From Lojkania enalia (lineage: Eukaryota; Ascomycota; Dothideomycetes; Pleosporales): DNA of 64,000 bases. The notes under the pieces were generated by a model. That model had not been told where the DNA came from. It was given only the letters and a program-made list of their open reading frames with translations, and ran no database searches. Made by a program: the position numbers and the translations under genes. Shown here piece after piece: positions 1-64,000 of this stretch. How positions within the stretch are numbered: position 1 is the first letter of the stretch; each line of letters starts with the position of its first letter. Location: the NCBI GenBank assembly GCA_010094045.1, contig ML986597.1, forward strand, positions 399,154-463,153, in the 5' to 3' direction.

Positions 1-1334
1 CTTAGCTGGCCACTCTAATAAGAATATTATAATTAGGTTGATATTACAGCGCTATTTTTAGCCTAGAATAGCGGCGGACATTAAACGCTTTATACGAAAT
101 TGCTACTCTTATAGTAGAAATACAGTTTAGCGTTCTAGAAAAAAAGGCCTGCTGCATCCTCTTCCAGTCCCTAAGAGGGTATAGTTAGAAATTTCAATAG
201 ACTATATTATTAACTTACTAAGAACCGCATATAGTAATAAATATATCCTTATTATTACGGACCGTTTAAGTAAAGGAGTACTCTTTATCGCCGTTCCAGA
301 CCTTAAGAGCTAAATATTAGCTAATAAGTTTATTAAGTATTTTATAGCACATTACGGGCTCCTATAAATAATAGTCTCTAATAGAGGAGAGTAGTTTATA
401 TAAGGCGTATAGGCACGCGTCTACCGAATTCTTAAGATTAAGTAAAGGCTATTAACAGTATACTATCCAGAGACCGACGGAAGTATAGAGCGTATAAACC
501 AGCTACTTAAAGAGCTTCTCTGCTACTATTATAACTACTACTAGAATAACTGGGATCTATAGCTACTACTAGCTCAGATCGCCGTTAGTACTAGGAACGC
601 TTCCTCTACAAGAGTCAGCCTATTCTTTCTTACTTATAGCTATTACCTGAACTTGGGAGAGTCCGTACAACTAGAAGAGGAGCTGCTAATAGAGCAGCCT
701 AGAGACCCTATTCACGCAGTAAAATAGATTATTAGTAAACTAAAAAACTGCGTCGAATTCGCGCAAGTAATAATAGCCTACGTATAATAGTAGCAGTAAG
801 AAATTTATAATCGTACGAGGGATCCTATACTATAATACTAATTAGAGGACAAAGTTTAGCTTAACATGCGTAATATTAAGATGGATCCTGTAAGGAAAAA
901 GAAGCTCTATAAGCTCTATTAATAATATACAGTTATTAAGACTGTTGGACGAAATATATACCGACTAGACACCCTATTAGGAATTCATAACATCTTCTAT
1001 ACAACTCTACTTTGCCCTGTTACTTAAGACCCGTTACCAAGTTAAATACAGGACGACTATTAACCAGCGCTAATCAGCGTTGGAAACGAAGATAAATGGG
1101 AGCTTGAGAAAATCCAAGACGTACGAGTGATTAGTAAGAGGGGAGGCGGCCTAAAACAGCAGTTCCTTTGTAAGTAGACTGGTTATACTACACCCTTATA
1201 GAATGACTAGAGCGACTGTAAAGATATAATCGCTCTAGGAGAATTCAAACGGGATACAGGGCGGAACTTTACTAAAGAACTACTTGTCCGTACAATTTAG
1301 CACTAGAGGAAGAGGAGGAGGAGGAGGGGAATAT
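1..1334 (+). pseudogene. Ty3/Gypsy chromovirus integrase and chromodomain relic (element A, cut by window start)
   Basis: Reading through many TAA/TAG codons gives the C-terminal half of a Gypsy polyprotein. In order: the end of the integrase zinc-binding region (NCYSYSRNT near 85-120, one Cys now Tyr), the first catalytic Asp in SIDYI near 199, the second catalytic site read as SNRG at about 377-388 (Asp changed to Asn by G-to-A), and the Glu region TDGSIERIN near 475-500. A chromodomain-like stretch with KWELEKIQDV near 1093 follows, and the frame ends close to a polypurine tract. Stops and Asp-to-Asn or Cys-to-Tyr changes are all C-to-T or G-to-A, as RIP predicts. RT and RNase H would lie before base 1. 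Confident as a Gypsy integrase relic; the chromodomain is a little less certain. Confidence 0.85.
1313..1331 (+). promoter_or_regulatory. Polypurine tract of element A
   Basis: A run of only A and G lies between the end of the integrase/chromodomain relic and a TGTAAAGG sequence that would start the 3' LTR. This is the expected position of the plus-strand DNA primer in an LTR retrotransposon. Elements B, D and the 43-49 kb element have comparable purine runs directly before their 3' LTRs. Confidence 0.6.
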
Positions 1335-1570
1335 TGTAAAGGTCCTAGCCTATAGCTTAGTCCCGTTCTTGCGATGCTATAATGGTAGTTGCTCTTATAC
1401 GACCCTATATCTGCCTGGACTAAAGCAAGCAAATAACATATATCTCACCACCGTGTACCTTCTCTTCTCTTTCTCTAGCTTTAATAATAATGGATTCTCA
1501 TTGTATCTGATCCTATTATATCCTCAGACCTTCTTAGTTAATACCCTACTTATACTATTAAATATCTAGA
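1335..1570 (+). repeat. Probable 3' LTR of element A
   Basis: The stretch begins TGTAAAGG immediately after the purine tract and is less mutated than the DNA to its right; CA and TG are still frequent. Its matching 5' LTR would be outside the window, so the right end is a guess from the change in composition near 1560-1600. The open frame at 1369-1569 resembles no protein I know and is probably chance within the LTR. Confidence 0.4.
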
Positions 1571-1990
1571 AGAATATCCTATAGTTTTCGTATTAATCTA
1601 AATACTATAGTATATTACCTAATATAATAAAATCTTTACCCTAAATTAATATAGTATAGAATTTTTAATCTTAGTATTTAATATAAATACTATACCTACT
1701 ACGCTAAACTAGGTTAAAATATTAATACTATCTTTTATCTAGATAATAAGTTCCTATATAATATATATATTAAAAGGTAGGAATTCTCTAGAAAGAAGAA
1801 AGGTATAATCTATTTTTAGTTTAATAATAATAATAGAGGATATAAACGTTTTTTCTTTTATAGTATTCTATAAGGTCCTTTACCTTAATATTTAAGATTA
1901 CTACTACTAATAATAGAGGTAGGTATAATAATAGGGGAAGATAATAAAGATTGGAAAATGCTAGATAACTCCTTTAATAAAGATCTTAAA
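1571..1990. other. RIP-degraded DNA, unassigned
   Basis: Very A+T-rich, almost without CA or TG. It precedes the Copia relic and may hold its gag or integrase remnants, but I could not recognise a motif in any frame. Confidence 0.3.
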
Positions 1991-3890
1991 ATTAAGAATA
2001 GTAAAATACTTATTAACCCTACGCTATTAGAGCTATAAGCTAATCTTACTATTATACTCTACCTTAAGAAAGGAAATTATTCTCTATTACCTTTACGTCT
2101 TAATAGACAAGTCTATAACCTTTAATAAGCTCCTACTTATCTTTAATAAGAACTCTAAGCTATAGAAAGTAAATGGGAAATTAATAGAAGTAATAGCTTA
2201 ATAACCTCTACGTTTTTATTATCTATCTTCTTTTAGAAAATAGCTAATAAAGAGAAGATTACTATAGAGGAAGTTAGTAGGCTAACTATCTATATAATAT
2301 TAGTCTTAGCTAACTTACTTAGTCCTAAACTATATAATAAAAAGACTACTTTAGCTTCTACTAAATAGAATTAGTAGGAGTAAGTTATATAAGATAAGTA
2401 TAATAGCTTACTAGAAAATAAGATATAGAAAGTTATAAATCAACTAATAAATTGTAAAATACTTACCGGTTAATAGATCTTTAAATAGAAACTTAGCTTA
2501 GATAGAAAAGTTACTTAGTATAAAATAAGATTTATTATATAAGGCTTCTTATAGATATATAGCCTTAATTTCGATAAAATATACGCCTCTATTATTAAGT
2601 TAGTATTTTACTAGATACTCTTTATACTTTAAATTTAATATAACTAGAAGTACTATTAAATAGATATTAAGATAGTATTTTTTTAATAGTAACTTTAAAT
2701 ATAAAATCTTTATTAAACTACTAAAAGGTTATTTTAAAGTAAGTAATTATATTCTTAAATTATATAAATTCTTATATAAACTAAAATAGGTATTAAAATA
2801 ATAGTACTTTAAACTTAAAACTTTTCTTAAAGAAAATAGTTAGAGAATCTTAAATTTTAATCTATCTATATTTATTTAAGATAATAAGAACTTTATTATA
2901 GAAGTTTATATTAATAATATTACTATTTTTAGTATAAATAAGAGTTGAATTATAGTTATAAAGGAATAATTAGCTTTATATTTTAATATAATAGATCTTA
3001 GTCTTTATACCTATTATATAGGGATATATATATTATAAAAACTAAATAGTAATATCTATCTATATTAAGAATTATATATCTAATAGATTTTTAAATAATA
3101 TAAACTAAAGGGTATTTATCTATAAAAGACGCCTATAAAAATAAACCTAAAATTAGCTAAAAATAATAGTTACCTTTAACCTCTTAAATTTTAGTAATAA
3201 TATTAATCTAAGGTTAAAGGTCTTAATTATATAATAGTAGTTATCTATCTAAATATTATTAAAGTAGTAGAAGTTATTTTTAGATTTTACACGAATCTAA
3301 TAGAAGAATATATAAAAGTAGTTAATAATATCTATATTTATCTAAAATATACGCTTAATCTTAAACTTTATTTTAAAAAAAACTATCTAGATAGAGAATT
3401 ATATACTTATATTAATATAAACTAGACTAGGTATCTAAATATCTAAAGATCTATAATAGGCTATATAATTAAACTAGTAGGAAGTTCTATATTATAATTA
3501 TCTTAAAGGTAAAGAACTATAATAATATTAACCTATAAAGCTAAATATATAGTTAAATATAAGACTATTTAAAAGATTATTTAGATCTAAAATATAATTA
3601 ATAATTTTTATATTAAAGTCTTAGAAGTTATATTAACTCTACTCCTAATTAATAATAATACTATATTTAAGCTAACTTATAATTTTAAATTATATAACTA
3701 TATAAAGTATATTAAATTAAAATATTATTTCCTATAAGAAATAATACTTAATAGAAGAATTAATACTTAAAGGGTTAGTACTAAAGATAATTTAGTAGAT
3801 CTCCTTATAAAACTGCTCCCGAGGGACGCTTATAAGAATCTAGTAAATGGACTTAGGATGGACAAGAGCTCCTATACTAAACTCGCTACT
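1991..3890 (+). pseudogene. Ty1/Copia reverse transcriptase-RNase H relic
   Basis: Reading through stops gives Copia-type RT and RNase H. Near 2425-2560 the order 'N-x-L-x-x-C-K-I-L-T-G-x-x-I-F-K-x-K' then 'Y-K-I-R-F-I-I-x-G-F' follows the conserved Copia RT start. The catalytic Y-V/A-D-D box is now Y-I-N-N at 2907-2918, both Asp codons having become Asn by G-to-A. From about 3390 the RNase H follows (RSIIGYIIK, LTYKAKYIV, then DNLVDLLIKLLPRDAY near 3790-3835), matching the usual Copia C-terminus that ends LAD-LTK-PL. The frame closes around 3890. Gag, protease and integrase are missing or unreadable, so the element is truncated or badly decayed at its 5' side. Dozens of stops make it dead. 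Confidence 0.85.
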
Positions 3891-3934
3891 TGCTATTAGT
3901 AGAAGAGTTGTTTCTAAATAGTACATAACGAGGT

Positions 3935-4060
3935 AGTGTATATACCTACCAGGTATATATACCACGATAGAGTCTATAGCTTGTCTGCCTATAGAGGCTG
4001 GAATAATATATATATATATAAGTCCCTAGAAGCCTATAGACTAATCGATATACTTAAAGA
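3935..4060 (+). repeat. Possible truncated Copia 3' LTR
   Basis: A stretch starting TGTATATACC follows the Copia pol relic by about 45 bases and contains a TATA-like run (4007-4022). It is followed directly by LINE sequence. Position suggests the start of the Copia 3' LTR, but no second copy is in the window to confirm it. Confidence 0.3.
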
Positions 4061-4074
4061 ATTATATTTTCAAC

Positions 4075-5740
4075 TTAAGGATCCGCGCTCGCTTCTATTC
4101 TTTTCCTCTTCTTTAACGCAGACCTAGTGCAGAGCGCTCTACAACACGGCAGCTTAATAGCATTTATCGACGACTACTCAGCATGGGTTATAGGACGGTC
4201 AGCCGAGGAAAATATACGGATTATCCAGGACGAAGTAATTCCGATGTTGGAGAAGTGGGAGCGTACTAGCGGAGCCCAGTTTAAGGCAACTAAGACGAGT
4301 TTTATTCACCTCACGCGATATAAAGCGGCAGGTAGAGATAGTATAATACTACTGCAGTTTAAAGGAAAGGAGATTATACTAAAAGGTAAAGTTAAGCTAC
4401 TAGGCGCTATACTAGACAAGGAGCTAAGGTTTAAGGTCTACCTAGTAGATAAAGTAGGTAAAGCGACGAAAGTAGCGCTAGCGCTACGTAGGATAAAGGG
4501 ACTGTAACCTAAAGCAGTTAAGCAGCTGGCGTAGAGTATAGTACTACTAGTAGCGGACTACGTGTTGCTAGTATAGTACCTAATCGCGACGTACGATATA
4601 AAGTAGCTTCTCTTATAGTTACAGAGGATTACGGCGCAAGTAGTAATTAGAGGATTCCGTATAGTAGCCCTATCTATAGCAGAGGTAGAGACAGGCCTGC
4701 TCCCTATAGAACAGAAACTAAGGAAGTAAACAATTGTATTCTAGGTCTTAATCCATAAACTGGGTTAGTCACATCCCTACTAGATGCTTAAGTAATAACA
4801 ACTATATACAAAGCATCGATCCCTGCTTATAAGGGTAGCGGAGATGTATATAGATGTCCGGATAGATATAGTACTCGAAGTTAAACTATATATATGCCCG
4901 CCGTAGGTAGAGCGACCCGAGGTAGTAATATATAAGGATAAAGAGCGGGCACGAGCTGTTATAGGAGACTACTAGCCAGGACAGGTAGATATATATATAG
5001 ACGCATTAGTACAGAACGGTAGAGTAGGTATTAGAGTATACGCTAGACTATCACAAATTTGCGTCTCGAAGACAGTAGCAAGCTCAGACCAGGCGGACGT
5101 ACACCTGACCGAACTACTAGCAATTAGTAAAGCTGCTAACTAGCCGTAGGGCCCGTTATATATAGCCCTCGATAGAGACGGTCGGCCTATACTAGCGTCA
5201 AGCATCAGGATCTTCTCTAACTCACAATCAGTGCTCCTGTTAGTACGTAGTTAGCGAGCCAGCGCGTGTTAAGTTACTATAACAGAAATTATTAAGAAAC
5301 TTTAGATAACTAACGCTACGCTATATTAGATCCCAGGACATACAGGGATTAAGGGAAACGAGTAGGCAGATAGACTGGCGAAGGAAGCAACGAGAGAAGA
5401 AAGCGAGCAGCCACTACAGCGAGATAGAGTACTATAGTATCTAATGCGGTTGGCACTGGAAAGAGCTAACGTGATAATAGGACCGCCCCCACCAAAATGG
5501 GAAGAGAAGAGAAAGTTCACACGGAAGATTAATACGGTATTCTATCTAGGTAAGTCAGCAGAGATATACCGACAGCTAAACAGCAACAAGGCGGCTATTA
5601 TCACGCAGCTACGGACGGGTAAGACGTTCTTTAATAAGTATCTCTATAAGATTAAGGCTGCAGATACTGCAGCATGCGAGTGTAGATACAAAGAGTTAAT
5701 AGCATACTTTCTCTTCTCGTATAGAAGGTGGAGATAGTAA
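4075..5740 (+). pseudogene. Tad-like LINE (non-LTR retrotransposon) ORF2 relic, RT plus RNase H
   Basis: Only moderately mutated. The frame begins with the RT sequence G-S-A-L-A-S-I-L-F-L-F-F-N-A-D-L-V (from 4078), then the catalytic box F-I-D-D at 4163-4174, which keeps both Asp. A 126-residue stretch without stops ends at 4507. After several TAG/TAA codons comes a type I RNase H: YIDALVQNGRVGIRVYA near 5000, an L-T-E-L-L-A-I motif near 5110, and I-P-G-H-T-G-I-K-G-N-E-x-A-D-R-L-A-K near 5330-5385. The tail has RTGKTFFNKYL and a CEC-type cysteine cluster near 5610-5685, as in Tad and related fungal LINEs. The endonuclease and RT fingers are missing, so the copy is 5' truncated, as is common for LINEs. 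All stops fit RIP. Confidence 0.85.
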
Positions 5741-6297
5741 AGAGCTAAGCTATGACAGCAGCACGGACAGCGGTTTAGCGAGCTATCATACGCGCTGGGA
5801 GGGTACTCGAGTAGATAAAAGAGAAGCGGGTAGAGTATAGACGGACCGATTCAGCATTAGAAGCTAGATATAGAAGTAGTTAGGGCGACAATTGAATTTG
5901 CAAAGAGTACAGGGCGGCTACAACCAAAGGTACAAGATGAAGCAAGTAGAGATAAGGGGGAAGTAGATAAGTGGAGGCAGCTGAGGGTCTCCTCTTCTGC
6001 CTCGTAGGCGTAGAATAATAAGCTGTCTATAAACGCGCCTCGGCTAGTATGCTGCCGATTAAGAGGCGCACGACGCTGGAAATGCCCTATAGACGCGAGG
6101 CTATAACTAGCTATACAGCTTATCCTACATATAGTAGTATATTACTTTCCTTTTCTTTCCTTTATTAAGTATAGGGTTAGGTATTAGATAAGCAGGTCTT
6201 ATAGTTAGCTCTTAAAATAGAGCAGGCATAAGGAAGTAGAATATATATAGCTGGCGCTTTATAACGGCCTATACTTATAGGGTATATAGCTATAATA

Positions 6298-6299
<2 letters not shown>
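5741..6299 (+). other. Probable LINE 3' tail
   Basis: GC-richer than the neighbourhood and continuous in mutation level with the LINE relic before it. No further domain is recognisable after the cysteine cluster. The stretch leads into a (TA)n run that could be the element's 3' end or a later expansion. Confidence 0.4.

Positions 6300-6334
<35 letters not shown>
6300..6334. repeat. (TA)n microsatellite
   Basis: About 17 uninterrupted TA units. RIP enriches TpA, so such runs can arise by mutation and then expand by slippage. Confidence 0.9.
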
Positions 6335-6337
<3 letters not shown>

Positions 6338-7380
6338 TAGCGAATTCTATAGAAGTATTAATTAAGTTAGTTAACGAGAGGTATAGCTAGGTTAAAGCTG
6401 GTTAATACATGTTAGCTGACTAAAGTTTATCTTTATACTACTCCTAATCCTAAGCCGGATTAACTTATCTTCTAGAGCGTTTATGCGTTATGTACAGCCC
6501 CAGATTAATAGTAAATTACTATCTTATATTAGTTAGAATCTATAGTTCGCTTCTACTAGAAGTGCTAATTAATATAGCAGCCTGTTATGAATTTACCCGC
6601 CTTAATAGGGCTAGAATCTGGAGTAAAGTAGGTAGGTATAGATAATAGATAATAATGGAAATGATTAAAGCTAGAGCGGAAAACCTAGTAGAATAAAAAA
6701 GAGGACTAAGAATAAGACGATAGACTGAAAGTTCTCGGCGTTAGTACTAGTATAGATATTATAGAGCAGCTTACCGGGCCTATTAATACTTAAGATATAA
6801 GAACAATCAAATTAAATTAAATCGAATTTATCTATAATAGCACGCGTAAGGCTAATAAAAAGTTCTAAGTATTAGAGAAAGACTCTAAAGCTTAGATAAA
6901 ATTATTTACGAAAATTTAGAATAATAAGAATATATAGTTAATACTATAGGGGGAGAAATCTATTATACCTTAAAATAAAATACTATATAGATTAGGCTGG
7001 GATATAAGAATACGAACGTAATTTTTAGTAAGAGTAAATTATAGATATTTAGAATTAGCTATAATAGATTATTCTTATAAATCTATAGTAATATTTATCG
7101 TACGTATAGGTTTTCTAATTACTGTAAGTTAAAGTACCCCTTATTTATCTCGCTATATAGAATATCTCGCTATATAGAGATATACCTTATATATTAGCGT
7201 ATACTAATTTGTCTATAAAAAGTTCTTATAAAACTAGAAGTAATAAACTAAGAGTAAAAAGAAATAAAAATAATTAATTAAGGCGCGAAATTAAGTAAAT
7301 TATAAGTTAAGTTCTTATAAAGAGCCCCTCTTATAGCGCTTATAGCTCTTATACAGCAGATTTTAATCCTTAAGATTAAG
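6335..7380. other. Unassigned degraded DNA
   Basis: Moderately mutated up to about 6800, heavily mutated after. A plus-strand frame near 6780-7120 is fairly open apart from TAG/TAA, but I recognise no domain. It could be a retrotransposon gag or LTR fragment. Confidence 0.3.
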
Positions 7381-10300
7381 TATTAAAGACTCCTTTTAAA
7401 TATATAGTAATAGATAAATTCTTCTTAAATTTCTTTTAAAGTCTCTAGTTTACTTCTTTTAAACGCTCTAATTCTATTTCTATATACCGTTAGTATTCTA
7501 GTTTAGCTGATACTTATATTTTCAATTCCTCTATTACGTAACTTAATAGGGCGTTCTCTTTTTATAGCTAATTAACTAAAATACTAAAACTAATCTCTAT
7601 TTTACTAATAGTAGATACTATAATATTATTTAATATATCTAAGCTATTAGTAGAATTTTCTTATTTAGCTAGAATAGCTTTAAAAGTCTTTTTAATACTA
7701 TTATATAGTTCTTTATATATACTAATAGAATAATCGCTTATATTTTTCGAGAATAAGTATTTTTTTTTAGGGAGAAATCTCTAAGTATATAAATTATCTA
7801 GGCTAGAAAGGAGATAAACCTAAGCTAGCTTTATAATAATACTAAACCTCTTTTTTAAAACTTATTAACTTTCTTAAATATAGAAGCTAGTTTATATTAT
7901 ATATATATATTAATAGTTCCTTATAGTATTTTATCCTTTACTCTTATTATTCTAGATTACTTATATATATTAGAGCTATAGCTTAATAGAGAATTTAGAT
8001 TACTATAGAGATAAGTTATATAATTTCCTTCTTAAAATCCGCGTTATATTCCTATTATTTAGAGTACTAAAATAGCCTCTTATTATTATTAGGAATATTT
8101 TAAACGCTTAACTATAACTAGCTATAAAATTCCTATATATAGAATAGAGACTAATTTTAATTACTATTAAAAGCTATAAACTTAGTAATATAATAATTAT
8201 TCTAGCTAAACTAATATAATAGTATAGAATAAGTTTAGTAATTATTAATAATATTAATATATACGTAAATTCTATATTACTTAAAAGTTAAAATATTTTA
8301 AACCTATTCTAGAAAATAGAGGCTTTTATTATATTAGAAGGAGGTTAGATATAAATTACTATAGTAATATTATTAAAGATATTAATATTACTTTATTTAG
8401 TTCTATTAATATTATTAACTAGAAGTTTTTAATAGTACGGTTAAAAACTAACTAGGCTAAGCTACTCTAAACCGTTCTCACTATATACTCTATACTAGCT
8501 ACTTAAGTAGCAGTTAAATTTACTATTAGTATTTTTAAATATAGGTGTATTAATATTTTAAATAATAAATAGTTAAATCTATCTATCTTTCTACTCTTAC
8601 TTTATATATTTAAAACCTTATCTAATTATAATTCTAAAAGTATCTAGTACCTATATATCTTAATATTTAGCTCCGCTATTATCTATAAATAGCTTACTAA
8701 CCTATTTTCTTTACTCTATTAGTCTTTTAAACGCGCCTACAGCCCTTTTTAATAGGTACTATAAGCTAAGTACTATTAACCGCTCCGGCCTATAATAAAC
8801 CGTTACTTACTATAGTAGAAGAATAATAAGGAATAATAGTCCTAACTAGGTAAATTTAGTATAGTAAAAATAATATATATTAGATAAAAATAATATAGAG
8901 AATATTATCTCTATAGATAATATAATAATACTATTATCCCGTCCTCTATTTATTTAATACTAGCCTAAATACTTCTATATAATTTAGAAAGTCTAAGTTA
9001 AATCTAGTAATATATCTAACTAAAACTTTATAGGTTAAACTAGTATCTATATATTAACTAGTAATAATAAATTACTAAAGCTCTAATATAATTTCTATAC
9101 TACCTATACTTAATATTAACTATATATTAAGACTATTTAAATCTATAAAAACTTTCTATATACGCCTACTTTATTACTATAATCTAAGTAGAATATTCTA
9201 CTAATATTTAACGTCTAATCCTTCTTAGCGAAGTTTTCTATACTATCTAATTAACCTATTTATTAGCTTATTATTATCTAGATAGTTATTAGCATCCCTA
9301 TCCTCCTTCTAATATTATATCTAGTAATCTAGCCTTTATAGAGGTCTAGGTTAAGTTAGATTAGTTCTATAGAAGTTATAAAGCTTATATAGACTATTCT
9401 TAAAATTAACTACGTTATACTACTTTAGATTATTATTATAGTTAAACTATTTTATATAGTATTTAAACCTTCTTCTAAAAATATAAACCCTTAGAACTTA
9501 TTTAACCTTATATTTATCTTCTTTATCCCCTTAAGTAGAGGGGGTTAAGTTAGACTAGAAGGGTGTTACTAGAGTATATTTATACTAAAATTTAGAGTAT
9601 AGTTTCTTATAAAAGTTTATACTCTAGAAATTATTATTTTACTTATTTACCTTAGTATCTATAGTCTCTAAAAACGTAGTATTATCTATTTATCTATTAG
9701 ATTTTATAGCTAATTACTCTTTAGATAGTTAATCTTACTAATATACTCCTAATTATTAGCTCTATTACTAAAAGTATTTTTATTATTAAAACTATTCTTT
9801 AATTTACTATATTATAAAAATAGTAGTATATTATCTTTACTTTTATTTTAATCTAATATAATTTTTAAGATTAGTAAAAAGTTTAAGGTAGTAGAAGATA
9901 GGGTTTTAAATAGAGTAGGATAGAATATCGACCTCTTCTCTTAGTTCTAAAATATATTACTTTTATTAACAAATTTATATTTTAAATCTTCCTTCTATTT
10001 TAATAGCTATCTTCTACTAATATATATCTACTTAGCTAGTCCGGTTCTCTTTTTACCTACTAATCTAGGCTTTTTAAAAGTACTTCTAAAATTAATATAA
10101 TAGATATTTTTAAGATAAAACTAGAGCTCTTATAATAATATAAATAACTCTCTATAATAAAGCTTATATAGAAAATATACTAGTAACTTAAAATCTTTAA
10201 AATACTAATTATAGATATAATTTTTCTATTTAGCTATTTTAGAGAACTACTATATTTGTATTTTAGAGAGTAGAAACTTATTACTTAAATAGTTAGGATA

Positions 10301-12650
10301 GAACTCTAGAATAGTAAACGTTTCTCTATAAATTAGTAGGTTATATTATATAAGAATTATTTTAGGCTTATCTAAATAGACTTAATAATAAGTATTCTAT
10401 TTTTTTTAGTTAATAAACTATCCGCTATAAAAGAAGTAAAACTTTATAAACTTATAGCTTTTCTTAAACTACTTTTAATAGCAACTATATATATATTTCT
10501 ATTATATAGCAGCCGGTTAACTATTAGAAATTCTCTAATTAGACGTTATATTATAAATAATAGATAGGATATATCTATTAATCTTTCGGGTAAAGTTTAT
10601 TTTTAGATAGTAGTATTTATCTATTTTAAAACCTAATTAGAATTCTACTTCCTCTTCTTATAAATAGAGCTTAATTAGATTTTAGAAAATAGTCTTACCT
10701 AAATCGCTATATATAGTAGCTTTAATAAATATACTAGATACTAGATAGTTATATACTAGTATAAGTTTATATACTTATTAGAATATAGTCCTATAATAGC
10801 CTATATATTCTTTTATATAAGTATTAACTTTACTTATAGATTAAGTAGGCTATTTTCTCTAATATCTATAAAATACTTTAGAAATTAGCTTTTATTTCTA
10901 GACTTATAGCTCCTTACATTTATTTTTTAATAGGGTGTTATCTAAAGAAAAATCTTTAAATTTTACTTTAATATCTTTAAATTTAGCGCTTTACTTAAAC
11001 TTATACTACTTCTCTACTAGTAATAATTACTATAACTCTAGGTTCTGAGTAATAAGTAAGAAATAGAAAAGGTCTATAATATCCGTACGATAATTTTTAT
11101 TTTAGAAGAAGATTACTTAACTATCTACTCTAGTATTATTAGTAGTATAATAATTACGGTATACTATTAGGTTATACTATCTACTCTATTTTATTCTTAT
11201 ATTCTATAAATAATTTCTATTTATATATAATATAAATAGAGTATATAGAATACTATAGAATAGTATATATATTAGTAAAGATTAGACCCTCTACTCTAAA
11301 ATTATATACTATTAGGGGTTTATTATAGCTAGCTCTAAAGCTCTATTCTTAAAGATATTAGCTAAATATATTTATAATTTCTATCTTCCTATTACTTCCC
11401 TTAAAGAATAGTATATTCTAAATACTTAGATTCTAGTAGAGTTAAATTATTTATTTGTCTTCTAAAGGTTCTAGTACTAGAACTTTATCTATTAACTTAT
11501 AATCTCTAAATATATTTCTTATATTATATATAGTAACTATTATAAATATTAGATTATAAAATAGTAGGTAAGTCTTAACTCCTTTATATAACGCGTACTC
11601 TAGTCTATTCTATAATTAGAGCTAGGCGTATATATAGTAAGGATTAGTTTTACCTCTTATCTAGAGTAAATATTATATACTTTACATCTTACTAAAGTTA
11701 TATAGTAAATTTTATATTACCGCGCTTATTATAAAAGATAGTAAAGATTATATCCTAACCTATTACTATTAGTTTATATAAGCTATTTTAAGATAGACTT
11801 ATCTAAAAATATAAGCTTCTACTAGATTTAAAATAATATATAGATTCTATATATTTGCTAATTCTTAAAGTACTAAAAATATAAGCTATAATAAAAGTCT
11901 ATATTTTAATTTTATACTATAGTTTTAGAAGTACAAATTAATCGTTCTTCTACTACTATATTCCTAGGTAAAGAAAATAAATTTATAAGCTATATTACTA
12001 TAGCTTCTTTCTATAGGGTAGTTTAAGAATATTATATAGTTTATATTTAATAAACTATCTTATATAATTAGTATTAATACTATATATTATATAACTAGCT
12101 ATAGTAGACTTATATTTAAGGTAGATAGCGTAATAATCGGGCTTATTATCTTTACCTCTCTATTCTTCTTCTTATTTTCCTATTCCTCCTCTATTCTAGC
12201 TCGTTTTTAGCTAGTAGTAAAGTTTTTATAGTACTAGACTATAGTCTATAAGCCTAGCTTTTTATTATTATATCTACCCTTAATTTTAAGTATAATAGAT
12301 ATAATATAACCTTTAAATATCTTAATATTATCTAAACTTACTTCTAGATTTAACTTCTTATATCTAGTATTAAAATTTTATATTAGTAAAATATACTAGG
12401 TTTAAAAATACTATTATAGACTTACTAATTTTATAGTACTAATATATACTTATAGTTTTTCTTCGTCTTTAGCTAAAGTTCTTTTAGAACCTATTTTCCG
12501 TTAATAATATCTTTCTTCTTCTCTATAGCTATATTCTAACTAGTACGCTTAAAGAAGATTTCCGGTAAAATCTTCTACAGTATTATAATAGTATAAGAAG
12601 TTATAAGAAATAGAATAATAAATAGTATAAAGTTCTAAAATTAATAGTAA
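7381..12650 (-). pseudogene. Unidentified minus-strand coding relic(s)
   Basis: Heavily RIP-mutated. On the minus strand, long frames remain open if TAA/TAG are read as Gln or Trp and are rich in Lys, Arg, Asn, Gln and Glu. On the plus strand the same stretches read as featureless Leu/Ile/Tyr/Phe, which is how the antisense of a real hydrophilic protein looks. Clear examples are about 9,650-10,480 (with YRETFTILEFYPNYL and ELFILL) and about 7,400-7,800 (an Arg/Gln-rich, probably coiled-coil end). I found no retrotransposon or transposase motif. It may be one gene of about 5 kb or several. The family is unknown to me. Confidence 0.3.
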
Positions 12651-13100
12651 TATTACTAAAAAGATAATAGTATTATAGTAATAGTTAAAGTAGTTAGGTA
12701 GGCTTAACCTAATAGTATAATAGTACTTTTATAGTATAAAGGTATAGTATAAACTACCTTAATAAGAAGAAATAGCTCTAGTATTATAGGATATTTAAAG
12801 GGGTAAGGAGGAGACTGCGTATAGCAAGGGGGCCTATTTTATCCCTAGTACTAGAAGGATAATTCTATACCCTCTCTCTTTTTAAAGCGCGTTCTAGAGT
12901 TTAAAATCTATTTTAAAGTATTCTTCTTATCTAGATTTAATAGAATTATAAGAGCTTATTCGACTTATAAATAAGTATAATTAGTTATTAGGGGAGTATA
13001 GAGTAACATAACTAAATAGTAGATAAGTAGCCTAAGAGGTAAATAAGCTAAGGGTAATAAGTACCTAAGTAAAATAGTACTATTTACTAACTATAGTAGA
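12651..13100. other. Unassigned degraded DNA
   Basis: A G-rich, less mutated patch at about 12,790-12,850 is followed by A+T-rich DNA. No coding motif, RNA gene or terminal repeat was recognised. Confidence 0.3.
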
Positions 13101-13770
13101 AAAGAAAGTATTAGAGAAATTTAACTAACTACTTAAATAATAATCTAATTTAAAATACTCTAAAGCTATTAAAAAAAGAAGTCTATTAATTTAAGCTCTT
13201 AATTCTAGCTAACTATAAAGAGTATAATAACTAATTATACTACTAAAATCGACTTATAATATTAAATTATAATAAGCTAAAGTTTAAGCTACTATAAACT
13301 ATTTATAACTTACTATCTAGTAGATACCCTAGTTAAGAAAAGACTTTAAAACTACTCTAGTACGAGTACTATTAGTTAAAGATATTTAACTTAGTATAAT
13401 AATATATAGGCTATTATTATATATACTAAAGAAGTAAAACTTCTAGAGAAAAGTATTATAGATTATTAAAACTATTACTTATATTTAAATAAGGGTTTTA
13501 AAATATTTTTATAGATTTTATAATTAATCTACTAGAATTAAAAGGTTATATAAATATTATAGTAGTAGTTAATAGGCTTAATAAATACAGATATCTAATA
13601 CTATATATAAGAATTAAAGTTCCTAATATTATTTAACTATTCTATTACTATATATAGATTTACTATAAACTATTATATACTATTATATCTAACTATAGAA
13701 TATAGTTTATTTCTACCTTCTATTAAAAGCTTTATAAATAGCTATAAATTAATATATATATATTAACTAA
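13101..13770 (+). pseudogene. Gypsy integrase fragment interrupted by element B
   Basis: The frame at about 13,510-13,750 reads I-D-F-I-I-N-L-L-E-L, then I-I-V-V-V-N-R-L-N-K-Y, then I-I-S-N-Y-R. These are the D-F-I-x-G-L-P, V-V-D-R-L-T-K and S-D-R-G blocks of a Gypsy integrase, with Asp turned to Asn. The frame is lost exactly where the left LTR of element B starts, before the catalytic Glu block would be reached. This suggests B landed inside an older Gypsy copy, although I could not find the continuation after B's right LTR. Confidence 0.7.
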
Positions 13771-14030
13771 TATAATAATATAAAGAAATTATTCTATAAA
13801 AAGCTTTATCTTTTTACTTATCTTATTCTAACCTTAGTTCTACTTCTTTTCCTATCTATATATAATTATATACTCCCTTATAAGTAGTTTAGTAGTTTTT
13901 CTATATCCTTTTATATAAGGTCTATAAATGTTAATAGAATTCTTAGGTCTCTAATCCTCTATATACTCTTATATACCTCTAAGTAGATTTGTATTATATT
14001 TAGACCTATTATTTTACCTATACTATTATA
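13771..14030 (+). repeat. Left LTR of element B
   Basis: Aligns along its length with 20633-20911. Differences are mainly C/T and G/A, plus one gap of about 19 bases (the right copy is longer after the shared AAGCTTTAT). It starts TATAATAATATAAAG. Confidence 0.85.
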
Positions 14031-14479
14031 TTATATAGAAAAACTTAATACTATTAATAATAGCTTTTTTAATAATATTATATTAATTATTTATTTAAAT
14101 ATATCTAAGTCTAAAATATATCTAATTTAGTTTAAATTATAATATTTATATATTATTATATTAAATTATTTAGTTATTTAAATAGGATTTTAGAAACCTT
14201 TTATTAATTAAAGCTTTTAGGTTTAGAACTTTCTATCTTCTATAATTAGAATTGCTTTTAGAAAAGCCGTATAGAGTACACCTAGGTAGAAACTTAGAGA
14301 CTACTAATAACCTATTAGAATTAGAAGTAACCGCTAATATTTAACTATAATTTACTTTCTAATTTCTATACTAGAATTAATATATATATAAGTTGTAGTA
14401 AGAATAAATTTCTATCTATATATATAGAACAACTATTATCTTTTATAGAAGGTCCTATAATAGGCGGACCCCTCTTTAT

Positions 14480-15500
14480 AAGGCTAGTAGTAAAAAACCT
14501 ATCTAATTTAGAGGAAAATTAGAGTAAACTAACCCTTAAAAAATAAATTATAATTTTATAAGAGGAGATTATATATTTAATATAATAGAAAACTATTAGT
14601 TTTAATTAACCTTTATAAACTACTAAATTAGTACTAATAATATACTAAGAAACTTTTATAACTCCTCTAGTAAGAAACTTTTTAACTACCCTTAAGCTCT
14701 TTTAAACCTACCTTACTAAATATATACTTAAGATTAAAAGCTTTATAAATAGTAATAAACCTATATTTAAATAATAGTAAGCTTTAATTCTAGACTAACT
14801 TAAGATTAATATAGATTACTATTAGATAGAGTATATATATATAGTATTAGTATAAAGATATACCTCTAGTACTATAAAAGGATATCTAGAGCTAAAATAT
14901 CTAGCTAAATTAGACTAGTATTAGTTTAAGAATACTAAAGAAATAATTTTACTTCTATAATTGTATTTTATTATAGGTAATAAAGAGATAGAAGTATAAT
15001 AAGCGTTTCTAACTTTTAAAACTCGCTTTATTAATATAGTTATTAAAGAATTTATATTCTAATCTAAGTAGTTCTTCTATCTATAAAATAAGATTCTCTC
15101 TAGTTTAAAGATACTAAACCTTAATTTTAAACTTATATAGAAAGGCTCTTTTAATATTATAGTCGCCTACTTAACAGTCTATAATATAGAAAGGAGGAGT
15201 ATTTTTAACCTTCTAAAATAAACTATTAGCTTATAGATTATAGCTAAAATAAATTTAGATTAGTATTAGAAGGCTTTTAAGAGTTTATCTAAAGTAACCT
15301 ATAATTTAATACTATCTTAATCTACCCTAGTATTAATATTTTATTTTATTATAATCGCTTTCTAATAATCTAGTAAGACTCCTACACCTAAAAAGTATAT
15401 AACTCTAGATAATTACTATAATTATAGTAAATTAGGATACTTTATAAATAAATATATAGTTTTTAAAGTATAAAAGATAGAGGTTAAATAAAAAGAGATT
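14480..15500 (+). pseudogene. Element B gag relic with a fully erased zinc knuckle
   Basis: The frame reads as a Gypsy capsid, with many stops, and ends in a nucleocapsid knuckle at 15414-15455. The CX2CX4HX4C spacing is exact, but all four zinc ligands now encode Tyr (TGC/TGT to TAC/TAT and CAC to TAC). That is what RIP makes of this motif: G-to-A at Cys codons and C-to-T at His. The gag role, packaging element RNA in virus-like particles, is known for the family. Confidence 0.7.
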
Positions 15501-15599
15501 AAGAAAGAAGAGTTCTTAGATATAAATAAGTACTATCTAGATAGTTCTTAGATAGGAAATAGAAACGTCTAAGAAAACTTTCTATTTTAAACTTAAGTA

Positions 15600-18500
15600 G
15601 GTATAACTTATTAAATATCAATTTATTATATTTGTTTAGAGAAAAGTACTTTTAAATTCCTACTATTCTATATTTAAAAAGTATTAGTATATAATTAAAC
15701 GCTTTTATTAATACTAGTACTTAAAGCTTTCTATTCTTTAATTCTATAGTAGCTAGATTACTTTCTTAAGCTCTATATATATTAATATAGTATTTACCCT
15801 TTAAAATTACTGTTAAAGGTTTTTAGAACTAAATTTAAACTCTAGTTAATTAGTATATCTACTTATATCTATAAATTAATAGGAGAACTATTTAAAACTA
15901 CCTATTTATTATTATAAACTTAAGTATTTAGGATTATATTATTAGTATTAAATAGTTATATTACTTTTAACTCTAGTTAAATATAGATAAGAATTAGATT
16001 ATATAGCCCTCTAAGTATTTTACTACTTATAATCTATTACCTCCTCTTCTTATATAATTAACTTAGCTAGTATATAATAAGGAAGTAGAGCTAGATATCT
16101 AGTAACGCGACGCTTTATAAAAAAAGAACTAGTATTAGTAGTTTTATAGTTTAACTATTTATTATATTAAAGGTTTATTAAAACTACTAAAACTATATTA
16201 ATCTTTTATAATTTATAGTCTAAATAAGATTAGAGCTTTTATACGCCTATATATAATAAAGTCCGAATCTAATCTAAAGAAAATTCGTTCTCCTATTATT
16301 ACTCTTATTATAGCTAATACTTTCTACTTTAATATAAAGAGAAAAGAAAATATATTTTTCTCTACGTTTTTATATAAAATTAAACGGCTAATTAAAAATA
16401 AGTAAGTCCTAGAGTTAGAAGATAAGGTTAAAAATAAAGTACTAGTAAATCTTCGATTACTATTTAAATACTATAAATATTAGAATATATTTAGTAAAAC
16501 TATAGTTTATTAATTATTAGAATACTATCTTTATAATTATAAGATTATCCTTATAAAACTTCTCTTTAATAGTTACAACCTATTATATAAGTAGAATATT
16601 AAGGATCTAGAAGTAACTAAAAAGTATATTATAGATAATCTATAAAATAGGTATATTAAGTAAAGTCTAAGTCTTTTTATATTTCTAATCCTTTATATCT
16701 ATAAACCTAATAGTAACTTATATATTTATATAGATTATTATAAACTTAATATTCTTATCTATAAAAATATATATTTAATATTATATATAGATAAACTTTT
16801 ATCTAGGTCTACTAAAGTAGTAATTTTTACTAAGTTTAATATTCGCGTAGCCTTTAATAAGATTAGAATAGACCTTAGTTTTAAAAAATATACTATCTTT
16901 TAAACTTAATATAGAACCTATAAGTATAAAATTCTACCTTTTAAATTATATAATAGTTTAATAACTTATTAGTACTATATAAATAATATATTAATTAACT
17001 ATCTAGATAATTTTTATATTACTTATCTAGACGATATCTTTATCTACTTTAAAAATAAGGCGATATATATTATCTACGTTAAGAAAGTTCTTAAGAGATT
17101 ATATTAAATAGGGTTATAAGTTAATATTAAGAAGAGCGAATTCTATATTACTTAAATTAAATACTTTAACTATATTCTCTTAAATAAAAGTCTTAAGGTT
17201 AATTTAGAGAAGGTAGAAGTACTATATAACTAGTAGTTATCTACTACTATAATAGGTATAAAATTCTTCTTAAGTTTTACTAGATTCTATTAACAGTTTA
17301 TACTAGAATTCTCGTATATTATAAAGCTAATTATTATATTATAGAGCCCTATAACCTTTTTTATATAGATTTTAGAATATAATATTACCTTTAAGAAATT
17401 AAAGTTAACTCTATTAAATATATCTATACTCTACTACTTTAACCCTATATTAGAAATAAAAATAGAAACTAATACTTCTAATAGAATAGTTATAGAAGTA
17501 CTATTATAAAAATATTCTAATAGAAAATAGTACCCTATAGTATTTTATAGTAAGGTTCTATCTAGTTTAGAACTAAACTAGAAAATTTATAATAAGAAAT
17601 TATTTGTAATTATTATTACGTTTAATTAATAGAGAATAGAACTTATTTTAGTAGTTACTAAAACTTTAATATATACTAATTATTATTTACTCGAATATTT
17701 TATAATTATAAAAGTACTTAATACTTATTAAATTTATTAGACTAAAAAATTAGCTTAGTATTAGTTCTAAATTAAGTATACCCTAAATAAGAATAATACT
17801 AGAATAGATATCTTTAGTTATTATAAATAAGATATAGAAAACTTAAAAGTAGTTTAAACTAATAACTAGTTAAGAGTTCTATTTAAACTATATTAATTTT
17901 ACCCTTAAATTAATACTAAATTAGTCTAGTCCTATATTATTTAAATAATAACTTAAGTAGCTATATTAAATATTATTAAAAGTTAGAAGTAGGTTATATT
18001 ATTAGACTTTCTAGAGTTAATTAACGTATTATTATAGGAAAACTAAGCCTCCTTTATATAAGAATATATACTTCTACTTTATAAATATTAGATAGAGAAT
18101 AGACTACTCTTTAATAATAATTATTTATATATTTTATTAGATTTAGGTCTTTATATATAACTTATATAAGAGGTTTATAATTAAGTATCTTCTATATACC
18201 TAAACGCTACTAAAACCTATTAATTATTATCTTAAAAGTACTATTAGAAGAGTATAAAAGCTATTTATAAACGATATATATAGAATTATATCCTATACTA
18301 TAAAGTTTATCTAATATAAATCTAAATTCTAGGTTTTATCTACCTACTTCTTATATTAAATTAACTAATATAGTACTTATATATTAACTTTAAAAATTTT
18401 CCTATAGATAAGTCTAGATATAATTAGATTATAATAGTAATTAATCGCCTATCTAAATAAACTATATCTATTCTCTACTATTATATAATTAATATATAGG

Positions 18501-19600
18501 AAATAGCTAAATTATTTATTTAATAGATATACCGCTTTAGCTATATATCTAAAACTATTATTTTAGACTAAAGATTTTAGTTTATATTTAGTTTCTAGTT
18601 TAAATTCTATTATATTTTAGATATAAAGATTAAACTATCTACTATTTATTATAAAGAGACTAATAGATAAATAGAAATTATAAATAAGTATATTAATTAG
18701 AAACTACGTTTTTTTATATCCTTCTACTAGAATAACTAGAACTCTCTATTACCTATAATCGATTAAGTATAAGCAACTCTATTCTATATAACTATTAGAA
18801 TATTTCTATATTAGATTCTATATAGATTTAAACTCTATTAAAGTTAGGATTAAAAATATTCTATTAATCCTATTATTATAATAGATAAATTAAATTGTAA
18901 AAATATCTTAGCTTTAATAACTTATATATATATAGCCTAAAAAACTATAAAGGCTAATATTAAAAAGGTTTAGAATTATATATAATTTATTATTAACTAT
19001 TACTAGTAACTTATTAATTAGTAGATTAGTAATATAGTCTATTTAAATACTAAGAACCTTACAGTTTAAAAACTAAGCTGAAAGCTATTTAATTAATAGA
19101 AGAGCTTCTTTAAAGTATTAAAGTAGGTTAGAAATTTATATTACTTATAACTACTCTTAAAGTCGAGTATATATAATATTTTTATATTAAACCTACTATA
19201 TAAAAACCTCTAGAACCCTCTACCTAGATAAGAAGCTCTAAAACTATCTACTATCGCTATTAATAGAGTAGAAGAGTAGGAGGTTAAGGAAATACTAGCT
19301 AGTAAGTTATATTATAAGACCCTTAAATACTATATAAAATAGGTAGGATATAATTCTAATCTAATCTAATATAAAGTTTTAAATTTTATAAGTTTGTTTA
19401 ATAAGTTAAAAACTTTTTATAATAAGTATCTAAATTGCCTAAAACTTTTAAAGGCCTTAACTAAATAGATTAAAGTATATAAGAATAGTATAAAAAATAT
19501 AAATTATCTAGTAAATAATAATATATAAAAGTTAAATAGTAGATTTTAAAAATTAAAGTATAAGCCTAAAATTACTCTTCTATAGAATTTAGAGGGTCTA
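15600..19600 (+). pseudogene. Element B pol relic: protease, RT, RNase H, integrase, chromodomain
   Basis: In order: a protease active site near 15,700-15,720 read as AFINTST (Asp to Asn), and an RT with NIRVAFNKIRIDLSF near 16,840. The catalytic box Y-L-D-D is intact at 17024-17035. RNase H follows with E-T-N-A-S (Asp to Asn) near 17,465, then an integrase with INRLSK near 18,440 and ETNR-x-IEIINKYIN near 18,660. The chromodomain at about 19,258-19,440 contains V-K-E-I-L-A-S-K-L-Y-Y and VGYNS, with Trp codons now TAG. Dozens of in-frame TAA/TAG show it is dead. All changes fit RIP. Confidence 0.85.
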
Positions 19601-19619
19601 ATAGTAGGCTGTTAGATAC

Positions 19620-20616
19620 CTTTCTAGTTCTCTTCTTCTTTACTCTCCTTTCTTTTTCTTCCCTTTAAACTCCTCTTAAACCTCCTCTATCTTATTTTTA
19701 GCCGCCTAAGAACACTGTAATATTAGTTTAAAAGCTAGATACTAGAGTTTCTAAAGCTAAAATCTAATAGAGTAATTTAATACTCTAGTAGAACGAAGTT
19801 ATTTAGATACTAGTTATAAGAAGGCTATTTTTCTAACTCTTTATAATTTAAGCTATAAATACTAGACTATAAATAAACTCTAAAATAGTTTTAAAGGCTA
19901 CTTTTTTATTCTTCTTATTCCCTATATATTAGACTACTACTTATAGTTTAAGATAGCCCTAGAGGACTAGAAACTCCTCCTTATAATAGAAGAAGATCTA
20001 TAAGTATATTAGTAGTAAATACTCTACTAGTATTAGATATAATTTATATAGGGTTATACTTTTTATTTTATAAGATATAATACTTATATTTTTTTAATTT
20101 TAAAGACTAAAAGAAAAATATTATATACTACTTATAAGTAAACGCGTATATAGTTTAAAGGTAGATAATTTAAAAAGCCTTTAAAAAAGTTCTAAAAAGC
20201 GGGTAGAATAGTATATTAATTAATTTTTTTCTATAAAGTGTTAATAATACTTTAATAATTAATAGTTCTAGAGATATATAATAATATATATAGAATAGAA
20301 GTTATTATTTAGTTAAGAAAGCTTAGTTAACAGCAACCTAGTAATATACTAAAGCTAGTAAATACTTATTACTATACGCGACGAAATTGTAATATTAATA
20401 AACTATTATAATAGTAGTTACTAGCTAATATATAGGTTAATTATACTTACTATAAAAACCTTACTTAATATTATATTAATAAATATATCTTTATAAGTAA
20501 CTACGTATATTAACTCTTACTAGTAAATACCTTTTTAAAGGAATTTCTTATACTAGAACTTATCTATAATAGCTCCAATTTCCTCTCGAACTAGTATAGA
20601 TAGGGACTATTAGTCT
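19620..20616 (+). pseudogene. Extra coding-like segment between chromodomain and PPT of element B
   Basis: About 1 kb lies between the end of pol and the polypurine tract; the young element at 43-49 kb has only about 25 bases there. In the plus strand the segment reads as a hydrophilic frame if TAA/TAG are taken as Gln/Trp (for example SKRVYSLKVDNLKSL and KVEQYINQFFSI-like runs near 20,130-20,240). I do not recognise a family. It could be a captured gene, an added ORF or a long 3' non-coding spacer. Confidence 0.35.
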
Positions 20617-20632
20617 AAGAGAAGGGGGGTAG
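20617..20632 (+). promoter_or_regulatory. Polypurine tract of element B
   Basis: A purine run containing six consecutive G lies directly before the TATAATAATATAAAG start of the right LTR. Elements at 43.7 kb and 61.2 kb have very similar G6-containing tracts in the same place. Confidence 0.75.
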
Positions 20633-20911
20633 TATAATAATATAAAGAAATTGTTTTATAAAAAGCTTTATATATAACTTTATTTTAAAACTTTTTACTT
20701 ATCTTATCCTACCCCCAGTTCTACCCCTTTTCTTATCTATATATAGTTATATACTCTCTTATAAGTAGTTTAGTAGTTTTTCTATATCTTTTTATATAAG
20801 GCCTATAAGTATTAATAGAATTTCTAGGTCTCTAATCCTCTATATACTCCTATATATCTTTAAGTAGATTTATACTATATTTAGATCTATTATCTTACCT
20901 ATACTATTATA
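20633..20911 (+). repeat. Right LTR of element B
   Basis: Matches the left LTR at 13771-14030 over its whole length apart from one gap of about 19 bases. It directly follows the polypurine tract. The end reads CTATTATA, the RIP form of ...TACA. Confidence 0.85.
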
Positions 20912-23259
20912 CTTTTAAAGTTTAAAATATAGTTCTATCTTATAATACTATATCTTATAATACTATAGAGAATATTATAAATATACTATAGCTTTAAATA
21001 AACTTTTTAAGGAGGTATAAAATACTTTAATTAATATCCTCTATTATATTTTATTTATTATTTTTACTTACCTATTCTACTAAGAGAAAAATCCGTTCTT
21101 AGACCTATTTTTAGGCCGGCTAAATTTAAGAACTTATAGTCTAATTGCTTATTAGCTCTATCTAATAGAGATATTTTTCTATCTTCTCTCTTATTAACCT
21201 TATATACTTTTTACTATAAAGTATAAAGCTCCTATTCTTTTTTTTTAAAAATTTATTAGTATCTAGATTAATTAACCCAAGTATTAGTTTTAGGCTAAAG
21301 AAAGGCTTAAGACTATAATTTAAGAGTAGATTAATATTTAAAGGTATATAGTTAATAATATTTATTCTACTACTTTTCTTATTATCTAGTTTTTACTATT
21401 AATAGTTATATTCCTCTAGAAGTATAGAGTAAGATAAACTATATTATATAATAATCTTATTAAATAGTTTTTCTAGTTTCTTTAACTAGCTTAATTAGGG
21501 GGATATATATTATAGCTATATAGTTCTAAATATTATTAAAAATACTACTAGATATTTTATCTAGAAGAATATAAACTATAATAGTTAGTATAGATTTTTT
21601 AGAGTATCTAAACTAGTATAAATAATTTAAATATAAAGAAAAAATTAGGTTTAGAGTTTTAAAATACTTTCTACCTTAATATTTAGTACTTTTTTAAAGG
21701 TCTATATCTTATTTACTAAAAATTTATTAAGTTTCTATCTTTAATTAAATCTAGATAAGACTATAATAAGTTCTAGCTTAATTTAACTTTTAATATCTAT
21801 ATTATCTAATCCTTTACTATTTTAAATTCTTTTAATTATATTTTAAATCTCTTATTTACTTAATTTAAACATCTTCCTTTATTACTAGAATTATTTATCC
21901 CCCTTAGTATTAGAAAGAGGAAGAATATTATAGAAGCGTTAATTCTACATCTAGATTAGTTCTAATTTTAAGTTTATAGCTAGTATATCCTTATAAAACT
22001 ATTTTTCTCTCTTAGTATTAGTATTAGATTCTTCTTCTAAGAGATAGTCTAAATACTTAACCTAGATAGTTAGCTTCTAGATTATTATATACTATTATAT
22101 AATTTTTAAAATTAAGTTCTAAGTATTTTATTCGTACTTATTTAAAAGATTATTATTATTAATATAAACTATATATTAGTAGCCGTATAATTTCTCTCTA
22201 TTAAGTTTCTATAATCTTAAAACCTAGTAAAATATATTATAATCTATTAGATAGGTTAGAGGTAGTATATAGAATAGTATATAGTTAAATTTAGACGAAA
22301 GGAAACCTTAGCTGGATATAAGCTAGTTTACTCTAATATTACCGCCTTATATTTTAAAGTAGTAGCTATCTATTATAGTTTTAAAGATAAAATTATTATA
22401 AAATCTAAATTAGAGTATAAATTTAGTATAAATATTATATATATAATTAGTACTATAGAATTTAAGTTTAATATAAAACTACCTTATTATTATAAAAAAC
22501 TATAAGTAGGGATAATAAAGTTTATCTAATATTTAGTATAGTATACTATATATAGATTTCAGGTGTTATATAAGAGGATAGTTAAAGAGTAAGCTAAACG
22601 CGAGGTAAATAGGAAGATAAGGAAGAAGAAGAAAGTATATATATAGAAGTAAGCGCGCTATATATAGGTATTAGGGAGAATATAAGGATTCTATAATACT
22701 TATAAAGAGGGTAAAGAAATTAGAGAAGTTAGAGGGTAATAGAGGGATATATATATCTAAGAAATATTCTATATTATCTTAATTTTAGGCCGGCTATATT
22801 AAGCTAAACGATTTTAAGAGTACTATATAATAGCTTTTATAAAAACGTTTTAATTCTAGACTATCTTAAATCTATAAAATTTATATAGATAATATATTTT
22901 TATTTCTATATAATATTATAAGACTAAATTTTAAAAATAGAGTTATAGCTAAATTTAAACTTAAATAGATATCTAATTTAAGCTTAAACTTTTATAAAGT
23001 TTAATATTTAGTTTATATAACTTTATAAATTCTTAGAGTTATATAAACTAAAAATATTATAGAGAATATAAAGTAGTAATTATTAGATATTTTACTACTA
23101 ATTTCTCCTTAGAAATTAAAAATAAACTAAAAATAGATATAGTTCTAAATCCTTTAAATAATTAAAACTCTATATTCTTTCTTTAATCTATTAAATTTTT
23201 ACTAAAATATATATTTTTTATATTAGTAGCTTAACTTAATTAGATAGAAAGTACTTTAC
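20912..23259. other. RIP-degraded DNA with a minus-strand coding signature
   Basis: Between about 21,800 and 22,300 the minus strand reads as a hydrophilic frame with only RIP-type stops (for example IRQYRYQKLN-like and RREIIRLL-like runs). No domain was recognised. A purine-rich, less mutated patch lies at about 22,560-22,760. A short direct repeat, TTTTAGGCCGGCTA, occurs at about 21,114 and 22,784 and may mark element ends. Confidence 0.3.
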
Positions 23260-23564
23260 TATTATAGTAATACCGCGACACCTCTATACCTATACTACTC
23301 TTACTATAATACCCGAACTAACTACTAGTAACAGCTATTAACTACTAGCTAGAATATAATCGACTTATTTTAACTATAATAGAAGAAGGTTTTACTAACC
23401 CAGCTAGCCTATATAGTAGTATAGACCTACCTTCTATAAAAATCTATATAATATAGATATCTCTATTCTTTATATAATATTTTAATATTTATATATAGTA
23501 TATAGTAATAGAGTTAACTACCTAAAGTACGATTAATTAACTATATATAAACGTCTATAATATT
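23260..23564 (+). repeat. Solo LTR-like repeat, copy 1
   Basis: A 305-bp sequence matches 52892-53196 end to end in the same orientation and at the same length. It starts TATTATAGTAATACC and ends GTCTATAATATT. This copy is the more mutated: many CA/TG of the other copy are TA here. No retroviral genes of this LTR type are recognisable next to it. Confidence 0.75.
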
Positions 23565-24009
23565 TACCTTCTATACTATAAGTTTTTATAGAGGAAATAA
23601 TTATAATATTAAGGCGGTATTATATAATATATAAATAAGAGTAAAAGGTACTAGTTTAGATACTAGTAATAAGCTTAAAACTAGTTCTAAAGTTTCTAAT
23701 TAGAAACTACTATTTTTAGATACTATTTATTTAAAGATTAACTTATAATTACTATTATTATATTAATTATTATATTTCTATAAAAAAAAGAGTTTAGTAT
23801 ATTAAAAAGTTTAAAATTTAGTATAATATTACTATTTAATTTAAATATAAAGTAATCTTAGTTAATATTAAAATTATTATCTAAAGAGAATAAAAACATC
23901 TTTTCTAATATATATATTAACTAACTATTATTAGACTAGTATTAAGATTAGCTTAAATAACTATAAGATTTAAGTTATTATAAATTTAAATTAATATTAG
24001 TAAAATTGT

Positions 24010-24075
24010 TAAATATTATAGTAGCTAAAATATATAATAGAGTAGGGGTAAATATATATATATATATAAGAGTTA
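24010..24075 (+). repeat. Direct repeat, copy 1
   Basis: Shares AATATTATAGTAGCTAAAAT and the following AATAGAGTAG-(G/A)-GGTAAATATATA... with 24263-24323. Confidence 0.75.
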
Positions 24076-24262
24076 TACTCTATTAGTTTATAAAAATAAT
24101 AATAATTAATAATTAATACGTCTATTACTTCTTATAATAAAAATTTAATAAATTTTAGACTTAATATTACTATAACTCTCTTATAGAAAAAAATTTATAT
24201 TAACTTTAAAATTAAAATAGAAATATATATATTAAATATTATAGTATTAAATATTATAGTAC

Positions 24263-24323
24263 TAAATATTATAGTAGCTAAAATATATAATAGAGTAGAG
24301 GTAAATATATATATATAAGAGCT
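24263..24323 (+). repeat. Direct repeat, copy 2
   Basis: Second copy of the 24010-24075 sequence, about 250 bases downstream. The spacer between them itself contains three short AATATTATAGTA units just before this copy, which suggests a small local duplication. Confidence 0.75.
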
Positions 24324-24639
24324 AACATCCCCCCCTATAAGGAGGAAATCCTAGTATATAGGAAAGGAATTTACATTCCTTAATATTATTTCTTAACGCT
24401 ATATCCTACTAATAGTTTATAGGATTAAAGTTGTCCTTTAGGGTCTTCTATTTAGAATATATGTATATAGTACTAAATTTACAACCGTTAATAATCTCTC
24501 TAATTATTTCTTATACGCTTCTCCTAAAAACGAATACTTCAAAAAACCTCCTAAACACCCTTAATCTAGCTATAGATCGATATACGGAGGGCTTAAATAG
24601 TAGAAATAAGTATAGAGAATAATCTCTACGCTTTTTATA

Positions 24640-26159
24640 CTAGTAGTAAGCGTGTAGGTACTATCCGGATTTATCTGTACTTATAAGTGCGAGTTGGAAG
24701 AGAGGTAGATCGCTTAGCTAATCTTGTATAATATTATTTTAGTATAAGTTATTATATATTGTAATATATGCTAGTATATAATTATGCGTAAATATAGCGC
24801 CCCTTCTTAAACTATCTATAGATAAGTTGGCTATTTTTAGAGGTTTAATAATATGGCTAGATCTGCTAGACTTTCCTCGTATAAATTATAATACTACGAT
24901 TGTTGAGATAGACTAAGCTAGTAAAGTACTAGCTTAGGCCTTACTGTATAAACTAATAATATAGACCGCCCTATTAGATTTAAGCGGTAGCTTTTAGAGA
25001 TACCTTTAGCTAGTACGACTAGCTTTGTCTATATTAGCTTACTATACTAAAGGAAATAGGGATTATAAGGCAGCTTAGTTAGAGGCAGCTTGTGCTAGTA
25101 ATATACTGCTAAGCGCTAAATAAATAGACTAAAAACCGGCTATTTTAGGCCCAATTAAATAAATAGAGCAAACTAGATAAACTAAATAAATACTACTCTC
25201 AGTACTACGCTATAGATAACTTATAGGTGTAGAGATTTAATACTATAGTAGATTATACTAATACTAATTAGACAGCGCTAAAACTATACTATAGTTAGGA
25301 GGGTATTAAGACCTCTCCTTCTCTGCTTAGTAAAACTCTCTTCCTTAATCTCCTAACTATTAATACTAGGGAATTACTAACTTTTATCGTTGCTATTACG
25401 GCCTAAAAAACAACCGCCTTACTTTATAGTAGGATATTTCTACTACAGCTCTAATACTAAGCCTATATTACTCTTAAAAAAATAATACCTAGTATTCTAC
25501 TATTAGAGCCTTAGTATTACGCTAGTAAGTTATTATCAGCCCTATAGCAGCTATATAAGGATAATTCGTACAACGACCCTACCCTAATTAATACCTCCCA
25601 ATTTTAGTAGAATTTAAGCTATAGAGATTAGTAAGCCAAGTTTATAGCTAAGCGATTATAGCTACTACTAAAAAGCGCGTGATATTAAGTTATATAAATC
25701 TTTTTATCCGAGGTTTACCCGGGTGCGGTATCGTATACTATTAGCCTCTACCCTAGATATTATATAGTAATAGAGTGCTACCTACTATTAAATAGGATAA
25801 TACTACTTATCTCGCCGCTTATTAACTTTAAACTAACTATATAAAACTTGAAATGGTTTAGGGCATTTTAATAATAGTAAACTACTTGTCCTAATATATA
25901 CTATATTATATTATATTAGTAAAATAAACGGTATAAAAGGTTAGATCTGCCTCTACTATATAAGTAGCTAGCTAGTATATACTATAATATAGTCTTATAG
26001 GAATTCAGCCTTATAGGCAGCGGCTACGATAACCTTTAAAGACTGCTTCCCCTCTATAAATATTTAAGTTGCTGACCTAGCGCTAATATAATAAAAGAAT
26101 CGCATAAAATGCGTTCGTTATAAAGGTTACTAGTAAACCTCTAAAGATTTATAGCTCTT
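24640..26159 (+). pseudogene. Unidentified plus-strand coding relic upstream of the HET receptor
   Basis: Less mutated than its surroundings, like the receptor relic that follows. Plus-strand frames with RIP-type stops look protein-like at about 25,010-25,110 (LSILAYYTKGNRDYKAA, LEAACASNILLSAK) and 25,380-25,700 (FIVAITA, YYASKLLSAL, SEVYPGAVSYT). I recognise no family. It could be a separate gene or a fragment of an element that carried the receptor. Confidence 0.35.
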
Positions 26160-29100
26160 ATACGCCTCCTGCAGTACAAACCTAATAGCGAGATTATCTT
26201 CCGTAAACCTACTAGCGGTAATATCCTTACTTACGCAACACTCTCTTATATCTAGAAAAAAGAGGAGGTCCTATTTTAGGATATAGAAGTAGGCGCGTAT
26301 AGGAGTAGGACTATAAATAAGGCTAGCTAGAAGAAAATAGAGTTCTACGTAAAGCAGGTTGCAGCCGATAGACTATAATACTTCTAGGTAAACACCTGCT
26401 ATATTAATAAGAAGAATACGGTTAAACTCGGCGCGGCTATTAATTCTATATTTCGGTAGTATCAGAACGCTATATACTGCTACATCTACCTTTTAGACGT
26501 GTCTAAACCCGCTATAAAAACGGATGATAAAAAAATATAGAAAGAAGACTTTAGGGCGAGTAGATAGTTTACTTAAGGCTGGACGCTTTAAAAGCTCATC
26601 GTACTAAGGCTAGTTAACTTCTTTAGCTTAGAGGGGTAGCAACTTAAGAGTAAATCGACGCTTAAGACTAAAATATATAATATTACTAGTATTATAAAGA
26701 ATGCTCTCTAAGGCGATGCTTTATCAAATTTTAGCATTAAAGAGCGGAGGTCCTAGGTAGAGCGCCGCAATACTACGATTAAAGAAGATGGAGTATATTA
26801 CTTAATTAGAATCTTCGATATCTCTATAGTACTAAACTATAATAAGAGAAGGGACTATATATTCTAGCGGCTGGAGGAAGAGATCTATAGGCTATATAAG
26901 GGTAAGAAGTTTATACAGGTATTCTAAGTAAAATAATAAAATAACTAGTATAGGTATTAAGTTTAAAAAATTTACTATTAGGCTTAATCTTATATCGTTT
27001 CCTAAAGCTGTATAGTTTATTACTTAAGAGAAGAAGCTGTTAGAGATATATAAGCTACTCTACAGTTATAGTAGTTGAGCCTATATTATTCTATATAGTC
27101 TTAGAGGTATTAGAAAAACTTAGCTAGCGATTATATATATTAGACGATATAAGAAGAAGTATATAATAATCTTTTAGCTAAACGCGAATAATAATAACTC
27201 TCTTAAGCTAGGTTTTCGGGATATTACTTAGTAGGTACTGAGGCATTATCGTTTAACTAGTCTACTTACTAGTATAAACCTAGACGGGGACCTTAATCAA
27301 GTAGTTAATTTAGTTAAAGACTAGCTCGATCTTCTAATAAATATACGCTAGCTTATTATTTACAATAACTACGATAATTCTAAGATATTAGGTAGTTTAG
27401 ATAATTTAGTAGTTAATTTATACCGATATCTTCTACAATCTAACTATAGTTTAATTATTATTATAACACGGTTGTTGTAAGTAAGCCTTAGTTATTATAT
27501 CTATATTTAGAAACTGCAGAATATTTAGAATAGTCTTAAAATTCTATTAAATATATCTAGGTAGAAAGGTATTAAAGACGACCCGGATGCTGTAAAGCTT
27601 ATTAAGAAACTTAATAGTTTACCTCTTACCCTATCTACTACTAAAGCATATCTTAAATATATAATAACAAGCTTCTTAGAGTATCTTCGGCTTTATAAAG
27701 CTTCGTGGCTGAAGCTTTAAACTATAAGCCCTAAGTTAAATTCTTATAAAGACCGCGTTCTATACTCTATCTAATAGACAACTTTTAATCTAATTGAATA
27801 AAAAAATATAGTATTAGTAAAACTATTAAAACTATAGGTGTATTTTAATAGAGAGGATATATACTTTAACCTTCTTTAATATGCAAACTCCGCTGATGAT
27901 AAGTAGCTTTAAAGGCTGATAGAGGACAAACTAAACTTTAATATAACTATTACGCTACTTTATAGCTTTAAGCTAGCGGATTTATATTAGTCTTATTAGC
28001 TATAATTTAGATTAAGTAGATATAGTATTTATAGCTATATGCACTTTTAGACGATATTTATACTAAACTATAAGTAGAATAAAAGGCTTATATAAGTTAT
28101 ATTAACTTATATAGCGTCGGAGATTCCTATAAGCGATATAAGGGACTTATAGATGTTATAACAGCGGTTACTTTAACACGCCTCTAGGCAAGAGTAGTTA
28201 ATATTAAAAGGTAAGGTAGATGTTAAGAGAATAAAATAGGCCTTATATATGTTAGGTATTCTCTACGCCGACTAAGGTAAGCTGGTAGAGGCGGAGGCTA
28301 TATACAGTCGGGCGCTATAAGGTAAGGAGGAGGTACTTAGACTGAAATATATATTAACACTCGATACGGTTAACAACCTAGGCAACCTCTACGCCGACTA
28401 AGGGAAGCTAGTAGAAGCGGAAGCTATATATACTCAGGCGTTATAAGGTAAGAAGAAGGTACTTAGACTGAAATATATATCGACACTCGATATAGTTAAC
28501 AACCTAGATAACCTCTACGCCAACTAAGGTAAGCTGGTAGAGGCGGAGGCTATATATAGTTAGGCGCTATAAGGTAAAAAGGAGGCACTTAGACTAAAAC
28601 ATATATTAATACTCTCAATAGTTAATAACCTAGGTAACCTCTATAAAAACTAAGATAAGCTAGTAGAGGTAGAGGCTATATATAGTCGGGCGCTATAAGG
28701 CTCTAAAGATATACTTAGACTAAAGTATATATTAATACTTAATATAGTTAACAACTTAGGTAACCTTTATACTGACTAAAATAAGCTGGTAGAGGCGGAA
28801 GCTATATATAGTCAGGCGCTGTAAGGTAAGGAGGAGGTATTTAGACCGAAGTATATATCGATACTTAATACGGTTAATAATCTAGACAGCCTCTACGCCG
28901 ACTAAGGTAAGCTAGTAGAGGTAGAAGCTATATATACTCAGGTGCTATAAGGTAAGAAGGAGGCACTTAAACTAAAGCATATATTAATACTCTTAATAGT
29001 TAACAACCTAGGCAACCTCTACACCAACTAAGGTAAGCTGGCGGAGGTAGAAGCTATATACAGTCGGGCGTTGTAAAGTAAGAAGGAGGTATTTAGACCG

Positions 29101-30045
29101 AAGTATATATTAATACTCTTAACGGTTAATAATCTAGGCAGCCTCTACGCTGACTAAAGTAAGCTAGCGAAAGCGGAGGCTATATATACTTAGGCGCTAT
29201 AAGGTAAGAAGGAGGTACTTAGACTAAAGTATATATCGATACTCTTAACGGTTAACAATCTAGGTAACCTCTACGCCAACTAAGGTAAGCTAGTAGAGGT
29301 GGAGGCTATATATAGTTAGATATTATAAGGCTCTAAAGATGTATTTAAACTAAAGTATATATTAATACTTTTAACAGTTAATAACCTAGGCATCTTCTAC
29401 ACCGACTAAAGTAAGCTGGCGGAGGTAGAGGCTATATATAGTCGGGCGCTGTAAGACTCTAAGGAGGTACTTAAACTAAAGTACACATCGATACTTAATA
29501 CAGTTAACAACCTAGGCTTACTCTACGCTAATTAAGGTAAGCTGGCGGAGGCGGAGGCTATATATAGTCGGGCGCTATAAGGCCGTAAGGAGGTACTTAG
29601 ACCGAAGTATACATTAATACTTAATACGGTCAACAACCTAGGCTTACTCTACGCCGACTAAAGTAAGCTAGTAGAGGCGGAGGCTATGTACAGTCGGGCG
29701 CTATAAGGCTATAAGAAAGCTCTTAGTCCTTAATTACTTCCTTTATATTTACTAGTATTAAACACTATGTTTACCTTTAGTAATCTCTTCTCTTAGATAG
29801 ATCGGAAAGACTTAGCGAAGGTAATGTATAGCTAGGTATTATTTGGATATACATCTATCTAAGGACCCTCCTTAAAATTATACTAGCAACTTAAAGATTA
29901 ACTTAATATATTATAAGTTGCGTCTATTATTTCAGAAATAAGTAAGGATAAATCTATAGAGGTTAGAGTATATAAGTTAAGTACTTTTAAGTAGAAATTC
30001 TACAAGTTAGAAAGGCGGTTAAATATTAGATAGATTATATTAGAT
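26160..30045 (+). pseudogene. HET / NB-ARC / TPR NOD-like receptor pseudogene
   Basis: A fungal STAND receptor of the heterokaryon-incompatibility type. The HET domain starts with RLLQY preceded by ATA at 26160 (probably ATG by RIP) and runs to about 26,925. Seen in it are LTYATLSY, VNTCYINKK near 26,388 and a GAAINS-I-F-R motif, all HET signatures. NB-ARC follows at about 27,080-27,720: P-loop LRGIRKT at 27100-27120 (a Gly became Arg), a LIIYNNYDNS Walker B region, IIIITRLL and the LNSLPLTLS (GLPL) motif. Twelve TPR units follow (28226-29737), then a tail with FSQIDRKDLAK. HET and NB-ARC are one base out of register, so an indel or intron lies between 26,925 and 27,100. About 1,290 codons. 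In-frame stops are almost all CAA/CAG/TGG-derived. Family role: sensing non-self and triggering cell death. Confidence 0.85.
28226..29737 (+). repeat. Twelve 126-bp (42-residue) tandem TPR units
   Basis: The codons for the NNLG(N/S/L)LYA core recur exactly every 126 bases from 28252 to 29638. Units read A-D-Q-G-K-L-x-E-A-E-A-I-Y-S-R-A-L-Q-G-K once TAA is read as Gln. Internal identity is very high, like kinesin-light-chain-type TPR arrays in fungal receptors, where units are shuffled by recombination. The recurrent GAC-TAA and CTA-TAA pairs show the same Gln codons were hit by RIP in unit after unit. Confidence 0.95.
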
Positions 30046-30785
30046 AGAAATATATAACTAATAATCGTAATTAACTATTATACGTTACTTCTTACTCTTA
30101 TATAGCGCTTATTACCGTACTCTTTATTACAGTTCTTATTACTATACTTACTACTAGTATTCTACTTACTATTATACTAGTTAGCTAGGTATAGACTTAA
30201 TCTATTATATACTAGTCTATAAGTATAGCTTATTATTATACTATAATTATTATATATATATAGTAATAGCGCTTAAAGATAATAAGAATTATCTCGCTTA
30301 AGTTTAAAGGTATAGATCGACATAGTAATATTATATAAATTATCCTTATATTATCGCTATAAGGCTAATAATAACTTATTAGTATAATTCTAAAATTCTA
30401 GAGGTTAGATACTATATATTACGAATTTTAGGAGTAATAAAAGTTTAGTGTTAAAGCTATAATAGATATACTCTATTCTACTACGAAATAAAGCTCTTAT
30501 AATCTATAATAGGCTGGTAGATAGGTATAAGTTAGGTTAGAGTTAGGGTCTTACGTAAGTAGGGTAGAGTTAAGATTAAAGTCTTACTAATTAGTCTAAG
30601 ATATAGGTAGAGTTAGGGTAGCTGCTTAGTAATAGAGTATAGGTTAAGATAGGGTTATATAGACTAGGTTTCCTTAGGATCTAACTAATTAGTATACTTT
30701 AGAAAGTAGCTTAGTAAGAGTATATATAGTATAATATTCTAGAGCTTTATTATAGCTATTTATTATAGATTAGGCTAATCTTACT
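30046..30785. other. Unassigned DNA with G-rich TTAGGG-like stretches
   Basis: No gene was recognised. At about 30,525-30,660 several GTTAGGTT, GAGTTAGGGT and AGTAGGGTAGAG units occur, which resemble the degenerate telomere-like repeats at 36.6 and 62.7 kb but are not clearly tandem. Confidence 0.4.
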
Positions 30786-31029
30786 TTATTAGATTCTAGG
30801 ATAGTATACTATAGTATATTGTAGACTGTAGTAGTACGCTCCTTAACTATTAATCTTATATAACTTAATCTAATATAATAATATATTTATAATAGTAATT
30901 TATTATATAAACTATAGAGGTTTATAAATTTCTCGATAAATATACTTTCGCGGCAGCTCCTTATTAGTAGTAGTACTAGGATTAATATTCTTCTAGTTAA
31001 TCTCCTAGTTAATCTCTAGTTCTTTATTA

Positions 31030-33480
31030 TATATCTAGGCTAGAAGTTTAAAAAGATCTGTAATCTTATTAGTACTATAAAGAGGGCTTAGCTTATTAGT
31101 ATCTTAAGTCTTTATAACCTAGTATACCTCTTTAGTATAATAGTTCTCTCCGCTTATTATATATTTTAAAAATATAATATCCCGGATTCTCTATATAGTA
31201 AGGTAATATCTTCTATCTTTAATTATATCCCTAGTAGTATTAAAAACCCGTTTAATATTAACTCCTATAATCTATATTAGAAGAATATCTCTTATAACCT
31301 AAGTAAGCCGCAGATACTAATATTTGTTTACTCTCCACCAGCCTAATATATTAAAGTTATAACCTCGAATAGGAGGTATATTTAGATAGCTTTCTCCTTC
31401 TTAATAAGTTGGTCCTTTCTCTTCTTCCTCTAACTCTCCCTCTCCCTCTCCCTCTCCCTCTCCTACATTACTTAGATCCTGGCCTAGAAAACTTAAGGAG
31501 CTGCTTGAGGATAAATATTATAGAGATAGTTTACGAAACTATTTATTACTTTATATCTATTAAGGTTAGAGCGTTATAGATAAGGTATAGCCTAATATAT
31601 CCTTATTATAGTAATTAAGATATTTAAGGAATTGTTAGCGATAAATTTCTCTATATTAAAGGTTCTAAGTCTTATTTTATAGTTATAGTTAAAAGCTAAT
31701 ATAATAAATAGCTGTAATAAAAGTACCTTATATATTATAAGCTTTTAGAATAGATCTAAGATTATTATATAGTTAAATAAGTAACTATACTTTACGTCTA
31801 TTTTTAAGTAGTATTTACTTAATTTAGATCGACCCTTCTCTACTATAGCTCTTACTACTATTAGCTAATCTAAGTTACTCTCTACATCTTTAACTAAATT
31901 CCTATTTATATTATCTAGGAAATTGAAGAGCTTATTATATATTTGCTAAATATACTAGATCTAAGGCTTTATATTCTTACTAAACGCTTCGGTTACCCTT
32001 TTAAAATTATTGAGTAGGTCTATAATTAGTATTAAATAGTACTATTTAGTAGTAGATAGTCGAAGTTATTAGAGATTATAGAAATCTACCTTAGTATTCT
32101 TATTATTACTAGATCTCTAAATAGGGATTTTTAAGTTAATTTTATATTAAAGCTAGTTGTTAATATATTATTTAAGGCCTACTACTCGGTTATATATATT
32201 AAATATCGAATTCTATTAAGTTGAAATATCTCTTATTATAGACAGCCGGTACTTAGATAGTAGGGAGCCCTATAAAGTAATAAAACGCTTATAGCGCTAT
32301 AGCAATTAATTAATTACTTTATAAATAGCTTAAATCTAATTAGGAATTAGTATATAATAATTATAATAACTAACTATAATAAAAAGCTATACCTTATAAA
32401 GAGAATTTAAGATAGAAATCTATATCTAAATCTTATTTATATTATATTACCGTAAAGTTCTTCTATCTCCTATCTCTTTAGGGGGTATAAGTTTAAGATA
32501 GTAAATAATTTCCTAAACAACAAGATTAATAATATAAATAAGGTATAGAATTGTATTCTCCTTATAATCCTATTTAATACTATCTTCGCGTAGTTTCTCT
32601 TATATTATACGTATAAGTATACTATTATTAGTAGTATTATTATAGGTAGCTGCTAGTAATCGTCGTTATATATTTATATTTAATAGAATATATAGTACTT
32701 CTATTACTATAGAAGTACTAGTATAGCTTCCTCGAATAGGGATAAAATTAAATAGTCTCTTGTAGAACTTCTAGTCCTAATTAATATAGTACCCTTTTAC
32801 TGTAAGGAAACTAAGGTAGTTCTTTATAAACTAGGTATTAAACGCGATTAATATCTTTGTACTTTAGCTAAGGTTATATAAAAGAGAGGACTAAACTACT
32901 ATAATCTTATATTTAAATAGCCCTATAAAACTAAATTAGCTAATTAATATAGTATTTAGTTAGAAGAACTAAACAAATTGTTAAAAAGACGGGTAATCTA
33001 CTATTTAGAAAGACTAGTTATTATTAATAATAATACGGACTAGTTTATACTTAAAAACGCTAGTAGAGTATAGTAGTATAATTAGATCTTTATTATTAAG
33101 AGGCCTAGCTATAAGTATATAGAATCTATTATACTTAGGAGCTAGAGTTTTTAGACAGGCCTAAGATCTAAGGTAATTTATTAGATACTTTATACTATTA
33201 TAATTCTTATTTAAATATATAAGTTAAAAGTTATAGTAGTAATAGAATATAAATAGGTAACTATCTAGAAATTATATAACTTCCCTAAATTGTCTCTAGA
33301 TCTTACTATAATAAGTAGCTAAATTCTACCTTAATTTGTTAAATATATTTAAAAGGTCCTAAGCCTATAGTATTAATTCCTACTATACTATCTATATATT
33401 AATAAGTTCTATTACCCCCTATCTATCTTCTTTATCCCCTATCCGCAGATATATAATTAGCTAATAGGTTTCTTAGAAAC
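31030..33480 (-). pseudogene. hAT transposase relic with C-terminal dimerisation domain
   Basis: On the minus strand, the C-terminal part (about 31,030-31,330) reads VIRDILLI, then VNIKRVFNTTRDIIKDRRYYL and IRDIIFLKYIISGENYY. This is the hAT dimerisation domain of cut-and-paste transposases. Upstream (about 31,520-32,480) lie helical stretches such as VINSFVNYLYNIYP, EAFSKNIKP, LSKYYLKIDVKYSYLFNYI and YKRFIAL-GS typical of the RNase H-fold body. The N-terminal zinc-finger part is only weakly visible up to about 33,480. Stops are RIP-type throughout. hAT assignment is strong for the C-terminus and fair for the rest. Confidence 0.75.
31434..31463. repeat. (CTCTCC)n hexanucleotide microsatellite
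   Basis: About five hexamer units. On the minus strand they fall within the hAT transposase relic between the catalytic body and the dimerisation domain, where they would encode a Gly-Glu or Arg-Gly repeat. Confidence 0.9.
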
Positions 33481-33651
33481 TTTAATAAGAAATCGATAGA
33501 GTATCGATCGCGAGATACTAGATTTATATTAATATTAATATAATTATAATAAAACGCTATAATAAAGAATAGTAGGAATATTATAATATTACGGGTATAT
33601 AAGGAATTAGGGTTAATAATCGAGAGTATCTAGCTATAAATTATGTTTATA

Positions 33652-33659
33652 GACTACTG

Positions 33660-33698
<39 letters not shown>

Positions 33699-33699
33699 A
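33652..33699. repeat. (CTA)n trinucleotide microsatellite
   Basis: About 15 CTA/TAC units, perfect over 33661-33697. It lies inside the right end of the hAT relic. Confidence 0.95.
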
Positions 33700-34099
33700 T
33701 ATATATAAAACCCTAGTAAAATAGTAGTATATTATACTATTATATTAAGTATTTATTTTTAGAGATAATAGGTTTTATTACTAAACGGTATACTAATACT
33801 ATACTCCTAATAGTATATAGGAGTCTGCTATAGTATATCGCAGAACGCTGTAGTCTAGAAAATACTATAAAATATAGTAAATTACTATTATATATTATAA
33901 AATATAGTTAATTACTATTATTTAACGTACTATAATATACTATAAGATACTATAGTATACTACCTAAAATCTAATAACCACCCTAGTCTATTTTACAATA
34001 TACTACTATAGTCTATAATATAGTATAATATACTACTCTAGTTAATTAAATTTATATATATAGGGAAGTAGTATAAATAAAATTTATATAGTATTAGAG

Positions 34100-35372
34100 A
34101 AGTATATTAGATTTTCTTCTACTAACTACTAGTAGTAAGGGCTAAGCTAATCCTTATTTATTAAAGTATTATTATCCGAGAAACTATTAAAATCGGTTAT
34201 ATCTTTATCTAAGAAACTTTTAAAAGTACTATCTAACTTCTTATTTAATATCTTATACTTATCCTTATATTATATAAGCTTAGCCTTAATTTTAGAGTTA
34301 TTATTAACCTTCTCTTTGTACTTATCGCTTTTAATACCTTTAATATAGGGTAAGTTTAAATCGAAAAGAAGATTATTATTAAATTAATTATATACTAATA
34401 GAGGCTTTTAATATCTAGGGTAGTAATTAGTATATATCTGTAATAAATAGATGTAATAAAAAATATAATAAACTTACTTCTACTCTAGCTCTAAAATTAT
34501 AGCTAACTCTTCCTTAGATAGTCCCTTAATAAACTCTTACTATTTATTTTAAGCATCCTTACTTTTAAAGCTATTATTTTATAGCTTAAGAAGGCTATTT
34601 TAGTATATCTTATATATAACCTTCTACACAGCCCTTCTAGAGCTATATATCCGTAATAGACCACAAGCTAATTCTTATATAGTAGATATATCTTTCTTTT
34701 AACTAGTAGCCTTTAATAGAACTGTTTAGTAACGTCTAAGACTAATCTCTTAGTCGATATACTCCTATTTTAAGTAGATAGCCTTTAGCCTTACCTTTAA
34801 CTAATTACCTATTTACTTATAAGTATATATATATATAATAAATAACTGTAATAACTTATTAGACTTATAATTGTTAAAGCGCTTCTCTACTATAGCTTTA
34901 ATAGCTTTATCTAACATCTTTTTTTTTTCTTCTTCCCCTAGCACTATATATTTAGTACTTTTCTATAGCTGCCTCTTCTTAGCACTTTTAGTAGAGCGAT
35001 TAGTAGTATAGGTACTCTTAATAGCCTTTTCCTTAGTAGTAAGCAATATAGTCTTATCTCTCTGTTAGATAGCGCGCTTAGTATTGTTAAGTATACCCTT
35101 AAAGGGTACTATAAGGTTAATTAAACGGCCTTTTTAAGAACCAGCTTAACCGCGTAATAAAAGAACATATTTAATTTTATAATCTTTTAACTACCAGCCC
35201 TATATTTATTAGTAAACTATAATAAAAGACTAGTATAATTACTTACCTATATTAACTTCGCCCACTTATCTTAGTCGAAGCTAACTAGTAGCTCTAATAG
35301 CTTTAGTAGTAGTAAGCTATCTAGACTATTAAGAAAATTGTTGTTAATAGGCTCTACTTTAATAGTTAACAT
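34100..35372 (-). pseudogene. Intron-bearing small gene relic, divergent from the H3-like gene
   Basis: Starts at an ATG at 35370-35372 and reads MLTIKVEPINNNFLNSLDS, then LLLLKLLELLVSFD and DKWAKLI. A well-formed 47-bp intron follows (donor GTAAGT from 35246, branch TTACTAAT, acceptor ATATAG ending at 35200). Exon 2 continues LKDYKIKYVLLLRG and then a Lys/Arg/Thr-rich tail near 34,930-35,060 (STKSAKKRQL). Another donor/acceptor pair is possible at 34477/34438. The helical start with a single Trp resembles small Myb-like nuclear proteins of fungi, but this is only a resemblance. Stops are RIP-type. The gene faces away from the H3-like gene about 490 bases off. Confidence 0.4.
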
Positions 35373-35858
35373 TTTATAGGAACTATAATAAAAGTATATA
35401 ATAAATCGAAGATTTGGAGTTACGCTAATAAGAGTATAGTAGGAAGAAGAGTTGTAGTAGGGTGTTAGGCTCAACGCGACGAGTGTATATACTACCTACT
35501 AATATAGATTAGATAGAAATAATAATAAAATATATATACATCTAAATAAATATAAAATATTAGTTGGTTTAGTATAAAAAACTATTACTAAAAAGCGTAC
35601 TACTAGTTCTATAAAATAGTAAGTTATTATAGTTTTTTATTATAGTATTCTTATAATATACGCCTAAATACCTTATTAGCTTTACTTTATAATCCTAATT
35701 TAGTACTAGCTCTTAATATATACATATCTTAGCATCTATATTTATATTTTAGATATCTATTAATAAACCTCAATTTAACTTTATACTACTAACCTTAATT
35801 ATTAATATTAACTACTCTACTCTACTACTATTAATACGTAATATCTCGTACTTAAGGA

Positions 35859-36384
35859 ATAGCACGATCTAAAATCGTTCTGATAGGTAGTAAGTTTCTC
35901 TAAAAGCAGCTCGCCGCTAAATCAGCTTATAAGGTACCTATACTAGTAAAGCCTATACTAGTAAAGTATTACTATTATCTTAGGAGTAAATTATTACAGG
36001 TTTTTATTATAGTTATATATTAATAGAATATAGCTGTCGCACTTTAATAGATTAAATAATATTAGAAGAGTATTAAACTCCTCCTTTAAAAGCTCTCTTT
36101 TTCGCGGCTAATCTGTAAAATTACTACCGTAGTTTAGGAGAATACCTATAGTAGTAAGATATATTAGTAATAGAGTGTAATTAAGGCTCTTTAAGAGTTT
36201 ATTAAAGCTTTTCTTATTAGGTTCTTTAAAGGTATATTATTTTTTATATAATTTATACTATATAATACTAACTATACTAGACTGTAATATAAATACAATT
36301 TACGTAAAGCAGGTTACTATCTAAAATAAGAATATATATTTAGTAAAGCGATACTATAAGAGGTTTAGTCTTCTATTAGATTAG
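35859..36384 (+). pseudogene. Divergent histone H3-like gene relic, copy 1 (CenH3-like core)
   Basis: Three exons (35859-35985, 36034-36231, 36281-36384) split by introns of 48 and 49 bp, giving 143 codons including the stop. The start codon is ATA (from ATG by RIP). The first intron donor is now GTAAAT; its partner copy still has GTAAGT. Exon 1 reads ARSK, then KQLAAKSA as in the H3 tail. Exon 2 has TVALRQIK-like (here with TAG for Gln), LPFSRLIRKI-like and ALQEF-like H3 helices. Exon 3 has the FED-x-N...IH-x-KR-VTI...KD pattern of the H3 C-terminus. At least seven codons are now RIP stops. Every exon and intron has exactly the length of copy 2. See copy 2 for the less damaged reading. Confidence 0.85.
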
Positions 36385-36461
36385 AGTTATAATCTCTAGA
36401 TAGTCTTAAGCTTAAAAAAGGCTACTTTAAATAAAACTAGTTCTCTACTATAATAATTTAC

Positions 36462-36540
36462 AGTAATAAATATTTAATATATAATATATAATAAATATAT
36501 AATATATAATATATAATAAATATATAATATATAATTATTT
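36462..36540. repeat. AT-rich minisatellite, arm 1
   Basis: Tandem ATATATAATATATAATAA-type units. A mirrored block lies at 62880-62947 in the other inverted arm. Confidence 0.85.
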
Positions 36541-36579
36541 CCTATAATTATAGAAGAACCCTATAGGGTATCCCTACCT

Positions 36580-36725
36580 TAATCTTATATCCCAACACTA
36601 AGAACTCTACCCTAACCTTAATCTTAATACTAAGAACTTCTATTTAACCTATACCCCAGCGCTAAGAATTCTACCTTAACTCTAACCCCAGCACTAAGAA
36701 CCCTAAACCTAACCTTAACCTAAGT
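36580..36725 (-). repeat. Degenerate telomere-like tandem repeat, arm 1
   Basis: About four ~32-bp units of the type GGGGTTAGGGTTAAGGTAGG plus GTTCTTAGCGCT when read on the minus strand. They contain the TTAGGG motif used at most fungal chromosome ends. The complement lies at 62700-62850. Confidence 0.85.
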
Positions 36726-36758
36726 AAGGTACTATATACCCTATTTATTAGCCTAATC

Positions 36759-39700
36759 TATAATAGTTAATAGTAAAAGAGCTATAGTTATATTTTATAA
36801 TTATAGCTTATATAGCAGTTACTACTTATAGAGACTAGAGAGAGCTGCCTATAGTAGTAGAGAATAAAGAAGATAGATATAATAAAATAGACAATTAACT
36901 ATTTTATACTCCATTCCCTTATATAATCTAAGCTATAATAGGTAATAATAAGGATAGTAATTTTCTAGGCGGCGGTGGTTAGAAGATAAAAGAAGACCTC
37001 TAATATATAATTTACGTAGCTAAATATTAATAACTAGATATAGAAAGAACTTCTATAATTATAAAGTTTAAGTACCTATTAATTTTCTTACTATATAGTA
37101 GTTCTTATTATATAGTAAAGGATAGTAACGTAGTATAAGGTAAAGCCTAGAAATTTAAAGGAAGATATAGAGAGAATAATAGGATATAGCTAGCTACCTT
37201 TCTACTAGACTAGTAGCTAAATACTCTAATTAAGTTTCGTTTACTAATATATTATATAGTTAAACTACACCCTCTCCTATAAGTATATAATATTATAATT
37301 AGTCGAGTTAAGTTATTAGGCTAAAGCTATTATATAATATAATACTAGCTATTTATATAATTAGCGGTATAGGAGGTTTAAATACTAATTTTAGGATTAA
37401 AGCTATATACGGCTTATTTACAGCTAATCTTAAGTAATTTATAGTAGATATAGGAACGTACGGTTTAGGAAATATTAAGTAAATATACTATTAGGCTAAT
37501 ATTAGGCGTATCTATAAAACTTAAACCCTAGGATATTAAGCCTAATACTATTAAGAGCAATCCTAGGTTAATTTAAGGTAAGTTATAAGTCTTAAGAATC
37601 TCTTAGATAACAGCGTAATACAGCCGTAGACTAGATATAGATTAGTAATATTATCTACTTTCTAGGCGTATATTAAATAGAATAGCTATATAGAAGAGCT
37701 GTAAGGCTAATTAAGTATATATATACTATCTTGCTTAAAATACGTATCTCTCTTAGGTACATCCGTCCTATATATTAGGTATATCTTTAACTCCTTAAAC
37801 TACTCTTTAATATAACGCTTGTAAAACGGATAGCTTATAATCTAAGTAAAGGTCTTACACGAACTTTCTATTACTTACTATAAAGCAGGTATATACATCT
37901 TAGGTTTAACGAGCCTTCCGCCGTACAAATAGAGCATGCAGTACCGTAGCACTCTATAGTACTAAGAATTTAAGGGTAACCTCTCCTTCTATACTTAAAT
38001 AGGTTAATTAAGGACGTAGGTGGTTTTATTTCATCGCCTATATAGACGAAGATTAAATCGACGGTTATACGGCTAAAAGCACCTTCGGAATAGAGTCTAT
38101 TTAAGATAGATCGGATAACGTATAAACCGTAATAGAGCTGAAAGGGTTAGTATAAAGATATATACCGCTGCCTAAGGGCACTTATACAACTATAGAAGGG
38201 AAGGAAATATACGCTGTTATTGCCTTAGAGCGTTCTCTTGTACCTAGCGTAGTAAAAGGTAGAGTATAACGCAGTTCCTGCAATCGCGATAAGTAATAGA
38301 AGCTATAGAAAAGGGAAGGGGTTTCGTACCTAACCGTCTTCTTTTATTCCTCTACAATAACGGTTCTTCTATAGAGTCTACGGTCGTAATAGACTCGCTG
38401 GAGAGATTAATAATATCCGCTATATTAATAGAGGCTTCTATATAATTAGTAATAGTAGAGTAAGAAATAACAGGCTTGCAGAGGCTAGCTAGAAGACTGG
38501 AACGGTTTATATAGGTAAAGTCGATACTAGTAGTAGAGTATAGTATTAACTTCCAAGATTTTAACGTATTATATATACTACTGTACCTCGAGGTGGGCCG
38601 CCTATAAGGAGCGCTTTAAGGGAACGCCGCCTAGTATCCTTTTTAAGCTACTGGGCGGAGCTTCTAAAGTTTCTACTAACTAATTAATATATCTTCTCTT
38701 AATATATAAAAGAAGTAGCTTAATTAACTAACGCTTAAGGCTTATAGTTTAAACGGCAATTATATATAATTAAGAGAGTTAATATAGTATATTACTAATT
38801 TTAAGGCTACAGTAAGTAATCGTATTAGAAGAAACGCAAGGGCTCGAACAATATAATTATAGGGCTGGCGATATACTAATATCGAGCAGGTAGATAATAA
38901 AAAGACGAGGATAGAGCTTCTATCTATAGCTGTATTCCTGCGCTAATATAAACCTATTTAGCCGGCTTATTACGTCCGCGTTTACTGAGCCTAGGATCAC
39001 AAGTACTAGAATCCGTCTAGTTAATAATAACCTCTAAGCGGTTTCCCTATAGATAGTGTTAGAGGCCTTTATACAATCTAAAGCATTGGTCCGGAGTGTC
39101 TATCCTATATAGAGCTTTACCTCCTAAGGGCGCCTTACGGCTCCTCTATAACCATCTATATTAATATCTCTACTCCTTTCCCCTTCACGCATGTAAAATG
39201 CGGTACGAGTAACCTTTAGTATAATAGTACTTATACTCTATAGCTAGGATCCTAATACTAGTCTTATATATTTGTAGTAGCAAAGTACTGTTGCTGTAGG
39301 ACGGATGGGCACAGCCGTAAAGGAAACCTGGGAGGGATAAGGGGTACGAGTCTACCTCGCATAACTAGTATACGGATGAGCAGGCCGGCTTCTTATAAAG
39401 ACGAAGAAAGAGGCGCGGTTTTATATAAGCTTAATATATCAAAACCTATACTCTTATCTAGTCCTATATACGCGATGGGGCTATTATAAAAAGAGTCTAG
39501 CTGCTAAGGCCGTTCTAGGGAGTAAGACGCAGATAGGAGCATCTAAGTATAGGTATAAAGGCTAAATTAATAGGTGCTTAGATGCAACTCTACAGCTGAT
39601 AACGCAGATACGAAACTATATATTTAAGGTATACAATGGTACTTCTAAGATATAGTATAAGGCCTCTAGAGAAGCTAACTAGGGACCTGGCTATATATTT

Positions 39701-40350
39701 TATCTAACAGATAGGTAAGATTGCGAAGAATATTTAGGGTATAGCGTAAGTAGTAAGTATAAATATTACTACACTCGAAAGTCAGCGTTAAAAAGCGGGA
39801 TGAATAGATACATACCAGTATAAAGATAAAGATACCTATTCCTCTACCTAGCGTTTTAATATTAGATAGAGTAAGGTTACAGCGCTATAATAGCCTATTA
39901 ATACGGCTGGTTGCAAAGCTATCGTAGTAATAGATACCTTACTTCTTACTAATAATAGGGTAACTTCGTCTTTACGTAGTTAATATCTATTAACTTATAG
40001 TATCAACCTAGTATAAAAATATAATAAGAGGCCGAGACTAGCCGTTGAAGTTTAACTATCTTAAGGAGACTGGATATAAATAGGAATCTGCTATCTATCG
40101 TAATCCTTACTAGTATAGCAGCTTAAGGAACCTCTAGTTGCTCTATATAGGAGTAGACTATAATAAAACTAAAGATTATACTATATAGGTAGTATTATAC
40201 CTACTAGATATAATATATTAAAGAGTTTAGAGCTATTTTAGAAGTAGTATAAAATATTAAAGAAGTAGATTTAGTATTTATATAACTTCTAGCGTATATT
40301 TAATAATAGCTATAGGCCTAGCAGTATAGGCGAGAATCTAGATAAGGACC
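36759..40350 (+). pseudogene. Unidentified, less RIP-mutated coding relic
   Basis: From about 37,900 to 40,150 the DNA is visibly GC-richer than its surroundings, and plus-strand frames with RIP-type stops look protein-like. At about 38,025-38,260: FIAYIDED, STFGIES, YIPLPKGTYTTIEGKEIYAV and ALERSLVPSVVKG. At about 38,390-38,640: RLAEAS, KTGTVYIGKVDTSSRV and PRGGPPIRSALRERR. At about 39,540-39,800: LDATLQLITQIRN, GPGYIFYLTDR and YYYTRKSALKSGMNRYI. The register changes between these, so it is frameshifted or intron-split. I recognise no family, and it matches none of the transposon proteins in the window. Confidence 0.4.
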
Positions 40351-41493
40351 TTATAGGGTAAGTAATAATAATAACAGTAATATTATTATTACTATTATTA
40401 TAGTTATTATTATTTAAAAAGTAGAGTAGAGAAATTAATCTTTAGTAAGAAATTAGTTAGTATATTAAGTTTAAAGAAGTTTAACCCGGTAAGTAGTAGT
40501 TTTAACAACCTTATAACCTACGCCTAAAAGCTATTACTTAAGTAAGAGTATTTAAGTATAAAATAGCAATCTTTAGACCTCTATTAAATACTAGTTAAAG
40601 AGTACAATTTCTCTATATCTAGTATATAGCGCGGTATAAGGTAAAGTTTAGAAATCTATAAGTAGTTATAGAATTTATTTTTAGTATTAAGCTAACTTAA
40701 TAATAACTTAAACCTTTAAGAAATAGGAATTAAAAGCCTATTTCTAGATTTAACCTATAAAGTTTATTCTAGCTAATAATATAAATAAAATACACCTTTT
40801 AAAACAGCTATTCCTATTATACTATTCCTATCCTTAAGCTCTACGTACTCTCTTTCTACGTTTCTAAACCCTATTTCTAATCTTTCTAACTCCTTTATCT
40901 ACTTTAATTTTATTACTTCCTCTCTTTAAATAGTAAATTTCGTCTTAGAATCTTTAAATAGTATCTCTACTTTTATTATATTTAATTCTTAGATTATTAA
41001 ACTAATTATCTAACTCCCCTAAATAGCTTATAATATACCGGTTATACTCTTTAAGAATACTAAGTTTATAGCTAAGATAAATAACTATTTCTATTATATC
41101 TAGTAGTATAAGCTAAATTTTAAAAGTATTTTAAAACCCCTTACTAAATAAACTATATAAAAAAGATCTCTCTCTTACGTTTAGATATTTTATACTTATT
41201 TTCTCCGTATTTATCTTACTATAACTTTTATTATCTTTATATTCTAATATTATTTAGATATTATAATTATATTAGAAACGGACTAAATAATATAAAAAGA
41301 ATTACCTACCTATATAGTTATATTAACCGCTTTAAGAGAGCCTTTAAAATCGACTTCTTATAATATATTCTAAACGTAGTTAATAATTCCCTAAAAAGTA
41401 GTAATATTTATATAAATTATATTTAAATATAGGATAGAAGAATTTCTAATAGTAGTACTAGAGTTACTTATTATTAAAGGGGTACTAATAGAA
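40351..41493. other. Unassigned RIP-degraded DNA
   Basis: Almost no CA or TG. No protein motif, terminal repeat or RNA gene was recognised on either strand. Confidence 0.3.
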
Positions 41494-42677
41494 ACTAATA
41501 TAGTTTATAAACGAGCTATTAGTATAAGTAAGCTATTACCCTACTAAGATTTAAACGACTTAATCGCGATAATTATTAACTATATATATATATACTATAA
41601 GAAATAATAGTCTATTAGATTATTTAATACCTATACTATTAATTTAGCGTGTTTAAGTATTATAGCTAGGCTGTTTATAGCGCCTACAGCTCTATTAAGG
41701 CTAGCTACTCTTTTATAGCTAAATACTCTAATTATAAATTTTCTTATTAATCTACCCTTTAATATTATTTTAATTAATTATATTCTTATCTATAACTTTT
41801 ATTAAAATCTTCTACTTTTATAATCGTTTTCTTTTCTATTATTTTTACTTTATTACTACTTTATTTACTTATTTAAAGCTCTTAATTTAATTAGCTATTA
41901 GCGCGATTAAATATGTTATTATTATAATACTCTTTTAAAGCTAATTAAAGGCTATAATAATTAATATAGATAATAAATTTTAATATTACTAAATCCTACT
42001 ATAAATTATTATTAATTAAGCCTCTAGTTTATACGCGTTACTAGGTGTTTTAGCCTCCTAGAGGGTAGTTTCTAGTATAGGTAGTATTAGTATATATAGC
42101 TTAATATTAAGTTTTAATAGTACCGCCTCTAAATTATATAGTACTATTCTAGCACCTTAAAAGCTTGTGCGGATATTAGCTTCTATAATTAATTAATTAT
42201 AGACTACTTTAAAGGTTAGAAGAAAAATAGTCTTATTAATATAATTAATATAATTGTATACTAAGGCTGAAATCTTAGTACTATACTTAGCTAATAGTCT
42301 ATTTACTATAACTCGTATGCTATTAATTATAGGCGGAAATCCTCGTAAATCCTGATTAAGGATATAACTAATAAGTACCTCCTCTTTAGTCTCTATAAAC
42401 TTCTTTAAATTCAGCTTATAGTTATATCGTATAGCTATTTTAGCGTATTAAAGGTAGAGAGTACTTTAAGGGTAGTAAAAAGTTATTATAGCACTATTTT
42501 TAGTTAAAACTTAACCTTAATCGATAGTTAAAATTATAAAGATAATTTATAATTCTTTATAGATTAATTATACGTTACTATATTAAGCTATTATATATTA
42601 ATTTAGGTAGACCGTTAAAAGTTTAGTAAGATAATAGCTCGCTTATATTAATAGCTTACTTATAAACTATATTAGTA
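41494..42677 (-). mobile_element. pogo/Fot1 DNA transposon, internally deleted (pogo-2)
   Basis: The ends are imperfect inverted repeats of about 55 bp: ACTAATATAGTTTATAA then two GCGAGCTATTA-type motifs at left (41494-41550), and the complement at 42620-42677. Between them, on the minus strand, lie the N-terminal DNA-binding part and C-terminal part of a Fot1-type transposase with the catalytic core missing. At 1,184 bp it is far shorter than the ~1.8-2.1 kb of complete relatives, so it would have been non-autonomous. Confidence 0.75.
41630..42460 (-). pseudogene. pogo-2 transposase remnant: HTH plus C-terminus, no DDE core
   Basis: From the minus-strand start, YNYKLNLKKFIETKEEVLIS and YILNQDLRGFPPIINSIR (about 42,290-42,415) match the Tc5/CENP-B-type helix-turn-helix of fungal pogo transposases. 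The frame then jumps directly to LTFKVVYN and GARIVLYNLEAVLLKLNIKL (about 42,090-42,215), the block that lies after the DDE domain. It ends in a cysteine-knuckle-like stretch (SCRRYKQPSYNT near 41,660). No D-E-T-G or D-G-H-x-S-H block is present. RIP stops throughout. Confidence 0.75.
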
Positions 42678-43434
42678 CTTTTTAGAGGAATAGATAGCTT
42701 AAGAAATATTATTTAGAAGGTATAAAGCTTCTTTATATCTTATCTTCTATTACTTAGCTAATAAAAGAATTTAAAGTAGACTTCTATACTTTAAATATAT
42801 TATATACCTATAGTTAGAAAAATGTAGGCTATATTAATATTACATTTTAATACTACTATAATAGATACTCTCTCTTATATATTTTAAGGCGGAAATATAT
42901 ATTACTAGTCTAGATAGTTTTATATAAACTACTACTATAAAGATATATCTATATTCTAGAATATACCTTAATATTTAATTTTAGTAGTATAGAGTTTAGA
43001 GTTTATATAGTTAAAACTATATTTTTATACTATAAACTTTTATATTTATTAAGATAAGTATAAAGTTGTATAAGTCTTAGCTAGAGTTTCTAAATAACTA
43101 TATACTTTATAAACCCCCTCTTATATAATTTATAAGGTTAAGTCTAGTAATTTATAAGCTTTTATCTAATATAATTACTATTTTATACTACTCTAATAAC
43201 TTCTACTAGTAGTTATACCTTAACGCTATATACTAGGGTATATTTATATAGATTTCTGGATAGTAAAACTGTTAGATATCTAAAACTATAGACTAAAAGA
43301 TATAGTTAATTAATTTATAGATTTAGCCTATTTATAGTAATAGAAATACTATATTATAAGTAATATAAGCCCCCGTAGCTAGAGATATAAACTCTTATCT
43401 ATCTATAATAACTATTAGCATCTTTTAATAGGTT
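42678..43434. other. Unassigned RIP-degraded DNA
   Basis: On the minus strand a frame with RIP-type stops (for example YYPEIYINIPQYIALRYNY near 43,215-43,260) is protein-like but unrecognised. The 43-49 kb chromovirus inserted at its right edge; the same older sequence should resume at 49424. Confidence 0.3.
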
Positions 43435-43439
43435 AAGGT
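43435..43439. repeat. Target-site duplication, left copy (AAGGT)
   Basis: Five bases just outside the left LTR. The right flank has AAAGT at 49419-49423, differing by one G-to-A, a RIP-type change. Five-base duplications are usual for Ty3/Gypsy integration. Confidence 0.75.
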
Positions 43440-43719
43440 TATAAGGGTTGCGCAAAGTATGCAGATACCTGATAACAGTAATGAATTCGATGAGGAGCCG
43501 TAGGGGCTTCGAGTAGCGTTATATACATGGTTAAGTCAAATAGTCTGTGCGTCCAGTCTTACTAAAGGTAGGATGTTGAGCCTTAACAAAGGTAAGGTGT
43601 TGAGGAAGTACCTGGACTATACCATGGTACTACTATAACTCGCGGATCACCTCCGGAGAGGACTTGGTGATAGCCTGGATCTCGTCCAGGCCTTATAACC
43701 TGGGCACCAGCCCATTACA
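43440..43719 (-). repeat. 3' LTR of the 43-49 kb chromovirus (little mutated)
   Basis: 280 bp, plus-strand ends TATAAGGG...ATTACA. On the coding strand it begins TGTAATGG directly after the polypurine tract. It differs from the 5' LTR at about 40 positions, and at each of them this copy has C or G where the other has T or A. Only the terminal TG on the plus strand has become TA. Confidence 0.95.
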
Positions 43720-43732
43720 TTACCCCCCTCCT
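43720..43732 (-). promoter_or_regulatory. Polypurine tract of the 43-49 kb chromovirus
   Basis: On the minus strand AGGAGGGGGGTAA abuts the TG of the 3' LTR and follows the stop of pol by about 25 bases. It primes plus-strand DNA synthesis in LTR retrotransposons. Confidence 0.85.
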
Positions 43733-43758
43733 AGCCTTGACAGTCTTCTTCAAGGCGT

Positions 43759-46700
43759 TTATCGTCGAAATCCTTGCGGTAGTCTCCCATTCGTATCTCT
43801 TGCGTCTTTCGAGTACTCTATCCATCGATCTAGAGCTTCAGTCTCTTCCATATTTTGAGCAGGCTGCCAGTCGGTTTCTGCGTACCCAGTCCATTTTACC
43901 TCATATTGAGTTTGCTGGCCTCGACCGCGTCGAACTATTCTTTCAGCCACTATCTCTTCTACGGTCCATTCCTGCTCTCCGTCGACTACAATAGCTTCCG
44001 GCTGTAAATCATCATTCGGTTGGCTAGGCAGCGGGTCGTTCGCGGCGAGTCTCAACCGGTTAATATGAAACACGTTTTCTGGACCTGGAGGTACGTTGAG
44101 GCGTACTGAGTGGGTATCAATGATCTCGGTTACCGTGTATTTTGAGTTCTTCCAATCAAGCTTTTTGTTATTTCGCTGGGTCTTGAAGTGCTTCCCTAGC
44201 GATAGCCATACTTTGTCGCCTATCCGCAACTGCCTTGGTACCTTTCGTCGTCGATTTGCCTGCTTCTCCTGTTCTTGCTGAGCTTCAGCCATTGAAGCTT
44301 GCATTAGCTCGAAGACCTTCCTAAACTTTTCTACTATCATTTCTGCAGTATGCTTGCCAGGTTGCTCGCTAGCTGTATACTGGAGTGCCTCTCGTGGAGC
44401 TTCAAGTTGAGTTGGATCGATATAGTATCCGTGCTGTAAGAAGAATGGACTAACGCCTGTTGACGTCGCGTCTCTTGATCTGATAGCAATCATAGCCATG
44501 CTAAGCAGCTTAGCCCAGTTCTTCTGATCCCAGTCGACGTAGGCTCGCAAAAAGGCTTCGATAGTACTATTCATCCTCTCAGTTGACCCATCTGTTTGTG
44601 GATGAAATGCTGTTGATAGCCTCCGGGTGATACTAAGGATCTCGCAGAGCCGTTTCCAGAGGCCGCTAGTAAATTGACTTCCACGATCTGATACTATTGC
44701 GTCTGGTAGCCAGTGGTAGGCTACGACATGTTTGACAAAGGCCCATGCAACAGTCTCTGTATCCATATTCGGTAGTGGTATCAGCACTATATCCTTGCTT
44801 AGTCGATCAGTGACAACAAGAAGGACTATACACCCTTCGCTCTCAGGCAAGCCAGTAATGAAATCCATTGATATCTCCTTCCAGATTCGGTCCGGAATTG
44901 GTAGTGGCTTTAGTAGGCCATGGAGTCCGTCCCTCCATGGTTTAATCCTACCACATACGGCACAGTTACGAAGGAAACGTCGGATATCGTCCGACATGCC
45001 TGGCCAGAAGTAGTCTCTTGCGATAGCTCGATACGTAACTTGTCGTCCTGGATGGCCTGCTACGGCTGGTGAGTGCGCGTTGTCGATTAGCTTAGTTCGC
45101 AATGGTTCCGATTGTGGCACCCATCTCCTATCTCGATAAAGTAGGCGCAGGTTTTGGTCTACTGCACAGTCTGCAATCGATACCTTGAGGCCAAGGCTTG
45201 GCGGAAGTCGTCTCTCGCCATTCAGTATTGCTTGTCGAATAGCAGCGTATTGTTCGTCTTTTTCTATAGCGATATCCCATAGTTGCTCTATCGGGTCGCT
45301 ATCGGATCCCTGCCGGGGTTGTACTTCCTCAGTTCCTGTCTTAGATACGCCTAATAGTAGCTCTGGTCCTTCGCTCGTTTCTGTTCCTATTCCAGATATA
45401 GTTGTAGAGAATGTAATAATACTATCCTCTTCCTCTTCGTCTTGCAGGACGCGTGTAGTTGGCCTGAGCAGCTGCATATACCGGTGCTGGATCCGATCGT
45501 CAGATACGTCTTGAGGCATATCTTGCTCACGACGAGATAGGGCGTCAGCCCTAGGGTTCTCCTTGCCTGGTCGATAGGCGATATCCATATTATAACGTCC
45601 TAGAAGAAGGGACCAGCGCATTTGCCTTTCGTTGAGCATCCTTGGTTTCGTGAAGTATTCGAGATTCTTATGATCTGTTATAGTAGTGAATCTCTCTACT
45701 GAACGCAGTTCTGCATCCCATTCCTGTAGGCATTGTACTACAGCTAGCAGCTCCTTATCATGCACTTCGTAGTTACATTCGTGTACATTCATCTTCCTCG
45801 AGAAGTAGGCTACTGGCTGCAGTAGCCCTTGCTCATTATATTGCGATAGGCATCCGGCTACCGCGTAGCCTGAGGCGTCAGTCTCTAGTACTATGTCCTT
45901 CTCAGGGTCGAATTGAGCGAGTACTGGTTCGGTAATGAAGATTTTCTTGAGCGTATCAAAAGCCTTTTGCTCGACCTTTATCCACTGAAAAGGTACATTA
46001 CCTGTAAGTCGTGTGAGGGGTGCGACTAGCTCTGAGAAGTTCCGGATAAAACGTCGGTAGAAGTTAGTAAAGCCGAGAAAGCTTCGTACGCCCTTAACTG
46101 TCCTAGGAGCTTCCCATTCCTTAATAGCGCGAACCTTCTCTAGATCCATACAGAGGCCTTTGCCTGCTTCGATGATGAAACCAAGGTATTTCGTCGATTT
46201 AACTTCAAACTCGCATTTCCTAATATCTAGTAGGAGACCCGCTTGGCCTAGTTCCTGCAGTACTTGGTTAACCTGCTTACGGTACTCAGCTAGGGAGCCG
46301 CTAGTATAGATAAGCACGTCGTCAAGGTACGCCGTACAGAAGTTGTCAATATACTTTCGAAGCACCCAGTTGATATATCGTTGAAAGGTACTTAGCGCGT
46401 TCGCCATACCAAAGGGGGTAACAAGCCATTCATATAGTCCAAATCGGGTACGGAATGCAGTCTTCCATTCGTCTCCTGCGTGTATTCGGATCTTATGGAA
46501 GGCAGCAGAGACGTCAAGCTTCGTGAACCACTTTGCCTTACCGAGGTTATTAAGCGTTTCCCGTATCAAAGGTAGCGGATATCGATCCTTCCTTGTAATA
46601 GCATTAAAAGCTCGATAGTCGACACAAAATCGAAGGCCTCCTCCTAGCTTCTTTGCGAACAATACAGGCGCTGCAGCTGGCGAGTTGCTTGCTCGGATCC

Positions 46701-46761
46701 ATCCTTTATCCAGTAGCGATATAAGCTCCTTCCGAAGGACTAGTAGCTCGCCCCTGCTCAT
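43759..46761 (-). CDS. pol: Chromovirus Pol: RT, RNase H, integrase, chromodomain (open part)
   Basis: 1,000 residues without a stop. RT: CVDYRAFN near 46, TPFGMANA near 115, catalytic YLDD at 145-148. RNase H has all four acidic residues: D295, E337, D363, D406. Integrase: zinc motif H563, H570, C600, C603, and catalytic D633, D692, E728 with the Gypsy D-35-E spacing (HPQTDGSTERMN at 720-731). The C-terminus (about 930-985) is a chromodomain keeping aromatic cage residues W932, W957 and Y960, so it should bind methylated H3 tails, probably H3K9me, and steer integration to heterochromatin. M1 is only the first ATG after RIP stops; the real frame begins upstream at about 47,595 and includes protease. 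All catalytic residues are present, but without upstream parts this copy alone is probably not autonomous. Confidence 0.95.
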   Translation of the reverse strand: MSRGELLVLRKELISLLDKGWIRASNSPAAAPVLFAKKLGGGLRFCVDYRAFNAITRKDRYPLPLIRETLNNLGKAKWFTKLDVSAAFHKIRIHAGDEWKTAFRTRFGLYEWLVTPFGMANALSTFQRYINWVLRKYIDNFCTAYLDDVLIYTSGSLAEYRKQVNQVLQELGQAGLLLDIRKCEFEVKSTKYLGFIIEAGKGLCMDLEKVRAIKEWEAPRTVKGVRSFLGFTNFYRRFIRNFSELVAPLTRLTGNVPFQWIKVEQKAFDTLKKIFITEPVLAQFDPEKDIVLETDASGYAVAGCLSQYNEQGLLQPVAYFSRKMNVHECNYEVHDKELLAVVQCLQEWDAELRSVERFTTITDHKNLEYFTKPRMLNERQMRWSLLLGRYNMDIAYRPGKENPRADALSRREQDMPQDVSDDRIQHRYMQLLRPTTRVLQDEEEEDSIITFSTTISGIGTETSEGPELLLGVSKTGTEEVQPRQGSDSDPIEQLWDIAIEKDEQYAAIRQAILNGERRLPPSLGLKVSIADCAVDQNLRLLYRDRRWVPQSEPLRTKLIDNAHSPAVAGHPGRQVTYRAIARDYFWPGMSDDIRRFLRNCAVCGRIKPWRDGLHGLLKPLPIPDRIWKEISMDFITGLPESEGCIVLLVVTDRLSKDIVLIPLPNMDTETVAWAFVKHVVAYHWLPDAIVSDRGSQFTSGLWKRLCEILSITRRLSTAFHPQTDGSTERMNSTIEAFLRAYVDWDQKNWAKLLSMAMIAIRSRDATSTGVSPFFLQHGYYIDPTQLEAPREALQYTASEQPGKHTAEMIVEKFRKVFELMQASMAEAQQEQEKQANRRRKVPRQLRIGDKVWLSLGKHFKTQRNNKKLDWKNSKYTVTEIIDTHSVRLNVPPGPENVFHINRLRLAANDPLPSQPNDDLQPEAIVVDGEQEWTVEEIVAERIVRRGRGQQTQYEVKWTGYAETDWQPAQNMEETEALDRWIEYSKDARDTNGRLPQGFRR

Positions 46762-47598
46762 ATTGTAGAGCGGTCCCCATAGGATCTCCGGATCCTTCCC
46801 ATCCTTTTATACTAAGTCGATTCGATGGTCAATTTTAGGTCCTCGAAGTGGTAGTATCTGGGAGGCAGTCTTTGGGTCGAAAATCCATTAGTGGTGAGCG
46901 TACTGGGTCGGTAGAAGTTTCTCGAAGTCTATAACTGATTTGGGAGCTAGAGCCTTCTCGATATCAGCTAGCGTCGCGGCGAAAACAATAGATTAGTTCT
47001 TCTTTGATTTTCGACAGTAGTAGGCGTACGCATTAGCACTGATTTGCTATAGAGAGATGTGTCCTCGCAGAGTTGGTACAGGCTCTCCTTCTTTGCTCAA
47101 AATTCGAATCCGCTGGCGCGTAGAGTGGATGTATATTGAGCGCTTAGCAGGGGCTATCGTGACGCGCAAGCGGTCCATCCAGGCTCGTCTAAAGAGTATA
47201 TCATATCCCATGCTATCAGTTGCGACGTATACCCATCCAGTATCCTTAAATCCTTCAATGTCTGCTGTATATTTAGCGACTTGGTAGATCCAGCCTTCGC
47301 CATTTATCCCTAGTAGCCGTCGGGGTACGATATCAATGCACTGTAAGCCTGCCTTCTTTACCAAAGAAGGCGATACCATTGCGTTAGCGAGAGAGCCGGA
47401 GTCGATCATACAAGAGGCGTAAGTAGTTTGATTAACTAGTGCATGTACGCTAATCGCCTTTCCATCCATATATCGATTCTTTTTAAACTCCTCCCAATCC
47501 TTAATAACTTGCTGGTAGCTTACATCCTGCTCCTGCTGGTGACTTTTAACAGGAGCTATTCTTTTTCCGACTCTGATTCCAATTCGACTACAGACTCA
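46762..47598 (-). pseudogene. pol: 5' part of pol: aspartic protease and RT lead-in, broken by four RIP stops
   Basis: In the same frame as the 1,000-residue pol. The protease active site is C-M-I-D-S-G-S-L-A-N-A with D-S-G at 47395-47403. The 140-residue stretch ends at a TAG (47047-47049), and three TAA follow at 46993-46995, 46888-46890 and 46807-46809. Between them the frame reads on sensibly (LADIEKALAPKSVIDF, then LRGPKIDHRIDLV), the usual linker before RT. All four stops fit CAA or CAG turned by C-to-T. Upstream, the frame overlaps the gag end and is closed by a TGA at 47596-47598. Confidence 0.85.
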
Positions 47599-48860
47599 TC
47601 TTCGAGCAATAGCGCTATAGGCGCTGAGAGAGCTTTTGCTGCTCGAGTAGGCGAGGTTCGTCTAGCTGCCTGATAAGAGCAGCTTCGTGCGTAATGACCC
47701 TCTACTCCACAGCGTACGCAGAGCCCTCTCTCGCGACGGCGCTGAATCTCTTTTCCTGATACCCACTTCGCTCGTCTTTTCTCAGTATTACTTTAATTAG
47801 TAGTAGTACTGGTCGGTTGCCAGTCCATCCGTTCTAGTGATACGGGCCTTGGCGATTGGTAACGAGGAGAAGACCCGGGTACGTTCCGAGGGATATTCGG
47901 TACTTGTCCGCGGCTAGTAATACCTATACGATATAGCTGGTCTGATATCTTGATTGCCTCATTGTAGAACTGGTCAAAGGATATACTATCAGATACTATA
48001 ATTATTTGTTTCCGTACCTCGATCTTTAATCCTTCTGAAAGCATACTCTTAAGGGTATCTTCCCCAAATATCTACTCTGATTCCTGAAGTAGCTGGTTAA
48101 ACTCAGAGATATAGTTGCGTACTAGCTTCTTTCCCTGTACGAGGTGTCGGAGCTTATCTAGCGCTCTTATCTTCTAATAGGGGTCTCTGAATTGGCGATC
48201 CATAAAGGTCCACATATCCTCTATTGTGGCTGTAAGTACGTTCTTCTCTACCCAGGGTAGGACTGCGCGGGCTGCCTTATCCTTTATTCTTCCTATAATA
48301 TAATCAATCTGGTATGCGTGGTTCTTATGCGCATAGCTATAGCGGAGCTTTGCCTTCGCCTTATATTGAAATTGTGGGTATTTATTACGGTCGCCATCGA
48401 AACGCTCTGGGTCAGGGTATTTAGATCGATCAGCCTCTTCCTGGGCTTTAGGTAGGGTAGGAATTAAGCTTAATATCGGAGTTGTAATTCGTTGGTCTTT
48501 AAGGATATCCATCCTCCTAATCATCTACTGTATTATCTGCTGCATTATCTCCATCATCCCAGTATTATCTGATTACTCCTTTATCTTATCTTTCCCCTGC
48601 GAAGGACCTGGCTTGTTCAGTGCCTCTATTCTTTTTTACACTTCTGCTCCTACTTGGTAAACTATAGCCTTAATTGCCGGTTCAGCCTATTGTTCGTTAG
48701 CTAGCATCTCTCTTATACTAGCTTCAACCTGGTCGGTTGACCATCCTTCTTGTAGCTTGCCTATTGCGTAGGCAACCATCTCGTCAATGGAATAACCTTC
48801 TATTATCTTCGTATTACTCTCTACCTAGATAAGAGACTTCTAATACCTTCAGGATTTATA
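47556..48860 (-). pseudogene. gag: Chromovirus gag, one frame with seven RIP stops
   Basis: The frame is continuous from about 48,855 (true start uncertain; ATG may be lost) to a TAG at 47556-47558. In-frame stops at 48687, 48636, 48573, 48525, 48174, 48072 and 47793 (lowest base) are all TAA/TAG. Capsid features: YPDPERFDGDRNKYPQF, then IEDMWTFMDRQFRDP, LVRNYISEFNQLL and a GLKIEVRK stretch. The nucleocapsid has an intact zinc knuckle C-V-R-C-G-V-E-G-H-Y-A-R-S-C (CX2CX4HX4C) at 47679-47720. Gag forms the particle and packages element RNA. Pol lies in the -1 frame relative to gag, with about 40 bases of overlap, so Pol was probably made by -1 frameshifting. Confidence 0.9.
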
Positions 48861-49138
48861 TTGCCTACTCTCTACTGTAGAGACGATAGGGCTTCCGATA
48901 TTACCTGCAGCTTCTCGCTAACAGCGTATCTGATGCGCCTGCAGCTCGGTAGTTAGTAGGGTAAATAATATGCCTATAGCTCACACTTAATAGAACTTCT
49001 ACTATTACTTATAGCTTAGTAGCTTATAAGGTATTCCGATGTCGCCTGCAGCTCGGTAGCTAGCAGGTTATAAGACTCTAATAGAATACCCCATTTAAGC
49101 TAGGGACTTTCCTTATTAAAAGAATGATTAAATTTAAA
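48861..49138 (-). other. Chromovirus 5' leader
   Basis: Between the 5' LTR and the recognisable gag frame. The primer-binding site should touch base 49138, but the sequence there is so RIP-altered that no tRNA complement can be named. Confidence 0.5.
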
Positions 49139-49418
49139 TATAAGGGTTGCGTAAAGTATACAGATACCTAATAATAGTAATAAATTCGATAAGGAGCCGT
49201 AGAGGCTTCGAGTAGCGTTATATATATAGTTAAATTAAATAGTTTATACGTCCAGTCTTACTAAAAGTAGGATATTAAACCTTAATAAAGGTAAGGTGTT
49301 AAGGAAGTATTTAGACTATACTATAGTACTACTATAACTCGCGGATTACCTCTAGAGAGGACTTAATAATAGTCTAGATCTCGTCCAGGCCTTATAACCT
49401 AGATACTAGTCTATTATA
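49139..49418 (-). repeat. 5' LTR of the 43-49 kb chromovirus (heavily RIP-mutated)
   Basis: Exactly as long as the 3' LTR (280 bp), with about 40 substitutions, all C-to-T or G-to-A here and mostly at CA or TG sites. LTRs are identical at insertion, so these are post-insertion changes, and they fell on this copy almost alone. The promoter for element transcription would lie here and is probably damaged. Confidence 0.95.
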
Positions 49419-49423
49419 AAAGT
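49419..49423. repeat. Target-site duplication, right copy (AAAGT)
   Basis: Matches AAGGT at 43435-43439 apart from one G-to-A. Confidence 0.75.
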
Positions 49424-50088
49424 TAAGGCTTAAATATTTAAAATACTCCCTTTATATAATAATAATATTATTTCTACTATTATCCCCTTATAATTTTATA
49501 GTAATAAGATAAGTATATTTACCTCTTAATAGAGTATACTTTAGATATAGTATATATATTATAAAATAGTAATAATACTAGTATAAAAATAGTTCCCGGT
49601 TATTTCTATCTACTATACCTATATTTAACTATACTAGAGAGTTACTATTAATAGTTATAATTACTATATTAAGGTACTAGTAAGGTTTTATTTATATATT
49701 ACTTCTATTATAGCTAGACCTTAAAATAGGCTAGATAATAAGGTAGATAAAAGACCGAAGTACCTAGTATATAAGAGAAATACTATTTAAGTTATAGCTG
49801 GTTAAATTTTCTAGAGCTTATCCCCTTATTAATATAGTATAAACTATTCTTATTTATTAAAACTAGCTAGCTTTAATAAAGGTTAGAAAAACTACGTCTA
49901 TTAACTAGAAATACGAGATATACTATATATATATCCTTAGACCTACTAAAGAGTTAACTATAAATAATTTAACTATAATATTATTATATATATTTTTTAC
50001 TTCTTAATTAGACTAGTTTTAAATATTAAGCTTATATACTAGAATATTAGGCTATAGAAAATAAATAAGATTAATAGGATTTCTAATA
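49424..50088. other. Unassigned RIP-degraded DNA
   Basis: Older DNA between the chromovirus and the pogo-1 transposon. No motif recognised; probably once continuous with 42678-43434. Confidence 0.3.
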
Positions 50089-51576
50089 ACATATTTTACA
50101 AGCGAGTCGCCCACCTAAATAAGTCGTCTACTTTATTAGCTATCTCTATATTTAGAGGCGTATATCGCGATAACGCCTATAGGTATTATTATAATAATTT
50201 GATAAGGGATAGATATACTATTTATTTACTACTATATAAGTTTTAGTATTATATCTAGGCTTGCTGCAGCGGCTGTAGCGCTTCTAGTATAGCGTACCCG
50301 CTTTTCTGCACTTCCTACCTGCGCGTATTTTATCCTCTAGCTGCTTATCTACCTTCTTTTAAGTAGCTATCTCAGCAGCTTCAGCTTTAGTAAGACTACT
50401 TTACTTCTGTAGAACCTTTTTTAATCGCTTTTTGCGCTGTAATAGAGCCTTATTTACTTCCTAAAGCTGACTAACCTAACGCTAAAATAGTACGCATAAA
50501 TAAGCTATCTATATAGTACCTTTAGCAAGCGAATTAAGAGAATTATTAATCGTAGTAGGTAAGCTATTTTAATACTTAGTAATACGGTCTTAAATCAGTA
50601 TTATTTAAGACTCTAGTTTAATAGCGTTAGTTAGTGTTTTTAACTTCTAGAGGCAACTAGCTACTAGTAGTAATAATAGAGTACGAAGCTTAATATCGAG
50701 CTTTAATAGTACTATATTAGGATTATATAGTTCTAAACTAGTACCTCGAAAGCTTACATATATATTAGCCTTAGTAATAGAGCGCTAATATGCTATATAA
50801 AAGGTTAGTATAAAGTCGAGCTTTATAATATAGTAGATACTAATCTTACGCCTATATACTTTCTTTAATAGTAAGAAGCAGCCTATATCTAGAGGCTGTA
50901 GTAGATACGATAAATATGCTAGTATATATAATAGAATAATATCCTTCTCTTTATAGAGTAGCTAAAACTCAGTAGACCTATAGCTTTTATAACTATTAAT
51001 AACTAGCAGACGATAAGCGCCTGCTATATACTACCTTATATATTAAAGGTCGAACTAGCTACTAATAACTTTAGAATCCTTATAGAGAGCTCTTTAATAG
51101 TTATATTTTTAATAGAAGTATATTTTAAGCTTAGAAATGTAATTAATAAAGTTTATTAGCTAGTTTTTACTAACCTAGTCTATAGAGCGAGCTCTGAGTA
51201 AATAGTTAGCTATATCTTATATACTATCGATTATAGGAGGATATCTATAAGATAATAAGTCTAGTATATACTATATTATAGTTGATTCTTCTAGCTTCGT
51301 AAGCTTCTTTAAATTAAGCTTATAATTGCGTTGTAAAGGTTTGCTGGTGTATTAGTTTCTAAGCATCGTTTAGGGGATGCTATAGGTAGCTGCAGCACTT
51401 CGTACACTCTAAATTTAATCTTAATTAATAGCTAAGATAGCTAGTAATATCTAACCTTCTTAATAGATTAATTAAGGTTAAGGTAGTTGCTATATTACGT
51501 TGTAAATAGGTAGAGTATAACTTCTTAGTAAAAGTAGGCAACTCGCTTAGGTGGGCGACTCGCTTGTAAAATACGT
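50089..51576 (-). mobile_element. pogo/Fot1 DNA transposon, internally deleted (pogo-1)
   Basis: TA-flanked element of 1,488 bp with inverted repeats of about 44 bp: left AC(A)TATTTTACAAGCGAG then TCGCCCACCTAA (50089-50133), right the complement (51533-51576). The TIR carries a repeated GCGAGT-GCC(C)AC core. TA target duplication and the transposase type place it in the Tc1/mariner superfamily, pogo branch. Composition is less RIP-altered than the flanks, so it is younger than they are. Confidence 0.85.
50180..51440 (-). pseudogene. pogo-1 transposase, catalytic core partly deleted
   Basis: Minus strand, in order: a psq-type HTH (AAATYSIP, TLR-x-RY near 51,385), Tc5-type HTH (LNLKKLTKLEESTIIQYI, YPPIIDSI, LLRARS at about 51,190-51,320), and KYNY-RALYKDSKVISS near 51,080-51,125. 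The frame then goes directly to YRLLVINSYKS-YRSTEF (near 50,980), the second catalytic block, and ILAYLSYLLQPLDIGCF-LLKK (near 50,915), the hallmark of Fot1-like transposases. The FDETG block with the first catalytic Asp is missing, about 150 residues. A coiled tail (VNKALLQRKKRLKKVLQK) follows. Ends with RIP stops. Confidence 0.8.
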
Positions 51577-52891
51577 TATAAATAGGCCCTAGGAGAGGGC
51601 TTTAACTACTATATTTAACTTTATTTAAGCTACCTTATTTATAAATAATATAATAGTAGTTATAATAGTAATTATTTCTATTATCTAGTTTAACTAGGTA
51701 GATATATCTATTCCTTCTACCTTCTAGTTAGCTGTTAGTATAAATATAAGAACCTCTATTAGAGCCTATTAACTAGTTAACTTATAGTATAAATAGCTTA
51801 TCTACTATCTTCGTACTTTATCTATAACTTCTCCTATTACCTATTTACTATATATAGCGATTATCCTCTTTACTATATACGATGCTATTTTCTATTTTAA
51901 AAATCTCTTAATATAAGATCTTTTAGACCTTCTTATCTAGAATAGGGGGACGAAAATATATTTTATATACGAATTAGTAGTTCTTTCTTCTCTTATTATA
52001 AGACTACTTATTTCTACAGCACTTTTATATCGGTTACTTCTTTAATATAAGAACTTAGTATAAAATAGTTAAGAGTATAAGAGTATATTAATATTTTTTA
52101 TTATTATAAATATAATTATAGCGCTATATAAGCTATATAGAACAACTATAATTATATATTCTATTCTATCAGCTAGCCTTAAAACTAACATCTACTATAG
52201 AGTTTTTCTAGTATATCTTTAACCCTCTTTTTTATATAAGTTTATATAAACTAGGTATATATATCTATATAGTTACTATATACTTTAAGTTTTTACTTTT
52301 CTAGTATTATATACTAGACTATTAAGGGGATTACAGCTATATTATATCTAATACATAGAGACGGTAGTAATTTATAATAGGTAGTTAAGTTAAATAGCTA
52401 TATATTTTAAGAATAGGACCTATTTAAGGAATTTATACTATTATAAATAGTAAAAACTAATAGATACTAGCCTTATATAAGCTTTATTATTACCCTTTAT
52501 CTTTAGGTCTATTTAAAACCCCTTATTATAAAAAAAGAAATTTGTAAATAAATTTATACTAGTAAAAAATCGGTTTCTAGTAATATAAAAGTAATATTAT
52601 CTAGTAGTCTAGGATTTTATAAAGCGTTTAGTAGGAGCTAGTCTAAAGTAAATATAAGATATATTAAAGTACTAGTAGAAAAAAGTTAAATAGTATATAA
52701 AAGCTATACTAATTAGAAATTAATAGAACTAATAAACTAAATTTAAAAAAGTTAAAAATAAATTTTAATAATAATTTTAAAATATAGCTTCTTAAAGAGA
52801 CTATTTTATCTTATACTACTATCTAAATTCGATTCTACTATTAGATCTTACTTTTAGTCTTATCTAATACTACTAATAAATAACTATTACC
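51577..52891. other. Unassigned RIP-degraded DNA
   Basis: Very A+T-rich. No protein motif or repeat end recognised. It runs into the second copy of the 305-bp LTR-like repeat. Confidence 0.3.
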
Positions 52892-53196
52892 TATTATAGT
52901 AATACCGCAACACCTCTGCACCTATACTACTCTTACTATAATACTCGAACTAGCTGCTAGCGACAACTATCAGCTGCTAGCTAGAACATAACCGACTTAT
53001 CTTAACTATAATAGAGGAAGGTTTTACCAACCTAGCTAGCCTATATAGCAGCACAGACCTAGCCTCTATAAAAACCTATATAATATAGATATTTCTATTT
53101 TTTACGCAACGTTTTAATATTTATATATAGTATATAGTAATAGAGTTAACTATTTAAAGTACGATTAACTAACTACGCGTAAGTGTCTGTAATATT
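52892..53196 (+). repeat. LTR-like repeat, copy 2 (less mutated)
   Basis: 305 bp, matching 23260-23564. Keeps CA/TG at many places where copy 1 has TA (for example ACCTCTGCACC and GCTGCTAGCGAC). The copies are 29 kb apart with unrelated elements between, so they are separate solo LTRs or ends of two truncated copies rather than one element. Confidence 0.75.
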
Positions 53197-53209
53197 ACCT
53201 CTATATATA

Positions 53210-53985
53210 AGATTAGAAAATTAAAGTTATTAATATACCTCTTCTACTTAACCCTATAAGGCTGTATAATATAAAGAAAGTACTCGACTACTATTAATAT
53301 AAGGTTAAAATCGAAGATCTAAAAGCTAATAACTTTAAATAACTCTTTAAGTTTATTAGAGCCTTTTTAAAATATCTTAAATACTAAAAGGGTATAATTT
53401 TCAAGTAAATAAATAGTTTAAAAAAGTTTAAAGTTTCTATAAATACTTTTAAAAAAGAAGTTAGTATATTTATAAGAAATAGAAAAGCTAGTAAGATTAA
53501 GGGTAGAGAAGTTAAGTTAAAGCGGGTAAAAGGTAGATTCGATAATAATAGAAGCTCGTAGAAGAGGTTATATAGTAAGAATTCTAAAGATAAGAGTAGT
53601 AGGTTAAAATAGGTAAAACGTGGATTCGATAATAATAGAGGCTTATAAAAGAGGTTATATAGTAAGGATTCTAAGAATAAGAGTAACAGGTTAAAGTAGG
53701 TAAAACGTGGATTCGATAATAATAGAGGCTTATAGAAGAGGTTACGTAACAAGGATTCTATAGATAAGAGTAGTAGGTTAAAGTAGATAAAACGTAGATT
53801 TAATAATAATAGAGGCTTATAGAAGAGGTTATATAGTAAAAATTCTAAGGATAAGAGTAGTAAGTTAAAGAGAATAAGAAAAAGTAGGTCTAAGAATAAT
53901 ACTAGCAGACTAAAGAGGTTACTTAAGGAGAAGACTAAAGATAAAAGTAGTAAATTAAAATAGTAGAGAAGAGTATAAATAATAG
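53210..53985 (+). pseudogene. Relic of a basic protein with 29-residue tandem repeats
   Basis: Starting just after the LTR-like repeat, the plus strand reads INIPLLLNPIRLYNIKKVLD, then KVKIEDLKANNFK and a Lys-rich stretch, followed by four copies of a 29-residue unit. A unit runs RGFDNNRGL-KRL-NKDS-DKSSRLK-VK once TAG is read as Gln. The end (53,870-53,985) decays into KRIRKSRSKNNTSRLKRLLK. Strongly basic, probably nucleic-acid-binding or disordered. Position next to an LTR suggests an element-encoded or captured gene. I recognise no family. The long minus-strand open frame at 53384-53752 is the antisense of this repeat. Confidence 0.45.
53500..53860 (+). repeat. 87-bp tandem repeat, about four units
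   Basis: The GATTCGATAATAATAGA core starts at 53536, 53623, 53710 and 53797 (the last RIP-altered), exactly 87 bases apart. The period is a multiple of three, so it keeps a reading frame. Confidence 0.95.
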
Positions 53986-54927
53986 TAAAACTAGTTATAC
54001 TAGTTTTAACTTAGGCTTTAAATTCTTTTATATTTCTCTATAATTTAAAGTTAACTATTAACTTAATTATAGTCTTATTAATTCTTTTAAGATAGTTCCT
54101 TATTCTTTCTTAATTCTAAGTTCTAATTAAACTTAATACTTATACTAAATATTATATAATTATTAGATATTTATAATAGTACTAATAATTATTTTCTTAT
54201 ACTAGTTTAAGAAATAATAAATCTTACTAAAGCTAATCTTATTATTTTCTATCTTTATTCTAATACTATCAGCCCTATTATACTAATAGAACTAGGCTGC
54301 TATTCTTAATCTAGAAAGATTATTATCTACTATCTAGAAAAATATTATTATTATAGAAACGTCTAATATTTATATAAGTAAGATAATATTCTATTATTTA
54401 ATAATTTTAATAAACTTGTTAAAATAGTAATTATAAAGGTTAAGAAAATCTTAAAAAGAAAAATCCGGCTATATAAAAATATATATAGTTAGCTGTTCCT
54501 ATCTATATATATAATAGAGTTAAGTTATTTATAGTAGTAGTACTATAGCTATACTATTTAATTTAAATTCTTCTACTAACTTAATTATTAATAAACCTAG
54601 CTTATTTTTTAGGTACTATTATTATATAGAGATTATTAGAATAATAGTTATTCTTTATAGACTTATTAATTCTTTATAAACTAGTTCTCTATTCTTTTTT
54701 AATTTAAGTACTAAGCCTAATATTTATACCTAATACTATATAATTAGACTTCTATAATATTACTAGTAGTTTATTTCTTCTACTAACTTTACTTAAGTTA
54801 AAAGATGTAAATAATAGTAAACGAGGTTATTAAGTAACCTATTATTAGAAGGGTTCTATATAGAGACCTTCTAAAAGAGCTATTTTAGTACTAGTACTAT
54901 TTATACTATAGTTCCTATTATTAGACC
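53986..54927. other. Unassigned RIP-degraded DNA
   Basis: A similar sequence recurs within it (about 54,050-54,140 and 54,660-54,735; CTTATTAATTCTTT... then TTATTCTTTxTTAAT), a diverged direct repeat. No coding motif identified. Confidence 0.35.
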
Positions 54928-55140
54928 TATAATAACCCTATATATATATAGGCTATAATAGGTTATATAACCGCGCGAGGCTCTGCGCGCTTTAGTAGAA
55001 AAATACTCCGTTCTAAAGAGTACGGTATATAGACGTAAGAATCCTACGGACCTTTCTCCTCCCCATCTTAGTATAACTGAAATAGAGCTAACCTACCTTA
55101 TTAATATTCTACGATGTAAGAGCCCGTGCCTATCCTTATA
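54928..55140 (+). repeat. Left LTR of element D
   Basis: 213 bp starting TATAATAACCCTA and ending TCCTTATA, same length as 61225-61437. Differences are transitions in both copies, so RIP hit both LTRs. Confidence 0.9.
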
Positions 55141-55559
55141 TTATACTAAGATTATATTTACTCGGCCGGTAACGGTAATATAATATTAGGTTAAACCGCT
55201 CGACCTACCTATATATAGTATTTAACAATAACTACCTTAAGGAACCCTATTGTATAACTAGCCCGAGTGCTTAGTTTATTAATAGGATATGCCTTCTTAC
55301 CTAAAAACCCTAGTTAGACTAGATATATACTTTAGAAGTATGTAATTAAACTCTAGGAGCTCTATAAGACCTATAGAGATAGGTACTACTCTAGTAATCT
55401 AGAAGAGAGTTGAGGACTCTATCTCTATGTAATAACGAGTTAAGGACCTATCGTGAGAGAAGTAACTCTACCCTAATACTAACTACAGCTACCTTACCTA
55501 TAGTCCGACCCGTACTGCTCTACCTGTAGCTTAATATTAACTATCGCTGCTCTACCTAT

Positions 55560-57060
55560 AGCTTATACTATATAAGATAATAACCCGCGGCGAACGATTT
55601 CCCTTTATAGTCTTAGTACTCGAGAAGCTGGAAAAAGATAATACGTATGATCCGCTATAACGGTTTATCTACTAAGAATACGAGGTTTAAGGTTATAGTT
55701 CTATTACTAAAGAGAACTACGATTATAATTATACTCTTAAGCTCGTAAGACTATAATATAATATAGAGAAGTACTCTCTATTAATACTTTAGGTATAGAC
55801 TCTCGACGGTAAATATATACTCTAAGCTACGACTGCAGCGATCTAGCTACTATTTAAAGACGACCCTACCAGTATTCTAATAGAGTTTGTAAACTAGGTA
55901 ATCCTACGCTATATAGAGTAATAGTAGACTTATATATATCGATAAATCGCTGCTGACGCTCTAGCTGAGGGCGATACCTTATATAAAACTCTCCTCTAAA
56001 AACGATAAGAAGCTAAAGCTGCGGTAGACGCGGCTCGACACGAGATTAGTATACTAAAGTTTTAGCTCTTTAAAGCTGCTATAACTCCCGTTATACCAGC
56101 TACTACCCGACTCTAATCCTTACGTTTTAAGATCCTACCGTAGATACCTAAAGTCTTAAGTAGTCTGTTAGGACTAGAGCCCTTATCTAATAGAGACTTA
56201 GACGATAGCTCTAGTAATTAGCTACTATATTGCTTACTATATACTCCTACAACTCTGCTAGCTATACGAGTTATAAACTATACCTAACGCAGTTGCTTAG
56301 CTAAGTTCTTAGACCTACTAATGTTTAAAGATGGTAAGGAGGTTATATTTAACTAATAGAGAGATAGGTTAGAGGATAAAATATATACAAACTACAACTA
56401 GTATAAAGGAGTAGATAAGTAGATAACTTAGAATAATATCGTATTATATATACGCACACGTATAGAGGGTCCTACTAATTAATACCTTTCTACGCTAATT
56501 TGTACGCTTTAAGATAGTAATCGACCTATTAACTATCTTTACCTAGTTAATTAACTAGAGAAGACTTATAGTAATCTATATAAGAAGCTAAACGCTCGTC
56601 GCGATTTCTAGAAGCTCTACTTTAAGGATCTAGCTGATTTTGCTACCTTTTAAGGCGACTTCTTCCGCCTTACTTAAGAACGCTGCCTACCCGCAGATTA
56701 ATGGGTAGAGGAATTCTATAAGAAGCTCCTAGACGTACTATATATATAGATAGGTATCTATTATTAATAATATAATAAGTAGTATAATAAGTATATTAAC
56801 TGCGCTTAAGAATTCGCCCGAGAACTAGCTATTAGCACGAAGAAAGCTAGCAATCGACTTAAGAAGAAATTAAAGAAGCTTCTATTAATCTATATATAAT
56901 AGCCAGCTCCAGCTTAACTAGCTCTAGCCCAGCCAGCTCTAGCTTTATTAACTATACTAAGAAAGGACGACGTTTACTTTAAATGCTATAAGCTAGGTTA
57001 TATCGCTTGCAACTACTTTTAGTAAGTTGAGTAGAAGCTAGTAGAGTTTATACCTAGCGA
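55560..57060 (+). pseudogene. Element D gag relic
   Basis: Capsid-like frame with RIP stops (for example KDGKEVIFN near 56,330, RDRLEDKIYTNYN, KLNARRDF and DLADFATF). The nucleocapsid knuckle at 56975-57016 keeps CX2CX4HX4C spacing, but reads Y-F-K-C-Y-K-L-G-Y-I-A-C-N-Y: only the second Cys ligand survives; the other three ligands are Tyr. Confidence 0.7.
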
Positions 57061-57179
57061 TAATAAGTCTATTAGAGATACTTTAATACCCAGCGACTTA
57101 GAGTCGGAAAAAGTCTCTACTTAGGGGAAGTTTCCTCTCTAGTATAATCTCTCAGAGCACTAGAAGACCTATAATAATA

Positions 57180-60100
57180 GTTCTTCGGCGGATAAGCCTT
57201 TACGCTACTAAGTTACATTTTAACAAATAGTATCGCAATTAAGCTATCAGGCTTAATTAATATAGGTGCTGGTAGCTACACTCTTATCTATCTACATTAC
57301 CTATATACGATTAAGAAAGGATTTAGAGTATTAATCCGTCGTATAGAACCTATTCCTATTACTAGATATAATAGTCGCCTAAATAGACTAGTAGACGAGT
57401 ACTTTAAAGCAGATCTAGTCCTTAACAGCTACCGCTTATCTACCCACTTTATACCCTATAATACAGGCTGTCACGACCTTATTATCGGTCGAAAGCTACT
57501 TAAGGAGGCCGACGTATAGGTTAATTGTAAGAAATAAGCCCTAAGGTGGGACGATGATAAGTATATTAACTGTAAGCGCGACATCGTCGTACTAATATAA
57601 GGCTTACCTATAGAAGTTAGCTCTATATATTAAGTTAACGCTGACCGTCGCGATTTACTTATAAACGTAGCTCTCCTACAGTAACCTACTAGTCGATTAA
57701 ACTCTCAGCACCTAACCTATAAAGATAATCTTAGGAAAATAACTAAATAGCTTTACCTACAATAGTTAGAGATACTATATTAATAATAGCCGCGCCTATA
57801 AGCTGTCTTATATATAGATCTTATAGCTATAGGCCTAGACATTAACACTATAGGAGTAGCTGGCTTTATACTATATACCTGAGGGAAGGATATTATACTT
57901 AGTTACCTCAGCATCTATAAGATTAACAAGCTTATCTAAGACTATTAAGAGCTTAAGGAACCTAACCCTAAGGAGGAGCTCCGACAGCTTATTAAAGAGA
58001 AGTTACCCTCACTATTATATACAGGTGCTATTCTGGCTTACTTCTTAAAGAAGAATTCTAACGTCCTACCCCTATATCGCGACGGCGTTAACTATAATAT
58101 TAAACTAACAGCCGAGAATATACTAATATTAAGCCCGCTATATAGCATATCGCTCGAGTAGCTGCAGCTTATAAAGGCCTACCTAGAGAACTATCTCTGC
58201 TGTAGCTTTATCACGTACAGCAACGCGTCGTATACCTTACCTATCCTATTTACTAAGAAGTCTAGAGGAGGGTAGTATTTTTACGTTAACTATTAACGAC
58301 TTAATACTATTACTAAGAAAGATACCTATCTAATTCTATTAATTTAGAAGATATTTATACGGTTAGTACGCGCGCGAGTATTTATAAAGTTTAATATATA
58401 ATAAGCTTTCTACTGTATATAATTAATAGAAGATATTAAAGACCTAACTACGTTCCGGATGTAATATAGCAACTATAAGTATTACATACTACCCTTTAGA
58501 TTATATAATAGCCCGGCTACATTTCAGTAATATATTAATAAGGTGCTATACGGCCTACTTAACAACTTCTATACCGTATATTTTAACGATATCCTTATCT
58601 ACTTAGAAGACCCTTTTAAATATAAGTCGTACGTTGCTCAGGTGCTGTAGCATCTTAAGAATACTAGCTTATAGGCTAATATTAAGAAGAGCGAGTTTGC
58701 TGTTACTTAAATAAAGTTTCTAGGCCTAATTATTAGTATATAAGGTATCTAGAAGAATCTAGAGAAGGTCGCTGTAGTATAGGACTGGCTAGTACCTATA
58801 TCAGTTAAGAGCCTTTAATCCTTCCTTAGCTTCTACAACTTCTATTAGTTGTTCTTAAAGGACTACGGACGAGTTATACAACCCCTTATAAAGCTACTTA
58901 AGTAAGGCGCCTAGCACGCTTTTAGTAAACGTGAGCTTACCGCCTTCTAGTAAACTAAGAACCTTATACTATCAGATAATATCCTAGCCTACTACTCGCT
59001 GTATAGATAGACCTATATAGAAACTAACGCAAGTAACGGAGTAATAGCCGGAGTACTATTATAGTTATAAGATAACAGCCTCTAGCGCCCTATCGCGTTC
59101 TTTTCAAAGACTATAAGCGCGCCTTAGATAAACTATAATATATACGATAAAGAGATGCTTATAGTTATTTAAGGACTTTATAAATAGCGCTTGTAGCTTA
59201 TTAGCTTATAGACGACTAAGCCTTTCTATGCGATTACCGACCATCGAGTACTTAAGTACTTCTTAATAAAGCGAGAGTTTACTCTAAGATAGATATACTA
59301 GGCAATATTTGTCGCCGACTTTAACTTAACGCTGACCTACCGACCGGGTTCTACTAATGTTGTAGCTGATGCGCTGTTACGTAAGCAGGAAGAGCTTAAG
59401 ATGTAAAAAGAGAAGGATAAAGCAGCGCGTACGCGAGCCTTCCTTTTAGCCGAATAGATTAACGTTAATCTAATAGAGGTTGCGGTTAACTACCTAGCTA
59501 AACTGGCAGACGACGGCCTGCGTAGCTAATTGTTCGAAATCGCCATCTTTAATACTCTTATAAGTCCTCCCCAGCTTAACAATTTATATATGTTGATCGA
59601 CCGCATCCTTGAAGTTAATTAGAATTATGTTAGCCTATAGCTATACTAGAAAAAAGCTGCCTCTAGCAAGCCGGCGTAATAGGCGCTTACTAGCGACGGC
59701 CTACTTATATATAAAGGTAAGCTGTTCGTCCCTAATATTAACTTCCTAAGAACCTACCTTATCCGAGTAGTATATGCTATATAGGTAACAGCCCATCTAG
59801 GTAAAAGGAAGATAGGACGGCTGCTTTAAGATTGCTACTACTAGCCTAATATAAGTAAGAATGTTAACACGTATATAGCTGCCTGTAAAGCCTATTAATA
59901 GAGCTATATCCCGTGCGATAAGACTCCGGGACTATTAAAATTGCTGCTAATTCTAGATTAAGCTTAATAAGACGTCTTAATAGATTTTAAGTTATTTCTA
60001 ATAGATAAAAAAGGGTACGACAATACTTTCGTTGTTGTTAACTAACTAAGTAAGTACTACTTCTTACTACCCTATTATAAGACTACTATAGTAGTATAGG

Positions 60101-61100
60101 CAGCTGATATATACTATTGCTATATCTAGCGCGTATTCGGACCGCCTAGGTTAATAGTCTTTAACCGAGGACTTTAATTTATCTCTATATTTATAGATAA
60201 GCTCTATCGCCTTATAGGCGTTAAGTAGAAACTCTTAACAGCCTATTACGCTTCAACTAATAGTAATATAGAAATTGTAAACTAGTATATCGACTAACGC
60301 CTACGCCCCTTTATTAACTACTATTAAGATAATTGGTTAGACCTACTGCCCTATATAGACTAGGCTTAAGCTATCCTACCGTATAATACTACTAGTCTAT
60401 CTCTATATAAAGTCGAGTTCGGCTATTAACCTATCTATTACTAGAACTAGGAGGAGCGTATATAAAGCTTATCTATAGTCTATAAGTAGATATCGCGCGA
60501 GAAAGCTTAGGACTATACTAAGACCTGTTACAATGTTATAAAGCTTACTACTAAGATTGTTTAAAAAGGGATCGCTTATATATAGGAGTAATAAGCTTAG
60601 TAGGCGAATAAGAAGTGTAGAGAGTTGGATTTTATAGTAGGAGACTAGGTCTATATTACACCTAAGGGCTTTACGACTAGCCGACCGAGTTAGAAGCTGG
60701 ACTAGCAGATATATAGACCCTATCCTATCGTCGGAATAAAAGGCTACTTCTATTACTTAAGGCTGCCACCGTATATATATATATATAACGTCTTCCACGT
60801 AGATTAGCTATAAAAAGCCGCCCTAGAGTTACTACCAGGCTAAATTAAGCCTGAGGAGCTACCGATTAAAGTTAATAGAAACCCTAAGTAGCCTATAGAG
60901 GAGATACTTAATAGTTATATTAATCGCGGCCGCCTATAGTATAGGGTATCCTAAGTAGCTTACAACCCTAATCCTACCTAGTATAATACCTAAGGCTTTA
61001 TCAGCGCTCTATATAAAGTAAGAGACTATTACACAGCCTACCTAGAGAAGATAGGCCTACTAGCGCGACTTAACATCTAGATATAAGTATAAGAAGCAGA
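57180..61100 (+). pseudogene. Element D pol relic: protease, RT, RNase H, integrase, chromodomain
   Basis: Protease active site LINIGAGS with Asp-to-Asn at 57259-57261, and HDLIIGRKLLKEADV near 57,470. RT: KDTYLILLI, YYILPFRLYNSPATFQ near 58,480, catalytic box Y-F-N-D at 58579-58590 (first Asp now Asn). RNase H: E-T-N-A-S near 59,020, YDKEML near 59,145 and VVADALLRKQ near 59,360. Integrase: HLGKRKIGRLL near 59,795, ACKAY, IDFKLFLIDKKGYDN near 59,980, FNRGL near 60,155 and TNSNIEIVN near 60,260. C-terminal chromodomain relic IEEILNSYINRGRL then VAYNPNPT near 60,900-60,990. Dozens of RIP stops. Confidence 0.9.
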
Positions 61101-61210
61101 TAAGAACCTATAGGTAATAGATAAGGATAATAAAGCTAGTTTAACTATTAAAACCCAGAAATCGCGAAGGAGGAATAGATAGTTTAAAAGATTTAGGGAC
61201 GAGCCTCCTT

Positions 61211-61224
61211 ATAAAGGGGGGTAA
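61211..61224 (+). promoter_or_regulatory. Polypurine tract of element D
   Basis: AAAGGGGGGTAA immediately before the right LTR; almost the same as the tract of the 43-49 kb element, pointing to related lineages. Confidence 0.8.
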
Positions 61225-61437
61225 TATAATAACCCTACGTATACGTAGGTTATAATAGGTTATATAACCGCGTGAAGCTCTACGCGCCTTAGTAGAAAGA
61301 TACTTTATTCCGAAAAGTACGGTATATAAACGCGAGGATCCTATAGACCTTTCTCCTCCCTATCTTAATATAGCTAAAATAGAGCTAATCTACCTTATTA
61401 ATACTCTGCGATATAAGAGCCTATACCCGTCCTTATA
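61225..61437 (+). repeat. Right LTR of element D
   Basis: 213 bp, starts TATAATAACCCTACG and ends CCTTATA. Pairs with 54928-55140. Confidence 0.9.
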
Positions 61438-62657
61438 GTACGTACTTATAATTAGCGTACTCTTATTAGAGCGTTTATATCTAAGTAAGTTCTTCTCTAA
61501 TATATTCTATAATATTCTTTATCTTATTAACTAGTCTATTAGCTTTTTAAGCTATTAGGGACTATTTTAGTAGTTAATAGATTTTTATAAGTAGTTTAAA
61601 ACTTATTTAAAGGTACTAGCTAAAGTAGGTTAGAAATAGGGAGACTTTTATTAATTTAAATACTATATTATTTACTTTAAACTATACTATTAGCAGCTAT
61701 TCAACCTAATTATCTTATTTATAGCTAGTATAGACTTAGAGAACTTATTCTATTACTATATTAACGTTCTCTATCTAACTATTAATCTTTAAATAGAAGC
61801 TAGTTAATATATATATATTAATTTATAGCTGTTTATATAGCTCTTAGTAGAAAGTAGAGATAAACTATATTCTATAGTTAGATATAATAGTATATAATAG
61901 TTTATAGTAAACCTATATATAATAATAAAATAGTTAAATAATATTAGAAGCTTTAATTCTTATATATAATATTAGGTATCTATACTTATTAAGTTTATTA
62001 ACTATTACTATAATATTTATATAACCTTTTAATTCTAATAGATTAGTTATAAAGTTTATAGAAATATTTTAAAACCTTTATTTAAGTATAGATAATAGTT
62101 TTAGTAATCTATAATATTTCTCTCTAGAAATCTTACTTCTTTAATATATATAATAATAGTCTATATATTATTATATTAAGTCGAATATCTTTAACTAATA
62201 GTACTTATATTAGAGTAGTTTTAAGGTCTTTTCTTAACTAGGGTATTTATTAGACGATAAGTTATAAATAATTTATAGCAGCTTAAACTTTAACTTATTA
62301 TAGTCTAGTATTATAAATCGATTTTAATAGTATAGGTAGTTATTATACTTTTTATAATTAGCTAAAGTTAAGAGTTTAAATTAATAGGTTTCTTTTTTTA
62401 GTAACTTTAAAGTATCTTAAATTAGATTATTATTTAGGTATTTTTTATTAATAATTTCTATAATCGATCGGCCTATTTCTATCTATTAGAATAGTTTAGA
62501 ACGAAGTAATATCTATTAATAACCTTTATAAGCCTCTTCTTATATAAGCTTATTTTATAACCTTTAAGTTAAGGTATTAGGTTTTTCTCTAAGTTTTCTA
62601 GGTTAATATATAATACTAAAGTTAAACCTTAATAGATATTTTAACTAATAGACCTAT
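61438..62657. other. Unassigned RIP-degraded DNA
   Basis: Very A+T-rich with almost no CA or TG. No motif recognised. It ends where inverted arm 2 begins. Confidence 0.3.
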
Positions 62658-62699
62658 TAGTAGGCTGGTAAATAGGGTATATAGTACCTTACCTAGGTT

Positions 62700-62850
62700 A
62701 AGGTTGGGTTCGGGGTTCTTAGCGCTGGGGTTAGGGTTAAAGTAGGGTTCTTAGCGTTGGGGTATAGGTTAGGTAGAGGTTCTTAACATTAAGGTTGAGG
62801 TTAGGGTAGGGTTCTTAGCGCTGGGGTATAAGGTTAAGGTAGGGGTACCC
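62700..62850 (+). repeat. Degenerate telomere-like tandem repeat, arm 2
   Basis: Four units of about 32 bp built on GGTTAGGGTTAAAGTAGG plus GTTCTTAGCG(C/T)TGGGG; GTTCTTA recurs near 62,715, 62,747, 62,780 and 62,811. Contains TTAGGG motifs but is interspersed with non-telomeric bases, so it is not a canonical telomere. Confidence 0.9.
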
Positions 62851-62879
62851 TATAGGGTTCCTCTATAATTACAGGAAAT

Positions 62880-62947
62880 AATTATATATTATATATTTAT
62901 TATATATTACATATTATATATTTATTATATATTATATATTAAATATT
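62880..62947. repeat. AT-rich minisatellite, arm 2
   Basis: Mirror of the 36462-36540 block; repeated ATATATTTATTATATATTA-type units next to the telomere-like repeats. Confidence 0.85.
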
Positions 62948-63031
62948 TATTACTGTAAATTATTATAGTAGAGAACTAGTTTTATTTAAAGTAGCCTTTT
63001 CTAAGCCTAAGACTACCTAAGAATTATAACT

Positions 63032-63557
63032 CTAATCTAATAGAAGACTAAACTTCTTATAGTATCGCTTTACTAAATATACATCCTTATTTTAGATAGT
63101 AACCCGCTTTACGTGAATTGTATTTATATTATAGTCTAGTATAATTAGTATTATACAGTATAAATTATATAAAAAATAACATACCTTTAAAGAACCTAAC
63201 GAGAAAAGCCTTAGTAAACTCTTAGAGAGCCTTAATTACGCTCCGTTGCTAACGCATCTTACTACTATAGGTATCCTCCTAAACTACAGTAGTAATTTTA
63301 CGGATTAGCCGCGAAAAAGGGAGCTTTTAAAGGAGGAGTTTAGTACTCTTCTAATATTGTTTAATCTGTCGAAGTGCGACGGCTATATTCTATTAGTATA
63401 TAACTGTAATAAAAACCTGTAATAACTTACTTCTAGAGTAATAGCAACGCTTTACTAGCGTAGGCTTTACTAATGCAGGTGCCTTACGAGCTGATTTAGC
63501 GGCGAGCTGCTTTCGGGGAAACTTGCTACCTGTTAAAACGATTTTAGATCGTGCTAT
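63032..63557 (-). pseudogene. Divergent histone H3-like gene relic, copy 2 (CenH3-like core)
   Basis: Three exons on the minus strand: 63557-63431, 63382-63185, 63135-63032; introns of 48 and 49 bp with GTAAGT and GTATGT donors, TACTAAT branch sites and TAG acceptors. 143 codons including the stop, close to H3 length. Tail: ARSK then, after only seven residues, FPRKQLAAKSARKAPA; canonical H3 has ten residues there, and the segment around K9 is lost. Core: SR-TVALRQIKQY, then KLPFSRLIRKI, then 21 residues before ALQEF (16 in ordinary H3, about 18 in centromeric H3), then KAFLVRFF, D-x-N...IHVKRVTI and KD-x-x-L. The stop before Q in loop 1/helix 2 could be TGG, giving the R-W-Q seen in CenH3, or CAG. 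The start is ATA from ATG. About six internal RIP stops. Histone identity is strong; CenH3 versus H3 variant is inference. Confidence 0.9.
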
Positions 63558-64000
63558 TCCTCGAGTACAAGATATTACGTGTTAATAGTAGTAGAGTAGA
63601 GTGGTTAACGTTAATAATTAAGGTTGGTAGTATGAAGCTAAGTTGAGGTTTGTTGATAGATACCCAAAATGTAAATATGGATGCTAAGACACGCACGTGC
63701 TAAGAGCTAGTACCAAATTAGGATTATAAAGTAAAGCTAATAAGGTGTTTAGGCGTGCATTATAAGAATACTATGATAAAAAACTGTAATAACTTACTAT
63801 CTTATAGAACTAGCAGTGCGCTTTTTAGTAATAGTTTTTTATACTAAACCGACTAATATTTTATATTTATTTAGATGTGTATATATTTTGTTATTATTTC
63901 TATCTAATCTATACTAGTAGGTGGCACGTGCGCTCGTCGCGTTGAGCCTAATACCCTACTACAATTCTTCTTCCTACTATACTCTTATTAGCACAACCCT

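Follow-up and report, generated by a model that had tools for sequence, protein, structure and literature searches.

Histone H3-like genes carried by hAT transposons are a kind already known, in print since 2013 (papers of 2013 and 2019); in the literature searched, a hAT-borne H3 is the subject of title or abstract in PMC3538342 and PMC6710886 only. Manning et al. 2013 described in Pyrenophora tritici-repentis (Ptr) a hAT element (forms of ~5.6 and 2.3 kb) composed of a transposase, a central ORF of unknown function and an H3-like gene, H3L; the 26 copies are almost identical and for the most part intact, and ESTs are known for H3L (PMC3538342). Dhillon et al. 2019 reported from six Mycosphaerellaceae (Pseudocercospora, Cercospora, Sphaerulina) H3-like sequences that are carried by hATs and were killed by RIP; those of Pseudocercospora fijiensis were read as an intronless captured transcript or retrocopy, and the second H3 copy of the element contains a 16-residue insert (PMC6710886). 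These cases have been interpreted as independent, accidental pick-ups of a housekeeping histone gene. Fungal DNA transposons, hAT among them, are also described as carriers of TET/JBP dioxygenase genes (PMC12730594).

The window analyzed here (the whole stretch of 64,000 nucleotides, C20:399154-463153; the assembly has 400 contigs and 58.1 Mb) harbors an H3L that travels as cargo in a hAT DNA transposon family of 6.2 kb. Like the Ptr H3L, it has an insertion in the H3 tail and most likely belongs neither to H3 nor to CenH3; it differs by the size of the element, by the stops that break all the copies examined and by a loop 1 that is long and contains W. The central frame of the element occupies the position that the central ORF has in the Ptr element (PMC3538342). 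With the elements of Mycosphaerellaceae (TIRs of 18–20 bp) it shares an H3-like cargo killed by RIP, the 8-bp TSD and the clustering of the copies away from resident H3 (in P. fijiensis, in AT-rich blocks only), whereas the P. fijiensis element is 9.5–9.9 kb long with one or two H3 copies and the present one has a single H3L with two introns (PMC6710886). The TET/JBP carriers resemble it in bringing an epigenetic-mark gene on a DNA transposon, but the product is a methylcytosine enzyme and not a histone (PMC12730594). The separate clade, the introns of its own and the K9 loss in three of five H3L types are new relative to the accessible parts of both PMC3538342 and PMC6710886.

Structure of the H3-like gene

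Spliced in silico, H3L is a three-exon H3-like gene on the minus strand (63032-63575, Table 1). The translation with stops as X matches the Pfam Histone family with E 3.6e-20 and 72.9 bits, as compared with 39.7 bits for the single frame found in the unspliced DNA. The profile search against histone families, set beforehand as a possible refutation, thus gave a significant match, and the H3 fold over three exons with intact splice signals proposed in the earlier note is upheld. A chance match is ruled out by the same E-value. The spliced product also matches, more weakly, two other histone folds, CENP-S (E 2.8e-6, barely passing its cut-off) and CENP-T_C (below its cut-off); both are taken as cross-hits. 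The window copy contains 6 internal stops and no ATG (ATA at the start site); it is dead and unable to make protein.

Table 1. Features of the two H3L-bearing hAT elements in the window.
Feature	Position	Strand	Description
H3L exon 1	63431..63575	-	145 nt; tail; start codon ATA in window copy, ATG in 6/32 copies
H3L intron 1	63383..63430	-	48 nt, GTAAGT...ATAG, phase 1 within T45-equivalent codon
H3L exon 2	63185..63382	-	198 nt; TVALRQ...FFK; histone-fold core, long loop 1, R-W/stop-Q
H3L intron 2	63136..63184	-	49 nt, GTATGT...CTAG, phase 1 within D106-equivalent codon
H3L exon 3	63032..63135	-	104 nt; D-YNINTIHVKRVTI...KRYYKKF..., ends at TAG
hAT element 1, in-window part	62661..64000	.	6,249 bp whole, reaching C20:468062; starts with TIR TAGGCTGGTAAATAGGGTATA; far end is an imperfect inverted copy
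TSD of element 1, 8 bp	62653..62660	.	CCTATTAG; same 8 bases after far end at C20:468062
Subterminal tandem repeat, element 1	62713..62844	.	~32 bp x 4.1
hAT element 2, complete, opposite orientation	30510..36755	.	TSD ATCTATAA at 30502-30509 and 36756-36763, perfect
hAT dimerisation domain PF05699, element 2 transposase	31164..31397	-	with stops; C20:430317-430550
H3L gene of element 2	35841..36384	+	13 internal stops; heavily mutated by RIP

The true start of the gene is at 63575, 18 nt upstream of the limit given in the earlier note (63557). The three-residue loss in the tail which had been reported from that limit is explained by the reading having begun 18 nt inside the gene: with the upstream ATG the tail is MSRTRGTARSKIVLTGSKSPRKQLA, three residues longer than that of H3, and a deletion is ruled out. 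The removal of the K9 region stands in so far as the ARKS motif is absent, but the cause is K4R/K9S replacement plus insertion and not a deletion. The K4 position is occupied by R (codon 5 is CGA in 13 of 31 copies, TAA in 17 and CAA in 1) and the K9 position by S, with K next after it. K14-, K18- and K27-like positions are retained, as are PRKQLAAK and ARK, so that the tail is indeed H3-like. Loop 1 does carry the five extra residues noticed before, inserted ahead of R-W-Q, and the W of this possible motif is real: codon 93 is TGG in 10 of the 32 copies, TAG in the other 22 and CAG in 0. At the C-terminus RYY is found where canonical H3 has RRLRG. Thus K4, K9 and the RRLRGER-type C-terminus of canonical H3 are all missing. 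Judging from these sequences, H3L before decay would have been a protein of ~148 residues with the H3 fold, without K4 and the ARKS K9 motif and with a long W-bearing loop 1.

The hAT carrier

Three H3L-bearing copies have common boundaries (6,237–6,252 bp), the TIR TAGGCTGGTA and 8-bp TSDs. The TIR ends read TAGGCTGGTA... and ...TACCAGCCTA, with TACTAGCCTA in element 1. Over four complete elements the TSDs CCTATTAG, GAAAATAC and ATCTATAA are exact, and TTTACTAT/TTTACTAC match at 7 of 8 positions. The transposase of element 1 is situated past the window edge, with its dimer domain at C20:467172-467408. For the copy on C194, the transposase piece matches the hAT dimer domain PF05699 (E 5.7e-13) and an RNase-H-like piece matches PF14372 (E 1.8e-4, below its cut-off); a search for DUF659 found none in the element and detected none in controls either. 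The element therefore has the transposase with C-terminal dimerisation domain, the 8-bp TSD and the short TIRs of a hAT, and the H3-like gene lies between these TIRs in multiple copies. The "repeat-borne histone variant" of the earlier note has in this way received its carrier. A match to the hAT dimer domain or the transposase end is located 3.5–7.5 kb off, in the matching orientation, for 15 of the 40 listed H3L copies (the hAT partner on C3 comes from the DNA search, not from Pfam); of the other 25, at least 6 lie too close to a contig end for such a match to fit, a minimum since the lengths of some contigs are not known.

H3L occupies one strand, while a lysine/glutamate-rich central frame and the hAT transposase occupy the opposite one. 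In element 1 this frame lies outside the window (~C20:463197-464400, element positions ~1384–2600) and probably contains an intron; its pieces have no significant match in Pfam, nor has one piece in PDB. The ~32-bp subterminal repeat is placed just inside the TIR and is G-rich, with GGTTAGGG-like words.

Copies and decay by RIP

The DNA search revealed at least 40 H3L copies, a lower bound as these are all the copies scored among 125 candidates; the second copy in the window, which fits the words "both copies" of the earlier note, is that of element 2 (Table 1). The set examined comprises 32 copies, namely 31 of the 40 listed (9 left out) and one on C125 found only by the Pfam search. The coding sequence is 447 nt long in 31 of them and 462 nt, in frame, in one. 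The GT donors of both introns are kept in 32/32 copies and the AG acceptors in 26/32 (intron 1) and 28/32 (intron 2). The in-frame start is ATG in six copies and ATA in 26, the window copy included. All 32 are broken by stops. In the 31 copies of equal length internal stops occur at 17 codon positions, and at 15 of these one or more copies have a sense codon. Every one of the 32 copies has a stop at codons 59 and 129, where ordinary H3 has Q, so that an intact master copy is hypothetical. Two of the H3L copies (L021, C28:402302-402845 and 403964-404507) are separated by 1.66 kb; they agree in their left TIR end and flank, their read-through proteins are identical, and a single hAT match is shared by both. 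They represent either a tandem duplication of later date or an error in the assembly.

Comparison of three full elements, without 27 gapped columns, gives 613 transitions against 1 transversion, and 362 of the transitions are in the pure CpA/TpG context. This is the mutation pattern left by RIP, so that H3L does reside in RIP-mutated DNA, as had been claimed. The ratio also means that the three elements were nearly identical before RIP. Stops fixed in the three full copies fall on 9 of 719 codons in the transposase (introns possibly included) and on 2 of 148 in H3L. As their density is similar in both genes, the fixed H3L stops are no special sign of death before the spread of the family, nor of life.

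Relatives and position in the H3 tree

From the profile searches the best 120 of 5,537 and the best 120 of 7,989 matches were considered. Four undecayed relatives are among the matches listed, and they share N[LI]NAIH as well as an RYY close to the C-terminus: the metagenomic proteins P0041 and P0086, and two proteins from Pleosporales, P0055 (Paraphoma chrysanthemicola, partial) and P0060 (Massariosphaeria phaeospora, full length). [RK]YY is found in 4 of the 172 listed proteins, exactly these four. The family-profile search is dominated by ordinary and tandem H3, and its best 120 of 7,989 matches add no new H3L; a search with residues 86–143 of P0041 gave 6 matches, with the H3L signature only in the query and P0086. 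Neither Pyrenophora-named proteins nor the H3L of Ptr or Mycosphaerellaceae are among the profile- and region-search matches listed. An H3-like stretch with 39% identity to P0041 is present on a contig of the IMG/VR viral collection (L067:1961-2269).

The tree comprises 23 rows, namely six out of 11 copies of the window family, the 4 relatives, 11 H3 and 2 CenH3. A branch with support of 99/92 separates the ten H3L rows from all the others. The test rejects a grouping of the window family with resident H3 (p-AU 0.005, C-terminus included). Its grouping with CenH3 is likewise rejected as long as the C-terminus is in the alignment (p-AU 0.017) but no longer after its removal (p-AU 0.14), and joining the window family, the relatives and CenH3 together is not rejected (p-AU 0.149). 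Once the C-terminus is removed, support is 87/86 for the ten rows and 96/91 for nine without P0060; on removal of Cse4 as well, the window family groups with P0041, P0086 and P0055 (94/93) and P0060 passes to the H3 side. Much of the clade signal is thus located in the C-terminus. Within the fold the C194 copy is identical to P0041 by 59%, to resident H3 by 55% (53/96) and to resident CenH3 by 51%. The tree supports H3L as a putative separate clade with undecayed members elsewhere, which argues against recent copying from the resident H3 or CenH3.

K9 is replaced in three of the five H3L types, by S in the window family, by H in P0060 and by A in P0055 (the last site being less sure, as the protein is partial); P0041 and P0086 retain both K4 and K9. 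The AlphaFold model of P0041 with 13 relatives has a mean pLDDT of 59 and gives the helix layout only.

Possible role of the carried histone

The gene, its place as hAT cargo and its decay by RIP are seen directly in the sequences. Taken together, the data make it probable that H3L comes from a separate H3 clade and was not recently copied from the host; its product may have helped the element against H3K9 silencing. The hAT-H3L family multiplied, mainly as near-identical copies, and was then killed by RIP. While elements were active, the H3L product may have paired with H4 and entered the chromatin near the element, and the resulting nucleosomes would be poorly read by the H3K9 silencing machinery, to the benefit of the element. 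The anti-silencing role is the part we infer; cargo of the TET/JBP type makes the idea reasonable, though it is no test of it (PMC12730594). If H3L was functional, we deal with a mobile element with a histone whose tail lacks the target of the silencing mark, and the undecayed relatives make transposon-made, silencing-resistant nucleosomes a testable idea.

A serious rival, and a distinctly possible one, is that H3L was captured once by a hAT and was useless to its carrier, its divergence being drift ("transduplication"). Drift was suggested for the Ptr H3L by Manning et al. 2013 (PMC3538342), the copies are treated as inactivated captures by Dhillon et al. 2019 (PMC6710886), and two H3L stops are fixed in 32/32 copies here. 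On the other hand, Ptr has the same arrangement of hAT, central ORF and H3L, with ESTs for H3L (PMC3538342), and the undecayed P0060 and P0055, from two Pleosporales, have derived residues in common with the window family, and drift by itself would scarcely have preserved these.

The tree, the two introns and the signature at the C-terminus all point to a distinct H3 lineage, transposon-borne at least here. A much wider reading, which we regard as rather unlikely, is that fungal hATs have long carried an H3 of their own (the H3L clade with own introns and RYY) as an anti-silencing tool, in which K9 was repeatedly lost and by which active elements were shielded from silencing by H3K9 methylation; the cases described as captured housekeeping genes would then be one old lineage. 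The 16-residue insert in the P. fijiensis copy (PMC6710886) may be an unspliced intron, as it is taken to be on this wider reading: 16 residues correspond to 48 nt, the length of H3L intron 1.

Comparison with the resident H3 and CenH3

Most likely, H3L neither belongs to CenH3 nor derives as a pseudogene from the resident H3. The introns of H3L interrupt the equivalents of T45 and D106, those of resident H3 are at R8 and Q125 and that of resident CenH3 is at RL|VR. The intron places and the tree rule out an ordinary pseudogene of resident H3, and the view of the earlier note that the gene is not a plain H3 pseudogene is retained. Recent capture of a host H3 transcript (a retrocopy), as proposed for P. 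fijiensis, would agree with the uninterrupted R8 and Q125 sites of H3L, and with the C-terminus cut the test has no power against a join to resident H3, as the constraint did not include an H3 row of the same sequence. Such a retrocopy is nevertheless very unlikely: H3L has two other introns, the clade with resident H3 is rejected when the C-terminus is in, and little more than half of the fold residues of the C194 copy are identical to those of resident H3.

CenH3 (CENP-A, Cse4) is resembled by H3L in the W at loop 1/start of helix 2, a residue (W86/W178) reported as crucial for CENP-A/Cse4 (PMC10755175), and in a loop 1 longer than that of H3 (five extra residues in H3L, three in resident CenH3); the F in EAFL is also as in resident CenH3, Cse4 having Y. 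The differences are in the H3-type tail, the RYY C-terminus and the tree position, where H3L groups with H3L proteins and the CenH3 kinship considered earlier is not borne out. At the W site P0041, P0086, P0055 and P0060 have F, I, Y and F, and their loop 1 is longer than that of H3 by 2, 2, 0 and 0 residues. Hence both the W and the longest loop 1 were most likely acquired inside H3L, and the likeness to CenH3 looks convergent. That H3L is a transposon-borne CenH3 derivative, able to compete for centromeric chromatin, is thus highly improbable, given this tail and C-terminus, the residues and the two ordinary-length loops of the relatives and the p-AU of 0.017, a value obtained with only two CenH3 rows in the tree.

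The resident H3 itself (L009, C162) ends with RRLRGERG, the ordinary H3s in the tree having mostly GERS or GERA, and an H4-like reading frame adjoins it on the other strand.
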